Positions 1 through 64,000 of a stretch of DNA of 64,000 nt are shown here, in pieces (the stretch's first letter is position 1; every line of letters starts with the position of its first letter). This stretch comes from Polyangiaceae bacterium (lineage in GTDB: Bacteria > Myxococcota_A > Polyangia > Polyangiales > Polyangiaceae): positions 248,001 through 312,000 of the forward strand of contig JANXOF010000012.1 of NCBI GenBank assembly GCA_025353725.1, in the 5' to 3' direction. The notes below the pieces were generated by a model. It was given only the letters and a program-made list of their open reading frames with translations, made no database searches and was not told the DNA's origin. Made by a program: the position numbers and the translations under genes.

Positions 1-1452
1 AGCGTCGCCTTCGCCGTGATGCAACGCGCGGACGGGCAGCCCGCGGACGGCTGCCTCGACCCTCTTCAGTCAAAGGGGTGCATCGTCGCGAAGCGTCAGC
101 TGCGGTTCGGGCGACACGTTCGGAGCGACATGCGCGTCGACATGCGATTGTCGTGCTTGGGTGTACTTTGCGCGACCGACGAGACGTGCGTCAAAGGCAC
201 CTGCGTTGCCGCGGAGCTCGCCTGCGGTCGCTCTTGCGACGACGGAACGTTTGACGTCAAAGCGGACGCCGGGGCGTCGGCGCAAGACCCACGAATCGCC
301 GATGCGGATGTCGCCGATGGGGGGCCTCGCCTGCCTGGCCTTCCCGACGCGAGCCAGCCGCCAACCGCCTACCAGGACATCACAAACCCGGCGTACTGGG
401 AGCGCTTCGACCTTGCGCCCTTGGGAGGCGGCAGCGAGTTTACCGGCGGAGTTTACGACGGCCGCTACGTTTACTTCAGCCCTGCATTTCGGGGCCAGGA
501 ACGAATTGTGCGCTACGACACACACGCGCCCTTTGCGGTTGCAAGCTCTTGGTCGACCCATCGCACAGGCTCGCTCGGCTGGGGCGGTGCGGTGTCCGAC
601 GGGCGATTCGTTTACTTCCTGCCGTTTACAGCGGAGGGCTTCCTCCGTCACGACCCGTTGATGCCGTTCGATGCCGCCTCGGCTTGGAATCTGGTACCGG
701 ATTCTCTTACCCACTTCGTATCCACTGCGGGTGGCGTGTTCGATGGGCGCTACATCTACGCTTCACCAAACGCCTCAGCGAATTTTCCCCCGGCGGTCGT
801 GAATCGCTTTGACACGCGAGGTGCGCCCGAAAGCCATGCGTCTTGGACGCAATTTGACGTAACGACCGACCTCCCTGCGCCAGGCCTCTCGAGCATGCTG
901 CTCGGAGGCTACGACGGGCGCCACATCTACTTTACGCCCGACGACTTCAGCTCCATCGCCGTGCGCTACGATACGCGCCAGTCTTTTGCCGCGAAAGCTT
1001 CGTGGGATTCTGTCGATCTCCTTCCTTTCGATGCGCGCTTTGTCGGCGGATTTCGCGGGTCCGTCTCGGACGGGCGCTACGTGTATATGCCTTCGGACAG
1101 CTCAAATCTCATTCTTCGCTACGACTCTGCGTTGCCTTTTGTAAAACGGCAGTCGTGGGTCGAATACGTGCTTCCCGAGAGCGTTCGAAGCACGGCCTTC
1201 GACGGTCGCTACCTCTATTTTGGAGCAGGCGGCGGGCAGACAACGTATCGCTACGACTCGAAGTCCCCATTCACCCAAGCGACGTCTTGGCAATCGTTCG
1301 ACGCGAAGGTGGGTCGTATTGATGGAATCGTTTTCGATGGCCACTTCATGTACTTCGTTCCCGAGAGCAACAGTAACGTCGTCGCCCGATTCGAAGCTGT
1401 CGTCGCGGGTACAGCCTCGCCGGTCTTGCCAGGTCGCGCAGGTAGTTTTTGA
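1..1452 (+). CDS. Seven-bladed propeller-like surface protein, 5' end outside window
   Basis: The frame is open back to base 1, so the gene is probably cut by the window edge; GTG 16 and ATG 19 are possible internal or real starts. From about base 435 to 1400 it holds seven units of about 45-55 residues, each built on DGRYVYF, a loop, RYDT and a PF...SW ending. Seven such units suggest a seven-bladed beta-propeller of kelch style. No catalytic residues are recognisable. Before them lie a Cys-rich stretch (CLGVLCATDETC, CGRSC) and an Ala/Asp/Pro linker, as in many myxobacterial surface proteins. Bases about 90-155 look frame-shifted (see findings). The role is unknown. The next gene begins 137 bases downstream, so shared transcription is uncertain. 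Confidence 0.7.
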   Translation, partial: SVAFAVMQRADGQPADGCLDPLQSKGCIVAKRQLRFGRHVRSDMRVDMRLSCLGVLCATDETCVKGTCVAAELACGRSCDDGTFDVKADAGASAQDPRIADADVADGGPRLPGLPDASQPPTAYQDITNPAYWERFDLAPLGGGSEFTGGVYDGRYVYFSPAFRGQERIVRYDTHAPFAVASSWSTHRTGSLGWGGAVSDGRFVYFLPFTAEGFLRHDPLMPFDAASAWNLVPDSLTHFVSTAGGVFDGRYIYASPNASANFPPAVVNRFDTRGAPESHASWTQFDVTTDLPAPGLSSMLLGGYDGRHIYFTPDDFSSIAVRYDTRQSFAAKASWDSVDLLPFDARFVGGFRGSVSDGRYVYMPSDSSNLILRYDSALPFVKRQSWVEYVLPESVRSTAFDGRYLYFGAGGGQTTYRYDSKSPFTQATSWQSFDAKVGRIDGIVFDGHFMYFVPESNSNVVARFEAVVAGTASPVLPGRAGSF

Positions 1453-1589
1453 CGCTCTTCAATTCGCGCCTGGTTTCCCGTTATCTCTCGTTGGGTCTGC
1501 GAGTCGTGTACGAGCGAGGCTTACACGTGCTGGGGGGCCATAAGTTGAGCCTGTCGTAGTCGCGACTCGTGTACGCTTGGAACGGGTCA

Positions 1590-3020
1590 ATGGCTTCCGA
1601 GAATTACCCTGAGATCGTCGACCGCTATGCGGTCTATGGGGCGCTTGCGGCCGGAGGTATGGCGACGGTTCATCTCGGCCGCCTTGTCGGGCCCGCCGGG
1701 TTTTCACGGACGGTCGCTATCAAGCGCCTCCGATCGGACTTTCTTGCCGATCCGGATTTCATTGCGATGTTTTCGGATGAAGCGCGGTTGGCGGGCCGGA
1801 TTCGTCACCCGAACGTCGTTGCCGTCATTGATGTCGTTTCCACGAGCCGAGAGTTGCTGCTCGTGATGGAATACGTTCAGGGCGAAACACTCTCTCGACT
1901 AATCCAACTCGCGTCGGAGGACGGAGGCGTTGTCCCGGCGGCCATCGGCGCCGCCATTATGAGGGATACCCTCGCGGGCCTCCACGCGGCGCACGAGACC
2001 AAAGACGAGCAGGGAAAGCCACTCGGAATCATTCATCGCGACGTGTCACCACAAAACGTTATCGTCGGCGTCGACGGCGTCGCGCGGGTTCTCGATTTCG
2101 GAATTGCGAAGGCGCTTGGGCGCTCTCATGTGACGCGAGACGGGAACATCAAAGGCAAGCTCGCATACATGTCACCCGAGCAAATGCAGGGTGGTGTTTC
2201 TCGCGCCACGGATATCTTCGCCGCGTCGATCGTGCTGTGGGAGGTGCTCACGGGCGCGCGCTTATTCCGCGGCGAAACCGATGCCGAAACCGTCATGAAA
2301 GTGATGGGAGCGCCGATCGCAAAGCCGAGTATCCTTCGGCCGAGCCTCGGAACGACCTACGACGAAGTGGTGATGAAGGGGCTATCGCGCGACCCCTCGA
2401 CCGGCTTTCAAACGGCTCGAGAAATGGCGTTTGCGCTGGCGAAAGCGGTAGAGTTGCCGGACGCCGGGCAGGTCGGAGAGTGGGTTGCCGACATTGCGCG
2501 TGCACGGCTGAGCGCTCGCGATCTTGTCGTCGCGGACGTGGAGAGCGGTACAGCTCTATCTCGTCCTCGCATTTCGCGCGTCGATCTGGCGTCTGAGCCC
2601 GACCCCGATGCCGGAACAAGACTTACCGCGGAGACGCTCTCGCGACCCCAAGCGGCCCTTGGCCGGAGGCGTTACCTCGCGCCGCTTGCCGCGACGTCAC
2701 TTCTGCTCCTCGCGGGAGGTTTTTTCGCCGTGACACGGCGGCCGTCAGGGCCATCGGCTGCCGGAAGCGCATCGAGCGCGGCGTTGGTTACGTCGGACTT
2801 ACCTTACGCCGCGACGATCCTGCCGCCCCCGCAGCTTCCGACCACGGCGCCGTCAGCCACGATTTCGGCGGTCGCAACCGCCGTTGCTTCCGTGCCTCCC
2901 GCTTCGAGCGCGTCACTCGGCGCTCGGTCGCCACTCCCGCGTCGGGCGCCTACGGCCAGCGTCCCATCGACGACTCTACCTCGTGTCCCAGACCGTTCCC
3001 TCATTCCGGACCACCTATGA
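1590..3020 (+). CDS. Membrane-anchored Hanks-type Ser/Thr protein kinase
   Basis: Phosphorylates Ser/Thr on unknown targets. Counting from ATG 1590, the kinase domain covers about residues 13-290: Gly-rich loop GALAAGGMATVHLG, ATP lysine K45, catalytic HRDVSPQN (149-156), DFG (169-171) and MSPE (194-197). HRDVSPQN instead of HRDLKPEN is a variant often seen in myxobacterial kinases. One hydrophobic segment (about 363-381) is followed by a roughly 95-residue Pro/Ser/Ala-rich tail, probably outside the inner membrane. No sensor domain is recognisable. GTG 1569 is an in-frame alternative start adding seven residues. The stop overlaps the next ATG by four bases (ATGA), so kinase and downstream secreted protein are probably translationally coupled. 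Confidence 0.93.
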   Translation: MASENYPEIVDRYAVYGALAAGGMATVHLGRLVGPAGFSRTVAIKRLRSDFLADPDFIAMFSDEARLAGRIRHPNVVAVIDVVSTSRELLLVMEYVQGETLSRLIQLASEDGGVVPAAIGAAIMRDTLAGLHAAHETKDEQGKPLGIIHRDVSPQNVIVGVDGVARVLDFGIAKALGRSHVTRDGNIKGKLAYMSPEQMQGGVSRATDIFAASIVLWEVLTGARLFRGETDAETVMKVMGAPIAKPSILRPSLGTTYDEVVMKGLSRDPSTGFQTAREMAFALAKAVELPDAGQVGEWVADIARARLSARDLVVADVESGTALSRPRISRVDLASEPDPDAGTRLTAETLSRPQAALGRRRYLAPLAATSLLLLAGGFFAVTRRPSGPSAAGSASSAALVTSDLPYAATILPPPQLPTTAPSATISAVATAVASVPPASSASLGARSPLPRRAPTASVPSTTLPRVPDRSLIPDHL

Positions 3021-3967
3021 ACCTTTCCTCTTTCGTAGCTCCCCTTCGCCGTGCGGCGTTGCGGCCGTGGTTCGCGCTCGTGCTCGCGCTCGTGCTCGCG
3101 CTCGACTCTCCGGCGCACGCGCAGCAGGTGGCGCCTACGCCAACCGCGTCGCAGCTGTCGAAACGTCGCGGCGATGACCTCCTCGAGGCCAAGAGGTTTG
3201 TCGAAGCCCTTGCCGCGTACGACGAGGCGTATGCCGCCGATCCAAACCCCGCACTTCTTTACAATCGAGGCCGCGCGCTACAGTTCCTCGCGCGCTACCC
3301 CGAGGCGCTTGCCTCGATTCGACGGTTTTCGCAGGACGCCTCGCCGGAGCTCCGCGCGCGTGTGCCGGGGCTCGCTGAGCTCGTCGCGGATCTCGAGTCA
3401 CGCGTGGCTTCGCTAACTATCGTCTGTGAGGTCTTTGGCGCGCGCATCCTCCTTGGCGGCCGTGAACTTGGCGTATGTCCCTTCGCGGCGCCGGTGGCTG
3501 TCGGCGCGGGTCTTCAATCGTTCGAGGCCCTCGCGGAGGGCTATCTCCCATTCCACCGCGAACTCACGCTGCCCGGGGCCGGTGCCATGACGGTCGTCGT
3601 TGCCCTGGCCTCACGAGACACGTCAGCCCTTCTCGTGGTGAAAAGTAAAGTCGCAGCGTCGCGCGTTCAGGTCGATGGTCAAGTGGTGGGGCTCGTCCCC
3701 GCCGAAACCGGCCTTCTCGCCGGTGAGCACACCGTGCAAGTGGACCACGAAGGCTTCGACCCGGCCCGCACGCGCATCGTCCTCAAGGCCGGAGAGCGCA
3801 AGGAGCTTGTCCTCGACCCCGTTCCGCGGCCGACCGTTTTCGCACGCTGGTGGTTTTGGACGGGCCTTGCCGTCGTGGCCGCGGGGGTGACCACGACCGC
3901 GATCGTGCTCTCCACGGAAAGCGCTGCGCCCGCTGGAAACTTCTCTCCCGGATCCGTGCGGTTTTAG
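3017..3967 (+). CDS. Secreted TPR/PEGA-like protein with C-terminal membrane segment
   Basis: Begins with a signal peptide rich in Leu/Val/Ala and a likely cleavage after AHA (residue 35). Residues about 45-130 look like TPR helices (LLEAKRFVEALAAYDEAY, YNRGRALQFLARYPEALA). About 205-268 resemble a PEGA domain (VQVDGQVVGLVPAET..AGEHTVQVDHEGF), a small beta-sandwich found in envelope proteins. A hydrophobic segment at about 279-299 precedes a short tail ending PGSVRF. The layout suggests an envelope-bound partner of the kinase whose stop codon it overlaps (ATGA). The signal peptide is encoded by an in-phase 12-base repeat. Exact function unknown. A similar architecture is encoded at 29352-30485. 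Confidence 0.82.
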   Translation: MNLSSFVAPLRRAALRPWFALVLALVLALDSPAHAQQVAPTPTASQLSKRRGDDLLEAKRFVEALAAYDEAYAADPNPALLYNRGRALQFLARYPEALASIRRFSQDASPELRARVPGLAELVADLESRVASLTIVCEVFGARILLGGRELGVCPFAAPVAVGAGLQSFEALAEGYLPFHRELTLPGAGAMTVVVALASRDTSALLVVKSKVAASRVQVDGQVVGLVPAETGLLAGEHTVQVDHEGFDPARTRIVLKAGERKELVLDPVPRPTVFARWWFWTGLAVVAAGVTTTAIVLSTESAAPAGNFSPGSVRF

Positions 3968-3992
3968 AGAGCGCGGGCCGCCGTAGGACGGC

Positions 3993-4565
3993 TCAAAAGT
4001 GAGGTACGGCGAGCTCGAGTTGCTGCCGAGAGAATGAGCCTTGCTCGTCGACGGAGTAGTTGTCTTTCTCGACTCGAAACGTCCGCGTCGCCGTGACGTC
4101 GGCGGTGCCAATGACGCGAAAGCTTACGGCGGGAGCGGCAAACGACTCGCGCAAAAGTTGGAGTGCGAGGTCGAGCGGTATCGTGACGGGTACGCGTAAG
4201 GTCGTCGTGGCGTTCGCCGTGAGCCATACGCCGTCGCCCCCGGGCCTGTAGTCAATCGGTAGGGTGTACCTGCCCGCGATGACCGACGTGCCTCGTACGG
4301 CGCGCACGGCAACGTCGTAGGAATTCGTGTTCGTGACGTCCAGCACGACGGTCATGACGACTCCTATCTGCGGCGGGAACCCAAACCGCACGCCGTTGAT
4401 CTCGGCGGACTTGAGCGCCATCGTCGGCTTCGAGGCGCATCCAAGAGGCAACGCAAAGCCTAGCTGGAGCGCGAGGAAGAGCGAGGCCGCCCGCGAAAGC
4501 CACGAGCGGCGTCTGGTGCCTCGCGCGGCGAAACGTAGACCTGGACAAGGTGAAAAGGATGTCAC
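3993..4565 (-). CDS. LEA14/WHy-domain lipoprotein
   Basis: A 190-residue protein starting at a GTG. A basic n-region (RRRSW), a hydrophobic stretch and a lipobox ending at C43 (ALPLGC) indicate a lipoprotein. Residues about 50-165 read as one water-stress/hypersensitive-response (WHy, LEA14-like) domain: an IGVVMTVVLDVTNTNSYDVAV strand pair followed by TTTLRVPVTIPLDLALQLL. This fold occurs in stress and envelope proteins of many bacteria; its ligand is not established. The gene is divergent from the PRPP synthetase-like gene, with 38 bases between the two start codons, so their promoters must overlap. It converges with the PEGA-like gene 25 bases away. Confidence 0.78.
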   Translation of the reverse strand: MTSFSPCPGLRFAARGTRRRSWLSRAASLFLALQLGFALPLGCASKPTMALKSAEINGVRFGFPPQIGVVMTVVLDVTNTNSYDVAVRAVRGTSVIAGRYTLPIDYRPGGDGVWLTANATTTLRVPVTIPLDLALQLLRESFAAPAVSFRVIGTADVTATRTFRVEKDNYSVDEQGSFSRQQLELAVPHF

Positions 4566-4603
4566 CTGGGAATGCTACACCGAGCGATGGTAGTACCCAT
4601 GAG

Positions 4604-5527
4604 ATGTCTCGCCGCTTGCTGTTCAGCATCCCGTCCTACGCCTATCTCGAGCCCGGATTTTTAGCGCACGGAGACTTTGAGCCCGGCCAAACAGAGCGCA
4701 AGCACTTCCCCGACGGCGAACGTTATTTACGTATCGTTTCGGAGCTTTGGGGGCGCGATGTTGTCGTGCTTGGCGGTACGCCGACCGATTTGGACTGGCT
4801 CGAGGTCTTCGATCTAGCTTCGGGAATCGCGCGCGGCGGCGCACGATCGCTGGCGATCGTCATTCCGTATTTTGGGTACCAGACCATGGAGCGCGCCGTT
4901 CGGCCTGGCGAGGTGGTGGTCGCCAAGACGCGTGCGCGTTTGCTTTCGGCCATCCCGGCACCGGAGGGAGGCACGCGCTTTTTCCTCTTCGACCTCCACA
5001 CGGACGGGATCGAGTTCTATCTCGACGATCGCGTGCTCACCCGGCACGTGTACGGCGCATCGATTGTCACGAAGAAGATCCAAGAGCGCATGGGAAACAC
5101 AAACTTCGTGCTCGGTGCCTGTGACGCCGGCCGCGCGAAGTGGGTTCAAAGCCTAGCGCGCGATCTCCATGTCGAACCGGCCTTCGTCTATAAGCAGCGC
5201 GACTCGGCGTCGGGAGGACTCTCGGTCACTGGCGTTAACGCAGACGTCAAAGGGCGCGAGGTGGTCATTTACGACGATATGATTCGGACCGGTTCGTCGC
5301 TTATTCAAGCGGCGAGAGCCTACCAAGCCGCCGGGGCTACGAAGGTGCACGCGATTGCCAGTCACCTGGTCTTGCCCGGTGACGCGTACGAAACGTTGAT
5401 GGCGTCGGGCGTGTTTGCCTCGATCATGGGTACCGATTCGCACCCGGGTAGCCAAAAACTTCCAAAAGAGAACGTCGTGTCGATCGCGCCTCGCCTGGTG
5501 GATTGCTTGAACTCGTCCAACGAGTGA
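4604..5527 (+). CDS. Divergent ribose-phosphate pyrophosphokinase (PRPP synthetase-like)
   Basis: Expected to make PRPP from ribose 5-phosphate and ATP, or to be a non-catalytic relative. The 307-residue length matches the family. Visible landmarks: FPDGE (35-39), PYFGY (88-92), FDLHT (129-133) and the PRPP-binding loop VIYDDMIRTGSS (222-233). The usual RQDR that follows PYFGY is replaced by QTMERAVRPGE, and the KRRP catalytic loop is replaced by YKQRDS, so this is not the standard bacterial Prs. ATG 4604 (MSRRLLFS) is chosen because it gives the normal N-terminus; the upstream in-frame GTG at 4550 would overlap the divergent lipoprotein gene. It could be a second, specialised PRPP synthetase. 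Confidence 0.85.
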   Translation: MSRRLLFSIPSYAYLEPGFLAHGDFEPGQTERKHFPDGERYLRIVSELWGRDVVVLGGTPTDLDWLEVFDLASGIARGGARSLAIVIPYFGYQTMERAVRPGEVVVAKTRARLLSAIPAPEGGTRFFLFDLHTDGIEFYLDDRVLTRHVYGASIVTKKIQERMGNTNFVLGACDAGRAKWVQSLARDLHVEPAFVYKQRDSASGGLSVTGVNADVKGREVVIYDDMIRTGSSLIQAARAYQAAGATKVHAIASHLVLPGDAYETLMASGVFASIMGTDSHPGSQKLPKENVVSIAPRLVDCLNSSNE

Positions 5528-5576
5528 CAGAAATGAACGCCGCTCGCACCGTTCGATGAGGCCGTGAGAGGCCCGG

Positions 5577-7217
5577 TCAAAGTCCCTGAAATGCGTCTCT
5601 TGGTGTAGGGGGCAGCGCCGCTCGCGACACGATGACCGTAGTTCCCAGCCCGGGTGGCGGCGCCGTGCTGAGGAACCGTTCCTGGACTTGGGGTCGCGTG
5701 AGCGTCCAAAAGAGGCGAGCGTCGTCGGGCGTCCATGGCGCGTCGTGCGCGCAAGACGCGAGCGCATCGTCGAGTTCACGCATCGTTTGGAACCTATCTG
5801 CAGGCGACTTCGCGAGACACTTGAGAACGACGGACTCGAGCGCGTCGCATTCGGTATCCCCGCGGACCGTAGACGGGGCAGGCGCGTCTTTAACGGCGTG
5901 TGCCGCGGCAAGTTCGGTCAACGTCTCTGCTCGGAACGGCGGATATCCCGCAAGCAGCATGTAGAGCGTGCAGCCTAGTGAATACACGTCGCTCCGCGCG
6001 TCGGCTGGACCTCCCACCCAAAGTTCTGGCGGCATGTACCGCGGTGTACCTCCGACGAGACCCACGTGCGTTAGATCGCCACCTGCACTGGCTACTTTGG
6101 CGATCCCGAAGTCAAGGAGTTTGAGAAAGTCATAATCGTCGCCTACTCGGGTGACGAAGAGATTTTCTGGTTTTAAATCGCGATGAATGATGCCCGCCTC
6201 GTGCGCTTCCATGAGCGAGGCACAGGCCTGCCGGGCAAAGTTCAAGACGCGCGCCGGCGGCATCGCTCCGTGCTCGCGTATGAGGCTATCAAGGTTGGCA
6301 CCGAGGAGGTGCTCCATCGCGATAAACCACGTTCCGTCCTCATCGGATCCAAAGTCGAACACCTTTATGGTGTGCGGGTCCTTGAGGGCGCTCGCGGCTC
6401 GCGCCTCGCGTTCGAATCGCGCGATAGCCTGCTCTGACGCACGCACGCTGAGCATTTTAAGGGCCACAAAGCGTCCGAGAATGTCATCGCGAGCGTGCCA
6501 AACTTCGCCCATTCCGCCGACGCCGATTCGCGCCTTGAGCACATAACGACCAAGCTTTCTCGAAGCTCGCACGGACTTTCGAGCCGCCCAGACTGTGTGG
6601 CTCGCGACGGCGGCAAGGATTACGGTGGCCAGCACGAAGACGTAGTCGGAGGCGAAGCCTGCCAGGTTTTGCTTTGTCGTCCAGTTCGTGAAAAGTTCGG
6701 AGCTTGTGAGGGCGGCTATCGCCATGACGCCGGGAAAGGCAAGCGCGCACAGCCCACCGACGAACAGCGTGCGTGGCCAACGAGAGGGCATGGCCGCGCC
6801 TCGCACCAGAATTACGATCGACACCCCGTGTAGGTAGTTGCTCCGAAGGCCCCCTAGCTCGAGCGCCATCAGCGCAATCATGACCGCCGAACCGACGAAT
6901 ACGAGTGCCTCGGCCCCCAAAATGCGGCGGCCCGAGGGGAGATCATGGACTGCGCCTCGGGCGGTACGCGCAGGGCGTAGAATATAAAAGGCAAAGACCA
7001 TGAGCGCTTGCTCAAACGCTCGGTACATCACGAGAGGTCTCAGCGAAGCACCGGGCAACACGACGTAGGCTACGAAGATGTCAAGGAGGATAAACGCGGG
7101 CCACGCCACGAGCGCGACGCGAATCGCCGCCTGAATACACTCAAAGAGCTCACGATGCTCGGCATCGATACGCGCGGAGGTTCGTGAGGGCAGCAGTTGC
7201 GCTCTCGGAGCCATCAT
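5577..7217 (-). CDS. Ser/Thr kinase with N-terminal six-helix membrane domain
   Basis: A 546-residue protein in two halves. Residues 30-210 contain about six hydrophobic segments with short loops, so the membrane domain comes first, unlike most Hanks kinases that carry it at the C-terminus. Residues about 223-490 are a complete kinase: GVGGMGEVW (232-240), K254, HRDLKPEN (345-352), DFG (369-371) and a GTPRYMPPEL activation-segment end. The membrane part may sense lipids, ions or a partner protein; I recognise no named family in it. The gene converges with the PRPP synthetase-like gene (49 bases between). Double ATG at the start. Confidence 0.92.
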   Translation of the reverse strand: MMAPRAQLLPSRTSARIDAEHRELFECIQAAIRVALVAWPAFILLDIFVAYVVLPGASLRPLVMYRAFEQALMVFAFYILRPARTARGAVHDLPSGRRILGAEALVFVGSAVMIALMALELGGLRSNYLHGVSIVILVRGAAMPSRWPRTLFVGGLCALAFPGVMAIAALTSSELFTNWTTKQNLAGFASDYVFVLATVILAAVASHTVWAARKSVRASRKLGRYVLKARIGVGGMGEVWHARDDILGRFVALKMLSVRASEQAIARFEREARAASALKDPHTIKVFDFGSDEDGTWFIAMEHLLGANLDSLIREHGAMPPARVLNFARQACASLMEAHEAGIIHRDLKPENLFVTRVGDDYDFLKLLDFGIAKVASAGGDLTHVGLVGGTPRYMPPELWVGGPADARSDVYSLGCTLYMLLAGYPPFRAETLTELAAAHAVKDAPAPSTVRGDTECDALESVVLKCLAKSPADRFQTMRELDDALASCAHDAPWTPDDARLFWTLTRPQVQERFLSTAPPPGLGTTVIVSRAALPPTPRDAFQGL

Positions 7218-7280
7218 GAGACTGTCGAATCGTCATTGCGGATTGCCAACTTCACCATCCTAAGCTGTCGTGTCTCCGTT

Positions 7281-7310
7281 GTTCAAAGAGCCGTTCAAAG
7301 AGCCGTTCAA
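7281..7310. repeat. 12-base tandem repeat, 2.5 copies
   Basis: GTTCAAAGAGCC occurs at 7281-7292 and 7293-7304, followed by half a unit. It lies in the 290-base non-coding stretch between the membrane kinase start and the PilZ-methyltransferase gene. No convincing gene uses it. Confidence 0.85.
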
Positions 7311-7374
7311 GACGTCCCACCGACCGATCTGGGAAGCCACGTACCGGAACGCCCGAGCGTTAGCCTCGGAATCA

Positions 7375-7410
7375 CGTATCGGCTCATCGAAGCGTATCGG
7401 CTCATCGAAG
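7375..7410. repeat. 18-base tandem repeat, two copies
   Basis: CGTATCGGCTCATCGAAG occurs twice back to back, about 100 bases upstream of the PilZ-methyltransferase start. Together with the 12-base repeat it accounts for the notable structure of this intergenic region. Confidence 0.85.
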
Positions 7411-7507
7411 CGTTTCGCCTCCGATGTTTACCGCGAATGGCTCCGACGGGTGCCCTCTTCTTGCACATACCTTGTCCGACACGACACTAGTTTTGAGGTA
7501 ATGTCCT

Positions 7508-9037
7508 ATGAGTCATGATGAGTTAAAGCGCCTAGCTTCAGTCGACGTAGGTGAGTATGAGGGGCTCGACGGGGGGAGCGGGCGCGAAATTTTCTTCCGG
7601 CCGAAGCGCTTTGGTCTCGACGACCTTGCCCCCGTGCGAGTGGCAGCTCGCGTCGACGTGGAAGACGCGACTTACTCGGCTGCGCTTTTGAATATCTCGC
7701 AAAACGGCGCGTCGCTGGTCCTGCCGTTGGGTGTCCAGCTGTGCGATGGCGACCTCATTCGGCTTACCCTTCAAACCGATGACCATGACGCTTATGACGG
7801 TGAGGTTCGCGTTCAGTGGAGCCGCGAGGAGCAGGGGAAGCCCGTCATCGGTGTGGCTTTTCTCGATTCGCTGATCGACCTCGACGACGTCTTGCGTCTC
7901 CGCGACCTGCAAACCGTCCGCTCCGAGGTCGCGCGTTCGTCGAGGGGCGCTTGGCGCGACGTGACACACGACAGATTCAAGGCCGCCGTCGGAGATTTTG
8001 CTCTGTTTCTCGCCGACACCGCAGAGAACCTCGGCCGGGTCGAAGCGGCTCTCTCTCCGCAGAGCTTTTACGCAGAGTCTCACTCGGCTTCGCGCAAAGC
8101 ACTTTTTCGAGCCATCCAGGAGGATGTTGTTCCGAGCGTGATTCACTACTCGGCCGAACTCGATGCCGCGCTTAGACTTGCTGGGAAGGCCGACCGTGCC
8201 GGGCTTCAAGAATTTAGCTTGAGGCATCTGCAAAGCTATCTTTTGCAAGCGCCCTGGATGCACCGAGCGTTCCACAAGCCGCTGGGTTATCCGGGTGACT
8301 TCGAGGTCATGAATTTTGTCTACGGCCGCGAGCTTGTCGGGCCGACGCTCTTCGCGAAGGCGCTGCACTTCGCCTTTCTCGAGGTGCCCGCGTCGGAAGC
8401 GGTGAGGCAGCGCAAGGAGCTCGTTAAAGCTCAACTCCTCGCCAAGCTAGGTGGCTCGGGCGACTCGCAAGGGGCGCTTCCGCCGGGCGGAGTGGTGCGT
8501 ATTCTTTCGATCGCCGCGGGTCCTGCCCAGGAGCTCTATGAGCTGCTTCGTGACATCGAAGAATGTCCGGAGACTGAAATTCTGCTTTTCGATCAGGACG
8601 CTGGCGCACTTGCCCACGCTCACAGGCGATTGACGTCCATCGTCTCCAAACGATGGAAGGATCGCGTTCGTGTCACGTACCTTCACGACTCGATAAAGCG
8701 GCTGCTGGTGGATCCAGAGATTTTTCGTGACCGAGGGCTTTTTGACGCGATTATATGTGCCGGATTCTTTGATTACTTGCGTGTTCATAGCGCGATTAGG
8801 ACCACAAAAACGATTTACAGTTATCTCGCACCAGGTGGGACGGCCTACATTGGAAATATGGTGCCCGAAAACCCGGACCGGTGGCTAATGGAGATGCATC
8901 TTGATTGGCACCTTATTTACCGTACCCGCGAGGAGATGATCTCGTTTGCTAGGGCGGCGGCGGTCGACGCAGAAGTCGGAATCATCGAAGAGCAAACGAA
9001 AATCAACCCGTTTCTCTCCGTGCAGCGGCCCCTGTAG
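7508..9037 (+). CDS. PilZ domain fused to SAM-dependent methyltransferase
   Basis: The N-terminal domain (about 38-130) carries both c-di-GMP contact motifs of PilZ: RVAAR (R44-R48) and NISQNG (62-67), so ligand binding is plausible. A helical middle (about 150-320) links to a class I methyltransferase-like domain with motif I RILSIAAGPAQE (331-342), an acidic strand end LLFDQD (359-364) and a later PGGTAYIGNMVPENPDRW segment. The substrate is not evident. The arrangement suggests methylation controlled by c-di-GMP. It starts at ATG 7508; the next gene follows its stop by six bases. Compared with stand-alone PilZ proteins of about 110 residues this is long. Confidence 0.87.
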   Translation: MSHDELKRLASVDVGEYEGLDGGSGREIFFRPKRFGLDDLAPVRVAARVDVEDATYSAALLNISQNGASLVLPLGVQLCDGDLIRLTLQTDDHDAYDGEVRVQWSREEQGKPVIGVAFLDSLIDLDDVLRLRDLQTVRSEVARSSRGAWRDVTHDRFKAAVGDFALFLADTAENLGRVEAALSPQSFYAESHSASRKALFRAIQEDVVPSVIHYSAELDAALRLAGKADRAGLQEFSLRHLQSYLLQAPWMHRAFHKPLGYPGDFEVMNFVYGRELVGPTLFAKALHFAFLEVPASEAVRQRKELVKAQLLAKLGGSGDSQGALPPGGVVRILSIAAGPAQELYELLRDIEECPETEILLFDQDAGALAHAHRRLTSIVSKRWKDRVRVTYLHDSIKRLLVDPEIFRDRGLFDAIICAGFFDYLRVHSAIRTTKTIYSYLAPGGTAYIGNMVPENPDRWLMEMHLDWHLIYRTREEMISFARAAAVDAEVGIIEEQTKINPFLSVQRPL

Positions 9038-9043
9038 CGCGAC

Positions 9044-10114
9044 TTGTCTCGCAGGTTTTACGCACGATCTTCAAGGTTCGGCACCCGTAAGCCGTTCGCA
9101 CTCAACTTACGTCTTGTGTTCCCCGTTGCCGGGCTTGTCGTCTGCACTGCATTGGGGTGCGGTCGGCGGTCAGGGACAAGCGAGTCGCCAAGCACAGCAC
9201 CGTCCGCAGTTCAGGTCGCGGCTTCGCTCATTGAGACTTCGCCGCCGCTCGTCACGCAAGGCGTCCCTTGTGACGCCCCGGGGCTGAGTTGTCTTCGTTT
9301 CGACTCGAATGAGGCCGCGTTTCGCTGGATTCTGTCGAAGCGGCCTCTCCTCCTTGCGGTTGGAGAAGCTCATGCCCAAAAGGGAACCGAGGCGGTCGCT
9401 TCGGCCACACGCCGATTCACGGAGTCGATGCTTCCGCTCCTGGAAGGTCGAGCTAGCGACCTCCTCGTCGAGGCTTGGGCTGCCGATCCGGCGTGTCAGG
9501 GAATGGTGAAACAAGTCGCTTCTGCACAGAAGCCAGTCACTCAGGCGCAAGCGCAGACCAACACGAACGAGTACGTCACGCTCGGAGTGCGCGCAAAAGC
9601 GTTGGGGATGACTCCCCATCTTCTGCGTCCGACGTGCGGTGATTTCGCAGACCTCGCCGACGCAGGCCCGGACGTCGTCACGTGGTCTCTCGGGCTTATC
9701 AAGCGACTGACCCAGGAGAGAGCGACGACGCTCTTCGAGCGAAATCAACGCGCTGGAGCGGAGAAGCTTGTCGTCACGTACGGCGGCGCCATGCACAACG
9801 ACCTCGAGCTCGCAGGCTCGCTCGGCCGCTATAGCTTTGGGCCCGAACTCGCGGCGTTGACAGGCGGGCAAATGATTGAGCTCGACCTCATCGTTCCCGA
9901 ATACATAAAAGAGACCGAGGTCTGGCAAAAACTTCCTTGGTTCGCGTCGTTTCAAGCGCTCCGTGCGCGGGACGGTTCTCAGCCGGGAACACCCGCGGGA
10001 AGGGCCCTACCGACGCTCTATCGTTTCGGGGAGCGCTCGTTTGTGCTTATTTTTGCCCCTTCGGCGGAGGGTGCGGCCCCTGATCGCGCCTCTGCGAAAC
10101 CTGAGACCCCATGA
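9044..10114 (+). CDS. TraB/ChaN-superfamily lipoprotein
   Basis: A 356-residue protein with a lipoprotein signal (VVCTALGC, C39) and a Ser/Thr/Pro linker. The mature part begins with LLLAVGEAHAQKG, matching the GExH motif of the TraB/GumN-ChaN-Tiki superfamily, and later has VVTYGGAMHNDLE with a second conserved His. Members are periplasmic or membrane proteins proposed to be metal-dependent hydrolases or haem-binding proteins; the activity here is unknown. The start is a TTG six bases after the previous stop, with no strong Shine-Dalgarno sequence, so translation may be coupled to the PilZ-methyltransferase gene. Confidence 0.72.
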   Translation: MSRRFYARSSRFGTRKPFALNLRLVFPVAGLVVCTALGCGRRSGTSESPSTAPSAVQVAASLIETSPPLVTQGVPCDAPGLSCLRFDSNEAAFRWILSKRPLLLAVGEAHAQKGTEAVASATRRFTESMLPLLEGRASDLLVEAWAADPACQGMVKQVASAQKPVTQAQAQTNTNEYVTLGVRAKALGMTPHLLRPTCGDFADLADAGPDVVTWSLGLIKRLTQERATTLFERNQRAGAEKLVVTYGGAMHNDLELAGSLGRYSFGPELAALTGGQMIELDLIVPEYIKETEVWQKLPWFASFQALRARDGSQPGTPAGRALPTLYRFGERSFVLIFAPSAEGAAPDRASAKPETP

Positions 10115-10189
10115 GGCGATGAGCCAAATTCACCCCTTTTTTGCGATTGGGGTTGTCAGTACCGCCCTTGATTTGCTTCCCTCTGCCGC

Positions 10190-12736
10190 ATGAGCAGCAC
10201 GCCCCTCATTCTTAGCCCGCCTTCGCCCGTCGGCAGCGATCCGAATTCGACTCCGCGCATCGAAGACGATCGCACGGGGATGGACGCCGCGACCCTTCGC
10301 CGCGCGTTTCTCGATCACCTTTCGTACTCTCTCGGCAAAGGAGCTCGTAACGCGACAGAGCTCGACCGGTTTGTGGCTCTCGCGCTGACCGTCCGCGACA
10401 GGCTCACGTATCGCTGGGCGCAAACTCAGGAGACCTACGCGCGCACCGACGCCAAGCGCATCTACTACCTTTCCGCCGAATTTCTTCTAGGTCGCGCACT
10501 CGTCAATAACCTTCACGCGCTCGACCTCCACGAAAAGGCAAAGACGCTTCTCAAGGGCGCGGGCCTCGACCTCGCCGATGTGCTGGAAGGCGAGCCCGAG
10601 CCCGGTCTTGGGAACGGCGGCCTCGGCCGCTTGGCCGCTTGTTTTCTCGACTCGATGGCGACGCTCGGCTACGCGGGCTACGGCTACGGCATTCGTTACG
10701 AGTTCGGCATTTTCGAGCAAGAAATAAAGAACGGGTGGCAGGTCGAGCGCCCGGACGCATGGCTTCGGTTCGGCAACCCGTGGGAATACGTAAGACCCGA
10801 ATACGCCGTGAGCGTGGAGTTTGGCGGGCGCGTCGAGGCGTTCACCAACGCGGCGGGCGACGCCTCGGCGCGCTGGGTCGACACGCACAAGGTGCTCGGC
10901 GTTCCCTTCGATACGCCTATCGCAGGATTCCGGAACGACACGGTAAACACGCTGCGTTTGTGGCAAGCGAGGGCCGGTAACGAGTTTGACCTCAAAGTGT
11001 TCAACGACGGCGACTACGTGCGCGCGGTCGAAGACAAGAACTCGAGTGAGGTCATATCGAAAGTGCTTTACCCGAACGATAGCAATCAAGCGGGTCGCGA
11101 CCTTCGTCTCAAGCAGGAGTACTTTTTCGTCGCGTGCGCCATTTCCGATATCGTTCGCCGGTATAAAAAGACGCATAAAAACTTTGACGACTTTGCGCAG
11201 AAAAACGCAATTCAGCTGAACGACACGCACCCGGCTATCGCCATTGCCGAGTTGATGCGCGTACTCGTCGATTTGCACAACGTTCCTTGGGATCGTGCGT
11301 GGGAGACCACTGTGGCTACGTGTGGATATACGAACCATACGCTGCTTTCTGAGGCGCTCGAGCGATGGCCCGTGGCGATGTTCGAACGGCTTCTCCCGCG
11401 GCATCTCCAGATTATCTACGAGATTAACCGTCGGTTCGTTCGCTCCGTCATGGCACGGTTCCCGGGGGACGACGCGCGCATTCGGCGCATGTCGATTATC
11501 GAGGAAGGAGCTGAAAAGACCGTCGCGATGGCGCACCTCGCCGTCGTCGGCTCGCACGCGGTAAACGGTGTTGCAGCCTTGCACACGGATCTTCTCAAGC
11601 GTGACGTGCTGCGCGACTTTGCCGAGATGACACCGGCAAAGTTCTCAAACAAGACGAACGGCGTGACGCCGCGTCGCTGGCTGTGGGCTTGCAATCCGCG
11701 TCTCGCCGCGCTCATTACGGAGGCTATCGGACCCTCGTGGGTGACGAACCTCGACAAGCTCGAAGACCTCTCGAAGTTCGCCGACGACGCTTCTTTCGTT
11801 GAGCGTGTGGGCGCTATCAAACGAGCGAACAAGGTCGACTTCGTCAAGTACTCGGCAGATACGTGGCAATTCCGGTTCGACCCAGACTCGCTTTTTGACG
11901 TACAGATAAAGCGTCTTCACGAGTACAAGCGGCAGCTTCTGAACGCCCTTCACGTCGTGCGCCTGTACCTTGACGCGAAGCGTGACGGGAAGATGCTCGC
12001 CGCGACGCCGCCGCGCACCGTGCTCTTCGGCGCGAAGGCCGCGCCCGGATACCGCGTGGCAAAGTTAATCGTTAAACTAATCAACAGTATTGCAGACGTC
12101 GTCAATAGTGACGTCGACCTTCAAGGTCGGCTCAAGGTAGCGTTTTTGCCAAACTACCGCGTCTCCCTCGCCGAGCGCATTATCCCAGCCGCAGACCTCT
12201 CCGAACAGATCTCGACCGCGGGAAAGGAGGCCTCCGGCACCGGCAACATGAAGCTGTCGATGAACGGGGCGCTGACCATCGGTACCCTCGACGGCGCGAA
12301 CGTCGAGATCCGTGACGCCGTGGGACCTGAAAACTTTTTTCTTTTCGGGCTCACGACGCCAGAGGTCCGCGACCTTCAGCGAACGGGGTATCGACCGCGC
12401 GCGGTGTACGAGAAGAACGAAAAACTGCGCGAGGTCGTCGACCTCATCGCGAACGGGTTTTTCAGTACGGAGGATCCGGCTCTTTTCCGCCCGCTCACCG
12501 ATTCCTTGCTCGACCACGATCCGTACATGATTCTCGAGGACTTCGACGGTTACGTGGCTTGCCAAAAGCGCGTGAGCGACGCCTTTCTCAACCCGGCCGC
12601 GTGGCACGCGATGTGTGTTCGGAACATTGCTAAAATGGGCATGTTCTCGTCAGACAGGACCATTCGCGAGTACGCGAGTGAAATCTGGGACGCGAAGCCC
12701 GTGGCCATCGAGCTGCGCCCTTACGACGGCACCTGA
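10190..12736 (+). CDS. glgP: Glycogen phosphorylase
   Basis: Removes glucose 1-phosphate from glycogen or maltodextrin with phosphate, using pyridoxal phosphate. The 848-residue length fits the GT35 family (usually 800-850). Clear family segments are YYLSAEFLLGR, GLGNGGLGRLAACFLDS, QLNDTHPAIAIAELMR and the PLP site SGTGNMKLSMNGALTIGT, whose MK lysine is at about residue 688. The N-terminal 40 residues are a less conserved extension. ATG 10190 directly precedes the family N-terminus. It appears to be a single gene; no glg genes lie alongside. Its end overlaps the convergent TerB-like gene by 16 bases. Confidence 0.98.
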   Translation: MSSTPLILSPPSPVGSDPNSTPRIEDDRTGMDAATLRRAFLDHLSYSLGKGARNATELDRFVALALTVRDRLTYRWAQTQETYARTDAKRIYYLSAEFLLGRALVNNLHALDLHEKAKTLLKGAGLDLADVLEGEPEPGLGNGGLGRLAACFLDSMATLGYAGYGYGIRYEFGIFEQEIKNGWQVERPDAWLRFGNPWEYVRPEYAVSVEFGGRVEAFTNAAGDASARWVDTHKVLGVPFDTPIAGFRNDTVNTLRLWQARAGNEFDLKVFNDGDYVRAVEDKNSSEVISKVLYPNDSNQAGRDLRLKQEYFFVACAISDIVRRYKKTHKNFDDFAQKNAIQLNDTHPAIAIAELMRVLVDLHNVPWDRAWETTVATCGYTNHTLLSEALERWPVAMFERLLPRHLQIIYEINRRFVRSVMARFPGDDARIRRMSIIEEGAEKTVAMAHLAVVGSHAVNGVAALHTDLLKRDVLRDFAEMTPAKFSNKTNGVTPRRWLWACNPRLAALITEAIGPSWVTNLDKLEDLSKFADDASFVERVGAIKRANKVDFVKYSADTWQFRFDPDSLFDVQIKRLHEYKRQLLNALHVVRLYLDAKRDGKMLAATPPRTVLFGAKAAPGYRVAKLIVKLINSIADVVNSDVDLQGRLKVAFLPNYRVSLAERIIPAADLSEQISTAGKEASGTGNMKLSMNGALTIGTLDGANVEIRDAVGPENFFLFGLTTPEVRDLQRTGYRPRAVYEKNEKLREVVDLIANGFFSTEDPALFRPLTDSLLDHDPYMILEDFDGYVACQKRVSDAFLNPAAWHAMCVRNIAKMGMFSSDRTIREYASEIWDAKPVAIELRPYDGT

Positions 12737-13140
12737 GGCGCGGTGGCGCGCGGGAGGAGCTCGCGAGCCACGTGTCGTAACTCTTCCCCGTCGCCGTCAG
12801 GTACCTGAGGCACGGAGTCGGGGGGAAGGAGCTCATCGAGCAGGGCGAACAGCTCCATCTCGCGCGCCATGATGCGACCGTCGGAGGCGATAGCGCGCAG
12901 CGCGACAGCGCGCACGGTTTCTGCAAGATTTCGTGGCACGCGGGTCGGGTCAACCTCTTCTCCCGCGGGCGGTGAAGAAAGGATTGCGGCGACGGTTGCG
13001 AGCGACGCGTCAGGTACGCCAAGCTCACGCGCGAGCCCGACGAAAAACGCCTGCTCCGTGTCGTCTACGTGAAGATCGGCCCATAGAAAAGACGCCGCGA
13101 AGCGCAGCACGCAGAGGCGGTCGTTTGGAGGGAGAAGCAT
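12721..13140 (-). CDS. TerB-like helical protein
   Basis: A 139-residue protein made of helices. The pattern FLWADLHVDDTEQAFFVGLARELGV followed by VALRAIASDGRIMAREMELFALLDELL resembles TerB/DjlA-N domains, in which acidic residues after the first and in the second helix pair (here D-x-D-D and SDGRI) may bind metal. TerB-type proteins associate with membranes and stress responses; the role here is unknown. ATG 13140 (MLLPPNDRL) is preferred over an in-frame start at 13185 that only adds a basic tail. The gene overlaps the end of glgP by 16 bases on the opposite strand. Confidence 0.7.
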   Translation of the reverse strand: MLLPPNDRLCVLRFAASFLWADLHVDDTEQAFFVGLARELGVPDASLATVAAILSSPPAGEEVDPTRVPRNLAETVRAVALRAIASDGRIMAREMELFALLDELLPPDSVPQVPDGDGEELRHVARELLPRATAPQVPS

Positions 13141-13306
13141 GGACCGCCGAAGGCAGCTCTCGTGCCGTGCGTGAAGGACTAGCAAACTCGCGAAAAACTC
13201 TTCTTAGCCGCATGGCGCCGTTGCCTCGAAGGGTGTCCCGAGACAGTGCGCGAAAGCCCAAATCGCCCTAACCACGCGGCACGTCCGTGTCGGGCACGCT
13301 TGTCGC

Positions 13307-14581
13307 TCACCGACGCGCGCGGACGACTCTCATCAACGCTGTTGCCGCGGCGCGGGCGAGTTCTTCGAGCGCTCGTATCGCGCTCCCCGTTTCTGTAAGG
13401 TCATCAGCGACTAAAACTACGATGGCTTTGCCGCTCACGAAAATAGGTGCGAGGGCCACGTTGTCCGACCCACCGCGAAGGAGCGCGCCGAACGACCCGT
13501 GCGCGTCGTCGGGCGGTATCGGACCAAGGTAAAAACCGTCCCGAACCGCCTGGTCGAAAACACTGCCGACATCGAAGGGCAGGTGCAGCGCGCGGAGAGT
13601 TGCCTCGTCGCTGAACTCCGGGGTGCACGTCCACCCGTGGTAGCCGTCCCTCTTCACCACGAACAGCGCGGCTTTGACGGCCACGACCCGCGCGCCGGTG
13701 AGAATGAGGTCGAGCATGGCGTCTCGCGAGGCGGCTTCGCGCAACGCGTCCACCACCGCGGCGACCTCCGGCGATCGGGCAAGACCTGCGTGCGAGCTGG
13801 GGGCCATCTCGGTCGGAACGGACGGCGGACTAGGGATGAAGGACGGCCCCAGCGCAGGGCGTTGGGTGATGGCCGCCCGCGCAAAGACGGCGTCATGCCT
13901 CCGCTCATTGACCTCGACGATCTGCCGGAAGGCCCCGGGTTCGACCGCGTATCCTTCGCCAAGCGCGGAGTCCGTCGGGTCGACCCACGGCGGCGGCCGT
14001 TGCGTCCCTCCGCTAACCGCACTCGTCGAGAACGCTCGACGCGTGAGCGGAATCGGAATCTCTGAGCCCAAACTGTTCGGCGCGGGTTCGGGGTCCGCGA
14101 GGGTTGGTGCGTCGTGGATGGGCGTACCCCACGGAGGGGTCGCACGTGAACGACGCGCTTCGAGAGCCTCCTCGATTGCGCCGACCGTCGCGCGAAACAG
14201 CCTGACACGAGCCCCAAGGTGAAAGGCAATTTCGTCAGCTGGGTGAGCGTCGGTGGGGTCCGCCACGACGACATCGACGACATCCACGGGATCGACGCAC
14301 ACGGCGGTCTTGTCGCGGCGAACGGGAATCGCTCGCAAGCGCCCGCAGAGGCCGGGCGGAAGTTGCGCAATGAGCGTCGCATCGGGCACGACCTCACGGA
14401 CGAAAGGTACGTCGCTGCGACCCAGGTATCGTTCGAGTACCTCGAATCCTAGGACCTCGGCTGCCGCCAGCGCGTGAACGAACGGCACACCCGTTTTGAC
14501 GGTCGCAAAGAGAGCGTCTGCGAGCGCTCGTCGAGGTGCGGCCTCTTCGCGAAGCAGTGCCTTGGTAAAGTCGTCGGACAC
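13307..14581 (-). CDS. MshEN (T2SSE N-terminal)-type protein with GAF-like C-terminus
   Basis: A 424-residue protein without an ATPase domain. Residues about 40-150 resemble the N-terminal domain of PilB/GspE/MshE (VLGFEVLERYLGRSDVPFV, RLRAIPVRRDKTAVCVDPVDVVDVV), a domain that in some relatives binds c-di-GMP. A Pro/Ser-rich linker follows (about 150-270), then a GAF-like domain (about 275-424: DALREAASRDAMLDLILTGA, KAALFVVKRDGYHGW, APIFVSGKAIVVLVADD). Such proteins recur in myxobacteria and may be regulators. It lies 20 bases downstream of ftsB on the same strand and may share its transcript. Confidence 0.72.
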   Translation of the reverse strand: MSDDFTKALLREEAAPRRALADALFATVKTGVPFVHALAAAEVLGFEVLERYLGRSDVPFVREVVPDATLIAQLPPGLCGRLRAIPVRRDKTAVCVDPVDVVDVVVADPTDAHPADEIAFHLGARVRLFRATVGAIEEALEARRSRATPPWGTPIHDAPTLADPEPAPNSLGSEIPIPLTRRAFSTSAVSGGTQRPPPWVDPTDSALGEGYAVEPGAFRQIVEVNERRHDAVFARAAITQRPALGPSFIPSPPSVPTEMAPSSHAGLARSPEVAAVVDALREAASRDAMLDLILTGARVVAVKAALFVVKRDGYHGWTCTPEFSDEATLRALHLPFDVGSVFDQAVRDGFYLGPIPPDDAHGSFGALLRGGSDNVALAPIFVSGKAIVVLVADDLTETGSAIRALEELARAAATALMRVVRARR

Positions 14582-14601
14582 GCGCTCAGACTATCAGGCG
14601 C

Positions 14602-14892
14602 TCACTTGCGCTCGAACTGGAAGACGACCTCGCTTTTCCGCACTAAGCCCAGCTGTTCACGCGCGATGCGCTCCACCGCCGCGGGGTTTTCCCTGAGCTC
14701 TTTCACGTCCGTACGGAGGCGCCCGACGTCACCGCGAAGGCTCGCGTTTTCGACCTCAACACCGCTGAGCTCGGTCTCCAACGCCCGCATTCGCGGTAGC
14801 CCTTGCGGCTCGAGCAGCAAAATAGGAACCGCGACGAGCGAGAGCATTAAGACGGCGAGAGGCAAGCCGCGAAGGAGGGACTCGTGCGCCAT
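14602..14892 (-). CDS. ftsB: Cell division protein FtsB/DivIC family
   Basis: A small bitopic membrane protein of about 96 residues. It has a short N-terminus, one transmembrane segment (LPLAVLMLSLVAVPILLL), a coiled coil with heptads (RMRALETELSGVEVENASLRGDVGRLRTDV) and the family ending NPAAVERIAREQLGLVRKSEVVF. FtsB works with FtsL and FtsQ to activate septal peptidoglycan synthesis. ATG 14892 gives the expected length; an in-frame start at 14985 would overlap the divergent gatB start. It is the first gene of a leftward pair with the MshEN protein. Confidence 0.9.
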   Translation of the reverse strand: MAHESLLRGLPLAVLMLSLVAVPILLLEPQGLPRMRALETELSGVEVENASLRGDVGRLRTDVKELRENPAAVERIAREQLGLVRKSEVVFQFERK

Positions 14893-14975
14893 CGAACACG
14901 TATCGTACTCGCGCCGTCGGTCGACGGACCAGTTCGCGGCGAAAATCGTCTCGAAAAACGATACGCTCCGCGCAC

Positions 14976-16448
14976 ATGTCACCACGCTGGGAGCCGGTCA
15001 TTGGTCTTGAGGTGCACTGCCAACTTCTTACGCGGACCAAGCTTTTCTGCCCTTGTCCGACAACGTTCGGGGCCCCACCCAACACCCATGTATGCCCGAC
15101 GTGCCTCGGCCTGCCCGGGGCGCTACCGGTCCTCAACGGTGAGGCGGTCGCTATGGCAGTGACCGCTGCACTTGCTCTCGGCTGTACGATTCGCGCGAAG
15201 AGTACGTTCTCGCGTAAAAATTACTTCTACCCTGACTTGCCAAAGGGCTACCAAATTACCCAGTTTGACGAGCCCTTTAGCGAAGGCGGGCATGTCGATT
15301 TAGAAGGAGCGTCAGGGGCTGCCGATGGGTCCGAAGGCAGCTGGAAGAGAGCTCGAATCCACCACATCCACATGGAGGAGGACGCCGGCAAAAACTCGCA
15401 CACGCGGGGCTCGGCGTCGGTCGTCGACTTGAATCGTGCGGGCGTGCCGCTCATCGAGATTGTGGGAGAGCCGGATCTCTCGAGTCCGCACGAAGCGTCG
15501 GAGTATTTGCGTGTTTTACGCGAAATCTTAGTCTTTGTTGGGGTCAATGACGGAAACCTCGAAGAGGGGTCTTTCCGCTGCGACGCCAACGTTTCGATAC
15601 GCCCCATCGGCGAGTCGAAGCTTGGCACGCGCGTTGAACTCAAAAACATCAACTCCTTTAAATTCGTCGAGAAAGCGATCGCGTCCGAAATCGAGCGTCA
15701 AAAAGAGGTGTTGGACGCCGGAGGTCACCTCACGCAAGAAACGCGCGGTTGGGACGAAGCCAATGGAACGACGTCTTCGCTTCGTAGCAAAGAGGCCGCG
15801 CAGGACTACCGGTTCTTCCCCGAGCCGGACCTGTTGCCCGTGATTCTCGACGACGCTTTCGTTGCCCGTAAGCGCGCCGATCTCCGAGAATTGCCGCGCG
15901 CAAAACGCGAGCGCTGGGTCACCGAGCTCGGGCTAACGCCGTACGCAGCGCAGGTGCTTACTCAGCACCCGGAGGTTGCATCGTTTTTCGAGGCGGCGGC
16001 GAACGGTTCGACTGACCCCGCGCACGCCGTTCGCGTGGCTAACTTTGTCCAGAGTGAGGTGCTGCGTGACGTCACGACGTACGGACAGGTGGCGCAGTTC
16101 CCCGTGGTCGCGCGCCAGGTGTCAGAGATCGTGGCCCTTGTCGCGACCGGAAAAGTAAGCGGAAAGCAGTCAAAAGAACTTTATCTTCTCTTGAAAGCAC
16201 GAGGCTCCGAGGTGTCCACGGCCTCGGTTGTCGCGGAGCTCGGAATGGCGCAAGTGACAGACGTAAACGTGATCGAATCGGCGTGCGCGAAGGCGTTTGC
16301 CGCGCATCCGCGGCAGGCGGAGCAACTTCGTGCGGGGAAGGAGGCGTTGTTCGGCTTCTTCGTCGGCCAGGTGATGAAGGCGACGAAGGGAAGCGCCCAC
16401 CCACAACTCGTCAACGACACGCTGAAGCGCCTTCTCGCGGCGACCTAG
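14976..16448 (+). CDS. gatB: Asp-tRNA(Asn)/Glu-tRNA(Gln) amidotransferase subunit B
   Basis: Subunit B of the GatCAB amidotransferase, which binds mischarged Glu-tRNA(Gln) or Asp-tRNA(Asn), phosphorylates the side chain and converts it to an amide. The 490-residue length is standard. Signatures: WEPVIGLEVHCQLLTRTKLFC at the start, CPTCLGLPGALPVLN with the zinc-type cysteines, FSRKNYFYPDLPKGYQITQF, and the GatB/YqeY C-terminal domain ending in GQVMKATKGSAHPQLVNDTL. gatA and gatC are not in the window. The stop codon lies in the first copy of a 10-base tandem repeat. Confidence 0.98.
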   Translation: MSPRWEPVIGLEVHCQLLTRTKLFCPCPTTFGAPPNTHVCPTCLGLPGALPVLNGEAVAMAVTAALALGCTIRAKSTFSRKNYFYPDLPKGYQITQFDEPFSEGGHVDLEGASGAADGSEGSWKRARIHHIHMEEDAGKNSHTRGSASVVDLNRAGVPLIEIVGEPDLSSPHEASEYLRVLREILVFVGVNDGNLEEGSFRCDANVSIRPIGESKLGTRVELKNINSFKFVEKAIASEIERQKEVLDAGGHLTQETRGWDEANGTTSSLRSKEAAQDYRFFPEPDLLPVILDDAFVARKRADLRELPRAKRERWVTELGLTPYAAQVLTQHPEVASFFEAAANGSTDPAHAVRVANFVQSEVLRDVTTYGQVAQFPVVARQVSEIVALVATGKVSGKQSKELYLLLKARGSEVSTASVVAELGMAQVTDVNVIESACAKAFAAHPRQAEQLRAGKEALFGFFVGQVMKATKGSAHPQLVNDTLKRLLAAT

Positions 16449-16470
16449 AGCGACCTAGAGCGACGTAGAG
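16441..16470. repeat. 10-base tandem repeat, three copies
   Basis: CGACCTAGAG occurs three times (third copy with one change), starting in the last codons of gatB and including its stop. The unit is not a multiple of three. The second and third copies carry further in-frame or out-of-frame TAG triplets. Confidence 0.9.
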
Positions 16471-16485
16471 CCAAGCTTACAAGTG

Positions 16486-18012
16486 ATGAACAAGTCACCC
16501 TCAGGCTTTCCTGTTCCGCCCCTCTCGATGCCTCTTGGTGTCGCTGTCGCGAGGGGCCGCGTGCTCATCGTCGACGACAACGCCGAGCTGGTAGAGGCGC
16601 TCCGCGGAGTGCTCGCCTCAGGTCTGCCCGGTCTTCACATCGAGAGCGCAGCCAACGGCGTCGCCGCTTTGGATATCGCGAAAAAGGGGTTTGACGTCGC
16701 CATCGTCGACGTGAAACTTCCAGACGTAAGCGGCATTGATTTGATACGCCCATTGCACGCGGCCTCACCGCTCGGCGAGGTCTTGTTGCTCACCGGATGT
16801 GCGAGTGTCGACGCGGCTCTCGGAGCGCTTCGGAGCGGCGCGTTTGCGTTCGTTCTCAAATCCTTTAGGCCCGAGGAGCTCATCTCCCTTGTCGAACAGG
16901 CCATAGGTAAAGTGCAGCTCAAACGAGAGCGCGAAGAGCTCGAGCGACGTTACCGCGATCTCGTCGAGGTGACCGACGTGCTTGTCTTCGCGCTCGATGG
17001 CGAAGATCGGGTAGCCCTCATGAATCGAAAGGCGGCGAGCATGGTCCATACGGTGCCCGAACACGCCCTCGGTAGGCCTTTTCTCGAGGCTTGGTTGCCG
17101 CCGGAAGACCGCAGCGGATTGCGCGCGGCGATCGCCGGAACCCGTGCAGGTCTCGGTCACCACCGTCCGCATGACGTCGAGACAGGGTTCGTCGACCAGA
17201 GCGTGCCTTCCACCTCGCGGCGCCGCGTCCGCTGGCACTTATCGTGTTCGCCCGAACCGGCAGGGCTCGTGTATGGAATTGGTATCGACATCACGGAGCG
17301 GCGGGCGCTCGAAAAGCGCGCCGCCGACGCCGAGGCGCTCTCGGCCATGGGCGAACTCGCGATGAACCTCGCGCACGAAATTCGAAACCCGCTCAATGCT
17401 GCCGTCTTGCAGCTTCATCTGTTGAACCGAAACCTCGATCGCCTCGAGGCTGAGGCGTCAACGCGTGCGGCGTTGAAGGATCGCGTGCGTATCGTCGGAG
17501 ACGAGGTCGGGCGCTTAAACCGTTTGCTGACGGAGTTTTTGGAACTCGCACGCCCGCGCGGCATCGCTCGTGAGCCGGTGCACATCCCGCGCTTGATTGA
17601 CGAAGTGCTCGATCTCGAGGCAGAAAGCGCGACGGGGAGGGGAATTGCTATTCTCCGTCACATTCCCGACGATGGCTGCGTCGCCATTGGCGATCGCGAA
17701 AAGCTAAAGCAAGTGGCTATCAACATTGTAGTCAATGCCCTCGAGGCCATGAAGCACGGCGGCGTGCTGACCGTGACGGTGAGACACGCGGGTGAGAGCG
17801 TCGTTCTGGTCGTCGACGACACCGGGCCCGGTATCGACGCGGCGGTGCTCACGAGTGTGTTTGACCCATTTTTCACGACGAAAGAAGCCGGTACGGGACT
17901 CGGTCTCTCAATCGTGAGAAAAATCGTCGACCAGCACGGGGGCGACGTCATCATCGACAGCGTTCAAGGTCGCGGGGCGCGCGTCACCGTCTCGATTCCG
18001 ATGGGTCGCTAG
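16486..18012 (+). CDS. Receiver-PAS-histidine kinase
   Basis: A 508-residue cytoplasmic signalling protein. Counting from ATG 16486: receiver domain about 25-140 with D30/D31, phospho-acceptor D75, T103 and K125 all present; a short coiled coil; a PAS domain about 155-270; a HisKA helix with H297 in LAHEIRNPL; and an HATPase domain with the DDTGPG, FDPFFTTKEAGTGLGL boxes. The N-terminal receiver suggests that an upstream kinase controls this one. No response regulator gene lies next to it, so the downstream partner is unknown. GTG 16483 immediately precedes the ATG and is an alternative start. Confidence 0.95.
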   Translation: MNKSPSGFPVPPLSMPLGVAVARGRVLIVDDNAELVEALRGVLASGLPGLHIESAANGVAALDIAKKGFDVAIVDVKLPDVSGIDLIRPLHAASPLGEVLLLTGCASVDAALGALRSGAFAFVLKSFRPEELISLVEQAIGKVQLKREREELERRYRDLVEVTDVLVFALDGEDRVALMNRKAASMVHTVPEHALGRPFLEAWLPPEDRSGLRAAIAGTRAGLGHHRPHDVETGFVDQSVPSTSRRRVRWHLSCSPEPAGLVYGIGIDITERRALEKRAADAEALSAMGELAMNLAHEIRNPLNAAVLQLHLLNRNLDRLEAEASTRAALKDRVRIVGDEVGRLNRLLTEFLELARPRGIAREPVHIPRLIDEVLDLEAESATGRGIAILRHIPDDGCVAIGDREKLKQVAINIVVNALEAMKHGGVLTVTVRHAGESVVLVVDDTGPGIDAAVLTSVFDPFFTTKEAGTGLGLSIVRKIVDQHGGDVIIDSVQGRGARVTVSIPMGR

Positions 18013-18383
18013 CCTCGTGTTCCCGTGGCGGCGCCTCCTCCGCAGAATGCCGCGAGAGTCGACCCGACGTGCCAGAGTAACATAAACTCGGTCGAAACAC
18101 GTTCTTCGATAAACTATAGGTGACTCCCCGCCGTCGCCGCGGATGGCCGAGCCGCTCCCGGTAGGACCGTTGGTGCATGAGTGGCGAGCCAGGTCAAAAC
18201 GCGTGCGTGAGGACTTCTTCGAGCGCGTGTACTATACACTTTACGGTCCTCGGCTGGCGATGTCCGAAGGTCGGCTCCACCCGACGGCCAACGCGCACGA
18301 TCGACCGGCTTGGACTTTATTTCAAAGCCACTACTTCAAAGCCACGGGCCGCGTTGTGTCCCTCGCTGAAGAGATAGGCGCTG
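18013..18383. other. Long intergenic region without a convincing gene
   Basis: No frame here has the composition or a motif that supports a gene. The only structure seen is TTCAAAGCCAC repeated at 18321-18331 and 18335-18345. The longest frame (18143-18562, plus strand) runs through the direct repeat and has no recognisable domain. Confidence 0.5.
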
Positions 18384-18384
18384 G

Positions 18385-18486
18385 AGTACAGCCCGTCCGT
18401 AACATTTCTCGTAAATCGGTAGTGGCTTGTAACGAGCGTGCATCACTAGCTTGTACCGATTCCAACTCCGAGACGGGGATCCGCCA
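18385..18486. repeat. Direct repeat, copy 1 of about 103 bases
   Basis: Matches 21395-21499 in the same orientation. The first 22 bases (from AGTACAGCCCGTCC to ACATT) are identical and roughly four in five of the rest match by eye. This copy also contains the inverted pair AATCGGTA (18414-18421) and TACCGATT (18454-18461), which copy 2 lacks. It lies beyond the 3' end of the repeat lipoprotein gene. Confidence 0.85.
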
Positions 18487-18583
18487 GCGCCAAGGCATGC
18501 CGCGCGGAGTGTCGCGACGAACGTCTCGGCGTGTCTTCTCGCGGCATGACTATCCTCAGTAGGCGCTTGCGGCCGCTTAAAAG

Positions 18584-18622
18584 CACGCGGCCGCGGAGGT
18601 TTTTACCTCACGCGGCCGCGTG
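18584..18622 (-). terminator. Long GC-rich hairpin, probable terminator
   Basis: CACGCGGCCGCGGAGGT (18584-18600) pairs with ACCTC, one bulged A, and CGCGGCCGCGTG (18605-18622) around a TTTT loop. It lies 38 bases past the stop of the leftward repeat lipoprotein gene. There is no long T run, so the call rests on stem length and position. Confidence 0.6.
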
Positions 18623-18660
18623 TCTCAGATGGCTAAACGTACCGCTCGACTAGGCGAGTG

Positions 18661-21363
18661 TTACTTGCACGCGACGTTGTACGTCGTGCAACCACCGCGC
18701 CCGCCGCCTGCTACGGTTGCACCATTGCAGCCCCAGGTCGTGCCTGACGCGTTGGTTAGGCCGGCGTTGTATCCAGAATTGGTCGGGTCGACATAACCGA
18801 ATTGCGTGCCCACCGTAGTTGGAAACGCCAGCGTGTTGCCATGCCATTGACCGATGCCGCAGCAACCGCTCCACGAAGCGTTTGAAGCAGCGACAAGGCA
18901 CTGTCCCGCTGCAGCGAACGCCGGAGTAGAGTTCGTGAAGTACGAGACTGACCAATTACACGACGAGGTTGCGCCGAGTGAGACGACGCCAGATGTGCCG
19001 TCGGACGCGTGGCTGACGAGCTTTTTGCCGATGGCGGTGCACGAGGCCTCCGCCTTGGCTTGGTTGCAGTTGCCGATGGTTCCGTCACCACAGGGCACGT
19101 ACTTTACCGCGCTTAGCAAGCCTGCCACGTCGCGAACCGTGCCGTCGCCGACAACGCATGCGATCGACACGTTTGAGACCGCAGCCGAGCCAATGGTGCC
19201 GGTTCCGTTGGTGATGGAGCAGAATTTGCCGACAGGCGCACTGCTGACGGTCACCGCGTAAGTCGCGCCGCTGGCGATGTTGGTCGTGAAGGTGAAGGTA
19301 CCATCAACCGCTTGGGTGAGGTTGTTTCCGCCGTTGTTCTGGAGCGTGATGCTTCCGCCCGTGACGCCAGTGACGGTTCCGCCAACGGAGTAGGTGTTCG
19401 TGGTGCACGCGACGCCGACGCTGGATACGTTGCTTGAGCTGACGGTGCCCGACGGTGTGGTGAGCACACAGGTCTGGCTCGGGTTGGTGGGTTGAGTCTT
19501 GATGGCGACCGAGTAAGCGGCGCCGCTGGCAATCGGAGTTCCAAAAGCGTAAGCGCCGTTGCCATTGAGGGTGACGTCTTCGGTATTGTTGTTGCGAAGA
19601 ACAAGACCGGTGCCTGCAAGGCCGCTGGCGCTTCCGCCAATGGTGTACTTGTTGGTCGAGCAATTCAGGGCGACGGTCACGATGTTACCATTCGTGACGG
19701 TGCCGGAGGGCGCGCTGAGCGTGCACGTCTGGCTCGGGTTGCTGGGCTGGCTCTTGACCGAGACGCTGTAGGGCTGCCCGCTAGCGATGGTTGTAGTGAA
19801 GGTAAACGTTCCGTTGGCGGCGATGGCCAGGTCGTTTCCGAGGTTGTTTTGAACGACAAGGCCCGCACCCGAAAGGCCCGCGGCGGTGCCGCTCACGGTG
19901 TACTTGTTTGTCACGCAGGTGATGGCGACGTTGGCGACGTCGGCTCCGCCGACGGTCCCGTTCGGGTTGGCGACGGTGCAGCTCTGACTGACATTGCTGG
20001 GCTGCGTTTTGACGGTGACGGCGTAGGTTTGGCCGCTGAGAATGGAGGTCGAAAACTTGAACGTTCCGTCGGCGTTGACGGGGAGGTCGTCGCCGGCCTT
20101 GTTTTGGAGAATGAGCCCAGCGCCGGCGAGGCCGGTGACGGTACCGCCTATTTTATAGGGGTTCGTGACGCAGGTGAGGGCGACGTTGCTCACGTTCGCC
20201 GCGGTGATAGTGCCGGACGATGCGCTGAGCGAGCAGGTCTGGCTCGGGTTGGTGGGCTGCGTCTTGATAGAGACGGAGTACGCGGCGCCGCTGCTGATGG
20301 CGGTGGAGAAAGCGAAGGTACCGTTGGCGTTGACGCTAAGGTCGTTGCCAAGGTTATTTTGAAGCACCAGGCCCGTGCCCGCGACGCCGGATGCGGTCCC
20401 GCTGACGAGGTACTTGTTGGTGGTGCAGTTGACGGCGACGCTGGTGATATTTCCCCCGCCGACCGTGCCCGAGCCGACCACGGTGCAGGTCTGCGACGGG
20501 TTGCTGGGTTGCGTATCCACGGTGACCGCGTAGGCGGCACCACTGGCAATCTTCGTGGGGAACTTAAAGGTCCCATTGGCGGCGACCGGGAGTGTTTCGT
20601 CGTTGTTAATCTTGAGCTTTAGGCCTGCCCCCACGAGTCCGGCGACGGTGCCGCCGACGTCGTACGTATTGGTGACACACGCAATGGCTACGTCCGTAAT
20701 GGGCGCGCCGGCGATGGTGCCTGAGCCGCCGCCGGTGACAGTGCACGTTTGGCTGGGAGTGCCCGGTTGCGCTTTGACGGTGACGGCGTACGCCGTGCCC
20801 GAAGTGACGCCTTCGGCGAAGGCGAAGTTACCGCTGTTGTTGACGATAAGGTCGTTGCCCAGGTTGTTTTGAAGAGTGAGACCCGCGCCAAGGAGTCCGG
20901 TGACGGTGCCTCCGACGGGGAGTTTGTTCGAGTCGCACGTAACGGCGATGCTCGTGACGTTACCGGCTGCGACGATGCCGGTACCGGCCGCCACGGAGCA
21001 GGTCTGATAAGGGGCCGTGGGCTGCGTCTTGACGGTCACGTCGTACGCGGTTCCGGGCGCTACCTTGGTGGGGAACGTGAACGAACCGTCCGCGGCCACG
21101 GGAATGTCATCTCCGCCGCTGTTTTGAAGGACGAGGCCTGTTCCGCTCAACCCGCTCACCGAACCGCCGACGCTAAAGGTCGGAATCACCACCGCCGCGT
21201 CGACGGACGCGTCGGCTCCAAAGGGCTTCGGATCTACGGGGACGCTGCCAGACGTTCCGCCGCTGCTGCTTGTTGTTCCCCCTCCGCCTGTATCGCTACT
21301 TCCGCACGCGACAGCCACCGCGGCCGCCGCGAGCAATGCCGAACCGAGTCTCAAACATTTCAT
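18661..21363 (-). CDS. 900-residue lipoprotein with eight tandem Ig-like repeats
   Basis: A lipoprotein signal (AVAVACGSS, C20) and a Gly/Ser/Thr linker lead into eight repeats of about 85 residues (residues about 63-743). Each begins (V)GGTVxGLxGxGL, passes through LQNNxGxDL, GTFxFxTxIxSGxxYxVxVxTQP, and has two cysteines (QTCTV and VAxxC) that could form a disulphide. The repeats look like all-beta Ig-like or carboxypeptidase-regulatory-like modules. Residues about 745-900 are a different, Cys- and Trp-rich domain (CNWSVSYF, WSGCCGIGQW, GCNGATVAGGG). It is probably a stalked surface adhesin or receptor; no named family is certain. The gene stands alone, with a hairpin after it and direct repeats on both sides. 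Confidence 0.85.
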   Translation of the reverse strand: MKCLRLGSALLAAAAVAVACGSSDTGGGGTTSSSGGTSGSVPVDPKPFGADASVDAAVVIPTFSVGGSVSGLSGTGLVLQNSGGDDIPVAADGSFTFPTKVAPGTAYDVTVKTQPTAPYQTCSVAAGTGIVAAGNVTSIAVTCDSNKLPVGGTVTGLLGAGLTLQNNLGNDLIVNNSGNFAFAEGVTSGTAYAVTVKAQPGTPSQTCTVTGGGSGTIAGAPITDVAIACVTNTYDVGGTVAGLVGAGLKLKINNDETLPVAANGTFKFPTKIASGAAYAVTVDTQPSNPSQTCTVVGSGTVGGGNITSVAVNCTTNKYLVSGTASGVAGTGLVLQNNLGNDLSVNANGTFAFSTAISSGAAYSVSIKTQPTNPSQTCSLSASSGTITAANVSNVALTCVTNPYKIGGTVTGLAGAGLILQNKAGDDLPVNADGTFKFSTSILSGQTYAVTVKTQPSNVSQSCTVANPNGTVGGADVANVAITCVTNKYTVSGTAAGLSGAGLVVQNNLGNDLAIAANGTFTFTTTIASGQPYSVSVKSQPSNPSQTCTLSAPSGTVTNGNIVTVALNCSTNKYTIGGSASGLAGTGLVLRNNNTEDVTLNGNGAYAFGTPIASGAAYSVAIKTQPTNPSQTCVLTTPSGTVSSSNVSSVGVACTTNTYSVGGTVTGVTGGSITLQNNGGNNLTQAVDGTFTFTTNIASGATYAVTVSSAPVGKFCSITNGTGTIGSAAVSNVSIACVVGDGTVRDVAGLLSAVKYVPCGDGTIGNCNQAKAEASCTAIGKKLVSHASDGTSGVVSLGATSSCNWSVSYFTNSTPAFAAAGQCLVAASNASWSGCCGIGQWHGNTLAFPTTVGTQFGYVDPTNSGYNAGLTNASGTTWGCNGATVAGGGRGGCTTYNVACK
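19134..21177 (-). repeat. Eight in-frame tandem repeats of about 255 bases
   Basis: The DNA encoding the eight 85-residue modules is itself repetitive. Recurrent plus-strand words include TGGCTCGGGTTG, GGTTGTTTTG and TACTTGTTNGT at regular spacing. Units differ enough that no two are identical, which suggests old duplication with divergence. Confidence 0.8.
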
Positions 21364-21394
21364 ACGACGGAGGCTACGAGAGCGCCTAAGGCGT

Positions 21395-21499
21395 AGTACA
21401 GCCCGTCCGTAACATTCCCCTCAAATCGGTACTACCTTGTAGCGAGCGCGCATCACTCGCTTACATTCGACTCCAACTCTGAAACGAAAAAACCCGCCA
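21395..21499. repeat. Direct repeat, copy 2, upstream of the repeat lipoprotein
   Basis: Second copy of the sequence at 18385-18486, starting 32 bases upstream of the lipoprotein start codon, so it probably includes that gene's promoter or 5' leader. The fully conserved 22-base core lies nearest the gene. Confidence 0.85.
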
Positions 21500-21578
21500 A
21501 TTCTCCAATGCGCACGCGCGTTCGCGGCGACCAGAAATTCGGCGGGGTCTTCTCAGACCTCACGTATGTAAGTCGCGT

Positions 21579-22244
21579 TCAGCGGCCGGGTGGCTTGAGC
21601 GGCAATACCGACGACGACATGGGAGGCGGCGGAATCTTTCCGCTCGCGCGCGCATCGGGACTCAAGCCGTCGCCGGCCTCAATCGACATGAGCGCCATGA
21701 AGATGCGATCCATGCCCAGTTCGAGCGCGCCGTCTTTGAGAAACAAGCCCGTGATCCGCACGAGGCGAAGAGCCGTGGTCTTGCCGAGTTCAGCGGTCTC
21801 GCGCTCTAGGAAAGCCTCGAACGTCCCGAACCCTTTCGCCTGATAAAGATGACGAGCCTGGATGTCCCGCAGGACTAGGCCGATGTCATAAAAGCCCTTC
21901 GCGAGGTTCTTACGGAAGCCTTTAATCTGCTGGAGGCAGTTATGAAGCTCGCCAATCTTAGCTTTGATGTCCTCGGCCATCACGGGCGTACGGATCGTCG
22001 CCCGTGCGCTGCCTGGCAAAGGCGGCTCGGCCGCGCGTGCGCGAGCCTCTGCCGCGTGTTTTGCGGCGTGTCGTGCGGCCCACGGAGCCGCGCCTCGTAG
22101 ACCGAGCTTTCGCTTCGGTGCCTCCGCGGCAACCTTCTCCGCCTTCGCGGCCGCCGCTTTGGCGCCGCCCTTACCTGGGACCTTGGGTTCTGCCGACTTC
22201 GCCTTCGCGGGCTTCTTGGTCGCTGCCATTTCCGTAACGCTCAT
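21579..22244 (-). CDS. Lys/Ala-rich tail fused to a helical domain, unknown function
   Basis: A 221-residue cytoplasmic protein. The first 85 residues are Lys/Ala/Pro-rich and basic (KKPAKAKSAEPKVPGKGG), like histone H1-type tails that bind nucleic acid. Residues about 88-165 form a helical domain: IKAKIGELHNCLQQIKGF, then DIGLVLRDIQARHLYQAKGF, TFEAFLERE and TTALRLVRIT. This is reminiscent of DUF3102-like or ParB-adjacent domains with a GxxTFExY pattern, but I cannot name the family firmly. The C-terminus is Pro/Ser-rich. MAATKK at 22229 is an alternative start. DNA binding is an inference. Confidence 0.7.
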   Translation of the reverse strand: MSVTEMAATKKPAKAKSAEPKVPGKGGAKAAAAKAEKVAAEAPKRKLGLRGAAPWAARHAAKHAAEARARAAEPPLPGSARATIRTPVMAEDIKAKIGELHNCLQQIKGFRKNLAKGFYDIGLVLRDIQARHLYQAKGFGTFEAFLERETAELGKTTALRLVRITGLFLKDGALELGMDRIFMALMSIEAGDGLSPDARASGKIPPPPMSSSVLPLKPPGR

Positions 22245-22442
22245 GAGGTAGTCCGGGGCCGGCCCGAGAACACATCAGCTACCGCAGCTGGGGCTCGCTC
22301 CGGACATTTACTGACCCTCTGCGAGTACCATCGTGCGTATCACCAGGTCTACAAATCAATGATCGGCGCCCTTCAGAAATCCGAACAACGGCTGCTGCAC
22401 GGGCTCCGCGATGGCGCTCGCACCTGTATAGTCGGCCCGCCC

Positions 22443-23399
22443 ATGGCCACGCTCACCGTGCCCTCCGACGCCGAACTCGAGGCTTTTATCGCGTCTTACG
22501 GTCTCGCCCCAAAGGGCTTTGCGAACGGTATTCCCTCGGGAACGGTCAACTCGAGTTATCGAATCGACCGAGAGGTAGGTTGTTACTTCTTACGCATCTA
22601 CGAGCAGCAAGGGCAGCTCGGCGCCGAGGCCGAAGGGCGTTTGCTGCTGCACCTCGCCGCATCCGGTGTGCCTACACCTGCGCCAATGACGCGTCGCGAC
22701 GGAGGCGTCATTGGCACTCTGGCGGGTAAGCCCGCCGCGATGTTTCCGTGGGTCGACGGCGCGATGCTTTGCCTCGCGTCCGTGACGCCTGGCGTCGCGC
22801 ACGTCCTCGGAGGGGCGTTAGCCCGTATGCATCTCGCGGGTCCCGCGCCCGCGCCGTTGCCGCCTCTCGGTGCCGGCCGCTTTGGCGCCGATGACCTCGT
22901 CGCGCGCTGCGATCGCGTCGCAAAGTCGACCGACGCGGAGGCTCGCTTGCAGTCCGAGCCACTCCGCGACGCGATCATCCGCATCGATCGGCGAAGGCGT
23001 ACCGACTTGCCGAAAGGCCTGGTGCACGGCGATCTCTTCCGGGACAACGTCTTGTGGCACGAGGGCAAGCTCAAAGCGCTCCTCGACTTCGAGAGTGCCC
23101 ACGCGGGTCCGTTGGCGTACGACCTGGCCGTGGTGATCCTTTCGTGGGCCTACCGCGACACGTTCGATGTCGGCGTCGCCCGCGCGCTCGTCGCAGGCTA
23201 CCGCGGCATTCGCGAACTCCTCCCCGTTGAGCTCGAGGGCTTCTACGCCGAGCTTGTTTTTGCGGCGCTTCGGTTCACGGTGACGCGCATCACGGACGAC
23301 GCGATTCGCGTGGGCAAGCGCTGGCAACGGTTCGTGGCGCGTCGTGAGGCCCTCGAGCAACTCGGCCCCGCAGGCGTTCGCGAAGCGTTCGGGCTGTGA
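22443..23399 (+). CDS. thrB: Homoserine kinase, APH-fold type
   Basis: Phosphorylates L-homoserine in threonine synthesis. This is the ThrB variant with an aminoglycoside-phosphotransferase fold, not the GHMP type: the N-terminal SGTVNSSYRI loop, FLRIYEQ, then the catalytic VHGDLFRDNVLW (about residues 191-202) and metal-binding LLDFESA. Length (318) fits the family. ATG 22443 (MATLTVPS) gives the usual N-terminus; an in-frame ATG at 22359 would add an uncharacteristic tail. No other thr genes lie nearby. It overlaps the following gene (GTGA) and starts a three-gene set. Confidence 0.93.
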   Translation: MATLTVPSDAELEAFIASYGLAPKGFANGIPSGTVNSSYRIDREVGCYFLRIYEQQGQLGAEAEGRLLLHLAASGVPTPAPMTRRDGGVIGTLAGKPAAMFPWVDGAMLCLASVTPGVAHVLGGALARMHLAGPAPAPLPPLGAGRFGADDLVARCDRVAKSTDAEARLQSEPLRDAIIRIDRRRRTDLPKGLVHGDLFRDNVLWHEGKLKALLDFESAHAGPLAYDLAVVILSWAYRDTFDVGVARALVAGYRGIRELLPVELEGFYAELVFAALRFTVTRITDDAIRVGKRWQRFVARREALEQLGPAGVREAFGL

Positions 23400-24082
23400 C
23401 TCCGATGCGGCGTCGTTCGAGGCAGGCGTCGTGCGCTCGCTACGTGGCGCTCACATCCATGGCTTCGTGCGCCTTGGCGGATGCGGCACACGCGACTCCG
23501 TCGGTACCGCCCGCCACGGCCGGGGCAGTAGGCCAAGGAGAGCCGACTCACGCGCGAGTGCTTGTGCCGCCCGACGCGCGTTTTTCATTCAGCGAACCTC
23601 ACGTCTATCCGTCGTTCGCGTGGGCCGCGTTGCAGCTGTTGCCGAGCCCCGAGGTCGTCGTGGGTCGCAGGGAGAGCGGGGGAGGAACCGACGCGACGTT
23701 CGGCCTTCGCTGGCAGTTGACTCCAATGGTGTGGTCCTGGGGAACCCACAGGCGCATCTCTCCGTGGAGGTGGTTTGTCGTGGATCCTCTGGCGCGCCAT
23801 AGCGGTTCGCTCGAGCTCGAAGGCACGTTCGAGCTGCTTTTCGGTCAAATTGACCGATGGATTGTGAGGCCGGGCGTGCGCGCCTACCTTCCTGTCGCGC
23901 AGCGCGGAGAATACCTCTCGGTCTCGTTCGGTACATCTGCGTATACGTACGATGATAAGCTTCGGGTCGCGTATGACATCGGTGCTTATGTCCTGTACGG
24001 CTTACTCGGCGTGCAAATCACGGTGGCTCCGGAGCACGGCCCAATGTCAACGATAGGCACTATCCGGATTCGGTATTTTTAA
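23396..24082 (+). CDS. Exported beta-rich protein, unknown function
   Basis: A 228-residue protein starting at GTG 23396 (overlapping the thrB stop) or ATG 23405. An N-terminal basic then Ala-rich stretch ending AHATP looks like a signal peptide. The rest alternates hydrophobic and polar residues (SLELEGTFELLFGQIDRWIV, YLSVSFGTSAYTYDDKLRVAY) and ends in aromatic RIRYF, the usual sign of an outer-membrane beta-barrel strand. It could be a small barrel protein of about eight strands. No named family is recognised. The next gene's ATG overlaps its stop by one base. Confidence 0.68.
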   Translation: MTPMRRRSRQASCARYVALTSMASCALADAAHATPSVPPATAGAVGQGEPTHARVLVPPDARFSFSEPHVYPSFAWAALQLLPSPEVVVGRRESGGGTDATFGLRWQLTPMVWSWGTHRRISPWRWFVVDPLARHSGSLELEGTFELLFGQIDRWIVRPGVRAYLPVAQRGEYLSVSFGTSAYTYDDKLRVAYDIGAYVLYGLLGVQITVAPEHGPMSTIGTIRIRYF

Positions 24083-25053
24083 TGCTTCGCGTCGCGTGCT
24101 TGTCTCGATTCCGAGTCTCGCTTGTTTCCGTACTTGTGTGTGCGGCGGCGGTCATGAGCGCGACGATGCTCAGCGGATGCGGTCTCACGCGGGCCGCCGG
24201 AAATTCCGTGGCCGCGCTGTTCGCGACGCCGCGCAAGGTCGTGAAGCTCTCGCATCCCATCGACAAGAACGCGCGTCTCGCCGTGTTGTGGGTAGGCCAC
24301 GCGACGGCGCTCGTGCAGATCGACGACAAGGTCATTCTCACGGATCCCGTGTTCACGTCGACCGTGGGTCAACTCTCGAAGCGCCTCGTCGAGCCCGGAC
24401 TCGACCCCGAAAACCTCTCCCCGGTCGATGCCGTGCTCATCTCGCACATGCACTTGGACCACCTCTCGCTCGGGAGCCTTAGCGCTATCGAATCGAAAGT
24501 AAGGATGCTGCTGATGCCTCCGAAAGGCGTCACATACCTCACGGACTTCGCGTTCCCGGTGCTCGAATTGCGCGCGTGGCAGGCGTGGGAAAAAGACGGC
24601 CTTCGCGTTACGGCGGCGCCCGTGGACCACGAGGGCTTCCGCTACGGTATCGACGCGGCTTGGATGCAAGGCGCCTTCACGGGGTACGTCATCGAGTACC
24701 ACGGCCTGAAGGTTTACTTTGGTGGTGACACGGCGTACGACCCGAAGCTCTTCGTAAGCGTGGCCGACCGCTTTCCGGCCATCGATCTCGCGCTCCTTCC
24801 GATAGGTCCCATCGAGCCACGCGCGTTCATGCGGCGAACCCATATGGACCCGGGCGAGGCGCTTCAGGCGTTCTTCGATCTTGGTGCAAAGCGCATGGTT
24901 CCGATTCACTACGGCACGTTCATCAACGGGACAGAGGACCCGAACGATGCGCTCCGAGAGCTCGCGTTGGCCAAGACTAGGTGGTCGCTTGGCGCGCGCG
25001 AGGTCGTTCCCGTGGCCGTCGGCGAGCGCCGCGTATTCCTGAAAAAGCCATAA
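24082..25053 (+). CDS. Metallo-beta-lactamase-fold lipoprotein (NAPE-PLD/UlaG-like)
   Basis: A metal-dependent hydrolase anchored as a lipoprotein (lipobox ATMLSGC, C33). It has the metal motif HMHLDH (122-127), an upstream VLWVGHATALVQI strand typical of the UlaG/NAPE-PLD branch, FGGDTAYDP, and late MDPGEALQAFFDLGA with PIHYGTF. Relatives act on phospholipid head groups or phosphodiesters; the substrate here is not determined. All metal-binding positions that I can check are present. It follows thrB and the barrel-like gene with overlapping ends, so the three are probably cotranscribed. Confidence 0.88.
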   Translation: MLRVACLSRFRVSLVSVLVCAAAVMSATMLSGCGLTRAAGNSVAALFATPRKVVKLSHPIDKNARLAVLWVGHATALVQIDDKVILTDPVFTSTVGQLSKRLVEPGLDPENLSPVDAVLISHMHLDHLSLGSLSAIESKVRMLLMPPKGVTYLTDFAFPVLELRAWQAWEKDGLRVTAAPVDHEGFRYGIDAAWMQGAFTGYVIEYHGLKVYFGGDTAYDPKLFVSVADRFPAIDLALLPIGPIEPRAFMRRTHMDPGEALQAFFDLGAKRMVPIHYGTFINGTEDPNDALRELALAKTRWSLGAREVVPVAVGERRVFLKKP

Positions 25054-25178
25054 GTTCCAACGCGGGTGGAACGACGCGTTGTTTGGATTCCAAGGAGTGA
25101 CGCTCGAGCCCGATTTTTTGTTGCGGGTTTGCGCTTAAGCGTACCGTTGCGGCCCTAACCCACACCGTTGAGGTTTTC

Positions 25179-26438
25179 ATGACGCGTCGTCCTCTCGCTT
25201 CACCGCTGCGTACGTCCCTTGTGGCCTTAACCTGCGCAGGCATTCTGCTGGCTTGCGGGTCCTCCTCGAAACGAAGCGCTTCGTTCGACGACGAGAACGG
25301 CGGCGCCGTGCTCGGCAACACCCCAGGTGGCAGCGGCGATCCGAACTTCGGCGGCGCTCAGGGCGCCCCAGGCGATGGTTCGAACCAGGGCGCCTCGTGC
25401 GCGTCGCAGTCGACCAAAGCCGAACTCAAGCAGCTCGACATCTACATCATGCTCGACCAGTCGAGCTCGATGTCCGAGCGCGCCGGACCGACTAACAAGT
25501 GGGACGCCGTGACGAGCGCGCTCGCGGCTTTTGTCAAACAGCCGTCACTCGTCGGGGTCGGCGTCGGTATCCAATTTTTTGGACTTCCGCCAGGAGGCGA
25601 CGCCATCGTGTGCCCTGGTACGTGCAAAGTAGATGCAGACTGCGGCGTGAACAACAGGTGTATTCCTGCAAACTGGTTCCACGACGCGTACTGCACGAAG
25701 CCAGTCGACGGAAACGTGTCGTGCGCGGCCGTCGACTACGCATCGCCCGAAGTTCCTATCGCTGCGCTACCTGGCGTAGCTGCGGAGATCATACGAACCA
25801 TCGGAAGGCACTGCCCGAGCACGTCGACCCCGACGTTGCCCGCGCTGGAGGGTGCGGTGCAACACGGCAAAGCGTGGGCAGCGGCGCACCCCGACCGCGT
25901 TACTATTGTTTTGCTCGCCACGGATGGTGTGCCGGACAGTAGGTGCAATAACGATCTGGGGACCATCAACGCTGTTGCTACGGCTGGTGTGTCCGGTACA
26001 CCCAAAGTGCTGACATTCGTGATTGGCGTCGGCGACGAGCTTCAGGCGCTCAATGGCATCGCAAAAGCGGGCGGAACGAGCAATGCTTACCTCGTCGACG
26101 TAAAAGCGAATACGCAGCAGCAGTTTCTCGACGCGCTCAACAAGGTGCGCGGCGCGGCGCTCGGCTGCCAATACAAGATACCCGCCGCAAAAGCGGGCGG
26201 CGGCGAACTCGACTTCGGCAAAGTAAACGTCGAATATACGCCCGGCGTCGGCGCGAAAGTCACTCTCCCGAAAGTCCTCGATAAATCGAAGTGCCCGGCG
26301 ACCGGAGACGCTTGGTATTACAACAACAACAGCGCCCCGACCGAGATCGAACTCTGCGACGCCTCGTGCAAAGCGATCTCACTCGACCTGAAAGGCGAAG
26401 TCAGCGTCGCCGTCGGCTGCGCCACGGTCGTCCGCTGA
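25179..26438 (+). CDS. VWA-domain lipoprotein
   Basis: A 419-residue lipoprotein (GILLACGSS, C26) with a Gly/Asn-rich linker. The VWA domain begins at LDIYIMLDQSSSMSE with an intact MIDAS DxSxS (D93, S95, S97), continues through ALAAFVKQPSLVGVGVGIQFF and has the ATDGVPD loop. A Cys-rich insert follows the second strand (CPGTCKVDADCGVNNRCIP). Such proteins are numerous in myxobacteria and probably bind protein ligands at the cell surface. It stands alone and ends at a strong hairpin shared with the convergent GTPase gene. Confidence 0.88.
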   Translation: MTRRPLASPLRTSLVALTCAGILLACGSSSKRSASFDDENGGAVLGNTPGGSGDPNFGGAQGAPGDGSNQGASCASQSTKAELKQLDIYIMLDQSSSMSERAGPTNKWDAVTSALAAFVKQPSLVGVGVGIQFFGLPPGGDAIVCPGTCKVDADCGVNNRCIPANWFHDAYCTKPVDGNVSCAAVDYASPEVPIAALPGVAAEIIRTIGRHCPSTSTPTLPALEGAVQHGKAWAAAHPDRVTIVLLATDGVPDSRCNNDLGTINAVATAGVSGTPKVLTFVIGVGDELQALNGIAKAGGTSNAYLVDVKANTQQQFLDALNKVRGAALGCQYKIPAAKAGGGELDFGKVNVEYTPGVGAKVTLPKVLDKSKCPATGDAWYYNNNSAPTEIELCDASCKAISLDLKGEVSVAVGCATVVR

Positions 26439-26448
26439 GATACGCCTC

Positions 26449-26480
26449 GCTGACGCCTTGGTTTTCGCCAAGGCGTTAGC
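26449..26480. terminator. Hairpin between convergent genes
   Basis: GCTGACGCCTTGG (26449-26461) pairs with CCAAGGCGTTAGC (26468-26480), 13 pairs with one G-T wobble, around a six-base TTTTCG loop. It is placed between the VWA gene and the leftward dynamin-like gene and could serve both directions. Confidence 0.75.
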
Positions 26481-26492
26481 GGTTTCAAGTGC

Positions 26493-28274
26493 CTAACCGC
26501 GAGCTTCAGCGACGCGAACGTTGACCTTCGGCACCTCGAGCTTCGCGCGTAGTTCGACGACGCGCGAGGTGGCCTTTGTAAGTCGAGCCTGCTGAGCCTC
26601 CACGTCAGCTTTGAGCGTCACGTCGTCTTTGGTGCCCTTGCGCCGCACGTCGCGCGCGGCGTTGAGTACCTCGAGCACTTCGCGATAAAGCTCCTCGCCC
26701 GCCGTCACGACCCACACGTCGAGTTTCTTCGCGAAGTCTTCGATCATCGCGTCGACTTTCGGACCTACGTGCTTGGCCGCCGACCGGATGACGTCGGGCG
26801 CTTGCTCTTTCGCCTGCTTCTTGTACTCCGCATCCATCCGGTCGCGGACAAAAAGCGCGAGTGCGGGCGCGCCGAGCAGCGCGATCATCGCGCCCGCCAT
26901 CAGACTCCCCGCCACGGCCGTGCCGATCCCGACGAGCAACACCGCGGCCACGCCGGCGTCGTAGCGAAACGTGTCCATCTGCACGTCGAGCTTCTTCACC
27001 TCATAACCGAGTGTCTCCGCGACGTTTCGTGTGGCGTCGTTGGCGTCCTCTTTGATAAGCGCGATGGTCTTTTCGGCCAGCGTCTCGAGCTGTCCGCCTA
27101 TCTCCTTCCCCTCAGCCTCGGCCCACTGCCTAAACGTGTCTTGGAGAAACGCGGGGAGGAACTTGCGCAAATCGTCGCGTTTCGCTGAATCAATGACGTT
27201 CGGTAGTTGACGAATCGTCTCCTCGACGAACCGCTCGAGGTTCTTCTGCGCGCCTACCTTGATACCGGTTATTTCCTCACGAATGCGCATCCGGCGCTGC
27301 TCGATCGTGCCCGCGGCGCCTTGCAAATCCGTCTCGAGAACCTTGATGCGTCGTTCCAGCTCCTCCGTTTTCATCGCGAGCGACCGACGATGCGCGTCGA
27401 CGCCTTTGGCGAGCAGCGCGGCGACGTTGAGCCCTTCGCCCAGCGCATTATCGAGTAAAATGCGCCCGCGCTCCTCGGCGAGGAACGTCGTCAGGTGCGC
27501 GAGTAGCTCGGGCATACCCGATTGCGCCATGTTCCCCTCGAGTGCGGTCTCGGCGCTAATCGGAAAGACCACGGGATCTTTGACGAGGTGCGCGAGTTGC
27601 GTGCGCGCGTAGCCGAGCGCCTCTTTGCGCTCGTCTTCGTTGAGAATGTCCCACTTCGTGATGACAAAAACGATCTTGTCGCGCGAGGCTTTCAGCAGCT
27701 TTTCTTGCAGAAAGGTCCGTTCGCTCTCCTTTAGGATTTGCCCCGCGTCGAGGAGAAAAAGCACGGCATCGGCACGAGGAATGTAGCTGTACGTAATGTC
27801 GGCGCGTTGCAGCGACAGATCGTTTACGCCGGGCGTGTCGACGAGCAAGATACGCTCTTTCAAAAGCGCAGCCGGATACCCCACTTCGAGGTAGTCGACG
27901 TCGTCTTGACTGTGCTCCCCCCCGACGGCGAACTTTCGCGCGTCGCCAAATGGCAGGCTCTCGCGTTTTCCGGACGTGTAAACCACCGTCGACTCGGGCG
28001 TCTCGGCGTACTTCAGGTGGTGAATCGCGGCGGTGGTCGGTGTCACTCCGACCGGCAATACGGCTTCACCGAGGAGCGCGTTCACGAAGCTCGATTTCCC
28101 GTGGTTGAACTCGCCGACGACGACGAGATGAAACCGATCTTCCTCCATCTTTTTGACCAAATCGCGGTCGAGACGCTCCTTCAGGCTCTTGGCCCCGAGC
28201 TCACCTGCGATGTCCGAGAGCTCCTGCAGCGCCACGGTGACGTCGAGCTTCCGTTCACGAAATCCTTCGAGCAT
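26493..28274 (-). CDS. Dynamin-like GTPase
   Basis: A 593-residue bacterial dynamin-like protein. The GTPase domain shows P-loop GEFNHGKSS (54-62), G2 threonines in TPTTAAI (79-84), G3 DTPGVND (146-152) and G4 TKWD (206-209). Long coiled helices follow (about 280-430). A hydrophobic hairpin lies at about 437-476 (AAVLLVGIGTAVAGSL, MIALLGAPALALFV), then a further helical region. This is the layout of membrane-remodelling bacterial dynamins, which insert the hairpin into the inner membrane. The gene is last in a leftward set after an M48 peptidase (86 bases upstream). Confidence 0.92.
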   Translation of the reverse strand: MLEGFRERKLDVTVALQELSDIAGELGAKSLKERLDRDLVKKMEEDRFHLVVVGEFNHGKSSFVNALLGEAVLPVGVTPTTAAIHHLKYAETPESTVVYTSGKRESLPFGDARKFAVGGEHSQDDVDYLEVGYPAALLKERILLVDTPGVNDLSLQRADITYSYIPRADAVLFLLDAGQILKESERTFLQEKLLKASRDKIVFVITKWDILNEDERKEALGYARTQLAHLVKDPVVFPISAETALEGNMAQSGMPELLAHLTTFLAEERGRILLDNALGEGLNVAALLAKGVDAHRRSLAMKTEELERRIKVLETDLQGAAGTIEQRRMRIREEITGIKVGAQKNLERFVEETIRQLPNVIDSAKRDDLRKFLPAFLQDTFRQWAEAEGKEIGGQLETLAEKTIALIKEDANDATRNVAETLGYEVKKLDVQMDTFRYDAGVAAVLLVGIGTAVAGSLMAGAMIALLGAPALALFVRDRMDAEYKKQAKEQAPDVIRSAAKHVGPKVDAMIEDFAKKLDVWVVTAGEELYREVLEVLNAARDVRRKGTKDDVTLKADVEAQQARLTKATSRVVELRAKLEVPKVNVRVAEARG

Positions 28275-28360
28275 TGACTCTTTCCTTCAGCCATTCAGCA
28301 GTGACAGCGGGTTCGCAGCATGCGCGCCTCCTAGGCGCCTTCGTTCCCAGAGACAGGCGC

Positions 28361-29263
28361 TCAGGCATCGCCCTTCAGAAGGCCTTTGACCCGGTCATCG
28401 ACCTGAAGCATCGAGAGGCCAGCTTGCGCGGAGTCGCTTCGTGCGGCGTGCTTTTTGTACAGTTCGGCCTCTGCAAAGACGCGCATCGCGAGCACGCGCT
28501 TGGGAAGGAAGGGGTGAGACGCAAGCGCCTCCATGTAGCGCCCTATCGACTCTTTGCCCTCTTCGTACTGTTCGAGAAACGCCTCGAGGTTAAACTCCTC
28601 GTAGAGCTTTCTCGAGCCGACCACGAGCTTCGTGAGCGCGCGTGCGGCGACGTGAGCATCGCGCGCGCACATCATGCCCGCGCGGTCGCACGTGATCTCC
28701 GCCCGGCGCGACCAGGCATTGAGAGGCAAAATCGCGGGCATCACGAGGAGCCCAAGGTACGCCTCCGCGACGAGCTTCAGAAAGTGGAGCGTGGTCAGGT
28801 AAACGACGTGCGAGTTATGAATATGACCGCACTCGTGCCCGAGCACGAAGCGCAGCTCCTCGTCCGTGTATTGGTCGACGAGTGCAGAGTGCACGACAAT
28901 GAACGATTCCTCGTCGGTGCCGAACGTGCCGGCGTTCAGCGTCGGACTATTGACGATGTAGATCTGCGGTACCCGTATCCCGAGGGTCTCGGAGCACTCG
29001 CGAGCGATTCCGTAGATGCGCCCAAACTGACGTTCCGAAACCTTGACTGCGTTTCCGAGTAGTCGCCCCCGTTCGCGTTCCTTGAAGACACGCACGGCGC
29101 TCGCGACGGCAAGCTCGATGGGTTTGGCGGACTCGAACGTCGCGCGCGTCTGACGGTCGAGCACGTAGGAGTAGTCGTGTGCGCCCTCCATGGCGCCGCC
29201 CGCACGAGCGGCCTTCCGCTTGTCGACAAACGCGTTGAAGTCCAGTGTAGGGGCGATGGCCAT
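28361..29263 (-). CDS. M48-family zinc metallopeptidase
   Basis: A 300-residue peptidase with HECGH (143-147) and the third zinc ligand in RRAEITCDRAG (E189). A modest hydrophobic stretch (LVAEAYLGLLVMPAILPL) between them may contact the membrane. Unlike HtpX it has no clear N-terminal transmembrane pair and no signal peptide, so it is probably cytoplasmic or membrane-associated. ATG 29263 (MAIAPTLDF) is preferred to an in-frame start at 29368 that overlaps the preceding gene. It lies between a PEGA-like membrane protein and a dynamin-like GTPase, suggesting a link to membrane maintenance. Confidence 0.9.
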   Translation of the reverse strand: MAIAPTLDFNAFVDKRKAARAGGAMEGAHDYSYVLDRQTRATFESAKPIELAVASAVRVFKERERGRLLGNAVKVSERQFGRIYGIARECSETLGIRVPQIYIVNSPTLNAGTFGTDEESFIVVHSALVDQYTDEELRFVLGHECGHIHNSHVVYLTTLHFLKLVAEAYLGLLVMPAILPLNAWSRRAEITCDRAGMMCARDAHVAARALTKLVVGSRKLYEEFNLEAFLEQYEEGKESIGRYMEALASHPFLPKRVLAMRVFAEAELYKKHAARSDSAQAGLSMLQVDDRVKGLLKGDA

Positions 29264-29351
29264 GAATACCTCGATGCCTAGCGTAGGCGTGGCACCGGGC
29301 CTTCGCAACGTCCGCCGCGACGTACGCGGGGGCGTGTCGACTTCGGGCGCG

Positions 29352-30485
29352 CTACTCGATGCGAACACCGCCCGCGACGAAGCGTGTGTCCGACTCGGAC
29401 GTCCCCGAGCGCGACCGGAACACGCCCGCCGCGATGAGCGTAAGTGTAGAGGCCGCGACGACGCCGACTCCGAGCGCTGTCCAGGTAGCCCAGCTTACGG
29501 CAGGTCGCGTCGGCACCGGAGCGTATCGCACGGCAGGAACCTCGAGCGCGAGCGCGTGTCCCCACTCGACGAACGGGCCACAAGAGCTCCCCGAACATCG
29601 GGCGACTTCAATGCCTTGCGTGCGGGTCGAAACGGCTGCGGCGACCCAAAGATTACACGCGACGCCCTCCGCTAAGACGTTCCCAGCGCTGGTGCGTAGG
29701 ACTCTGGAAAGCGCAGCGGCTGAGCATGCACTCTCGTCGCCGACGTGGATCGCGAGCGTCGCCTCCGCGGCGCCTGGCCTGGAGGCCGCGACGGGCACCC
29801 ACGCCGCGAACGCTGGCAGACCTTCGAGGGTAATGACGAGGTGGTGTTCTGTCGGCGCGACATCCACCGTCACGAGCTTTACGCCCTTGTCGGACGATGA
29901 CTGCTCCACCTCCTGGCCGTCGAGTCGAACGACCATCCGCTGCGCAAAACCGCCTTGAATAGCAAGCGTTAGGCGCTCTTTGGCGCGCGCTGGATACGTC
30001 GTTTCACCGACGCCAGGGAGCCTGCCACCGTCGAGCGCGTCGGCGTCTTGCCACGCCGCTCGCGCGCGGGCCTCATCGCGAGGGACGACGCGTGACCATC
30101 GCGCCGCCCAGCTCCGGTGAATTTCGGCGCGAAGCCACGCGGCGTGCGGTAATTCTGGGTGACCGCGCAACAGCGATTCCCCGCGCGCGAGTGCGCGCTC
30201 GACCGCATCGGCGTCCGCGGCGGCGAGGGCATCGCGTGCAGTTTCGATCGCCTTCTCGACTTGATCCGAGACCGTCGCGTCAGGGGCTTCCCTCGCTTCG
30301 CTGGGGGTTTTAGGGGGCTCTCGAAGGCGAATCGCGCGCGCCTGCGCCCAGCTTTCGAGAGCTTTTGAGGCTTCTGCGCGGGACATCGGCGCGAACGACG
30401 CGGCGGGCGAAAGCGCCGAGCCTGGACTGGAGGCGCTTTGTGCGACGTCCACCCAAACGACGGCGACTTCGGCGGCGTCGCTCAC
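29352..30485 (-). CDS. PEGA-like protein with C-terminal membrane segment
   Basis: A 377-residue protein starting at GTG 30485, overlapping the stop of the peroxiredoxin gene (GTGA). Residues about 65-190 are helical and TPR-like (IETARDALAAADADAVERAL). A beta-rich part (LAIQGGFAQRMVVRLDGQEVEQ, HHLVITLEGLPAFAAWVPV) resembles PEGA domains. A transmembrane segment (TALGVGVVAASTLTLIAAGVF) near the C-terminus is followed by a tail ending GGVRIE. No convincing N-terminal signal peptide is seen. The layout recalls the protein at 3017-3967. Function unknown; probably an envelope scaffold. Confidence 0.72.
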   Translation of the reverse strand: MSDAAEVAVVWVDVAQSASSPGSALSPAASFAPMSRAEASKALESWAQARAIRLREPPKTPSEAREAPDATVSDQVEKAIETARDALAAADADAVERALARGESLLRGHPELPHAAWLRAEIHRSWAARWSRVVPRDEARARAAWQDADALDGGRLPGVGETTYPARAKERLTLAIQGGFAQRMVVRLDGQEVEQSSSDKGVKLVTVDVAPTEHHLVITLEGLPAFAAWVPVAASRPGAAEATLAIHVGDESACSAAALSRVLRTSAGNVLAEGVACNLWVAAAVSTRTQGIEVARCSGSSCGPFVEWGHALALEVPAVRYAPVPTRPAVSWATWTALGVGVVAASTLTLIAAGVFRSRSGTSESDTRFVAGGVRIE

Positions 30486-31048
30486 CTCCCGAGCGCCTCT
30501 GCCGCCTTGAGGACCTCCGGGACATGGCCCACGACTTTGACGCTTCGCCAAACCTTCACGACGCCGCCTGCGTGGATCAGAAACGTGGTCCGAATCGTCC
30601 CGAACACCTTTTTCCCATACATGGACTTTTCGCCCCACGCGCCGAAACCCTCGAGCAGGATTCGATCGGGGTCGGACATGAGCGGGATCCGCAGGTCGTA
30701 CTTGGTGCGAAATGACGTGTGGCTCTTTAGTGAATCACGCGACACGCCGACAAGGACGGCGCCTGCGTCGGCAAACAGAGAGCTCGCGGCCGAAAACTCT
30801 TGTGCCTCGCGCGTGCAGCCGGGCGTGTTGTCTCTCGGATAGAAGAAGACGACGAGGCTCTTCTTCCTGCCCTCAAGTAAGAGGTCTCTGAGTGAAACAG
30901 TCTTCGTCGCAGAGGCGCCGTCAGCCGCACGGTAGACGGTTTCCAACGCGGCCGGAGGGCCGTGCATGAGCGCGCGCGGGATAGCATCGCCATCTTCGAG
31001 TCTGTCGCGCGTGTCGGGTGTATCGAGTCCATCGGGTACGACTGCCAC
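30482..31048 (-). CDS. Peroxiredoxin, Bcp/PrxQ-like, one-cysteine
   Basis: A thiol peroxidase of about 188 residues. The active-site region VVFFYPRDNTPGCTREAQEF holds peroxidatic C78. PrxQ/Bcp proteins usually have a resolving cysteine five residues later; here that place is Gln and no other Cys follows, so it looks like a one-Cys type that needs an external thiol. It begins at GTG 31048; the first 40 residues are not typical for the family. The gene is divergent from the MglA-like GTPase (28 bases between starts) and heads a leftward operon. Confidence 0.88.
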   Translation of the reverse strand: MAVVPDGLDTPDTRDRLEDGDAIPRALMHGPPAALETVYRAADGASATKTVSLRDLLLEGRKKSLVVFFYPRDNTPGCTREAQEFSAASSLFADAGAVLVGVSRDSLKSHTSFRTKYDLRIPLMSDPDRILLEGFGAWGEKSMYGKKVFGTIRTTFLIHAGGVVKVWRSVKVVGHVPEVLKAAEALGR

Positions 31049-31076
31049 GCGGCTATGATACGCTTTTAAGCCCGCC

Positions 31077-31790
31077 GTGCAGCTCAACTTTGCCGCCCGA
31101 GAAGTCGCAATCAAACTCGTCTATTACGGCCCTGCACTGAGCGGAAAGACGACAAACTTGAAAGCCCTCCACGCGCGGGTCGCCGAGGAGAGTCGCGGGC
31201 GCTTGATGACGCTCGACACGAAGGACGACCGAACGCTTTTTTTTGACGTTCTGCCGCTCGTGTTCCGAGCGGACGTCGACGGCGCTACCATCCGTGTGAG
31301 GGTGAAAGTGTTCACGGTCCCCGGGCAGGTGGTTCATTCATCCACGCGTCGGCTCGTGCTCCAAGGGGCAGACGGGATCGTGTTCGTTGCGGATTCGCAG
31401 GTCAGTGAGACAGAGAACAACGCGGCGTCGTTTCTTGATTTGCGCGCCAACTTCAAAGACATGGGACGTTCGCTTGCGCAGGTACCCCTGGTGATTCAGT
31501 TCAACAAACGTGATCTCGTCAAAATTCGCCGCGACGCTGAGATTGACGACCTCGCGCGACGCGGCACCGACCCCGTTTACAAGGCCTCCGCGACGCGCGG
31601 GGAAGGCGTTATCGAGTGCTTCTTTGGACTCCTTGAACGAGCCTGGCGAAGTCTCGATAAGGAGCATGATTTGGCGTCCACGTTGGGGCTCCCTTCGGAC
31701 CTCTTTCTCGAACGCGCGGCCGCGAGCCTTGGGTACGACGAGACGGCACGGGCGCTTTCCGCGGCGTCTGTTCGCTGCTGTGGGTCATGA
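31077..31790 (+). CDS. MglA-like small GTPase
   Basis: A 237-residue Ras-like GTPase of the bacterial MglA family. It shows REVAIKLVYYGPALSGKTTN with P-loop GPALSGKTT (18-26), the DRTLFFDVLPL strand, switch II VPGQV (81-85), ADGIVFVADSQ and NKRD (143-146). M. xanthus MglA sets polarity of the motility machinery; this paralogue has a C-terminal extension of about 40 residues and a different GKTTN context (ALSGKT), so its partner may differ. No mglB-like roadblock gene is next to it. Starts at GTG 31077 and overlaps the PocR kinase gene by ATGA. Confidence 0.93.
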   Translation: MQLNFAAREVAIKLVYYGPALSGKTTNLKALHARVAEESRGRLMTLDTKDDRTLFFDVLPLVFRADVDGATIRVRVKVFTVPGQVVHSSTRRLVLQGADGIVFVADSQVSETENNAASFLDLRANFKDMGRSLAQVPLVIQFNKRDLVKIRRDAEIDDLARRGTDPVYKASATRGEGVIECFFGLLERAWRSLDKEHDLASTLGLPSDLFLERAAASLGYDETARALSAASVRCCGS

Positions 31791-33322
31791 GAGCCTCTCG
31801 CGTGCCGCCCCCTGCGTTCGATGTCGTCGGTGACCTCAACGTTCGTATCGAGGACGTCGTCGATCGCGAAGACCTCTTTGAAATGTGCCGAAGTGCGCAG
31901 GCCTTGTTTGGCCTCGGGGTGCGCGTCTATTCCTCCGAGGGAGCGCTGCTCGCGAACGAGGGCCGCGAGCTTTCTATGTGCGGACTTGTCAACGAAACCG
32001 CGGCGGGTCGAGCCGCGTGCGGCGCGACCGTGAACCGGGCAAAGAGTGTCGACCCCTTGAGCTCCGCCGAGGTCTCCGATGGGTACCTGGCTCGCGGCCG
32101 TGCCCTCGGGGCTGACCATGTCGTGCACGCTTGCTTTACCGGCCTCGCCTACCGAATTGTCCCACTCGTCTACGAGACGCGTCACGTCGGCCGCATCGTC
32201 CTTGGGCCTTACGCGCCTGCGGATATGAAAGAGGCGCCCGCGTTGCTCGTCCGTACACTACCCACGCTCGACCGTCAGGAGGCGAACGCGCGTCTCTTGG
32301 GCCTCCCCCGGTTCGAGCCATCGGCGCTCGCGCAAATAGCCCAGCATTTGAAGACCGCATTGGAAGTTATCATTTTTAGTAGTCATAAAGCGTACCTGAC
32401 GAGCAAAATGCATCTTTACAGTGTTCGCGAGAGTTATCGCACCCTCGAAGAAAAGAACGAACGCCTTGAAGAGGCGCTCGCGCGTCTCAAAGAGCTCGAT
32501 CGCCTTAAATCCAACTTCCTCGGTACGGTGAGCCACGAGCTGCGCACTCCGCTGACCTCGATTATTGGCTACAGTGAGATGCTCGCGGACGGTATCGCGG
32601 GTCCACTCGCCACGGAGCAGGCAGAGTTCGTCGACACCATTCACAGAAAGGGAGAGCAGCTGCTTGCGCTTATCGTGGGCTTGCTCGATTTGTCGAAGTT
32701 GGAGAGCGGAACCATGTCGCTTCGCTACGCACCGATGCAGATTGGGCCAACCCTCAAGGAGGTCGTCTCGACGCTCGCTCCAGGCGCTTTGAAGAAGGGC
32801 GTGGAAGTCGAGCTCGCGCTCGATCGGACGTTTTGCGAGCTTGCAGGAGATGCGGAGAGGTTGCGGCAGGTGTTTGTGAACCTCGTCGACAACGCCGTAA
32901 AGTTCACGCCGAAAGGCGGCAAAGTCACTGTAACTGCGACCGTGCGCACGATCGAGCCCGGCGCGCTAAGCGAGGTGAGAGGCACTTCCGATGTGGACGA
33001 CATCGGAATTGTCCTGCTCGCGGCGCCCCACCTGGACCAAAAAGCCGTCGAGGTAACCATTACCGATACCGGTATTGGCATCCCACCTGCAGATCGAGCA
33101 AAGGTGTTTGATGCGTTTTATCAAGTCGATTCCTCCGCAACGCGCGAGCACGGCGGCACGGGTCTCGGATTGTCTATCGTGAGGCGGATTGTGGAAGCTC
33201 ACCACGGCGTTGTAAGTGTTCAGGCCAACGAGCCACAAGGGACGATCTTCGTCGTTACACTTCCGTCAGCCCATGCACGTCGCGTAATGCCCTCGCGCGT
33301 GCCGCCCGCGGTGCGCCCATGA
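31787..33322 (+). CDS. PocR-domain sensor histidine kinase
   Basis: A 511-residue soluble sensor kinase. Residues about 25-150 match the PocR ligand-binding domain (LFEMCRSAQALFGLGVRVYS, a CGLVNETAAGRAACGA turn, HACFTGLAYRIVPLV), with cysteines C65, C78 and C116 that may bind small hydrocarbon-like ligands or a metal. A coiled coil (about 212-240) leads to HisKA with H250 in VSHELRTPLTSIIGY, then an HATPase domain (NLVDNAVKFT, DTGIGIPPADR, GGTGLGLSIV). Between the N and G1 boxes is an insert of about 25 residues. Both ends overlap neighbours by ATGA: the MglA-like GTPase before and thiL after. Confidence 0.93.
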   Translation: MRASRVPPPAFDVVGDLNVRIEDVVDREDLFEMCRSAQALFGLGVRVYSSEGALLANEGRELSMCGLVNETAAGRAACGATVNRAKSVDPLSSAEVSDGYLARGRALGADHVVHACFTGLAYRIVPLVYETRHVGRIVLGPYAPADMKEAPALLVRTLPTLDRQEANARLLGLPRFEPSALAQIAQHLKTALEVIIFSSHKAYLTSKMHLYSVRESYRTLEEKNERLEEALARLKELDRLKSNFLGTVSHELRTPLTSIIGYSEMLADGIAGPLATEQAEFVDTIHRKGEQLLALIVGLLDLSKLESGTMSLRYAPMQIGPTLKEVVSTLAPGALKKGVEVELALDRTFCELAGDAERLRQVFVNLVDNAVKFTPKGGKVTVTATVRTIEPGALSEVRGTSDVDDIGIVLLAAPHLDQKAVEVTITDTGIGIPPADRAKVFDAFYQVDSSATREHGGTGLGLSIVRRIVEAHHGVVSVQANEPQGTIFVVTLPSAHARRVMPSRVPPAVRP

Positions 33323-34353
33323 GCCACTCCGTGAACGAGCTCGCGCGCGTCCGTCGTTTACGTTCGCTCTTTTCTTCGCAGCCGATGTCGAGGGCTATCA
33401 CCCTGGGCATTGGTGATGACGCGGCCGTGCTCTCGCTCGCGTCGCTGGGAGCGGCTTTCGAGCCGTCGCGCATGCGCGGGGGGCAGGGAGCGCCGGAGGA
33501 GCACGATGCCTCGCTCGTTTGGACCGTCGACGCCCAGGTCGAAGGTACGCACTTCAAAACAGATTGGGTCTCGTGGGCGGACATTGGCTGGCGCAGCTTC
33601 ATGGCTGCGGCGAGCGATCTCGCAGCGATGGGGTCTTCGCCGGTGGCGGCTCTGTCTTCGCTCGTCCTCGCGGCGAGTGTGGACGACGACGCGCTCGATG
33701 CGTTGACGCGTGGTCAAGCCGACGCCGCGGCCGCGGTAGGCGCGCCGATTGTTGGAGGCAACCTTTCCCGCGGAACCGAAACGTCGATTACGACAACGCT
33801 TCTTGGACGCTGCGCAAAGCCCGTGCTGCGAACGGGCGCACGTCCTGGCGACGGATTGTGGCTTGCGGGTAGCGTCGGGCTGGCCCGCGTCGGTCTCCTC
33901 CTCACCCGTCAAAACAGGTCCGACTCGCGCATGCAAGACGTGGAGACGGAGGCGTGCCTTCGTGCGTGGCGGCGACCTATCGCGCGCATGGAGGACGGCT
34001 TGACCCTCGCGGGGTTGGCACACGCGTGCATCGATATCTCCGACGGACTCTCGCACGATGCGTGGCAGCTTGCCGAAGCGAGCGACGTGCAACTCGTCCT
34101 TGACCAAGCTGCGGTGCTTGAGGCCGGCGGGGAAGCGCTCGTGATGGGGGCGTTGGTGGGAGGCGAGAACCCGCTAGAGCTGGCGCTGGTAGGCGGCGAG
34201 GACTACGCGCTCCTCGCGGCGAGCTCCGTTCCGCTCTCCGGGTTTCTCTTGGTTGGCAGGGTTGAGGCTTACGAAAGCGGTCCGCGTCTGTTTATGCAAA
34301 CGGCTCGAGGTGTCGTTCCCCTCGAGCCGCGCGGCTTTGATCACTTCGCGTAG
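33319..34353 (+). CDS. thiL: Thiamine-monophosphate kinase
   Basis: Phosphorylates thiamine phosphate to thiamine diphosphate. The 344-residue protein has the ThiL/PurM-fold signatures LGIGDDAAVL, TVDAQVEGTHFKTDW, FMAAASDLAAMGSSPVAAL, GGNLSR and a late ISDGLSHDA and VGGEDYALL. It lies third in a coupled operon after an MglA-like GTPase and a PocR histidine kinase, an unrelated grouping that may simply reflect shared transcription. No THI-box riboswitch is seen upstream and no other thi genes are in the window. Confidence 0.95.
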   Translation: MSHSVNELARVRRLRSLFSSQPMSRAITLGIGDDAAVLSLASLGAAFEPSRMRGGQGAPEEHDASLVWTVDAQVEGTHFKTDWVSWADIGWRSFMAAASDLAAMGSSPVAALSSLVLAASVDDDALDALTRGQADAAAAVGAPIVGGNLSRGTETSITTTLLGRCAKPVLRTGARPGDGLWLAGSVGLARVGLLLTRQNRSDSRMQDVETEACLRAWRRPIARMEDGLTLAGLAHACIDISDGLSHDAWQLAEASDVQLVLDQAAVLEAGGEALVMGALVGGENPLELALVGGEDYALLAASSVPLSGFLLVGRVEAYESGPRLFMQTARGVVPLEPRGFDHFA

Positions 34354-34357
34354 GCGT

Positions 34358-34858
34358 CTAAAATCCAGCGCAAACGGGAGGAAGATTGCGCCCCGCGAGT
34401 GCGGTCTTGAGGAGACTCAGCTCGGGAGCGTTGGCCAAGCCAGCTTGTGAGGCGAGTCCGTCGCACTGACCTGCCGCGGCGATCAGCATGCCTGCCTCGG
34501 GAGAGGCGCCCATCGCCCTCGCTTGGGTGCGAAGCTGCGTGCAGCACTGACGGAGCCGCGCCACGTTGGTCGAGATCCCGGGGCCTGTCGCTTTCTTGGC
34601 GGCATCAGGGGCTGCGTCGACGCCGGCGTCTTCTTCGAGCGTCGTCAGGATGAGCGGCGCCGAGTCTTGCTCGACAGGCGCCGGAGCCGGGGTGGCGTCG
34701 ACGATCGCCGGCAGCTCCTTTTTCGGGCAAGCGACGAGCAGCGGCATCGCGCTAAACACGGCGACCGCGAACGCCGTACGACGGGCGCGCGGGCGAACGA
34801 CGAAGTGGGCCCGAGCACTCGGAAGCGGAGCCGGAACTGGAAATGGAAAAAGAGCCAT
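34358..34858 (-). CDS. Small lipoprotein, unknown function
   Basis: A 166-residue lipoprotein. A long basic n-region and the hydrophobic stretch AFAVAVFSAMPLLVAC give lipobox cysteine C44. A Pro/Ala/Asp-rich linker follows, then a compact helical C-terminal part (about 95-166) with three cysteines (RQCCTQL, GQCDGLA) plus CAGF at the end, possibly disulphide-bonded. No family is recognised. The start codon has a strong Shine-Dalgarno sequence, AAGGAG, ten bases upstream on the minus strand. It converges with thiL four bases away. Confidence 0.75.
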   Translation of the reverse strand: MALFPFPVPAPLPSARAHFVVRPRARRTAFAVAVFSAMPLLVACPKKELPAIVDATPAPAPVEQDSAPLILTTLEEDAGVDAAPDAAKKATGPGISTNVARLRQCCTQLRTQARAMGASPEAGMLIAAAGQCDGLASQAGLANAPELSLLKTALAGRNLPPVCAGF

Positions 34859-35125
34859 TAAGCAGAATCTCCTTAGGAGGCATCACCCTACAAGAAGGCG
34901 AGGCTGTATGGGTAGAATCACGCCTCCTACGCGCGGCGAAAGATGACCGCGCTCCGCTGCCGTGGGGCGCTAGATCCACCCGATCGGGCGAAGGACACCT
35001 CCTCATTCAAGCAGAATTGGTCGATTTGCCTTCAGTAACCCACCGGTGTGGAGTGGTCGCACTTTTGCAAACCTTCCTACGAGACGATAGGAGCCCGTAT
35101 ACCGCGTCGTGATAAAAGACGCGCC

Positions 35126-36052
35126 ATGCCTTCCATCACGCACGAGGCATTGGTTTTGCTCTTTCGGAACCGACCCGAACTCGCACCGGAACTCCTTCGC
35201 GACGTGCTTGGCGTCTCGCTGCCCGTCTACGCGGAGGCGCGCGTCGAGGCCGCCGATTTGTCGGAGGTCAATCCTGCCGAATATCGAGCCGACCTCGTGG
35301 TGCTACTCGTCGAGGGCAAGCCTGTACTTGCCATTGTCGTCGAAGTGCAGCTTCAGAAGGACGCGCGGAAGGCGTTCACCTGGCCGGTTTACGTGACGGG
35401 GTTACGCGCTCGCTTTGAATGCGCGGCCTGTCTTCTCGTCGTCACGCCCAGTGAAGGCGTTGCCGACTGGGCTCGCGCCTCGCTCGAGATAGGGCCGGGC
35501 TCGCGGGTTGTCCCTTTTGTTGTCGGTCCAAAAGCGATTCCACTCGTGCTCGATGTTCAAGCCGCGAAGCGCGATCCGGAGCTTGCGGTGCTCTCCATCA
35601 TGGCTCACGGAAAGGACGAATTCGGACCGCAGATTGCCCTGGCTGCACTTTCCGCGGCCGTCGGTCTCGACGAGGAGCGAGCCCTGCTATACTCGGACGT
35701 GATCATGGCCTCGTTGAGTGAGGCCACTCGCATCGCGATGGAGGAACTCATGGCATCTGGCAATTACGAGTATCAGAGCGATTTTGCCAAAAGTCATCAG
35801 GCCAAGGGCCGTTCAGAGGGCCGTTCAGAGGGCCGTTCAGAGGGTCGTTTAGAGGGTCGTTCGGAGGGCCGTTCGGAGGGCCGGCTCGAGGGCGAAGCGC
35901 TCTCCATCATCAAGTTTCTAGAAGCGAGAGGTCTGAAGGTCTCCGAAGCTCAGAGGGCTCGCATCGTCACTTGCACCGACGCCGAAACTCTTGACGCGTG
36001 GACCCGCAAGTCGGCGACCACGGCGTCGCTCGAAGCGCTTTTTGAAGCCTGA
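35126..36052 (+). CDS. Rpn-like PD-(D/E)XK nuclease-family protein
   Basis: A 308-residue protein of the Rpn/YhgA-like group, also frequent in Streptomyces. The N-terminal part has the nuclease core: HEALVLLFRNRP, YRADLVVLL (D56) and AIVVEVQLQKD (E73, Q75, K78). Q75 replaces the usual Lys of the ExK pair, as in many Rpn relatives. After a helical middle come seven GRSE/GRLE repeats (residues about 228-255) and a helical tail ending ARIVTCTDAETLDAW. Family members act in recombination or phage defence in E. coli; here the role is unproven. ATG 35126 (MPSITHEAL) is preferred to upstream starts. An internal ATG with a good Shine-Dalgarno is discussed in findings. Confidence 0.85.
   Translation: MPSITHEALVLLFRNRPELAPELLRDVLGVSLPVYAEARVEAADLSEVNPAEYRADLVVLLVEGKPVLAIVVEVQLQKDARKAFTWPVYVTGLRARFECAACLLVVTPSEGVADWARASLEIGPGSRVVPFVVGPKAIPLVLDVQAAKRDPELAVLSIMAHGKDEFGPQIALAALSAAVGLDEERALLYSDVIMASLSEATRIAMEELMASGNYEYQSDFAKSHQAKGRSEGRSEGRSEGRLEGRSEGRSEGRLEGEALSIIKFLEARGLKVSEAQRARIVTCTDAETLDAWTRKSATTASLEALFEA
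35740..35752 (+). promoter_or_regulatory. Internal Shine-Dalgarno and in-frame ATG in the Rpn-like gene
   Basis: GGAGG at 35740-35744 sits five bases before ATG 35750, which is in the gene's own frame (residue 209). Translation from here would give a 100-residue C-terminal protein holding the GRSE repeats and tail without the nuclease core. Confidence 0.35.
35807..35890 (+). repeat. Seven 12-base in-frame repeats (GRSE)
   Basis: Unit GGCCGTTCAGAG. The first three copies are identical and later ones carry one to four changes. The repeat encodes a charged helix-forming linker. Identical adjacent copies suggest recent slippage. Confidence 0.92.
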
Positions 36053-36141
36053 TGCCGTGCGAAATGAGCGAAAACCCACGATAACGCCTGCCTCGGCCCG
36101 GAGACGTACATCTTCAGAAAGCTCATGAGAGGCGATGAAGA

Positions 36142-36158
36142 CTGATCGCGCGTTCAGT
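36142..36158. promoter_or_regulatory. Candidate LexA (SOS) box upstream of dnaE2
   Basis: CTGATCGCGCGTTCAGT matches 15 of 17 positions of the myxobacterial LexA motif CTRHAMRYBYGTTCAGS as I remember it, including the whole GTTCAG half-site. It lies 19 bases upstream of the dnaE2 GTG start, where it could block transcription. dnaE2 is a known SOS gene in many bacteria. Confidence 0.45.
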
Positions 36159-36176
36159 ACGTGATAAGACTGATGC

Positions 36177-39100
36177 GTGAGCCGCCGCGTCCGTATCGAG
36201 CCCTCGACGCGGATGCCTTTTGAGTCTGACGCGCAGGACCAGGGGGACGCAGAGGATGAGGCAACCAAGGAGCTTCTAGCCCTCCGGCGCGCGATTGAGA
36301 CACGCCCCAGCAAGTACGTCGAACTGACGACACGTACCAACTTCAGCTTTCTTGCGGGCGCGACTCCTCCAGATCGAATGGTCGCCCGGGCAGCCGAGCT
36401 CGGCTACGACGCCATCGCCATCGCGGATCGCGACGGCCTGTATGGCTTGGTGCGCGCCCACGAGGAGGGGGTAAGGCAAAACGTTCGCATTGTTGCCGGG
36501 TGCGAGCTCACGCTTGAGCAAGAGGGACTCGATGTCCCTGAGGTCCCGGGCAAGCCAACCACGCTTACGGTTCTCGTCGAAAATCATGCAGGATACACCA
36601 ATCTCTGCAAGATCCTGACAGAGAGCCACAGGCGACACCCCAAGTCGCAGCCTCTAAAGCGGACAGACAACCTCGACGAGGACGAACTCCCGCGCAACAC
36701 GTTTGCCGGTATTCCGCTGACCTTCGTATGCGCACACGCCGCGGGCCTTTGGGTTCTCGCGGACGCTACGTTGCCGATGAAAGAGCTGCATCGTGCGTTC
36801 GGCGCTCGTCTCTCGATCGCGGTTCATTTGCACAAGGACGGCGAAGACCGCGTTCGCGTCACCCGCGCGCTCGACGCCGCTCGTATTCACGGCGTTCCGC
36901 TTTGCGCGACCAACCGTGTTCTCTTCGCTAGGCCTACCGACAAGCCGCTCTTCGACGTGCTTCATTGCATTCGTGAGGGTAAAACGCTTGACGAGGCCGG
37001 GCGCGAATTGCCCCCCAACGCCGAGGCTCATCTAAAAAGTGAGGAGGAAATCGTGCGCCTCTTCTCGCTTCATCCCGATTGGGTCGCCCGCTCGCGGACC
37101 ATCGCGGATCGCTGCCGCTTTTCGATTAAAGAGCTCGCGTACCAATTTCCGTACGAGATAAGCGACCTCGTCGATCGCGATTTTCAACACCCGGACTCAG
37201 ACAAAAGCGCGCCGAAGGAGACCGCTGATGAGGCGTTGAGGCGTCTCACGGCTCTCGGCGCGAGCGAACGATACAGCGGCTTGATTCCTGCGAAGGTCAC
37301 CGCGCAAATCGAGAAGGAACTCGCGCTTATCGCAACCCTCGAGGTCGCGCCGTACTTTCTCTCCGTTCGTGCCATTATCGATATGGCTCGTCGGCGAGAT
37401 ATCCTCTGTCAGGGCCGCGGCAGCGCCGCCAATAGTGCCGTTTGTTATTGTCTTGGAATTACCGCGGTTGACCCCGCGCGGTCGAACATGCTTTTCGAAC
37501 GGTTTCTCTCGGCGGAACGGCGCGAGCCACCCGACATCGATGTGGATTTCGAACACGAGCGGCGTGAAGAAATCATCCAAGAAATCTACGAAACCTACGG
37601 GCGAGATCGCGCGGCGATGGTGTGTGAGGTCGTCAGCTACCGGGCCAAGAGCGCGTTGCGCGAGGTCGGCAAAGTCTTTGGCTTTTCGCTCGAGCAGGTC
37701 GACAGGCTTGCCGGCGTCGTGACGTGGTGGGACGGCGTGTCTGCGGTGAGTGAGTCGCGCCTCAAAGCTATCGACTTGTCCGCGAGCGATCCGCGCGTTC
37801 GTTGCACGGTGGCTCTCGCCCGTGCGCTTCAGGGCTTTCCTCGGCATCTCGCCATCCACGTCGGTGGCTTCGTGCTCTCGGCCGCACCTCTGTACGAGGT
37901 TGCGCCTATCGAGCCTGCGACGATGCAAAATCGCACCATTATTCCCTGGGATAAAGACGACATCGATACCCTCGGGTTCTTCAAAGTCGACGTTCTCGGC
38001 CTTGGCATGCTGACGGCTATCCGCAAGTGTCTCGATCTCGTCAAGGAGGCGGTGCGGAGCGGGCCTGATTCGGCTGCAGGGCCGGGCAACCCTCTCGCGA
38101 CGGGAACGGCGATCGAGCGTCTCGCTTGCATTCCTGCAGAGGATCCGGACGTCTATGCCGCGCTATGCCGTGCCGACACCGTCGGCGTCTTTCAAATCGA
38201 GAGCCGCGCACAGATGGCGATGCTCCCGCGTCTCAGGCCACAATGCTTTTACGACCTCGTCGTGCAGGTCGCAATCGTGCGTCCCGGACCGATTCAGGGC
38301 GGCATGGTACATCCTTATTTGCGACGCCGCAGCGGCGAGGAGAAACACGATCCGCCGCATCCGATTCTCGCGCCGATTCTCGAGCGCACGCTCGGAGTTC
38401 CGCTCTTTCAGGAGCAGGTGATGCAGATTGCCATTTTTGGTGCGGGCTATACAGGCGGCGAGGCTGACCGTTTGCGCCGCGACATGGCCGCTTGGCGAAA
38501 GAGCGGATCACTCGAAAAACACCATGAGCGACTTCTCGTAGGGTTTCGTGAGAGAGGCATTTCAGAGGCTTTTGGTGAGCAGCTCTATAAGCAGATTCAA
38601 GGGTTCGGCGAATATGGCTTTCCCGAGAGTCATGCCGCGAGCTTTGCCCTTCTCGTTTATGCGAGCGCTTGGCTTAAAGTACATTACCCGGCAGAGTTCG
38701 CCGCCGCGCTCGTCAATAGTCAGCCGATGGGTTTTTACTCTCCGTCGACGCTGTTGCAGGATGCTCAGCGTCACGGCGTCGTTCTCGTGCCTCTCGATGT
38801 CGGCGTGAGTGATTGGGACTGCGTGTGCGTCAGACCCGAACGCGAGGGGCAGGCGACGCTGCGCCTTGGGCTTCGCCTCGTCAACGGTTTCGGTCGTGAC
38901 GCGGCTCTACGCCTCGCGAAGGCGCGCGTTGTGCAGCCCTTTTCCAGCCTCGAAGACCTGCGAGCGCGCGCAAATATCGGGAAAAAGGAGCTTGTCGCGC
39001 TTGCCGAATCGGGCGCGCTCGATGCGCTCTGCGGCGGTCGCCGTGAGGCCCTTTGGAACGTCGTTTCAACGCGTGCGACGGGTTTGTTCGAGGGTGTTGC

Positions 39101-39632
39101 GAGTGACGAACCGCGTCCTTCGCTCGCGAAGATGTCGCGCGCCGAGCAGCTCGTCCTCGATTACGAGCGCACCGGAGTCTCCGTTGCCGATCACCCCATG
39201 AAGCTCCTTCGCTCACGTCTACCCACGAAGGTCCGGTCCTCCTGTGAGCTCCTTTCTGTCTCCTCTGGAACACACGTCTGCGTCGCAGGCATGGTTATTT
39301 GTAGGCAGCGACCAGGCACGGCGAGTGGCGTCGTGTTTCTCACGATGGAAGACGAGTTTGGATTCCTGAATCTCGTCTTGTGGTCGCGTGTTTTCGAGGC
39401 CTATCGTTCCGTGGTCACGACGTCGAGCCTGCTCATGGTCCATGGCCGCATCGAGCGCAGTGACGACCCGAAAAAGGCAAAAGGCGTCTCGTTGCCGCAG
39501 AGCGTCTCGGCCACGAGCACGGTACGGGATAGCCATCCGGCGCAGAGTGTCGTTTATGTCGTTGCCGACCACCTTGAAACTCTCGACCCACGTCTCCCTA
39601 CGATGGGAAGTATGAGCCGCGACTTTCACTAA
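36177..39632 (+). CDS. dnaE2: Error-prone DNA polymerase III alpha subunit (DnaE2/ImuC)
   Basis: Translesion polymerase of the DnaE2 group, 1151 residues, which is typical (replicative DnaE is usually longer). After a roughly 40-residue lead the PHP domain begins (YVELTTRTNFSFLAGATPPDRMV, IADRDGLYGLVRAHEEG). The polymerase palm holds the catalytic PDIDVDFEHERREE (about residue 451-464), followed by the RGSAANSAVCYCLGIT and QIQGFGEYGFPESHAASFALL segments typical of DnaE2, and an OB-type domain near the C-terminus. The usual partners imuA and imuB are not next to it. A candidate LexA box precedes the GTG start. Confidence 0.95.
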   Translation: MSRRVRIEPSTRMPFESDAQDQGDAEDEATKELLALRRAIETRPSKYVELTTRTNFSFLAGATPPDRMVARAAELGYDAIAIADRDGLYGLVRAHEEGVRQNVRIVAGCELTLEQEGLDVPEVPGKPTTLTVLVENHAGYTNLCKILTESHRRHPKSQPLKRTDNLDEDELPRNTFAGIPLTFVCAHAAGLWVLADATLPMKELHRAFGARLSIAVHLHKDGEDRVRVTRALDAARIHGVPLCATNRVLFARPTDKPLFDVLHCIREGKTLDEAGRELPPNAEAHLKSEEEIVRLFSLHPDWVARSRTIADRCRFSIKELAYQFPYEISDLVDRDFQHPDSDKSAPKETADEALRRLTALGASERYSGLIPAKVTAQIEKELALIATLEVAPYFLSVRAIIDMARRRDILCQGRGSAANSAVCYCLGITAVDPARSNMLFERFLSAERREPPDIDVDFEHERREEIIQEIYETYGRDRAAMVCEVVSYRAKSALREVGKVFGFSLEQVDRLAGVVTWWDGVSAVSESRLKAIDLSASDPRVRCTVALARALQGFPRHLAIHVGGFVLSAAPLYEVAPIEPATMQNRTIIPWDKDDIDTLGFFKVDVLGLGMLTAIRKCLDLVKEAVRSGPDSAAGPGNPLATGTAIERLACIPAEDPDVYAALCRADTVGVFQIESRAQMAMLPRLRPQCFYDLVVQVAIVRPGPIQGGMVHPYLRRRSGEEKHDPPHPILAPILERTLGVPLFQEQVMQIAIFGAGYTGGEADRLRRDMAAWRKSGSLEKHHERLLVGFRERGISEAFGEQLYKQIQGFGEYGFPESHAASFALLVYASAWLKVHYPAEFAAALVNSQPMGFYSPSTLLQDAQRHGVVLVPLDVGVSDWDCVCVRPEREGQATLRLGLRLVNGFGRDAALRLAKARVVQPFSSLEDLRARANIGKKELVALAESGALDALCGGRREALWNVVSTRATGLFEGVASDEPRPSLAKMSRAEQLVLDYERTGVSVADHPMKLLRSRLPTKVRSSCELLSVSSGTHVCVAGMVICRQRPGTASGVVFLTMEDEFGFLNLVLWSRVFEAYRSVVTTSSLLMVHGRIERSDDPKKAKGVSLPQSVSATSTVRDSHPAQSVVYVVADHLETLDPRLPTMGSMSRDFH

Positions 39633-39663
39633 TGTCTCGGCTTGCAGTAGTGTTTGAAGGGGG

Positions 39664-40703
39664 ATGGTACTTCGCGTGTCGCCAGCCTCGACCCCGCCTC
39701 TTTCTTGGTCCGCGCCCACGCGTGAAGCGAGCGCACTCGCCGTTCTTTTGGCGCTGACGGCTCGGTTTACCGACGACGGTCCACTCGAGGACTTTCTAAA
39801 GGCAGTGACCGATGCGACGCGCGCGCTTCTGATAGCAGACCATGCCTCGGTCCGTCTTCTCGACCAGGCGCGAACGTCTCTCCTCACCGGCGCCCGCTCC
39901 GGTACGGGAGAGGAAGATACGCCGATGGACTTCAAGCGCGGCGAGGGGATTGTGGGGTGGGTCGTCGAGCACGGTCAGCCGGCGCGCCTCGACGACGTCG
40001 CGACGGATTCACGTTGGCTCGCACCGCAGGGTCAGACCTTCTCGGTTCGTTCGCTCATGGCCGAGCCCCTGTGGGCGAGTGGCGAAGTGATCGGCGTCTT
40101 GTCCGTATCGTCGCCTCTCGCCTCTGCGTTTTCGGATGAAGACCACCTTATGCTACGGCTGCTCGCGAACTGCTCGTCGCCGCCCGTCGATCGAGCTCGC
40201 TTGCGTCGCCTTGCGATGTTTGACGACATTACAATGGCGTTCAACCATCGCTACTTGATGCCTCGCCTCGTTGAAGAAATGGAGCGCGCCAGTCGCGCCG
40301 AGGGCCATTTAAGTGTGCTCTACATGGATCTGGACAGCTTCAAATCCGTGAACGACAAGCACGGGCACGCCGTCGGCGACTACGTTCTTCGCATGTTCGC
40401 CGACCGCGTGCGCAAAGCCGTCAGGCGCATTGACGTCCTCATTCGCCGGGGAGGGGACGAGTTCGTTCTCATCATGCCCGCCACGACCGCAACGCAAGCT
40501 CACGCGACAGGCCACCGCATTCAGCAAACGCTTGCGACTGACGCCATTGAGGCCGACAACGGCACGGTCCGCATTCACCAGACCGTGTCTATCGGCGTCA
40601 CGACGTGGGACAAGCGCGAGCCGCCCGACCAATTCGAGCGACGCGCCGATGCCGCCATGTACGAAGCCAAACGTCTCGGCCGAAATCGCGTGGTTGTCGG
40701 AGG

Positions 40704-40707
<4 letters not shown>
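39664..40707 (+). CDS. GAF-GGDEF diguanylate cyclase
   Basis: Makes c-di-GMP from GTP. A GAF-like domain covers about residues 20-170 (FLKAVTDATRALLIADHASVRLLD, GEGIVGWVVEHGQPARLDDV). The GGDEF domain follows: FDDITMAFNHRYLMPRLVEE, LYMDLDSFKSVNDKHGH, and an intact RRGGDEF. The product-inhibition I-site RRID sits exactly five residues before GGDEF, so feedback control is expected. No membrane segment, so the enzyme is cytosolic with an unknown signal. Starts at ATG 39664, 31 bases after dnaE2. Its end overlaps the convergent clpA by four bases. Confidence 0.95.
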
Positions 40708-43145
<2,438 letters not shown>

Positions 43146-43149
43146 AGGT

Positions 43150-43659
43150 TCACTCGGGTTCGGTGGTGAGCAACAGCGGCATGCCGTTTTCGCGGGCGTG
43201 GTCCATGACTTGGATAGACTTTGTCTCGGCCACGTCGCGCGTGTAGACGCCCGCGACGGCCGCACCAGACTTGTGCACCATCAACATGATGTGAATGGCC
43301 TCGGTGTCCGACTTGCGAAAAAATCGCTTGAGCACCTCAATGACGAATTCCATCGTCGTGTAGTCGTCGTTGTGAAAGAGCACTTTGAAGCGGCGAGGTG
43401 TCGCCGTGATCGGTTTGTCCTCGAGCTCGACGCCCGTATCTCCGTCTTCGCCGTCCGGATTCGGAGGCGACGGATCTGAAGGGCTTTCTCCGCCGCTGCA
43501 AAGGCAAACCAAGGCTGCGAGCTTCCCCCGCAGAGGCGCCGGCTCGGCCGCCGTGTACTTAAAGTTACGAGACGCATGCGGGGCCGCGCGCGCCTTGGCG
43601 CTGTCCGTGAGCCGGTGGAGTTCGAAAAACATCGGGTACGACTTCGTGTAGGTGCTCAT
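43150..43659 (-). CDS. clpS: ClpS adaptor with N-terminal extension
   Basis: N-recognin adaptor that hands N-degron substrates to ClpA. The ClpS core is the last 85 residues: RRFKVLFHNDDYTTMEFVIEVL (substrate-pocket N-D-D-Y), HIMLMVHKSGAAVAGVY and a KSIQVMDHARENGMPLLLT ending. If translation starts at ATG 43659 (MSTYTKSYP), about 85 extra residues precede the core, including a Pro/Asp-rich linker; ordinary ClpS is about 100-110 residues. A start inside that stretch (for example a TTG near 43520) cannot be excluded. It is directly upstream of clpA on the same strand, the usual arrangement. Confidence 0.85.
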   Translation of the reverse strand: MSTYTKSYPMFFELHRLTDSAKARAAPHASRNFKYTAAEPAPLRGKLAALVCLCSGGESPSDPSPPNPDGEDGDTGVELEDKPITATPRRFKVLFHNDDYTTMEFVIEVLKRFFRKSDTEAIHIMLMVHKSGAAVAGVYTRDVAETKSIQVMDHARENGMPLLLTTEPE

Positions 43660-43730
43660 CGTGCGTGGATGCGTCAATACGTGGAAGACGTGAAAGCGTT
43701 GACGCGTAGGTGGCCGTGGGTGCACGGCGC

Positions 43731-43758
43731 AGCTCGCAGCTCGCAGCTCGCAGTTCGC
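43731..43758. repeat. 7-base tandem repeat, four copies
   Basis: AGCTCGC three times and then AGTTCGC. It lies 72 bases upstream of the likely clpS start and between clpS and the divergent kinase gene. The unit is not a multiple of three and no gene needs this stretch. Confidence 0.9.
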
Positions 43759-43943
43759 ACGCAAACTGCTGACGCCATGGAGGGAGCAAGAGGGAACGGG
43801 GAGCTCATAGAGGAGGTGTGCGTTGCAGACTCTGAAGATAGCGTGGATGCGCAAAGTGCGTGGCCCGTTCCGGTCCCTTCCGTAGCACCCAAACGACTGT
43901 TAGCCTCCAGAGGCCGCCGGCGTCAGGCGCCCGGAGAACAGCG

Positions 43944-45569
43944 ATGGTCGCACTTGAAGAGAACATGGTTGTCGCGGACAGGTTTCGCCTTGTTCGCATG
44001 GTCGGGCGCGGAGGCATGGGGTCCGTTTGGCAGGCCATGCACCTTGGCTTGGATACCCCTTGCGCCGTAAAATTCATCGAGGGCGAGCTTGCGAATGTCG
44101 CAGAAGCCCACGCTCGCTTCGCGCGCGAGGCGAAAGCCGCGGCCCAGCTTCGCAGTCCCAACGTAGTTCAGATCTTTGACCACGGCGTGTGGGAGGGACA
44201 TCCTTACATCGCGATGGAGCTTCTCGAGGGTGAAGACCTCGGCAAGCGACTCATCCACAGCGGCGGCAGACTCCCTGCGGCAGACGTGAACTTCGTAGTT
44301 GAGCAGGTGTGCCGAGCCCTTTCTCGCGCGCATCAAGCGGGCGTGGTTCATCGTGACCTCAAGCCGGACAACATCTTCGTCGTGAAAGACGATGATCGAG
44401 ACATCGTAAAAATCCTTGATTTTGGCGTCGCGAAGTCGGCGCTCCAATCGATTGACGGGTCGAATACCAAGACCGGGGCGATGCTAGGCACGCCTTATTA
44501 CATGAGTCCGGAGCAAGCTCAGGGCATCAAGTCGGTCGATGCGCGCAGTGACTTATGGTCACTCGCGGTCATCGTGTTTCAGTGCCTGACCGGGCGTTTG
44601 CCGTTTGAGAGCGAAGCGCTCGGCGACCTCCTCGTGAAAATCATTGTCGCGCCGATTCCGACGCCGTCTCAGTACAACCCCGGTGTACCCCCTGGCGTCG
44701 ACGCGTGGTGGAGTCGCGCCGCAGACAGAAACCCAGATAACCGCTACCAAACGGCGAAAGAATTCGCAGAAAAGCTAAACCTCGCGCTCGTGCCGACGGC
44801 GTCGTTGTCGGAGTCTTCACCGCGCGGGCGTATGCATCGAGGCAGCGAGAGACCCGGGGGCGCCACGGCCATGATGACTCCTTCCCGAGGAGGCGACGGT
44901 CTCTCGCCGTTTCCTATGACCTCGCAACCCGCAGGTGTGGACACCGCGGCGATGACTACGCCTCACGGTTTCGGTGGCCAGGCGGGCGCGGGCGCCGGCG
45001 CAGGTGTCGCGCCTCGGGACGCGGCCTCGGTGGGGCCACCCATGCCCTACGTCGCCCCGACGTCGTCGCTTCAGGGAACCACGGCGAATCCTGTGGCCGC
45101 AACGTTTTCTGGTGTCGGGCTGCATGGCCTCCCGCGGAAGTCCGCGCCCGTGGTCTTTCTGTTCATCGGATTGCTCGCGCTCGTGGGACTCGGACTCGGT
45201 GGCTTCGCGATGGTGAAACGGTACCAGGCCGAGACCGCGCTAACCGAACGGAGGGCAGCCAGTCCGCCCGGTGTGCCCACTGCACCTCAGGCGTCAGTTA
45301 CGGTGGCGGCGTCGTCGATGGGTTCACCCTCGGAATCGGCTGAACTCTCGCCGAAAGCGTCGGCTGCGGCTCCGTCGTCGCTCGTAGCGGCCCCGCCGCC
45401 GCAAAACACGCCCGGAGACCGTCGACCGACCGCCGCGCCGTTGCGATCAGGCGGGTCGCTCGGGCTGCTAAAGCCGCAGCCTACGCCTCTTGGAGTCACT
45501 GCCGTGGCCTCGTCACCCCCACCCACGAAGCCTGTTCCGAAAGAAAAGCCGATTAACTTGGGCTTTTAG
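43944..45569 (+). CDS. Membrane-anchored Hanks-type Ser/Thr protein kinase
   Basis: A 541-residue kinase. Counting from ATG 43944: GRGGMGSVW (21-29), K43, HRDLKPDN (136-143), DFG (159-161) and GTPYYMSPEQ. A Pro/Gly/Ala-rich linker of about 110 residues leads to a transmembrane segment (VVFLFIGLLALVGLGLGGFAMV) and a low-complexity Pro/Ala/Ser tail, presumably periplasmic. No ligand-binding domain is seen. It converges with a small zinc-finger-like gene, the PP2C phosphatase and the FHA protein, which together could form a phospho-signalling unit. ATG 43944 has a GGAGA ribosome site; upstream in-frame starts add no conserved residues. Confidence 0.92.
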   Translation: MVALEENMVVADRFRLVRMVGRGGMGSVWQAMHLGLDTPCAVKFIEGELANVAEAHARFAREAKAAAQLRSPNVVQIFDHGVWEGHPYIAMELLEGEDLGKRLIHSGGRLPAADVNFVVEQVCRALSRAHQAGVVHRDLKPDNIFVVKDDDRDIVKILDFGVAKSALQSIDGSNTKTGAMLGTPYYMSPEQAQGIKSVDARSDLWSLAVIVFQCLTGRLPFESEALGDLLVKIIVAPIPTPSQYNPGVPPGVDAWWSRAADRNPDNRYQTAKEFAEKLNLALVPTASLSESSPRGRMHRGSERPGGATAMMTPSRGGDGLSPFPMTSQPAGVDTAAMTTPHGFGGQAGAGAGAGVAPRDAASVGPPMPYVAPTSSLQGTTANPVAATFSGVGLHGLPRKSAPVVFLFIGLLALVGLGLGGFAMVKRYQAETALTERRAASPPGVPTAPQASVTVAASSMGSPSESAELSPKASAAAPSSLVAAPPPQNTPGDRRPTAAPLRSGGSLGLLKPQPTPLGVTAVASSPPPTKPVPKEKPINLGF

Positions 45570-45596
45570 GGTTCTTCAGCGCGCAACGACAGGCCT

Positions 45597-45863
45597 TTAG
45601 CCTTCGTCTTCCTCTGTCTCCCAACGCTGAAGAGCCGTGACGCCAATAGCCACGGCACACGATGCGCAGAGGGGAGGCTCTTGATACCGACGTTCCGCAC
45701 CGCGGCTCCAGACGAGGAGCCCGCGACCAGGCAAGTCATGACTTTCTTCCATTTCCCCAGCCGGCGAAAGTTCACTCGCGCAAACATCGCACCGCGACGT
45801 TTCGCTCTCCTCGAAAAGGATGATGTGGCTGGCCGTGACGAAACCTTCAGGAAGTTCGCTCAT
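45597..45863 (-). CDS. Small Cys-pair protein, possible zinc ribbon
   Basis: An 88-residue protein starting at ATG 45863. Two CxxC pairs, CDVC (about residue 25) and CASC (about residue 69), are spaced as in a treble-clef or zinc-ribbon fold, separated by acidic and aromatic residues (ESHDLPGRGLLVWSRGAERRY). No family is recognised. It is 79 bases downstream of the PP2C gene on the same strand and may be the last gene of that operon. Length and composition match a real small gene; function unknown. Confidence 0.62.
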   Translation of the reverse strand: MSELPEGFVTASHIILFEESETSRCDVCASELSPAGEMEESHDLPGRGLLVWSRGAERRYQEPPLCASCAVAIGVTALQRWETEEDEG

Positions 45864-45942
45864 TGACGCTCCGGGGAGCATAGCTGACCGCGCGCGTATT
45901 TTCACGGCGCCCGTGTCCCGATGCCTGCCGCGACGAGCGTTT

Positions 45943-47223
45943 TCAGCGAAGCAGTAAGAAAGCCGTGCCCACGAGGAGGACGACCACGGCGATGACGATA
46001 CCGATGACGAGCCATACCGGCACGTAGGTACCTGGAATGTCGATCCGATCGTCATGCTCGTGCGGTCTCGGCGGAGCCTGCGGTGGCCAAGGTCCCGCTC
46101 CGCTGCGAAGAGCGTACGGGGCGCCCGCGGGAAAGCCTGAAGGCGGCCGATGGCTCGCGACCCTCATCGCGCCGTCGGTGTCGTCGGTGTCGTCGGAGTG
46201 TCCGAGCTGACCGCTCGAGAGTGGGACCGTGTCCGAAAACGACTCGTCGCCGAGCGTGTACTTTCGATATTTCAGCGGCTCAGGCTCGTCGTCTGCGAGT
46301 GGCTTGAGGCTTTCGCCGTCGAATTGCACAATAATCACGGTGATGTTGTCGTGACCACCGGCTTGGTTCGCCCGCTCGGTGAGCGACTTGCAAATGTCGA
46401 GCGGCTCGACAGAAGACTTCAGTAGCTCTCGGATCTCATCGTACTTCACCATGCCCGAGAGGCCATCAGAGCACAGGAGAAGAATATCGCCCCTTCGCAG
46501 CTCGGCGTAGGTGAGGTCGACCTGCACCGTGTCCGACGTCCCAAGCGCCTGGAGGATGATGTTGTTGTGCTCGAAGGTCTCGGCCTCTTCTTCGGTAAGC
46601 TGGCCTGCCTCGATGAGCTGATTGACGAGCGACTGGTCGCGCGTGACCTGAACGAGCTTTTCGCCACGGAGTATGTACCCGCGCGAATCACCGACCTGCG
46701 CGATAAACAAGACATCGTCGACGAGCGCCGCCGCCGTGACGGTCGTGCCCATCCCGCGTCTCGAACGGTCGGCTTTGGCTTCGTGGAAGATACGAAGACC
46801 TGCGGTTTCGACGGCGCGTACGAGCCGCCGCGCGAGGTCGTCGCGTTTAACAGCGCGCTCGTCCAGTCCGTCGACCAGACTTTCATAGAGAATATCGACG
46901 GCAAGTTGGCTCGCGACTTCTCCGGCTGCGGCGCCGCCCATCCCGTCGCAGACCGCGAAGACAGCACCTTGCGTGCCTATGCCGGTCGCCCGATTCGCCT
47001 CGAGCAGCCCGCGCGAACGCCGTGTGAGGTCGGCGACGAGGAAGTTGTCTTCGTTGTGCTCGCGAACTTGACCTACGTCCGTTCGCGCGAAAAGCTTTAC
47101 GCGCACGTCCGTCGCGTCGGCGGGCGAGTGGTTGTCAGGCGCCGCGGTGGAAGCCGACGGTTCGCAGGGCGTGCTCGACGTGATTGGAGGAACGGGCTGG
47201 GGTTTCGTCACGGGCAAGCTCAA
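45943..47223 (-). CDS. PP2C-type Ser/Thr phosphatase, membrane-anchored
   Basis: Removes phosphate from Ser/Thr, the probable opponent of the Hanks kinases. The catalytic domain (about residues 40-300) has the PP2C metal motifs: TDVGQVREHNEDNF, AVFAVCDGMGGAAAGEVAS, FIAQVGDSRGYILR, LLLCSDGLSGMV and GGHDNITVIIV. A Pro/His/Arg-rich linker follows, then a C-terminal transmembrane segment (VPVWLVIGIVIAVVVLLVGTAFLLL), so the enzyme faces the cytoplasm. Its start overlaps the stop of the double-FHA gene (ATGA), which links phosphatase and phospho-binding protein in one operon. Confidence 0.95.
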   Translation of the reverse strand: MSLPVTKPQPVPPITSSTPCEPSASTAAPDNHSPADATDVRVKLFARTDVGQVREHNEDNFLVADLTRRSRGLLEANRATGIGTQGAVFAVCDGMGGAAAGEVASQLAVDILYESLVDGLDERAVKRDDLARRLVRAVETAGLRIFHEAKADRSRRGMGTTVTAAALVDDVLFIAQVGDSRGYILRGEKLVQVTRDQSLVNQLIEAGQLTEEEAETFEHNNIILQALGTSDTVQVDLTYAELRRGDILLLCSDGLSGMVKYDEIRELLKSSVEPLDICKSLTERANQAGGHDNITVIIVQFDGESLKPLADDEPEPLKYRKYTLGDESFSDTVPLSSGQLGHSDDTDDTDGAMRVASHRPPSGFPAGAPYALRSGAGPWPPQAPPRPHEHDDRIDIPGTYVPVWLVIGIVIAVVVLLVGTAFLLLR

Positions 47224-48557
47224 CTCGCGTTTCCGAGAAGTTCACGCGAATCAAAGTCTACCCTGAAGAGTTGCTGCCCAACGCGAAACTGATCCTGATG
47301 CGCCAGTTCAGTGTCACGCCGGATACGCAGAAATGTGCCGTTCGACGACGCCAGGTCCACGAGCTCGAACGCGCACTCTGGCGCCGCTGACGAAGGTAAC
47401 CGGCCGGCACCCGCCCCCAGGACGCGAATGGCGGCATGCCGGCGCGACAGGAACGGATCCTCAGTGAACACCACATCTCCCGATTCTCGGCCGAGCACAG
47501 TCTCCACCTTCCGAACGTAGTAAACGTCGCGGGTCACTCCCTCGACGGTCCGTTGTGAAAGGCGAGCGTACCTTGGAGATGCCGGGGAGCCAAACAAGAG
47601 GGTTCCGTGCTCCGTAGCCGGACCGAAACCGACGTCACCGCTTTTGACGCTTTCGAACCTCAAGACCTGTTGCCCGACAAGTATCAGATCTTGGTCGTTC
47701 AAAGGAACGGCGACCTCTTCGGGACCGTTTTGGACGTTGGCGGGCAGATCCGCCCGAGGACTCTTGGAGTCCTTGTCACGAGACGCCGCGATGCGAAGAT
47801 ACACGCCATTCGTGCTCGCCAAGTCCCTGAGGATCAGCTTGCTTCCAGCCCACACCACGCGTACGTGCCGCGGCGACAGGTAGGGGTCTTCTCCGACTTT
47901 GATGTCCCCTTCGCAGCGCCCAATATCGAGCGTATCGGCGAGCCGATAGCTCGGACCATCGGCGCCGCTTTTGGCAATCACAACTAACCGCGCGGGGGTT
48001 CGAACGTGCGTGTGCCTCGAGGGCGGAGGCGGGGGGCCCGCCGAGGGTCGCACGACGCTTGCGGGAGGCGCCGGAACGGGCAGCAGGGGCGGGCGTGTGG
48101 TCGGCGCGCGGGCCAACCCCTCGACAAGCGCCAAAGGCCCGCCGCAGAACTTGCAAAAATGCGCGCGACCCTCCACCACCCCGCTGCACCGGCCGCACGT
48201 GCGGATCGCTTCGATAGGGTCATGCAACGCGCGAACGACATCGATGACGCGCGACGGTGCTACGGCGGCCGCATTCGGCGCGCTTGACAGTTCGAGGGGC
48301 AGGGCCGGCGGGGCGTGAGGGGCGACCGCGAGAACCAACGTGCTCCCACACGACGTGCAGTAGCGAAGGTTCGCGCCGTTCGGGGTCGCGCAGACACGGC
48401 AGGCGGCCTCGGCGGTTGGTGCGCTCTTGTCAAGTCGTACAGCTGGTGGGAGCGCCGGCATCGGCTTTGGTGCGACAGGCGGCGGTAACTTTTGGCCGCA
48501 CTCGTCGCAGAACGTCAGGTGCGACGAGTTTTCACGCCCGCACGTCGCGCAGTTCAT
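47220..48557 (-). CDS. Zinc-ribbon protein with two FHA domains
   Basis: A 445-residue cytoplasmic phosphothreonine-binding protein. The N-terminus holds three zinc-ribbon modules (CATC/CDEC, CRVC/CTSC, CGRC/CKFC) joined by Pro-rich linkers. Two FHA domains follow: the first around LDIGRCEGDIKVGEDPYLSPRHVRV..DLASTNGVYL, the second around VLGRESGDVVFTEDPFLSRRHAAI..DLASSNGTFL. Both keep the GR, SxRH and SNG-type residues needed to bind phosphothreonine. It overlaps the PP2C gene by ATGA. It probably reads kinase output and positions the phosphatase or another partner; the ribbons may add protein or nucleic acid contacts. Confidence 0.92.
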   Translation of the reverse strand: MNCATCGRENSSHLTFCDECGQKLPPPVAPKPMPALPPAVRLDKSAPTAEAACRVCATPNGANLRYCTSCGSTLVLAVAPHAPPALPLELSSAPNAAAVAPSRVIDVVRALHDPIEAIRTCGRCSGVVEGRAHFCKFCGGPLALVEGLARAPTTRPPLLPVPAPPASVVRPSAGPPPPPSRHTHVRTPARLVVIAKSGADGPSYRLADTLDIGRCEGDIKVGEDPYLSPRHVRVVWAGSKLILRDLASTNGVYLRIAASRDKDSKSPRADLPANVQNGPEEVAVPLNDQDLILVGQQVLRFESVKSGDVGFGPATEHGTLLFGSPASPRYARLSQRTVEGVTRDVYYVRKVETVLGRESGDVVFTEDPFLSRRHAAIRVLGAGAGRLPSSAAPECAFELVDLASSNGTFLRIRRDTELAHQDQFRVGQQLFRVDFDSRELLGNAS

Positions 48558-48708
48558 AACCTAGCAGGATGGGACACTACGCACGCGTCATCGTCAAGGG
48601 GGGAAAAGAGGCCCTCGCCGCGTCTGCGCAGGCCAAAAGCGATTCGCTCGCTCGGCGATTACGACGACCCCTCGCGCACCGGACGCGCGCAAAAACGTCG
48701 CAGAAAGG

Positions 48709-49599
48709 TCATCGGGGGGGCGGCGCGGCACCTTCGGCGGTGACGGGCTCTCTTTGTTCAAGGGTGAATTCGAGACCAAAGAGTTGAGTGATTCCGGCTT
48801 CTCGCGGGGCACCTGTCGTGTCGCGAAACGTCTGGAAGTAGACAAGTCGATAGGCCAGTGCGACGCCTACGACTGTGCGGCGAGTCATCTGCGTTTCGAG
48901 GCCAAAACCCGCTGCAAGCGTCGGTCCCCAGGTGTCTACGCCCCACTCGTTTCCGTACGCGGCTACGCCGAGGCCAAGCGTCACGTAGGGGTCAGTCATA
49001 CGGCCTGAGACGAAGTAGTACCGCGCCTCTGCACGGCCTTGTTGCAGGATGGCAAGGCGGTAAAGCTTGTTTGAGTCTTGCTTCGAGAGCTCGTACGCCC
49101 CACCAAGATAGAGCGGGCCGGCTCCTCTTAACCCCACGCGGGCGGCCAAGCCTCCGCCCGGACCGAGGATGCACGGCAGTCCTACATTGGAACAAATGGG
49201 GCCTGCCGCGGTGACGACTTCTGCGGCAAGCGCCACGCCGTACTGGACGTACACGACGTGGGTGGGAGGGGGCGGGGCGGTTTGAAGGTCGACGCCACTG
49301 CGTCGTGGGCTGCCTTGGTCCGTGAGTGGGGTTTCGGTGGTCGGAGGTCCAACCGCTTGCCCTTTATCGGGGACCCTTGGCCTTGGCGTCGAGGCTGCCG
49401 CGGCGGGCGCGTCACGCTCGACCCCCCCCTCGATGGGAACGCGGACCGGAGGGGTCGCTTGGGCCTGCGCTGGTGAACTCGCCAAGTAGACGGCGAGCGC
49501 GGTCCACGACGCGCGTCTCGCTCGCTGTCGCGACCTTTGAGGTGCGTTTTGCGCCGCTTGTTCGCTCGGCGAACCGCTCGAAGAAGCTGCTTCATGCAT
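48709..49599 (-). CDS. Probable outer-membrane beta-barrel protein
   Basis: A 296-residue protein starting about ATG 49599 (MHEAASSSG). A basic stretch and ASWTALAVYLASSPAQAQA form a signal peptide with cleavage near AQA. A Pro/Arg-rich linker (about 55-100) precedes a beta-rich domain with alternating strands: VVYVQYGVALAAEVVTAAGP, LYLGGAYELSK, RAEARYYFVSGRMTDPYVTLGLGVAAYG, TVVGVALAYRLVYFQTF and FGLEFTLEQ. This is typical of eight-stranded OmpW/OmpA-like barrels. The frame stays open far upstream to 50559, but that part is antisense to other genes. Function unknown. Confidence 0.75.
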   Translation of the reverse strand: MHEAASSSGSPSEQAAQNAPQRSRQRARRASWTALAVYLASSPAQAQATPPVRVPIEGGVERDAPAAAASTPRPRVPDKGQAVGPPTTETPLTDQGSPRRSGVDLQTAPPPPTHVVYVQYGVALAAEVVTAAGPICSNVGLPCILGPGGGLAARVGLRGAGPLYLGGAYELSKQDSNKLYRLAILQQGRAEARYYFVSGRMTDPYVTLGLGVAAYGNEWGVDTWGPTLAAGFGLETQMTRRTVVGVALAYRLVYFQTFRDTTGAPREAGITQLFGLEFTLEQREPVTAEGAAPPPR

Positions 49600-49701
49600 C
49601 GCGCCTAACGAATCACACAATGCCGCCGTTGACACGGGATGATGGCTTTGCGTATTCGTGGGCGCAGATTTCAAGTCCTGGGCAGGTGTCGGAGAAGACG
49701 G

Positions 49702-50103
49702 ATGGAGATCGTTCTCGGAAAAAGTGCAGTTCGGCAGATTCGCCTCTCGGCGCAAGACGCGATTGAGGAGGGCGACACGGAGACGTTGCGGGAGGACATT
49801 CTCGAAGCGTTTACGGAAGAACAGGTCGAGGAAGTGGAGCGGCGCCTCGACAACGGCGACTTCTACGAGTTCCTTACAGAGATGCTCGACGAGTGGTCTG
49901 GCGACGACGTGGACGAGCTCTTCGAGCTCCTCGACGCGCAGCTCGGCGACATCGGTGTCGATGTAAAGTTTGAGCGGAAGGCGGTCGCGGCCGCCGACGA
50001 CGCCGAGGAGGAGGTCGAAGACGAGCTCGATGAGCTCGACGACGAAGATGAAGACGACGACGACGATACGGAGGAAACTGAAGAGGTCGACGAGGAACCG
50101 TGA
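49702..50103 (+). CDS. Small acidic-tailed protein, unknown function
   Basis: A 133-residue protein starting at ATG 49702 with a GGAGAAG ribosome site. Residues 1-85 are mainly helical (VRQIRLSAQDAIEEGDTETLREDILEAFTEEQVEEVERRL), with the pattern FLTEMLDEWSGDDVDELFELLD. The C-terminal 45 residues are almost entirely Asp and Glu, an extreme acidic tail. Such tails mimic DNA or bind basic proteins; here that is an inference. No family is recognised. It is divergent from the barrel-protein gene (102 bases between starts) and converges with the TPR lipoprotein gene. Confidence 0.75.
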   Translation: MEIVLGKSAVRQIRLSAQDAIEEGDTETLREDILEAFTEEQVEEVERRLDNGDFYEFLTEMLDEWSGDDVDELFELLDAQLGDIGVDVKFERKAVAAADDAEEEVEDELDELDDEDEDDDDDTEETEEVDEEP

Positions 50104-50107
50104 CGTC

Positions 50108-51220
50108 CTAGGGCTCTGACGAGACCACGTCACGCGAGAGATAGGCGCGACACTTCGTTGGGGCCTTGCTGTGGGGCGGTCGTAAGACGGCCGGGCAGCG
50201 ATCGGCGAGACATGGGACGTAGCGCGAGTCTGGGAAGTCGTGAGCGAGCGTCGCGAGGCGCGCGCACGCTGTGGTTGCCTCCGCCTCCTCGAACCAGAGC
50301 TTGGCCTCTTGCCAGAGCGCATCGTCCCGCGACGTCGACGTCGTAAATTGGCTCGACAAGCGCTGGAGAGCGGCTTTCGCGCGCCACCTATCGTGAAGTG
50401 TTCGCTCGTAAATTTGAGCGATTCGGAGAATCGCCTGAAGATAGCGGGGCCGCTCGTAACTTCCGAGGAACGAGGACACTTCGCGTTGAGCGAGGAGGCG
50501 CTCGAGGAGCGAAACGGCCTCCACTGGACGGCCGAGCGTTTCTTCGAGGCCCGCCGCACGAAACAGCGCGTCGTCGTTGAACGCGCCGAAGGGGTAGGGC
50601 CATTGGCTCGCGACGGCGAGGTAAGCTGTGCGCGCGGCGGGGGCGTCGTTCAGCGCGTCAAGGCGCCGTGCGCGCTCGTAGGCGACGCGCTCCTCGAGCT
50701 CGCTACCTCGCACCTGCGGCCTCAGAGCGTCGAGGCGCGCGAGCGCGACGGCTTCTCCGAGCGTGTCGTCGTGTCGCAAAAGGTGGCCAAGAGCCACGCC
50801 CGCCACACCGCTGCTGGGAAACCGAACGACCACGCCTTCAAGTTCGTGGAGGCCCGACGTCTCGTCGTTCAGCCTCGCGAGCTCGGCCGCTTTGAACGCG
50901 GCCTGCGCTGCGTAGGCGGACGTCGGTTTTTCGGAGGCGATGGCTCGGAGTTCAAGAGCGGCGTGCGCAACGTCGCCTGACCTAGCCCGGGCAAGCGCGG
51001 CCTCGTAGCGGGCGAAAACGGTGTCTCTTGGAACCTGGGCGCTTGTGGCGGCACGTTGAAAGTGATCCGCGGCCTCGCCAAACTGTCCATTGTGGTAGCT
51101 ACGACGCGCATTCGCCATCGCGCTTCGAAAGGGTTCGCCGCGGTTTGGCGCTCCGCATCCGGAAAGGAGCGTCATGAGCGTGAGCATCCCATTCAGCGAC
51201 TTCGCGAGGGTTGGCTTCAC
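50108..51220 (-). CDS. TPR lipoprotein
   Basis: A 370-residue lipoprotein (LTLMTLLSGCGAP, C22). The rest is a helical repeat protein of the TPR/Sel-like kind: RRSYHNGQFGEAADHFQRAA, ARYEAALARARSGDVAHAALEL, AAQAAFKAAELARLNDE, RLDALNDAPAARTAYLAVAS, YLQAILRIAQIYERTLHDRW. It resembles YbgF/BamD-type periplasmic TPR proteins that hold together envelope complexes. The C-terminus ends with a Cys-containing stretch (VPCLADRCP). Its start overlaps the stop of the threonine aldolase gene (ATGA), so the two are cotranscribed despite unrelated roles. Confidence 0.82.
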   Translation of the reverse strand: MKPTLAKSLNGMLTLMTLLSGCGAPNRGEPFRSAMANARRSYHNGQFGEAADHFQRAATSAQVPRDTVFARYEAALARARSGDVAHAALELRAIASEKPTSAYAAQAAFKAAELARLNDETSGLHELEGVVVRFPSSGVAGVALGHLLRHDDTLGEAVALARLDALRPQVRGSELEERVAYERARRLDALNDAPAARTAYLAVASQWPYPFGAFNDDALFRAAGLEETLGRPVEAVSLLERLLAQREVSSFLGSYERPRYLQAILRIAQIYERTLHDRWRAKAALQRLSSQFTTSTSRDDALWQEAKLWFEEAEATTACARLATLAHDFPDSRYVPCLADRCPAVLRPPHSKAPTKCRAYLSRDVVSSEP

Positions 51221-52257
51221 GCTTGAGCGGACCTCGCGGTAGCTAGGGCTTGTTCAAGTATCACCGCGGCGCGGTCGACGTCGGTGCGTGTCGCATCGCG
51301 ATGGGTCACGATGCGTAGGCGTTGCGGACCCGACGCGTTGATCAAGAGGCCCAGTTCTTTTGCGGCTCGCACGACCATCGCGCTCGTAAGCGGTGATTCG
51401 AGGTCGACATTCACGATGTTCGTCTCGACGCCGGCGAGGTCGACGCGGGCGCCGTGGAGCTGCGAGGCACAGAGCGCGAATCGTTTGGCAGACTCGTGAT
51501 CTTCGCGAAGGTGCTCCCGATGGTTGTGTAGTGCATGCAACGCGGCGGCGGCGAGAATGCCGGATTGGCGCATCCCACCTCCCCACATTTTGCGGAGGCG
51601 CCTCGCTCGGTCGCGCAACGCGCGAGGCATACAAAGTGCGCTTCCGACGGGAGCTCCTAAGCCTTTCGAGAAGCAGACGCTCGCGGTATCGAAAGGCGCA
51701 GCGAGGTCCTTTATCGATAGCCCCGTCGCCGCAGACGCGTTCCAAAGGCGTGCCCCATCGAGGTGAACGTTGAGCCCGCGCGCGTGTGCTCGCTCGGCAA
51801 TCGCCACGGCGTCGCTCTGGGGAAACACGCGACCTCCCGATCGATTGTGAGTGTTTTCGACGCACACGAGGCTCGTGCGCGGCGACCAGTAGTCGGCGCC
51901 TTGGATCCGCGCCTCCATCGCTGCGGCATTGAAAAGCCCGCCCGAACCGGCGACGGCGAATTGTACGCCGGACAGCGCAGGTGAGGCTCCGCTCTCGTAG
52001 ACCACCACGTGCGCGTCTTCACCCACGATCACTTCGTCGCCGGGGCGCGTCTGCAGCGCGATGGCAAGCTGGTTGCCCATCGTTCCCGAGGTTACGAAAA
52101 GAGCGGATTCCTTGCCCGTGAGCGCGGCTATTTCTTCCTCGAGCGCGCGGACGGTCGGGTCTTCGCCAAAAACGTCGTCGCCGACCTCTGCGTCTGCCAT
52201 CGCTGCGCGCATGGCGGGGGAAGGGCGCGTGACCGTGTCACTTCGTAAGTCGATCAT
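51217..52257 (-). CDS. ltaE: Low-specificity L-threonine aldolase
   Basis: PLP enzyme cleaving L-threonine or allo-threonine to glycine and acetaldehyde. The 346-residue protein has the family signature from its first residues (MIDLRSDTVTRPSPAMRAAM), VGDDVFGEDPTV, ESALFVTSGTMGNQLAI, HLDGARLWNA and the PLP lysine in VCFSKGLGAPVGS (about residue 196). ATG 52257 is chosen because it begins the family N-terminus; an in-frame start at 52311 adds nothing conserved. Its end overlaps the TPR lipoprotein start (ATGA). A GntR-type regulator is divergent from it. Confidence 0.95.
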   Translation of the reverse strand: MIDLRSDTVTRPSPAMRAAMADAEVGDDVFGEDPTVRALEEEIAALTGKESALFVTSGTMGNQLAIALQTRPGDEVIVGEDAHVVVYESGASPALSGVQFAVAGSGGLFNAAAMEARIQGADYWSPRTSLVCVENTHNRSGGRVFPQSDAVAIAERAHARGLNVHLDGARLWNASAATGLSIKDLAAPFDTASVCFSKGLGAPVGSALCMPRALRDRARRLRKMWGGGMRQSGILAAAALHALHNHREHLREDHESAKRFALCASQLHGARVDLAGVETNIVNVDLESPLTSAMVVRAAKELGLLINASGPQRLRIVTHRDATRTDVDRAAVILEQALATARSAQA

Positions 52258-52414
52258 CGAGAGACTCCAAATCAAGCGTCTAAGCGAGGGTACAACAGCG
52301 CCGTGATGCACGAAATGGCTGGTTGCGTGGCACGAAGGCCGAACCCGATTCGCTGCGAACTAGGTTGTGCACTCGGGCGACCGCTGGTAAGTGGTTCAAC
52401 CACTCCACGTTCTC

Positions 52415-53233
52415 ATGAAGAAGCCAGTCAATCGTCCACACACAGCTCTGACTGGACGCGTGCCGAGTGTGCCGAGTGTGCCGAGTGTGCCGAGTGAGGC
52501 GGCCGAGACGCTCGCCGTCCTTGGACCTGTGGCGCGCCTCAGTGTTGTCGACGCCGTGACCGACCGGTTGCGCATTGAAATTCTCGCCGGTCGTCTTCGT
52601 GCGGGGTCGCGTCTTCCGTCGGAGAGAGAGCTCTCCGTTGCGCTCGGCGTGAATCGCCTCACGCTACGCGCCGCATTGGCTCGCCTCGAAGCGATGGGTC
52701 TCGTGACGACACGGCACGGGTCGGGCACGGAGGTCGCTGCGTGGCGCGAGCGAGCGGGGCTCGAAACACTCGGCTTGGTCATTGGAGCGCTGAGCCCAGA
52801 AGAGCCCGCGTGGATCGAACTGCTGACGTCGCTCCTCGAGGTGCGCCGCGTGTTAGCAACCGAGGCCGTCGCGCTCGCGTGCGAAAGGCACACGATAGAA
52901 GACATCAACGCGATGCAAGCTATCGCGGACGAGCAAACGACGCGGCTTGACGACCCTCAAGCCTATGCGCGAGGTGATCTCGACTTTCAGCGAGTCTTGG
53001 TGCGCGCGGCGCGCAACATTGGGCTCGAGCTAATTCTCAACTCGTTCGCCCGCTATCCGGAAGAACAGCCGGAGCTTGTCGCGAAGCTCTACGACAAGCG
53101 CGAGGAGTCGCTACCGTTTTACGGTGCGCTCATAGCGCTCGTCCAGGCGGGCGACCCCGAATCTGCGCGGACGACCCTTCGCGCCGCTTTCAACGCGATG
53201 GACGCAGAGTGGATTCGTCGACACGCGCCATGA
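52415..53233 (+). CDS. GntR/FadR-family transcriptional regulator
   Basis: A DNA-binding regulator of the FCD branch, about 272 residues. The winged helix (VVDAVTDRLRIEILAGRLRAGSRLPSERELSVALGVNRLTLRAALARLEAMGLV) is textbook GntR, and the following helical FCD-type domain (LLEVRRVLATEAVALACERHT, DLDFQRVLVRAARNIGLELIL) binds a small acid or fatty acyl ligand in relatives. It may control the divergent threonine aldolase operon. Start: ATG 52415 or GTG 52391; neither has a good ribosome site. A 9-base repeat encoding VPS lies between start and helix-turn-helix. Confidence 0.93.
   Translation: MKKPVNRPHTALTGRVPSVPSVPSVPSEAAETLAVLGPVARLSVVDAVTDRLRIEILAGRLRAGSRLPSERELSVALGVNRLTLRAALARLEAMGLVTTRHGSGTEVAAWRERAGLETLGLVIGALSPEEPAWIELLTSLLEVRRVLATEAVALACERHTIEDINAMQAIADEQTTRLDDPQAYARGDLDFQRVLVRAARNIGLELILNSFARYPEEQPELVAKLYDKREESLPFYGALIALVQAGDPESARTTLRAAFNAMDAEWIRRHAP
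52460..52495 (+). repeat. Four 9-base in-frame repeats
   Basis: GTGCCGAGT four times without change, encoding (VPS)4 ahead of the DNA-binding domain of the GntR regulator. Copy-number change would lengthen or shorten the tail without shifting the frame. Confidence 0.93.
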
Positions 53234-53398
53234 GTTTTAGCGGGCGGAGTGCGACGCGCAAGCCAGCTCCGCGAGCGTGCACTAGTCGACGCGACTTGGT
53301 TCGCCCATCGCGAGCAAGAATCGTGCTGTAAGGTCTGGAACGCAGGAAGCCTCTTGACGAAGCGCTCTCCGCGGCCTAATCAACACGAGTCAGATACC

Positions 53399-53470
53399 GC
53401 CGCGATAGCTCAGCGGTAGAGCAGTGCTTTCGTAAAGCACAGGTCGTCGGTTCAAGCCCGACTCGCGGCT
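53399..53470 (+). tRNA. tRNA-Thr (CGU anticodon)
   Basis: Full cloverleaf by hand folding: acceptor GCCGCGA/TCGCGGC, D stem GCTC/GAGC, anticodon stem GTGCT/AGCAC with loop TTCGTAA (anticodon CGT, reading ACG), T stem GTCGG/CCGAC with loop TTCAAGC, and discriminator T. The CCA end is not encoded. It stands alone between a regulator and a convergent hypothetical gene. Confidence 0.97.
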
Positions 53471-53515
53471 CAAATTTACCTGGGTCTTCAAGGGAAGTCG
53501 TCGTGCCTTTCACCG

Positions 53516-53552
53516 CTCGGCATCACTCTCTGCCAACTCGGCATCACTCTCT
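53516..53552. repeat. 16-base direct repeat, period 21
   Basis: CTCGGCATCACTCTCT at 53516-53531 and again at 53537-53552, just after the tRNA gene and outside any recognised gene. Confidence 0.85.
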
Positions 53553-53657
53553 CTCAGCGAGGGCCGGCGGCCGAATGGCGCGAAAGGGAATTGCGTGAAG
53601 TTTGCCATAACCGGCGGGGCTGCGCGCACCGAAACGCGCTCGCACGGTGGCTAACGC

Positions 53658-54518
53658 CTAACGAGAGAGCGCTTGGGCGCTTGGCGCCGAGCTCTGCGTC
53701 GCACAACAAAGGTTGAACTTGCTTCTGCTTCCGCAGATGCACGGGTCGTTGCCACTCGTTTTTTTCGGTGGCGTTTTGGCGACGAGCAGAGGGTCAGCAT
53801 GCGCGCGCGCGCGTCGTTTTGCTCCCCGCGCGGAGGCTTCGTCGATTTGCCGGATGACGTCGGCCATGGTGTTGCCCGAATCGAACCACACGCGTGCTCG
53901 TTCCTGAATGGCGGAGGCTCGTGTCGCGTAGCGCGCGGGGTGGTGCTGTCTATCGATGTGAGCCACGGAGCGATATCCGGCAATGCCCGGAACGAGCGCG
54001 TTGCCCCCCACAAAACAATAGGTTCCGACCTCGCGCGCGGTTCGGAGGTCCCAGTCGAGACCGAACATCGTTTGGCCGACAAGCCCGACGCCAAGCCACG
54101 CGCGTGCTTCGGCGAAGTTGAAAGGGTCGAGAAACGTCTCTTCGTCTTTCTCGGGAACCTCTTTCGGAACCGCGTACGGGAGGCCGAAGAGCACACCGTA
54201 GTTAGCCTCGTTCACGTCGCCGCATACGGCGTGGATACACTCGTGCAGGAGGCTCCCTAAGAGGCGACGGTAAATGCATTCGCCGAAGCGAACCGCCACA
54301 CCTCGATAGGTAGCGTCGTTTCTTTGCTGCGCCTCACGCCACAAGACGTCCCCGTGAATCTCGTAAGTAGGGAGGTAGCCCCAGCCTCGAAGTGCGTCGT
54401 CGAGTCGGTAGATGGCACGAATGCCCGCCACGCGCTCATCGAGTGTGAGTGTCGCGTGGCAATCACACGGACATCGACGGGCACTCGCGAGCGCTGCGAC
54501 GACTTCGAGCATCGGCAC
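53658..54518 (-). CDS. HExxH protein with C-terminal SEC-C motif
   Basis: A 286-residue cytoplasmic protein. Residues 1-120 lead to GSLLHECIHAVCGDVNE, an HExxH zinc-peptidase-like motif. The middle has FVGGNALVPGIAGYRSVAH and ends with a basic stretch. The C-terminus holds NDPCICGSRSKFNLCC, a SEC-C type zinc motif as in SecA, which in other proteins tethers them to ribosomes or partners. The N-terminal Cys-rich piece (CPCDCH) may bind another metal. I do not recognise the family as a whole. Whether the HExxH is catalytic is not known; no third ligand is obvious. Confidence 0.76.
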   Translation of the reverse strand: MPMLEVVAALASARRCPCDCHATLTLDERVAGIRAIYRLDDALRGWGYLPTYEIHGDVLWREAQQRNDATYRGVAVRFGECIYRRLLGSLLHECIHAVCGDVNEANYGVLFGLPYAVPKEVPEKDEETFLDPFNFAEARAWLGVGLVGQTMFGLDWDLRTAREVGTYCFVGGNALVPGIAGYRSVAHIDRQHHPARYATRASAIQERARVWFDSGNTMADVIRQIDEASARGAKRRARAHADPLLVAKTPPKKTSGNDPCICGSRSKFNLCCATQSSAPSAQALSR

Positions 54519-54537
54519 CGAGAAGTATAGCTCACCG

Positions 54538-55569
54538 CTAAAGGCCTAGGCTTTCGAGATAGGTTCCCGAAGCGTTTTCGAGCACTAAGAACCCGGAACC
54601 GAAGACCGCCGCGCCGCAGAGGACCGCGCGTGCGGCGCGCACGATGTCGCTGTTGAGGCCGACAGCGGACCAGGCGCGGGCGAGCATCGCGATGGGTACC
54701 AGCACGGCGCCGAAGAGGAGAAACGGCGACGCTGTTCCGGTTTCGTAGCCTGAGGCGAGACATGCACCAAGGATAGCTACGTAAGCGGCGTACCCGAATA
54801 CGAAAGACCACGTTTTGGCGAGTGCCGCGCGCAGCGCCGAGAGCTCACCGCGCGAAGCTGCTGCGATGAGCGACCTTGTGGCCATCACGAGAAAGGCAGT
54901 CATCATCGCGACGACCGCGCGATGAATGCGTTGTCGCAAAAGTGCCCGCGCGACGTCACGTGCGAGGTGAGCATCGGCCCGCGAGCCCGCGGAGACAACC
55001 GCGAACTTCGCCGACTCGAAGTCTCCATGAGCGAGCGCTAACGTTACGAGATCGCGCGCTGCCTTTTGCGCCGTCACGTCGTCGGTCTGCGGGTCTTCCA
55101 ACACCCTGCGAAGGTAATGCTGAGCGTCGTTCGGGCGGTCGAATCGTTGGCTTAGCGCTTCCGCCGCGAGCACCCAGACCTCGATGCGGACTTGTCCCGG
55201 TGGAAAGTTATCGGCATCGCGCACGAGCGCGTCAATGGCTCGCGGACTGTTCGAAAGGGCGGTGTCGCGTCTCACGCGTTCGAGGGCCGCAAACGGAAGG
55301 AACGAACCCTCGGAGTGGGAACGGAGCAGCGCGGCGCGTCGCTCCGCGCCCACATTCGTCGGGTCGAGTGCCAAACTTTCATCGTAGTGCTCGAGCGCGC
55401 GAAAAAGCTCGAATGCACTGTCTTCTCTCTCCGCCAGGTCGAGCGCGGACTCCGCGCGGTCTCGCATCGCCGGCTCAGCGTAAGCCGGCGATGCCAGGCC
55501 CATCGTGATCGTGACCGCAAGCCCGTGCAAGGCGGCGTACGTCAGAGCCACAAAAAAACGCGCACGCAC
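54538..55569 (-). CDS. TPR-containing inner-membrane protein
   Basis: A 343-residue protein with a signal peptide (LASPAYA near residue 31) or signal anchor. Helical TPR-like segments (about 38-200) include LFRALEHYDESLALDPTN and NDAQHYLRRVLEDPQTDD. The C-terminal 120 residues contain three or four transmembrane helices (AVVAMMTAFLVMATRSLIAA, FVFGYAAYVAILGACLASGY, FLLFGAVLVPIAMLARAW, AVLCGAAVFGSGFLVLE). The layout suggests a membrane protein with a periplasmic TPR domain. No family is recognised. It is 19 bases upstream of the HExxH/SEC-C gene on the same strand and probably cotranscribed with it. Confidence 0.78.
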   Translation of the reverse strand: MRARFFVALTYAALHGLAVTITMGLASPAYAEPAMRDRAESALDLAEREDSAFELFRALEHYDESLALDPTNVGAERRAALLRSHSEGSFLPFAALERVRRDTALSNSPRAIDALVRDADNFPPGQVRIEVWVLAAEALSQRFDRPNDAQHYLRRVLEDPQTDDVTAQKAARDLVTLALAHGDFESAKFAVVSAGSRADAHLARDVARALLRQRIHRAVVAMMTAFLVMATRSLIAAASRGELSALRAALAKTWSFVFGYAAYVAILGACLASGYETGTASPFLLFGAVLVPIAMLARAWSAVGLNSDIVRAARAVLCGAAVFGSGFLVLENASGTYLESLGL

Positions 55570-55734
55570 AGACCCGAAAATCCCATAAATCCATAGCTTT
55601 GTCTACGAGTCGGCGCGCTTGGGCGGGGCGCCTCCGCCGCGAGCATGCGGATGGGAAGGGAGATACCGTCGTCGAGCGTTCATGACGCAAGGCAACGATC
55701 GGTTCGGAGCCGACCTGTGCGAGAACGTCGGGAG

Positions 55735-57651
55735 GTGATTCACTTGCGCTTGCTCGGGGCTCTCTACCTCTTTTTCGCTATGACCCTCGCGGGCTGCGCT
55801 CGGGCCTGCAAGAACGACCATCCGTACGTCCCGTACGCGGTGGACGATGCCACGTCCGAAGCTTCTCCCGAGGGCGGGAGCCGCGCGGCAAGCACGACCA
55901 TCACGCCGGGTGATGCGAGCCCGAGCGTCGGCGCAACCGCGCGCGTGGCTCCGCCGAACGCGCTTACCTGGGCTGTCGACGGCCTCGAACTCGTCGCGCC
56001 CCACAAACGCGAATTTGTCCTCGCGCTCGTGGGCGACTTCGACGGCGACGGTAAGCAAGATGCGCTCGCGATTGTAAAGCCTGCGGCGAGCGTAGACAAA
56101 CCGACGGACGCGATAGCCGCCGAGATCGTCTACTACGGAAACTTGCGGCCGCTGGGCGTCGATGGCGTCGGGGCTTCGCCTTTGAGTGCCCCCGTCACGA
56201 TTGCCTCTGTGCCCTCTGTGCCCTCTGTGCGTGCAGATTCCACATGTTTGCCCGTAGCACGACTCGAACGAGCAGGACTGCGCACGGCGCTTGTCGAGCT
56301 TGGCTCGGCGTGTACGCGCGGCGCGTCTTCTCGTGTGCTTTTTGTCGTACGGCTAGGCAAGGATCCGTCGATCGCCTTCGAGCTGGGCCTGCTCGACCCG
56401 CACGGCGCGCCATCCCTTTCGGTCGGAGTCGACACGGCCGATCGCGACAACGACGGTCTCGACGACGTCACGCTCCGCGTCACGATCGAGGGAGGCTCAC
56501 CTCCGTTCGCGGCGGGTCCGAAGCTCGAGGCAAAGGTCGCGTTTTTCGATCGCTCCGCCGGTCCTAGTCGCGATGTCGAAGAGCCTGAAGCATCCCTTGG
56601 CGTCCTTGCGGCGCTCGCCCGCGCGCGCGCAGGAAAATCTCAAGAGGCCGCCTCCGTTCCCGCACTCGTGCAGCAATTGCGCATGCTCTATCGCGCGATG
56701 TGCGTCGAAGGCGGGACGCCGCGCCTTGTCAAGTCTTTGAACGGTCAAGCGAGCGGAGCAGGCGCTGTGTCGTGCGGCTCCAGTAAGGCTCTCGAGCTCG
56801 CGGGGTTGGCCGAAGTGCGTGCATTCGTCACGCAAGGCGACGGCTGGCGCGCGGTGGCCGCCGCCTCGCTTGCGCAGCTTGCCCCCGCCACGAAAACTTC
56901 GGCTCGAACGACCGAGCTCGGTTTGCTGCTCGCCGAAGTCGCGCCGTTCGTTCAAGCGCGTTCGGCGCGCGTCCTTGACGTGAGCGTGCAGGCCGTCCGC
57001 GCGGCTCATCCCGTGTGGGGGGCTCTCGCGTTCGAGGCGAGCGGCAAGCTGCTCGTGCGTGGGCCTTCGAGGGTGACGCGCATCGATCCGGAATCCGGCG
57101 AATCGGCGGACGCAACCCCCACGAGTTGGTCTGCGGAAGTACTGTCGCCGGACGGCGCAAGCCGATGGCTCGAGGCCTATCACGCGTGCGACGGCGTTGG
57201 GCTCCGCGCGACGTTCGCGCCGACGGGAGAGGGCGGCGACATGCGCGACGTGCTTCTTCCCGTGGCGCCACCGCTCGGCAGTCGGTGCGGGGGTGGGCGA
57301 GGGGAGGCGGTGAGGGCCGTTCCCATCGCTTGGACAACGCGAGGCCTCGAAGCGTTCGTCGCTGGCCAGCCCGTTTTAATGCGCCCCGAGTCTCTGACGG
57401 CCCTATCCGTCGACGTTCTGTCCGGCGAAGTCTCGAAGTGGGGATCTCCGCGCTCGGTGAGCGGTCGGGCGATAGCGATCGCGACGGCGCAAGGCGTGCT
57501 TGTGAAGACCACGAAGTTCGCGCGCTACAAGGCGCTCGAACTCGAACCCTATGCCGACCTCGAGCAATGTACGACGAACGACGACGCGTCTCGTGTCGCG
57601 TGTGTAAACCGCAGCGGCCGGGTCGTTGTCGCGGTGTTCGACCCGCTCTGA
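55735..57651 (+). CDS. FG-GAP-like lipoprotein, unknown function
   Basis: A 638-residue lipoprotein. It starts at GTG 55735 preceded by GGGAGG; the signal LGALYLFFAMTLAGC gives the lipid cysteine. An Ala/Ser linker is followed by LALVGDFDGDGKQDALAI, an FG-GAP/calcium-binding repeat as in integrin-like propellers, and later DTADRDNDGLDDV, a thrombospondin-3-like calcium motif. The second half (about 330-638) is Ala-rich with possible propeller strands (SWSAEVLSPDGASRWLEAYH). A short VPSVPSV repeat is encoded at about 56200. Likely a calcium-stabilised surface or periplasmic protein. An upstream in-frame ATG at 55645 would hide the signal peptide. Confidence 0.78.
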   Translation: MIHLRLLGALYLFFAMTLAGCARACKNDHPYVPYAVDDATSEASPEGGSRAASTTITPGDASPSVGATARVAPPNALTWAVDGLELVAPHKREFVLALVGDFDGDGKQDALAIVKPAASVDKPTDAIAAEIVYYGNLRPLGVDGVGASPLSAPVTIASVPSVPSVRADSTCLPVARLERAGLRTALVELGSACTRGASSRVLFVVRLGKDPSIAFELGLLDPHGAPSLSVGVDTADRDNDGLDDVTLRVTIEGGSPPFAAGPKLEAKVAFFDRSAGPSRDVEEPEASLGVLAALARARAGKSQEAASVPALVQQLRMLYRAMCVEGGTPRLVKSLNGQASGAGAVSCGSSKALELAGLAEVRAFVTQGDGWRAVAAASLAQLAPATKTSARTTELGLLLAEVAPFVQARSARVLDVSVQAVRAAHPVWGALAFEASGKLLVRGPSRVTRIDPESGESADATPTSWSAEVLSPDGASRWLEAYHACDGVGLRATFAPTGEGGDMRDVLLPVAPPLGSRCGGGRGEAVRAVPIAWTTRGLEAFVAGQPVLMRPESLTALSVDVLSGEVSKWGSPRSVSGRAIAIATAQGVLVKTTKFARYKALELEPYADLEQCTTNDDASRVACVNRSGRVVVAVFDPL

Positions 57652-57779
57652 CGGTCGAAGGCAGGCCGCGCTAGGCGTAGGCGCCGCAGATTCGTTATCG
57701 TGACAGTCGTGAACGAAAGCCACGCGCCCAAGCACGTGTTCGATCGCCGGTCTGCGCGGCGAAGCGGGGTCGCAACGTA

Positions 57780-58202
57780 ATGAGTATGCGCGGGTATGCT
57801 GTCGCCGTGTGTGTAGGTGCACTGGCTTTGACGGGGTCGCTCGCGCGCGCTCAGATCACGCCACCGGCGTTCGCGTACGCCTCGATGCAATGCGACCGCT
57901 CGGCCGAACCTGGTCGTGTGCGATGCACGGTCGAGCTGCGCCTCGAGGGTGAACGTACGCTGTCATGGGCGGACGTTGAGATCGTCGCGCTGCCTGACTT
58001 CGCCGCGCCATTGAGAGGACGCATCGGACCGCAAGATGCTCTCGTGCGCGAGGCGACGAGAACGACTTGGGGGCTCGCTCTCGTCGCGCGTCGCACGGGG
58101 CACGGTAGCGTGCGGGCACGCGTTCGGTTCGTGTCGTGCGAAGGAAGCCAGTGTACCCCGGCGAGCGTCGATATCGAGACGCCGTTGACCGTCGGCAGCT
58201 GA
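57780..58202 (+). CDS. Small secreted protein, unknown function
   Basis: A 140-residue protein with a signal peptide (AVAVCVGALALTGSLARAQ, cleavage near residue 25). The mature part is beta-rich (VRCTVELRLEGERTLSWADVEIVAL, WGLALVARRTGHGSVRARVRFV) with four cysteines (QCDRS, VRCTV, SCEGSQC), enough for two disulphides. It could be an Ig-like or cystine-rich periplasmic protein. No family is recognised. It lies 128 bases after the FG-GAP-like lipoprotein gene on the same strand and converges with the kinase gene 33 bases away. Confidence 0.68.
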   Translation: MSMRGYAVAVCVGALALTGSLARAQITPPAFAYASMQCDRSAEPGRVRCTVELRLEGERTLSWADVEIVALPDFAAPLRGRIGPQDALVREATRTTWGLALVARRTGHGSVRARVRFVSCEGSQCTPASVDIETPLTVGS

Positions 58203-58235
58203 CGTCGCGAACGGTTTGGTCCGTTCGTCAGTTCG

Positions 58236-59462
58236 TCAGTTCGCTGGCAACACGCGAGTGGGCTCCGTCCAAGGGTCACGAAAGTCGTCGACTTGAATTC
58301 GTCGACTCCCGTCGTTATCGCTCGCGTCTCCACCGTCACCGCTCGCGTCTCCACCGGCGTCTTCGAACACGTCGGTCGCGACGCCTGCCGCGTCCATGAT
58401 GGACGGGACAAAGCCGTCGTCGCGTCCAAGGCTGCTGTCGGGAAGGAAGTGCGAGGCGCCATACAGACTCAGTGCGGCCAGGAGAGGCACCGCCACAAAT
58501 AGGAGCGCGCCGCCGTATCGTTTACGCTGGGCTCGAGCGTGAAAAGCCTCACCGCGCTCTCCCGGCTCATCCTCCGACGAAGCAAGCGCCGTCGGGGCTA
58601 GGGCGACGTTGGCACGAAGTCCTGCCCCGTCGGGATGCGTGGTCGGACAAGCTTCGTGGCGGACGCCCGCGTGAAGTGCAAAAAGACGAGACTCGAGCGC
58701 GGTCGCTACGTCGCTCATCGACGCAAACCTGTCGGCGGCTCCGCGCGAGAGCGTACGCGCGACGACTCGTGCGATCTCTGAACCTACCTCGGGAACGAGC
58801 GCATCGAGCGCCGCCGGGACGGGGCTCCCTTGACCCCCGGGGTGCACGCCGGACAGCAGTTCGTACGCCGTGACCCCGAACGCATATTGGTCGCTGCGCG
58901 CGTCCGCGCGAACGCCTGCGAAGAGCTCCGGCGCCATATAACGCGGCGTTCCGACGACCATGCCTGCCTCGGTATGAAAGCTCGCGGCCTCGAGCGCCTT
59001 GGCGAGCCCAAAGTCGAGCACCTTCACGACGTCCGCGGTCGATACCATGATGTTCGTAGGCTTGACGTCACGGTGAACGAGACCTGCCTTGTGCGCCGCA
59101 TCGAGCCCACGGGCGACGTCGACGAGCCACCGCAGCTTTCTCGCGACAGACACCGAGTCGTCACCGACGTAGGCGCGGAGGGACGCGCCTTCAATGAGCT
59201 CCATCACGAGAAACACTGTCCCGTTGATCTCGCCCAGATCATAGATGGCGATGGTGTTCGGGTGCGTAAGCGCCGCCGCCGCCCGTGCTTCGCGCACGAG
59301 GCGCGCGGCCGCGTCGGGCACGTGTTGGTCCGGATGAATCACTTTGAGAGCAACTTTGCGCCGGAGCTTGGTGTCGTAGGCGCGGTAGACCGCCCCCATG
59401 CCTCCTTCACCGATGGGCCGCTCAATGACGTAATGCGCGAACGCCTGACCTTCTAACAGCAA
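58236..59462 (-). CDS. Membrane-anchored Hanks-type Ser/Thr protein kinase
   Basis: A 408-residue kinase. Counting from the TTG at 59462: GEGGMGAVY (18-26), K40, HRDVKPTN (130-137), DFG (150-152) and GTPRYMAPEL. A short transmembrane segment (LLFVAVPLLAALSLYGASHFL, about 320-342) leads to an Asp/Gly-rich tail with seven-residue repeats (GGDASGD), outside the membrane if the usual topology holds; the acidic tail may bind cations. The start codon is uncertain: TTG with no clear ribosome site. It lies between two unrelated rightward genes. Confidence 0.92.
   Translation of the reverse strand: MLLEGQAFAHYVIERPIGEGGMGAVYRAYDTKLRRKVALKVIHPDQHVPDAAARLVREARAAAALTHPNTIAIYDLGEINGTVFLVMELIEGASLRAYVGDDSVSVARKLRWLVDVARGLDAAHKAGLVHRDVKPTNIMVSTADVVKVLDFGLAKALEAASFHTEAGMVVGTPRYMAPELFAGVRADARSDQYAFGVTAYELLSGVHPGGQGSPVPAALDALVPEVGSEIARVVARTLSRGAADRFASMSDVATALESRLFALHAGVRHEACPTTHPDGAGLRANVALAPTALASSEDEPGERGEAFHARAQRKRYGGALLFVAVPLLAALSLYGASHFLPDSSLGRDDGFVPSIMDAAGVATDVFEDAGGDASGDGGDASDNDGSRRIQVDDFRDPWTEPTRVLPAN
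58319..58356. repeat. 17-base direct repeat, period 21
   Basis: CGCTCGCGTCTCCACCG at 58319-58335 and 58340-58356, encoding the repeated GGDAS part of the kinase tail on the minus strand. The period is a multiple of three. Confidence 0.85.
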
Positions 59463-59572
59463 GGCACGTCACGCTAATCGGACATGCGTGGGGGTCGAGC
59501 GTTCTTTCGGCCCACGGTGTCCAGGCCGTCGCTTTCTTTCCGGTTTAGGGCGATCACGGTACGCCTTTTAGG

Positions 59573-60313
59573 ATGCACCTTCCGGGGCGCCTCAAGGCGA
59601 CGACGCTCGGCGATTTGCTCGGCGCCCTCCACCGCGAGCGCTCGACAGGGACCCTGGAGCTCCGTGAGGTCTCAGGTCGCGTGCACCGGGTTTACCTCGC
59701 GAACGGACTCGTTACGGCCGCGGAGCTTGATCGCGCGAGCGCCTCGCTTGGTGAGATTTTGCGGCGTCAGGAAGACGTCGACGAAGACATGCTCCGTCGC
59801 TCGCTCCTTCGCGCGTTAGCCTCGCGCCGCCTCCACGGAGAGGTGCTTGTTCGCGACTTTCATCTCGCGTCGTCGGTTATCGGCCGCGCGCTTCGTCGGC
59901 AAATCATGCTTCGGCTCCACGTGCTCGAAGAGCTCGGGGACGCGCAAATCGCGTTTCGCGTCACGCTCCGCCCGCCGCGCGGGGCGCTCGTCGACCAGCC
60001 TCTCGCCGCGAACGAGTTCCTCGTCGGTCGTGCGCGTTTACGCGATCGCGGCGCTGAACCAAAGCGCGACGTGTATCGGACTGCGTCCACGTCCACGTCC
60101 ACGCGGCATAGCTGCGACCCGTCGCGCGCGCGCGCCTGCCGTGCGCTAGGAATCGCCTTTGAGGCCGATAGCGTCGAGGTCAAACACGCGTACCGCCGCC
60201 TCGCTCGTGCGTATCACCCGGATTTGCACCCGCGCGCCACGCACGCCGAGAGAGCGACCATGTGCTCGCGTTTTGCCGAAGTCACGGCGGCCTACCGCGC
60301 GCTCGTAGCTTAG
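59573..60313 (+). CDS. DUF4388-like domain fused to a DnaJ domain
   Basis: A 246-residue protein starting at ATG 59573. The N-terminal domain (LPGRLKATTLGDLLGALHRERSTGTLELRE, VYLANGLVTAAELDR) has the pattern of DUF4388/PATAN domains that are common in myxobacterial signalling proteins. A middle with LGEILRRQEDVDEDMLRRSL follows. The C-terminus is a J domain (CRALGIAFEADSVEVKHAYRRLARAYHPDLHP) with the Hsp70-stimulating HPD at 215-217 intact. A six-base repeat encodes TSTST between the two. This would bring a signalling domain to DnaK; partners are unknown. Confidence 0.82.
   Translation: MHLPGRLKATTLGDLLGALHRERSTGTLELREVSGRVHRVYLANGLVTAAELDRASASLGEILRRQEDVDEDMLRRSLLRALASRRLHGEVLVRDFHLASSVIGRALRRQIMLRLHVLEELGDAQIAFRVTLRPPRGALVDQPLAANEFLVGRARLRDRGAEPKRDVYRTASTSTSTRHSCDPSRARACRALGIAFEADSVEVKHAYRRLARAYHPDLHPRATHAERATMCSRFAEVTAAYRALVA
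60085..60102 (+). repeat. 6-base tandem repeat, three copies
   Basis: GTCCAC three times, in frame inside the linker of the DUF4388-DnaJ gene, encoding alternating Ser and Thr. Confidence 0.8.
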
Positions 60314-60355
60314 AGATGGCTCCGCGCGCGAGCGTCGGTGAAGACGTCACGGGGG

Positions 60356-61219
60356 TCAATGCGTCAATTGAAGCTGCGCGAGCTGCATCTTGGCTTCGCC
60401 GGTGAAGCGGGCTTCGGGGAACCGTCGAATGAGCGTGCGCCACGTGTTTTTCGCGTCGTTCCAAGCTTGGATGTCCATCTGGCACCAGGCGAGAAGGTAA
60501 AGCGCGTCGTCGTGAACCTCCTTGTCGACGGCGTTGTCCGCGAGCAACGTGAGGATCGGAATCGCCTCTTTTTGCCTGTTGAGATGCCGGTACGAGTCCG
60601 CGAGACCCAACCGCACGCTCGGGCCGATCGCGGAATCTTCGCGCTGCTTGATGGACTCCTCGAAAGCCGACGCGGCCTCTTGCCATCGTTGGACACGCAC
60701 CTTGTCCATGCCTTGCTGGTAAAGTTGAGCCGCGAGCTCCGTCTTCGCGCGCTCGACGGCGTCTCCGAAAACGGCAGATTCCGCCTTGCTGAGCGGCTGG
60801 TTTTTGAGCGCCTCCCACTGCGCAATGAGGTCCGCGCGTTTGCCCTGCCGCACGAGTTCGTAGAACTTCCCGGCGCGCTCGTCGGCGGTTTGCCGTGCGA
60901 CCTCGCGCTCGGTCGACCGACTGAGTTCGTCCTTCAAACGTGCGACATCCTTCAGGCGCTGCTCGTTTTCGCCTTTGAGTTGGTCTATGCGCGCATCCAT
61001 CGCGAGTTTGAGCGCGGCGAACACGACAAGGACGAAGACGACGTACGACGTTGCGCTGTTCCACGAGATCCGCCGCTCGTAGGTCTGTTGGCGCTTGGCG
61101 ATGGACCGAACGTCGGCGCTGAGCGCATTCGTCAGGTTGTTGGTCTTGATGACGAGCCCGCGCGACTCGATAATCTCGTGCTTTATCTCCCGCAGCTCTT
61201 CGTCAAACTCGTGGACCAT
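60356..61219 (-). CDS. Coiled-coil/TPR membrane protein
   Basis: A 287-residue protein with one transmembrane segment (TSYVVFVLVVFAALKLAM, about residues 57-74), a coiled coil (QLKGENEQRLKDVARLKDELSRSTERE) and TPR-like repeats to the C-terminus (WQEAASAFEESIKQREDSAIG, LLAWCQMDIQAWNDAKNTWRTLIRRFPEARF). The N-terminus is cytoplasmic and charged; the repeats are then outside the inner membrane or, with opposite topology, inside. It resembles YbgF/CpoB-like coordination proteins in layout only. No family is recognised. It converges with the DUF4388-DnaJ gene (42 bases) and is divergent from efp. Confidence 0.75.
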   Translation of the reverse strand: MVHEFDEELREIKHEIIESRGLVIKTNNLTNALSADVRSIAKRQQTYERRISWNSATSYVVFVLVVFAALKLAMDARIDQLKGENEQRLKDVARLKDELSRSTEREVARQTADERAGKFYELVRQGKRADLIAQWEALKNQPLSKAESAVFGDAVERAKTELAAQLYQQGMDKVRVQRWQEAASAFEESIKQREDSAIGPSVRLGLADSYRHLNRQKEAIPILTLLADNAVDKEVHDDALYLLAWCQMDIQAWNDAKNTWRTLIRRFPEARFTGEAKMQLAQLQLTH

Positions 61220-61313
61220 CGAGGGCGGAGCTTTAGCACGGCGCGCGTTCTACGAGGCAGCCAGACGCCCAGCCTTGCCGCGCTCCGCTGTCACGTGGTA
61301 ACCACCGTGCGGA

Positions 61314-61883
61314 ATGGCAAGCACGACTGACATCCGCAAGGGGCTCAAGATTCAAATTGACGGAGTGCCGTTCCACGTCGTGGAGCACCAGTTCGTCAAG
61401 CCCGGCAAGGGCCAGTCGTTTACGCGCTGCCGCGTTCGAAACCTGCTCAACAGCATGGTGGTCGAAAAGACTTGGAAATCCGGCGAATCCGTCGAACTCG
61501 CGGACGTGGAAGACCGCAAAATGACCTTCTCCTGGGAAGAGGGCGACAACTACGTGTTCATGGACACGAACACGGGCGACCAAATCTACGTCCCGAAAGA
61601 CAAGGTGGGCGAGGAGCAGGCCTTCCTCGCCGAGGGCTTGCAGTGCGCCGTCACGCTCTTTAACGGGAGCCCCATCGGCGTCGATTTGCCCCCGAACGTC
61701 GTCATGCAGATTGTCGCGAGCGAGCCGGGCATCAAGGGCGACACGGCGAGCGGTGCGAGCAAGCCGGCTACCCTGGTGACCGGAGCGACCATCAACGTGC
61801 CCCTCTTCATCAAAGAGGGCGAGTGGATCAAGATTGACACGGTGAACGGCACGTACCTCGAGCGCGTCAACAAGCAGCCGTAA
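61314..61883 (+). CDS. efp: Translation elongation factor P
   Basis: Rescues ribosomes stalled at polyproline stretches. The 189-residue protein is full length: STTDIRKGLKIQIDGVPFHVVEHQFVKPGKGQSFTR with the modifiable lysine K32 at the tip of the loop (PGKG, the lysylation type used with EpmA-like systems), NVVMQIVASEPGIKGDT and the C-terminal VPLFIKEGEWIKIDTVNGTYLERV. Many predicted proteins in this window are Pro-rich, so EF-P should matter here. ATG 61314. It is a single gene; no modification gene is visible nearby. Confidence 0.98.
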   Translation: MASTTDIRKGLKIQIDGVPFHVVEHQFVKPGKGQSFTRCRVRNLLNSMVVEKTWKSGESVELADVEDRKMTFSWEEGDNYVFMDTNTGDQIYVPKDKVGEEQAFLAEGLQCAVTLFNGSPIGVDLPPNVVMQIVASEPGIKGDTASGASKPATLVTGATINVPLFIKEGEWIKIDTVNGTYLERVNKQP

Positions 61884-62057
61884 GACTTACCGTGTGAGCC
61901 GCACGCCCGACGCTCACGCTCGTGCCTGCGGATACCAAAGGCGACCTGCGCATCTCGAGTCTGACACGTGCGCTCTTTCGTGACGTCAGTCACTCGTTTC
62001 GACGTGTGCTGATTGGATTGCGCCGACGTCGGCAGTAGCGCACGATCGATGTGGACC

Positions 62058-63419
62058 ATGAAGCGCACTTTCGGACTGCTCTCCGTCGCATCGGCCGCAG
62101 CCTTTGGTGCCGCGCCTGTCGCTCTCATCGTCCAGTCCGGGTGCGGGACCTCCGCGACGGTGACGCCTACTGCAGGTGAGAGCGACGCGGGCACGTCTCT
62201 CCCACTCGATGGCAGCGCCGGCGGCGCCCTTCCTTGCGACGTCGACGCGATACTCGCCGCGAACTGTCGCCAATGTCACGCGTCATCGCCTCAGTTCGGC
62301 TCCCCGATGCCGCTCGTCACCCTCGGCGATCTCCGCGCTGACGCGCCCAGTGCGCCCGGACGCAAGGTCTACGAGTTGGTGACCGAGCGCATCGCCGACG
62401 ATAGGCGACCGATGCCCGAGCCGCCCAATCGACGCCTCGATGTGTCAGAGCGCGCGACGCTCACTGCGTGGGTCGCCGCGGGCGCACCCGCGGGCGCTGC
62501 GGTGTGTGCGGCAAAGCCAATCGAGCCCGCGAAGGGCGTGACGTGCAAACCTAATCTCCCGATCGCTCCGGCAGCCGCGTGGGAGATGCCGGCGAGCAGC
62601 GGCGACGAATATGCCTGTTACGGCGTCGAGCTAAAGCCTGCGGCGCCCACGCACGTCGTTGGCTTTGCGCCACGTATCGACAACGCCAGCATCGTTCACC
62701 ACATTGTGCTTTTTGAATCCGACAAAGCGTATTCGCCGACGCCTATAAAATGCAGCGCCGGCGGATCGCTTCAATGGCGCATGGTTTCGGCGTGGGCTCC
62801 GGGAGGAGCTGGGTTTGAGTTGCCGCCAGACGTGGGGTTTCCTCTCAAAACGACCGGGAGTACCCACTACGTCGTTCAGATGCATTATTCGAATCCGCAG
62901 GCGCTACCCAACCAGCGCGACACGAGTGGCTTCGACTTGTGCACATCAACCCCGCGCACGTACGAAGCCGACGTACTCGCGTTCGGGACGCAGGAACTTA
63001 CCATTCCTCCGAATCGGCCTACTTACGCGTCGACGTGTTCCATCACCGTGCCGCCCCAGCTTGCCGGGCTGCACTTAATTGCGTCGATGCCGCACATGCA
63101 CAAGCTTGGGACGTCGATGACGACCGAGCTCCTGAGCGGTGGGCCCGCGGGCGCCGCGACCGACCTCGGTACCACGGCAAACTTTAGCTTCAACACGCAA
63201 GCTTGGTTGCCCATCACCGGCGCCTCAGGCGTCGTGACGAAGGCGAACGACGTCATCCGCACGCGGTGCGCGTGGAACAACGCGACGGGCGACGCGGTGC
63301 GCTTCGGTGAAAAGACGGCGGATGAGATGTGCTACTCGTTCACCGTTTACTACCCACGCGTCAGCGCTCCGTTGTGGAGCTGGGCGGCTCCGGCGGCGGC
63401 GTCGACCTGCAGGGAGTAA
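62058..63419 (+). CDS. Cytochrome c-like domain fused to copper type II monooxygenase
   Basis: A 453-residue lipoprotein (VALIVQSGC, C29). An N-terminal cytochrome c-like segment has CRQCH (C70, C73, H74). The rest matches the PHM/DBH family: HH at 214-215 in VHHIVLF (CuH site), H276 in VVQMHYSN, H346/H348 in MPHMHKLG (CuM site) and M424 in DEMCYSFTVYY, so all six copper ligands known from peptidylglycine monooxygenase are in place. It would hydroxylate or oxidise an unknown substrate in the envelope, with electrons possibly entering through the haem. ATG 62058 is preferred over an upstream in-frame start at 62013. Confidence 0.86.
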   Translation: MKRTFGLLSVASAAAFGAAPVALIVQSGCGTSATVTPTAGESDAGTSLPLDGSAGGALPCDVDAILAANCRQCHASSPQFGSPMPLVTLGDLRADAPSAPGRKVYELVTERIADDRRPMPEPPNRRLDVSERATLTAWVAAGAPAGAAVCAAKPIEPAKGVTCKPNLPIAPAAAWEMPASSGDEYACYGVELKPAAPTHVVGFAPRIDNASIVHHIVLFESDKAYSPTPIKCSAGGSLQWRMVSAWAPGGAGFELPPDVGFPLKTTGSTHYVVQMHYSNPQALPNQRDTSGFDLCTSTPRTYEADVLAFGTQELTIPPNRPTYASTCSITVPPQLAGLHLIASMPHMHKLGTSMTTELLSGGPAGAATDLGTTANFSFNTQAWLPITGASGVVTKANDVIRTRCAWNNATGDAVRFGEKTADEMCYSFTVYYPRVSAPLWSWAAPAAASTCRE

Positions 63420-63533
63420 AGCGAGTTCGCGGGTCCGCTAGCTCGCATCGAGCTTTGCCTGAGTGCCCACGAGCTACACGTCTGTGATTCGAGACAGTTG
63501 GTCGCGACTCTTCTTTTGGGCTAGCGTGCGCGC

Positions 63534-64000
63534 ATCGAACTTTATGGCAACACCACTGGGCTTTCTCCCTCTGCGGTAAAAACGCTCGAGCGCATTTATA
63601 GGCGCCGCGTACCCGCTTCTGACATTGCTACGCCGGAGCTCATAAGGTCTCTTGTCGAGGCCAGCGTCGAAACGGGCCGCCAGGTTGGCGTTCTTGTCCA
63701 CCGCTCAGGCAAGGTCGACTACGTCATCGTAGGCGACGCCGGGAAGCTCATGCTCCCCGACATTGGGCGGCTGCGCGCGGCGGAGGGGCGGTTCCGAGGG
63801 TTACGGCTTGTCCACACACATGTGCGCGGCGAGGCGCTCACGCGCGACGACCTCGTCGACCTCGTCCGCCTCCGTCTCGATCTCGTTTGCGCGCTTCAGA
63901 TAAGCCCGCATGGCGATTTGCGAACGTTGCACTATGCTTACAACGTCCCCGCCGAGGCTGGCGAGCTCCCGTATCGAGACGTGGGGCCGCTGCCACCCGG
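63534..64000 (+). CDS. hflX: GTPase HflX, N-terminal part, cut by window edge
   Basis: Ribosome-splitting and rescue GTPase; only the N-terminal HflX domain (about 155 residues) is inside the window. The start region [27 protein letters not shown] and the later [27 protein letters not shown]-like [10 protein letters not shown] and [17 protein letters not shown] are family hallmarks, and the frame stays open to base 64000. No ATG, GTG or TTG starts this frame: TAG is at 63522 and the first usable codon is ATC at 63534, so the true start is unclear (see findings). Confidence 0.85.

Follow-up and report, generated by a model that had tools for sequence, protein, structure and literature searches.

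The 64,000-nucleotide stretch of Polyangiaceae DNA analysed here (the window) contains two direct repeats of about 90 bases that flank the gene of a 900-residue lipoprotein. The pair is a real repeat and is locally unusual within its genome. We give about an even chance to its being the relic of an old tandem duplication followed by a deletion, in which copy 2 is the native leader of the lipoprotein gene and copy 1 is a dead duplicate of that leader.

The supported core of the alignment pairs positions 18385-18475 (copy 1, 91 bases) with positions 21395-21486 (copy 2, 92 bases) and consists of 75 matches, 16 mismatches and 1 gap (82% identity). Its score of 97 was equalled in none of 1000 paired shuffles, the maximum of which was 30. 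Both copies begin, in the same orientation, with the identical 22 bases AGTACAGCCCGTCCGTAACATT (at 18385 and 21395), which also form the longest exact run between them. In the core after these bases, 53 of 69 aligned bases match (~77%), and the difference between the two parts may reflect chance or a site under selection. A sequence-only reading of the window had reported the coordinates, the orientation and the identical start, all of which were borne out by the alignment. The repeat itself was thus real, but the length of ~103 bases given for it was not retained, as the copies had been drawn 11 and 13 bases too far to the right. The wider span (18385-18486 and 21395-21499) aligned with 82 matches, 20 mismatches and 3 gaps; its rightward extension beyond the core scored 20, which was equalled in 64 of 1000 shuffles, and a leftward extension scored 16, equalled in 179 of 1000, both at the level of chance. 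The ungapped 10-base bins outside the core hold 0-5 matches each, indicating that both edges are sharp. A coding origin of the repeat was rejected: the 10 differences in the 68-base ungapped part of the core split 5/3/2 over the codon positions and give no coding signal.

The same reading had placed the lipoprotein gene between the copies, with copy 2 just upstream of its start and copy 1 past its terminator, and this layout was confirmed. The gene (18661-21363, minus strand) matches PF14289 with an E-value of 1.7e-13, has a lipobox read by eye and carries eight-fold internal repeats of ~255 bases (85 aa) each. Copy 2 lies 5' of the gene, 31 bases from the ATG. Copy 1 lies 3' of it, ~100 bases beyond a strong, near-palindromic, GC-rich hairpin (~18573-18629; CACGCGGCCGCG... 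/ ...CGCGGCCGCGTG) that stands between the stop codon and copy 1 and is likely the terminator of the lipoprotein gene. The folding of 18560-18660 gave z-scores of -4.3 on the plus strand and -4.7 on the minus strand; the hairpin was absent from the hits of a simple terminator scan. The Rfam search over 17900-22000 yielded one sub-threshold match, on this hairpin (21.6 bits against a gathering score of 50), which was taken as chance. On its other side, copy 2 borders a putative terminator of the neighbouring gene Z (21487-21546, minus strand), recognized by eye from the arms CCCGCCGAATT (21546-21536) and AATTGGCGGG (21502-21493) followed by TTTTTT (21492-21487). It overlaps the end of copy 2 as drawn in the sequence-only reading, and a terminator scan with a loop limit of 8 did not find it.

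The repeat proved to be rare. A scan of 713,593 bases of the same genome (contig C64 and 400 kb of C13) for pairs of at least 50 bases lying within 10 kb, at E up to 1e-6, found 13 pairs, and the pair flanking the lipoprotein gene was the only one with both arms outside the ORFs, as called by a simple custom rule. Even when up to 3 mismatches are allowed, the 22-mer occurs at no other place in the genome than these two, an argument against a mobile-element family; for copy 2, the sole additional match in the genome at E up to 1 was 16 bases long. In a comparison set of one genome per species, a search with copy 2 in 95 relatives and one with copy 1 in the order (182 other genomes) gave matches of 15-29 bases only, and no copy of the repeat. 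The exact 22-mer occurred 0 times in genome_contigs and viral_contigs, and copy 2 gave 0 matches in plasmids and 0 in phages. Neither of two distributions raised in the sequence-only reading was therefore found: the repeat does not occur at many unrelated sites, and it is not strictly conserved in all relatives, since no searched relative carries a copy. A MITE-like small mobile element was also rejected, with just two sites in the genome, 0 exact 22-mers in the two contig collections and no terminal inverted repeats; the sole 8-base inverted pair is internal and present in one copy.

That inverted pair, AATCGGTA (18414-18421) and TACCGATT (18454-18461), is found in copy 1 and is absent in copy 2, as had been claimed. 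However, an 8-base pair also arises in 55 of 2000 shuffles of copy 1, and so it is weak evidence. It bears on a reading that we regard as improbable, namely that the two copies both function in regulation, for instance as binding sites of one regulator or, in the case of copy 1, as the driver of a small RNA. The copies are AT-richer than their surroundings (53% and 51% G+C, against 58-64%), selection could be acting on the exact 22 bases as a site, and the minus-strand RNA of copy 1 folds somewhat better than its shuffles (z -2.2), all of which would suit such a role. Meanwhile, the remaining RNA folds reach z -0.6 to -1.5 and the DNA folds z +0.07 to -0.55, the inverted pair was not kept in copy 2, a scan found no sigma-70 consensus in either copy, and Rfam gave no match at the repeats. 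The lack of a further genomic site for the 22-mer and of the repeat in the searched relatives also argues against regulation. A common RNA structure of the two copies was predicted with 25 pairs, 0 of which have changes on both sides, and it is uninformative with two sequences.

Immediately beside copy 1 lies the decayed 5' part of a Uma2-family gene (18143-18384, plus strand), comprising the first ~80 of some 300-335 codons in the frames +1, +2 and +1. The family (PF05685) is labelled 'putative restriction endonuclease'. Of the 182 order genomes searched besides this one, 10 contain matches to the peptide from 18113-18384 (plus strand; E 2.4e-11 to 3.5e-6, cut-off 1e-5), and none of these 10 belongs to the same genus. 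The peptide resembles the N-terminal part of the homologues in the order with 37-50% identity; three of these score as Uma2 in Pfam (56.6-71.4 bits, cut-off 27), and the 90-aa remnant by itself gives no Pfam hit. An HMM built from 11 homologues (339 positions) aligned its positions 40-85 and 96-111 in frame +1 and, between these two pieces, positions 86-101 in frame +2. The frame +2 piece scores weakly when taken singly (3.8 bits), and a 14-base tandem duplication at 18321/18335 lies beside the frame changes.

With the open frame 18113-18559 as the target, the Uma2 alignment stops at 18379, five bases before copy 1. This end point rests on searches that were free to extend, as queries ending at 18384 are uninformative there. 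None of the 228 further model positions was found in 18370-18700 or 21360-21600. As the alignment ends so close to copy 1 and no later part lies nearby, copy 1 stands at the broken end of the Uma2 gene. With model positions 40-111 of 339 only, the remnant has no complete catalytic domain; it is truncated and frameshifted and no longer a working gene, and its frameshifts suggest that the locus is decaying. Uma2 genes are common in the genus, with 23 matches in the same genome (G000) and 0-64 in the other 11 genus genomes, the extremes being G004 (0; 72% complete) and G005 (64). A whole-window profile scan also detected a Uma2-like tail at 35039-36049 (plus strand; 30 bits). The frame there is 337 aa long, resembles the tail of a Uma2 subfamily in its C-terminal 65 residues and has no Uma2 domain in Pfam. 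Since this tail sits in another frame of 337 aa, it was not counted as the missing Uma2 part; it appears to be a tail common to the Uma2 subfamily that is carried by another protein.

Both repeats lie within a 3,566-base stretch (18013-21578) between the stop codons of a response-regulator/histidine-kinase gene on the left (HK; 16483-18012, plus strand) and the conserved 221-aa gene Z on the right (21579-22244, minus strand). Z is present in 12 of the 12 genus genomes and a close HK in 10 of 12, the genome studied here being counted in both. Relatives of Z were found at 65 loci of GTDB contigs, several of which are the same records as the genus genomes, so that the two sets of counts are not independent. 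At 29 loci, HK stands in convergent order on the examined stretch; the other 36, without a visible HK (different order, short contig or too diverged), are uninformative on the gap. The gaps, estimated from the matched ends, measure 0-261 bases in 21 of the 29 convergent loci, 497 bases in one and 985-4814 bases in seven. In four same-genus genomes whose gaps are short, alignment on the right is confined to Z or reaches a few bases beyond its stop codon; on the left it ends at most 5 bases from the HK stop in three of them and, in the fourth (L070), continues with gaps for 49 bases beyond that stop. Because most of the convergent loci have a gap of at most 261 bases, the 3.57-kb stretch is probably an insertion with both repeats inside; its loss in many lines would be a less simple alternative. 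At the 65 loci, tblastn (E up to 1e-5) detected neither the lipoprotein nor the one Uma2 homologue used as a query, and blastn (E up to 0.05) detected no match to the repeat.

The content of the HK-Z interval differs among Polyangiaceae (L071-L074, L108, L111, L112, L121, L131, L146 and L148), with examples such as a 386-aa lipoprotein-like frame in L071 and a 252/276-aa protein in L072 and L074. It is possible that the interval is a spot of gene turnover. Direct pairs (E up to 1e-3) were seen in 4 of 9 other HK-Z intervals of at least 497 bases (L111, L148, L160 and L073), where the copies lie close together and none bracket the content of the interval.

We propose the following course, in an order of events that we infer. 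Copy 2 would be the native upstream region (leader, with a presumed promoter role) of a lipoprotein gene sitting in the HK-Z turnover spot. The unit of leader, gene and terminator would have been duplicated in tandem, giving a postulated second lipoprotein gene that is not seen today. A single deletion would then have run from the second leader through the second lipoprotein gene into a facing Uma2 gene. It would have taken the 3' three quarters of Uma2 and left the second leader (copy 1) joined to Uma2 codon ~80, after which the copies would have drifted to 82% identity.

This course is consistent with a real repeat with sharp edges, with the Uma2 homology ending at 18379, and with the position of copy 2 directly 5' of the gene, beside the putative Z terminator. 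Copy 1 lies past the hairpin of the lipoprotein gene and is oriented like copy 2, which is what a tandem duplication predicts. It abuts the truncated, frameshifted 5' part of Uma2, so that the loss looks like a deletion from copy 1 into Uma2. Against the proposed course stand the lack of a second-lipoprotein remnant beside copy 1 and of tandem pairs in the genus, the identical first 22 bases, which plain drift explains poorly next to ~77% in the remainder, and the fact that nearly the same traces would be expected from a single copying event. The region 18013-18660 gave no remnant of a second lipoprotein gene when compared with the gene and 14 homologue loci: the best six-frame match reached 33.5 bits, less than the median for 100 shuffled spacers (34.3 bits; highest value 43.1).

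Such a single copying event could have made copy 1 in one step, if a break in Uma2 had been mended with a 91-base patch copied from the leader ~3 kb away, the 3' part of Uma2 being lost in the process; a second lipoprotein gene would then never have existed. We consider this possible but doubtful. A patch of this kind would account at once for both sharp edges, for the truncation of Uma2 at copy 1 and for the missing remnant of a second gene, but the same orientation and the place just behind the hairpin would then be coincidence.

The lipoprotein has matches in 9 of the 12 genus genomes, including its own. Among the 25 matches in these 12 genomes, no tandem gene pair, which the sequence-only reading had suggested looking for, was found; matches lying on one contig share a single open-frame length, though one of them (G011, C2) crosses two stops. 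The best match outside the genome itself, 54% identical, is in G004, on another contig than the HK-Z pair of that genome and among other ORFs, and neither repeat copy matches near it. The match to this homologue (L053/L075) covers residues 5-739 of 900, where the repeat part is common and the C-terminal part is apparently different. Direct repeats of at least 40 bases at seven lipoprotein-homologue loci include pairs outside the matched part in L055 (82-154/502-574) and L057 (2860-2920/3037-3097), both with the two copies on the same side of the homologue. The other repeat families considered, five of a larger number at L053 and at L057, lie mainly inside the matched part.

The sequence-only reading had offered two origins of the pair. 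Its promoter region duplicated together with a since-lost gene fits the anatomy best and has been extended here by the Uma2 truncation, while the second gene, of which 18013-18660 holds no residue, stays conjectural. The other origin, a 3-kb recombining cassette, was not upheld. According to PMC12074656, the wzy locus of Salmonella Typhimurium, one gene with two same-direction repeats of 113 bases in the flanking spaces, is reversibly excised between these repeats, and a gene-less form exists in relatives. The layout of one gene between ~90-base direct repeats and the fact that most related loci lack the stretch would agree with a wzy-like, present or former excision or insertion of a single-gene cassette by recombination between the repeats, which we nevertheless judge unlikely. 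The wzy repeats are identical, whereas those described here share 82% identity and no exact run longer than 22 bases, just below the minimal recombining segment of 23-27 bases (RecA/RecBC; 44-90 bases for RecA/RecF) cited in the same paper, where lower identity is also said to lower the efficiency of recombination. The gene-less wzy form retains one copy of the repeat, whereas the searched gene-less relatives retain none here: no locus with one copy and no gene was found among the 65 Z loci, the 95 relatives searched with copy 2 and the 182 genomes searched with copy 1 (one genome per species). Excision was demonstrated for wzy. Finally, no recombinase was recognised in the ORF list of the stretch (Pfam was run on the lipoprotein and a 139-aa ORF only), and the cassette would leave the truncation of Uma2 at copy 1 to be explained separately.

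It is very unlikely that the 3-kb unit is a (recent) lipoprotein cassette moved or excised through a system that uses the 22-base identity within divergent repeats, in a gene-swap spot of polyangia. The search for an integron integrase (TIGR02249) in the genome gave five matches, all on other contigs and none over the 265-bit cut-off (best 75.5); the 14 control genomes likewise gave none, so that the search lacks a positive control. The R boxes of integron attC sites read RYYYAAC / GTTRRRY, and no fitting pair was seen by eye at the repeat ends. If the cassette were true, it would be a further case of single-gene excision between long direct repeats, in a distant phylum.

It should be noted that the genome is a draft assembly of 98 contigs, in which an assembly error might have joined the copies or the remnant. 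We hold this to be extremely improbable. Assemblers should be able to keep apart two copies that differ by 18%, the stretch is far from the ends of its 313,593-base contig, and on either side the flanking HK and Z genes have matches in relatives.

Compared with what is generally known of tandem gene duplication followed by a deletion that leaves a partial duplicate, the preferred duplication and deletion shares the leader duplicate, in the same orientation, behind the gene and beside a truncated gene; it differs in that the second gene is wholly gone and the intermediate is not seen. The case is mostly ordinary genome wear. As a relic, the pair would be a small, readable example of the scars left by gene turnover between two conserved convergent genes, and the HK-Z interval may suit the study of gene gain in Polyangiaceae.
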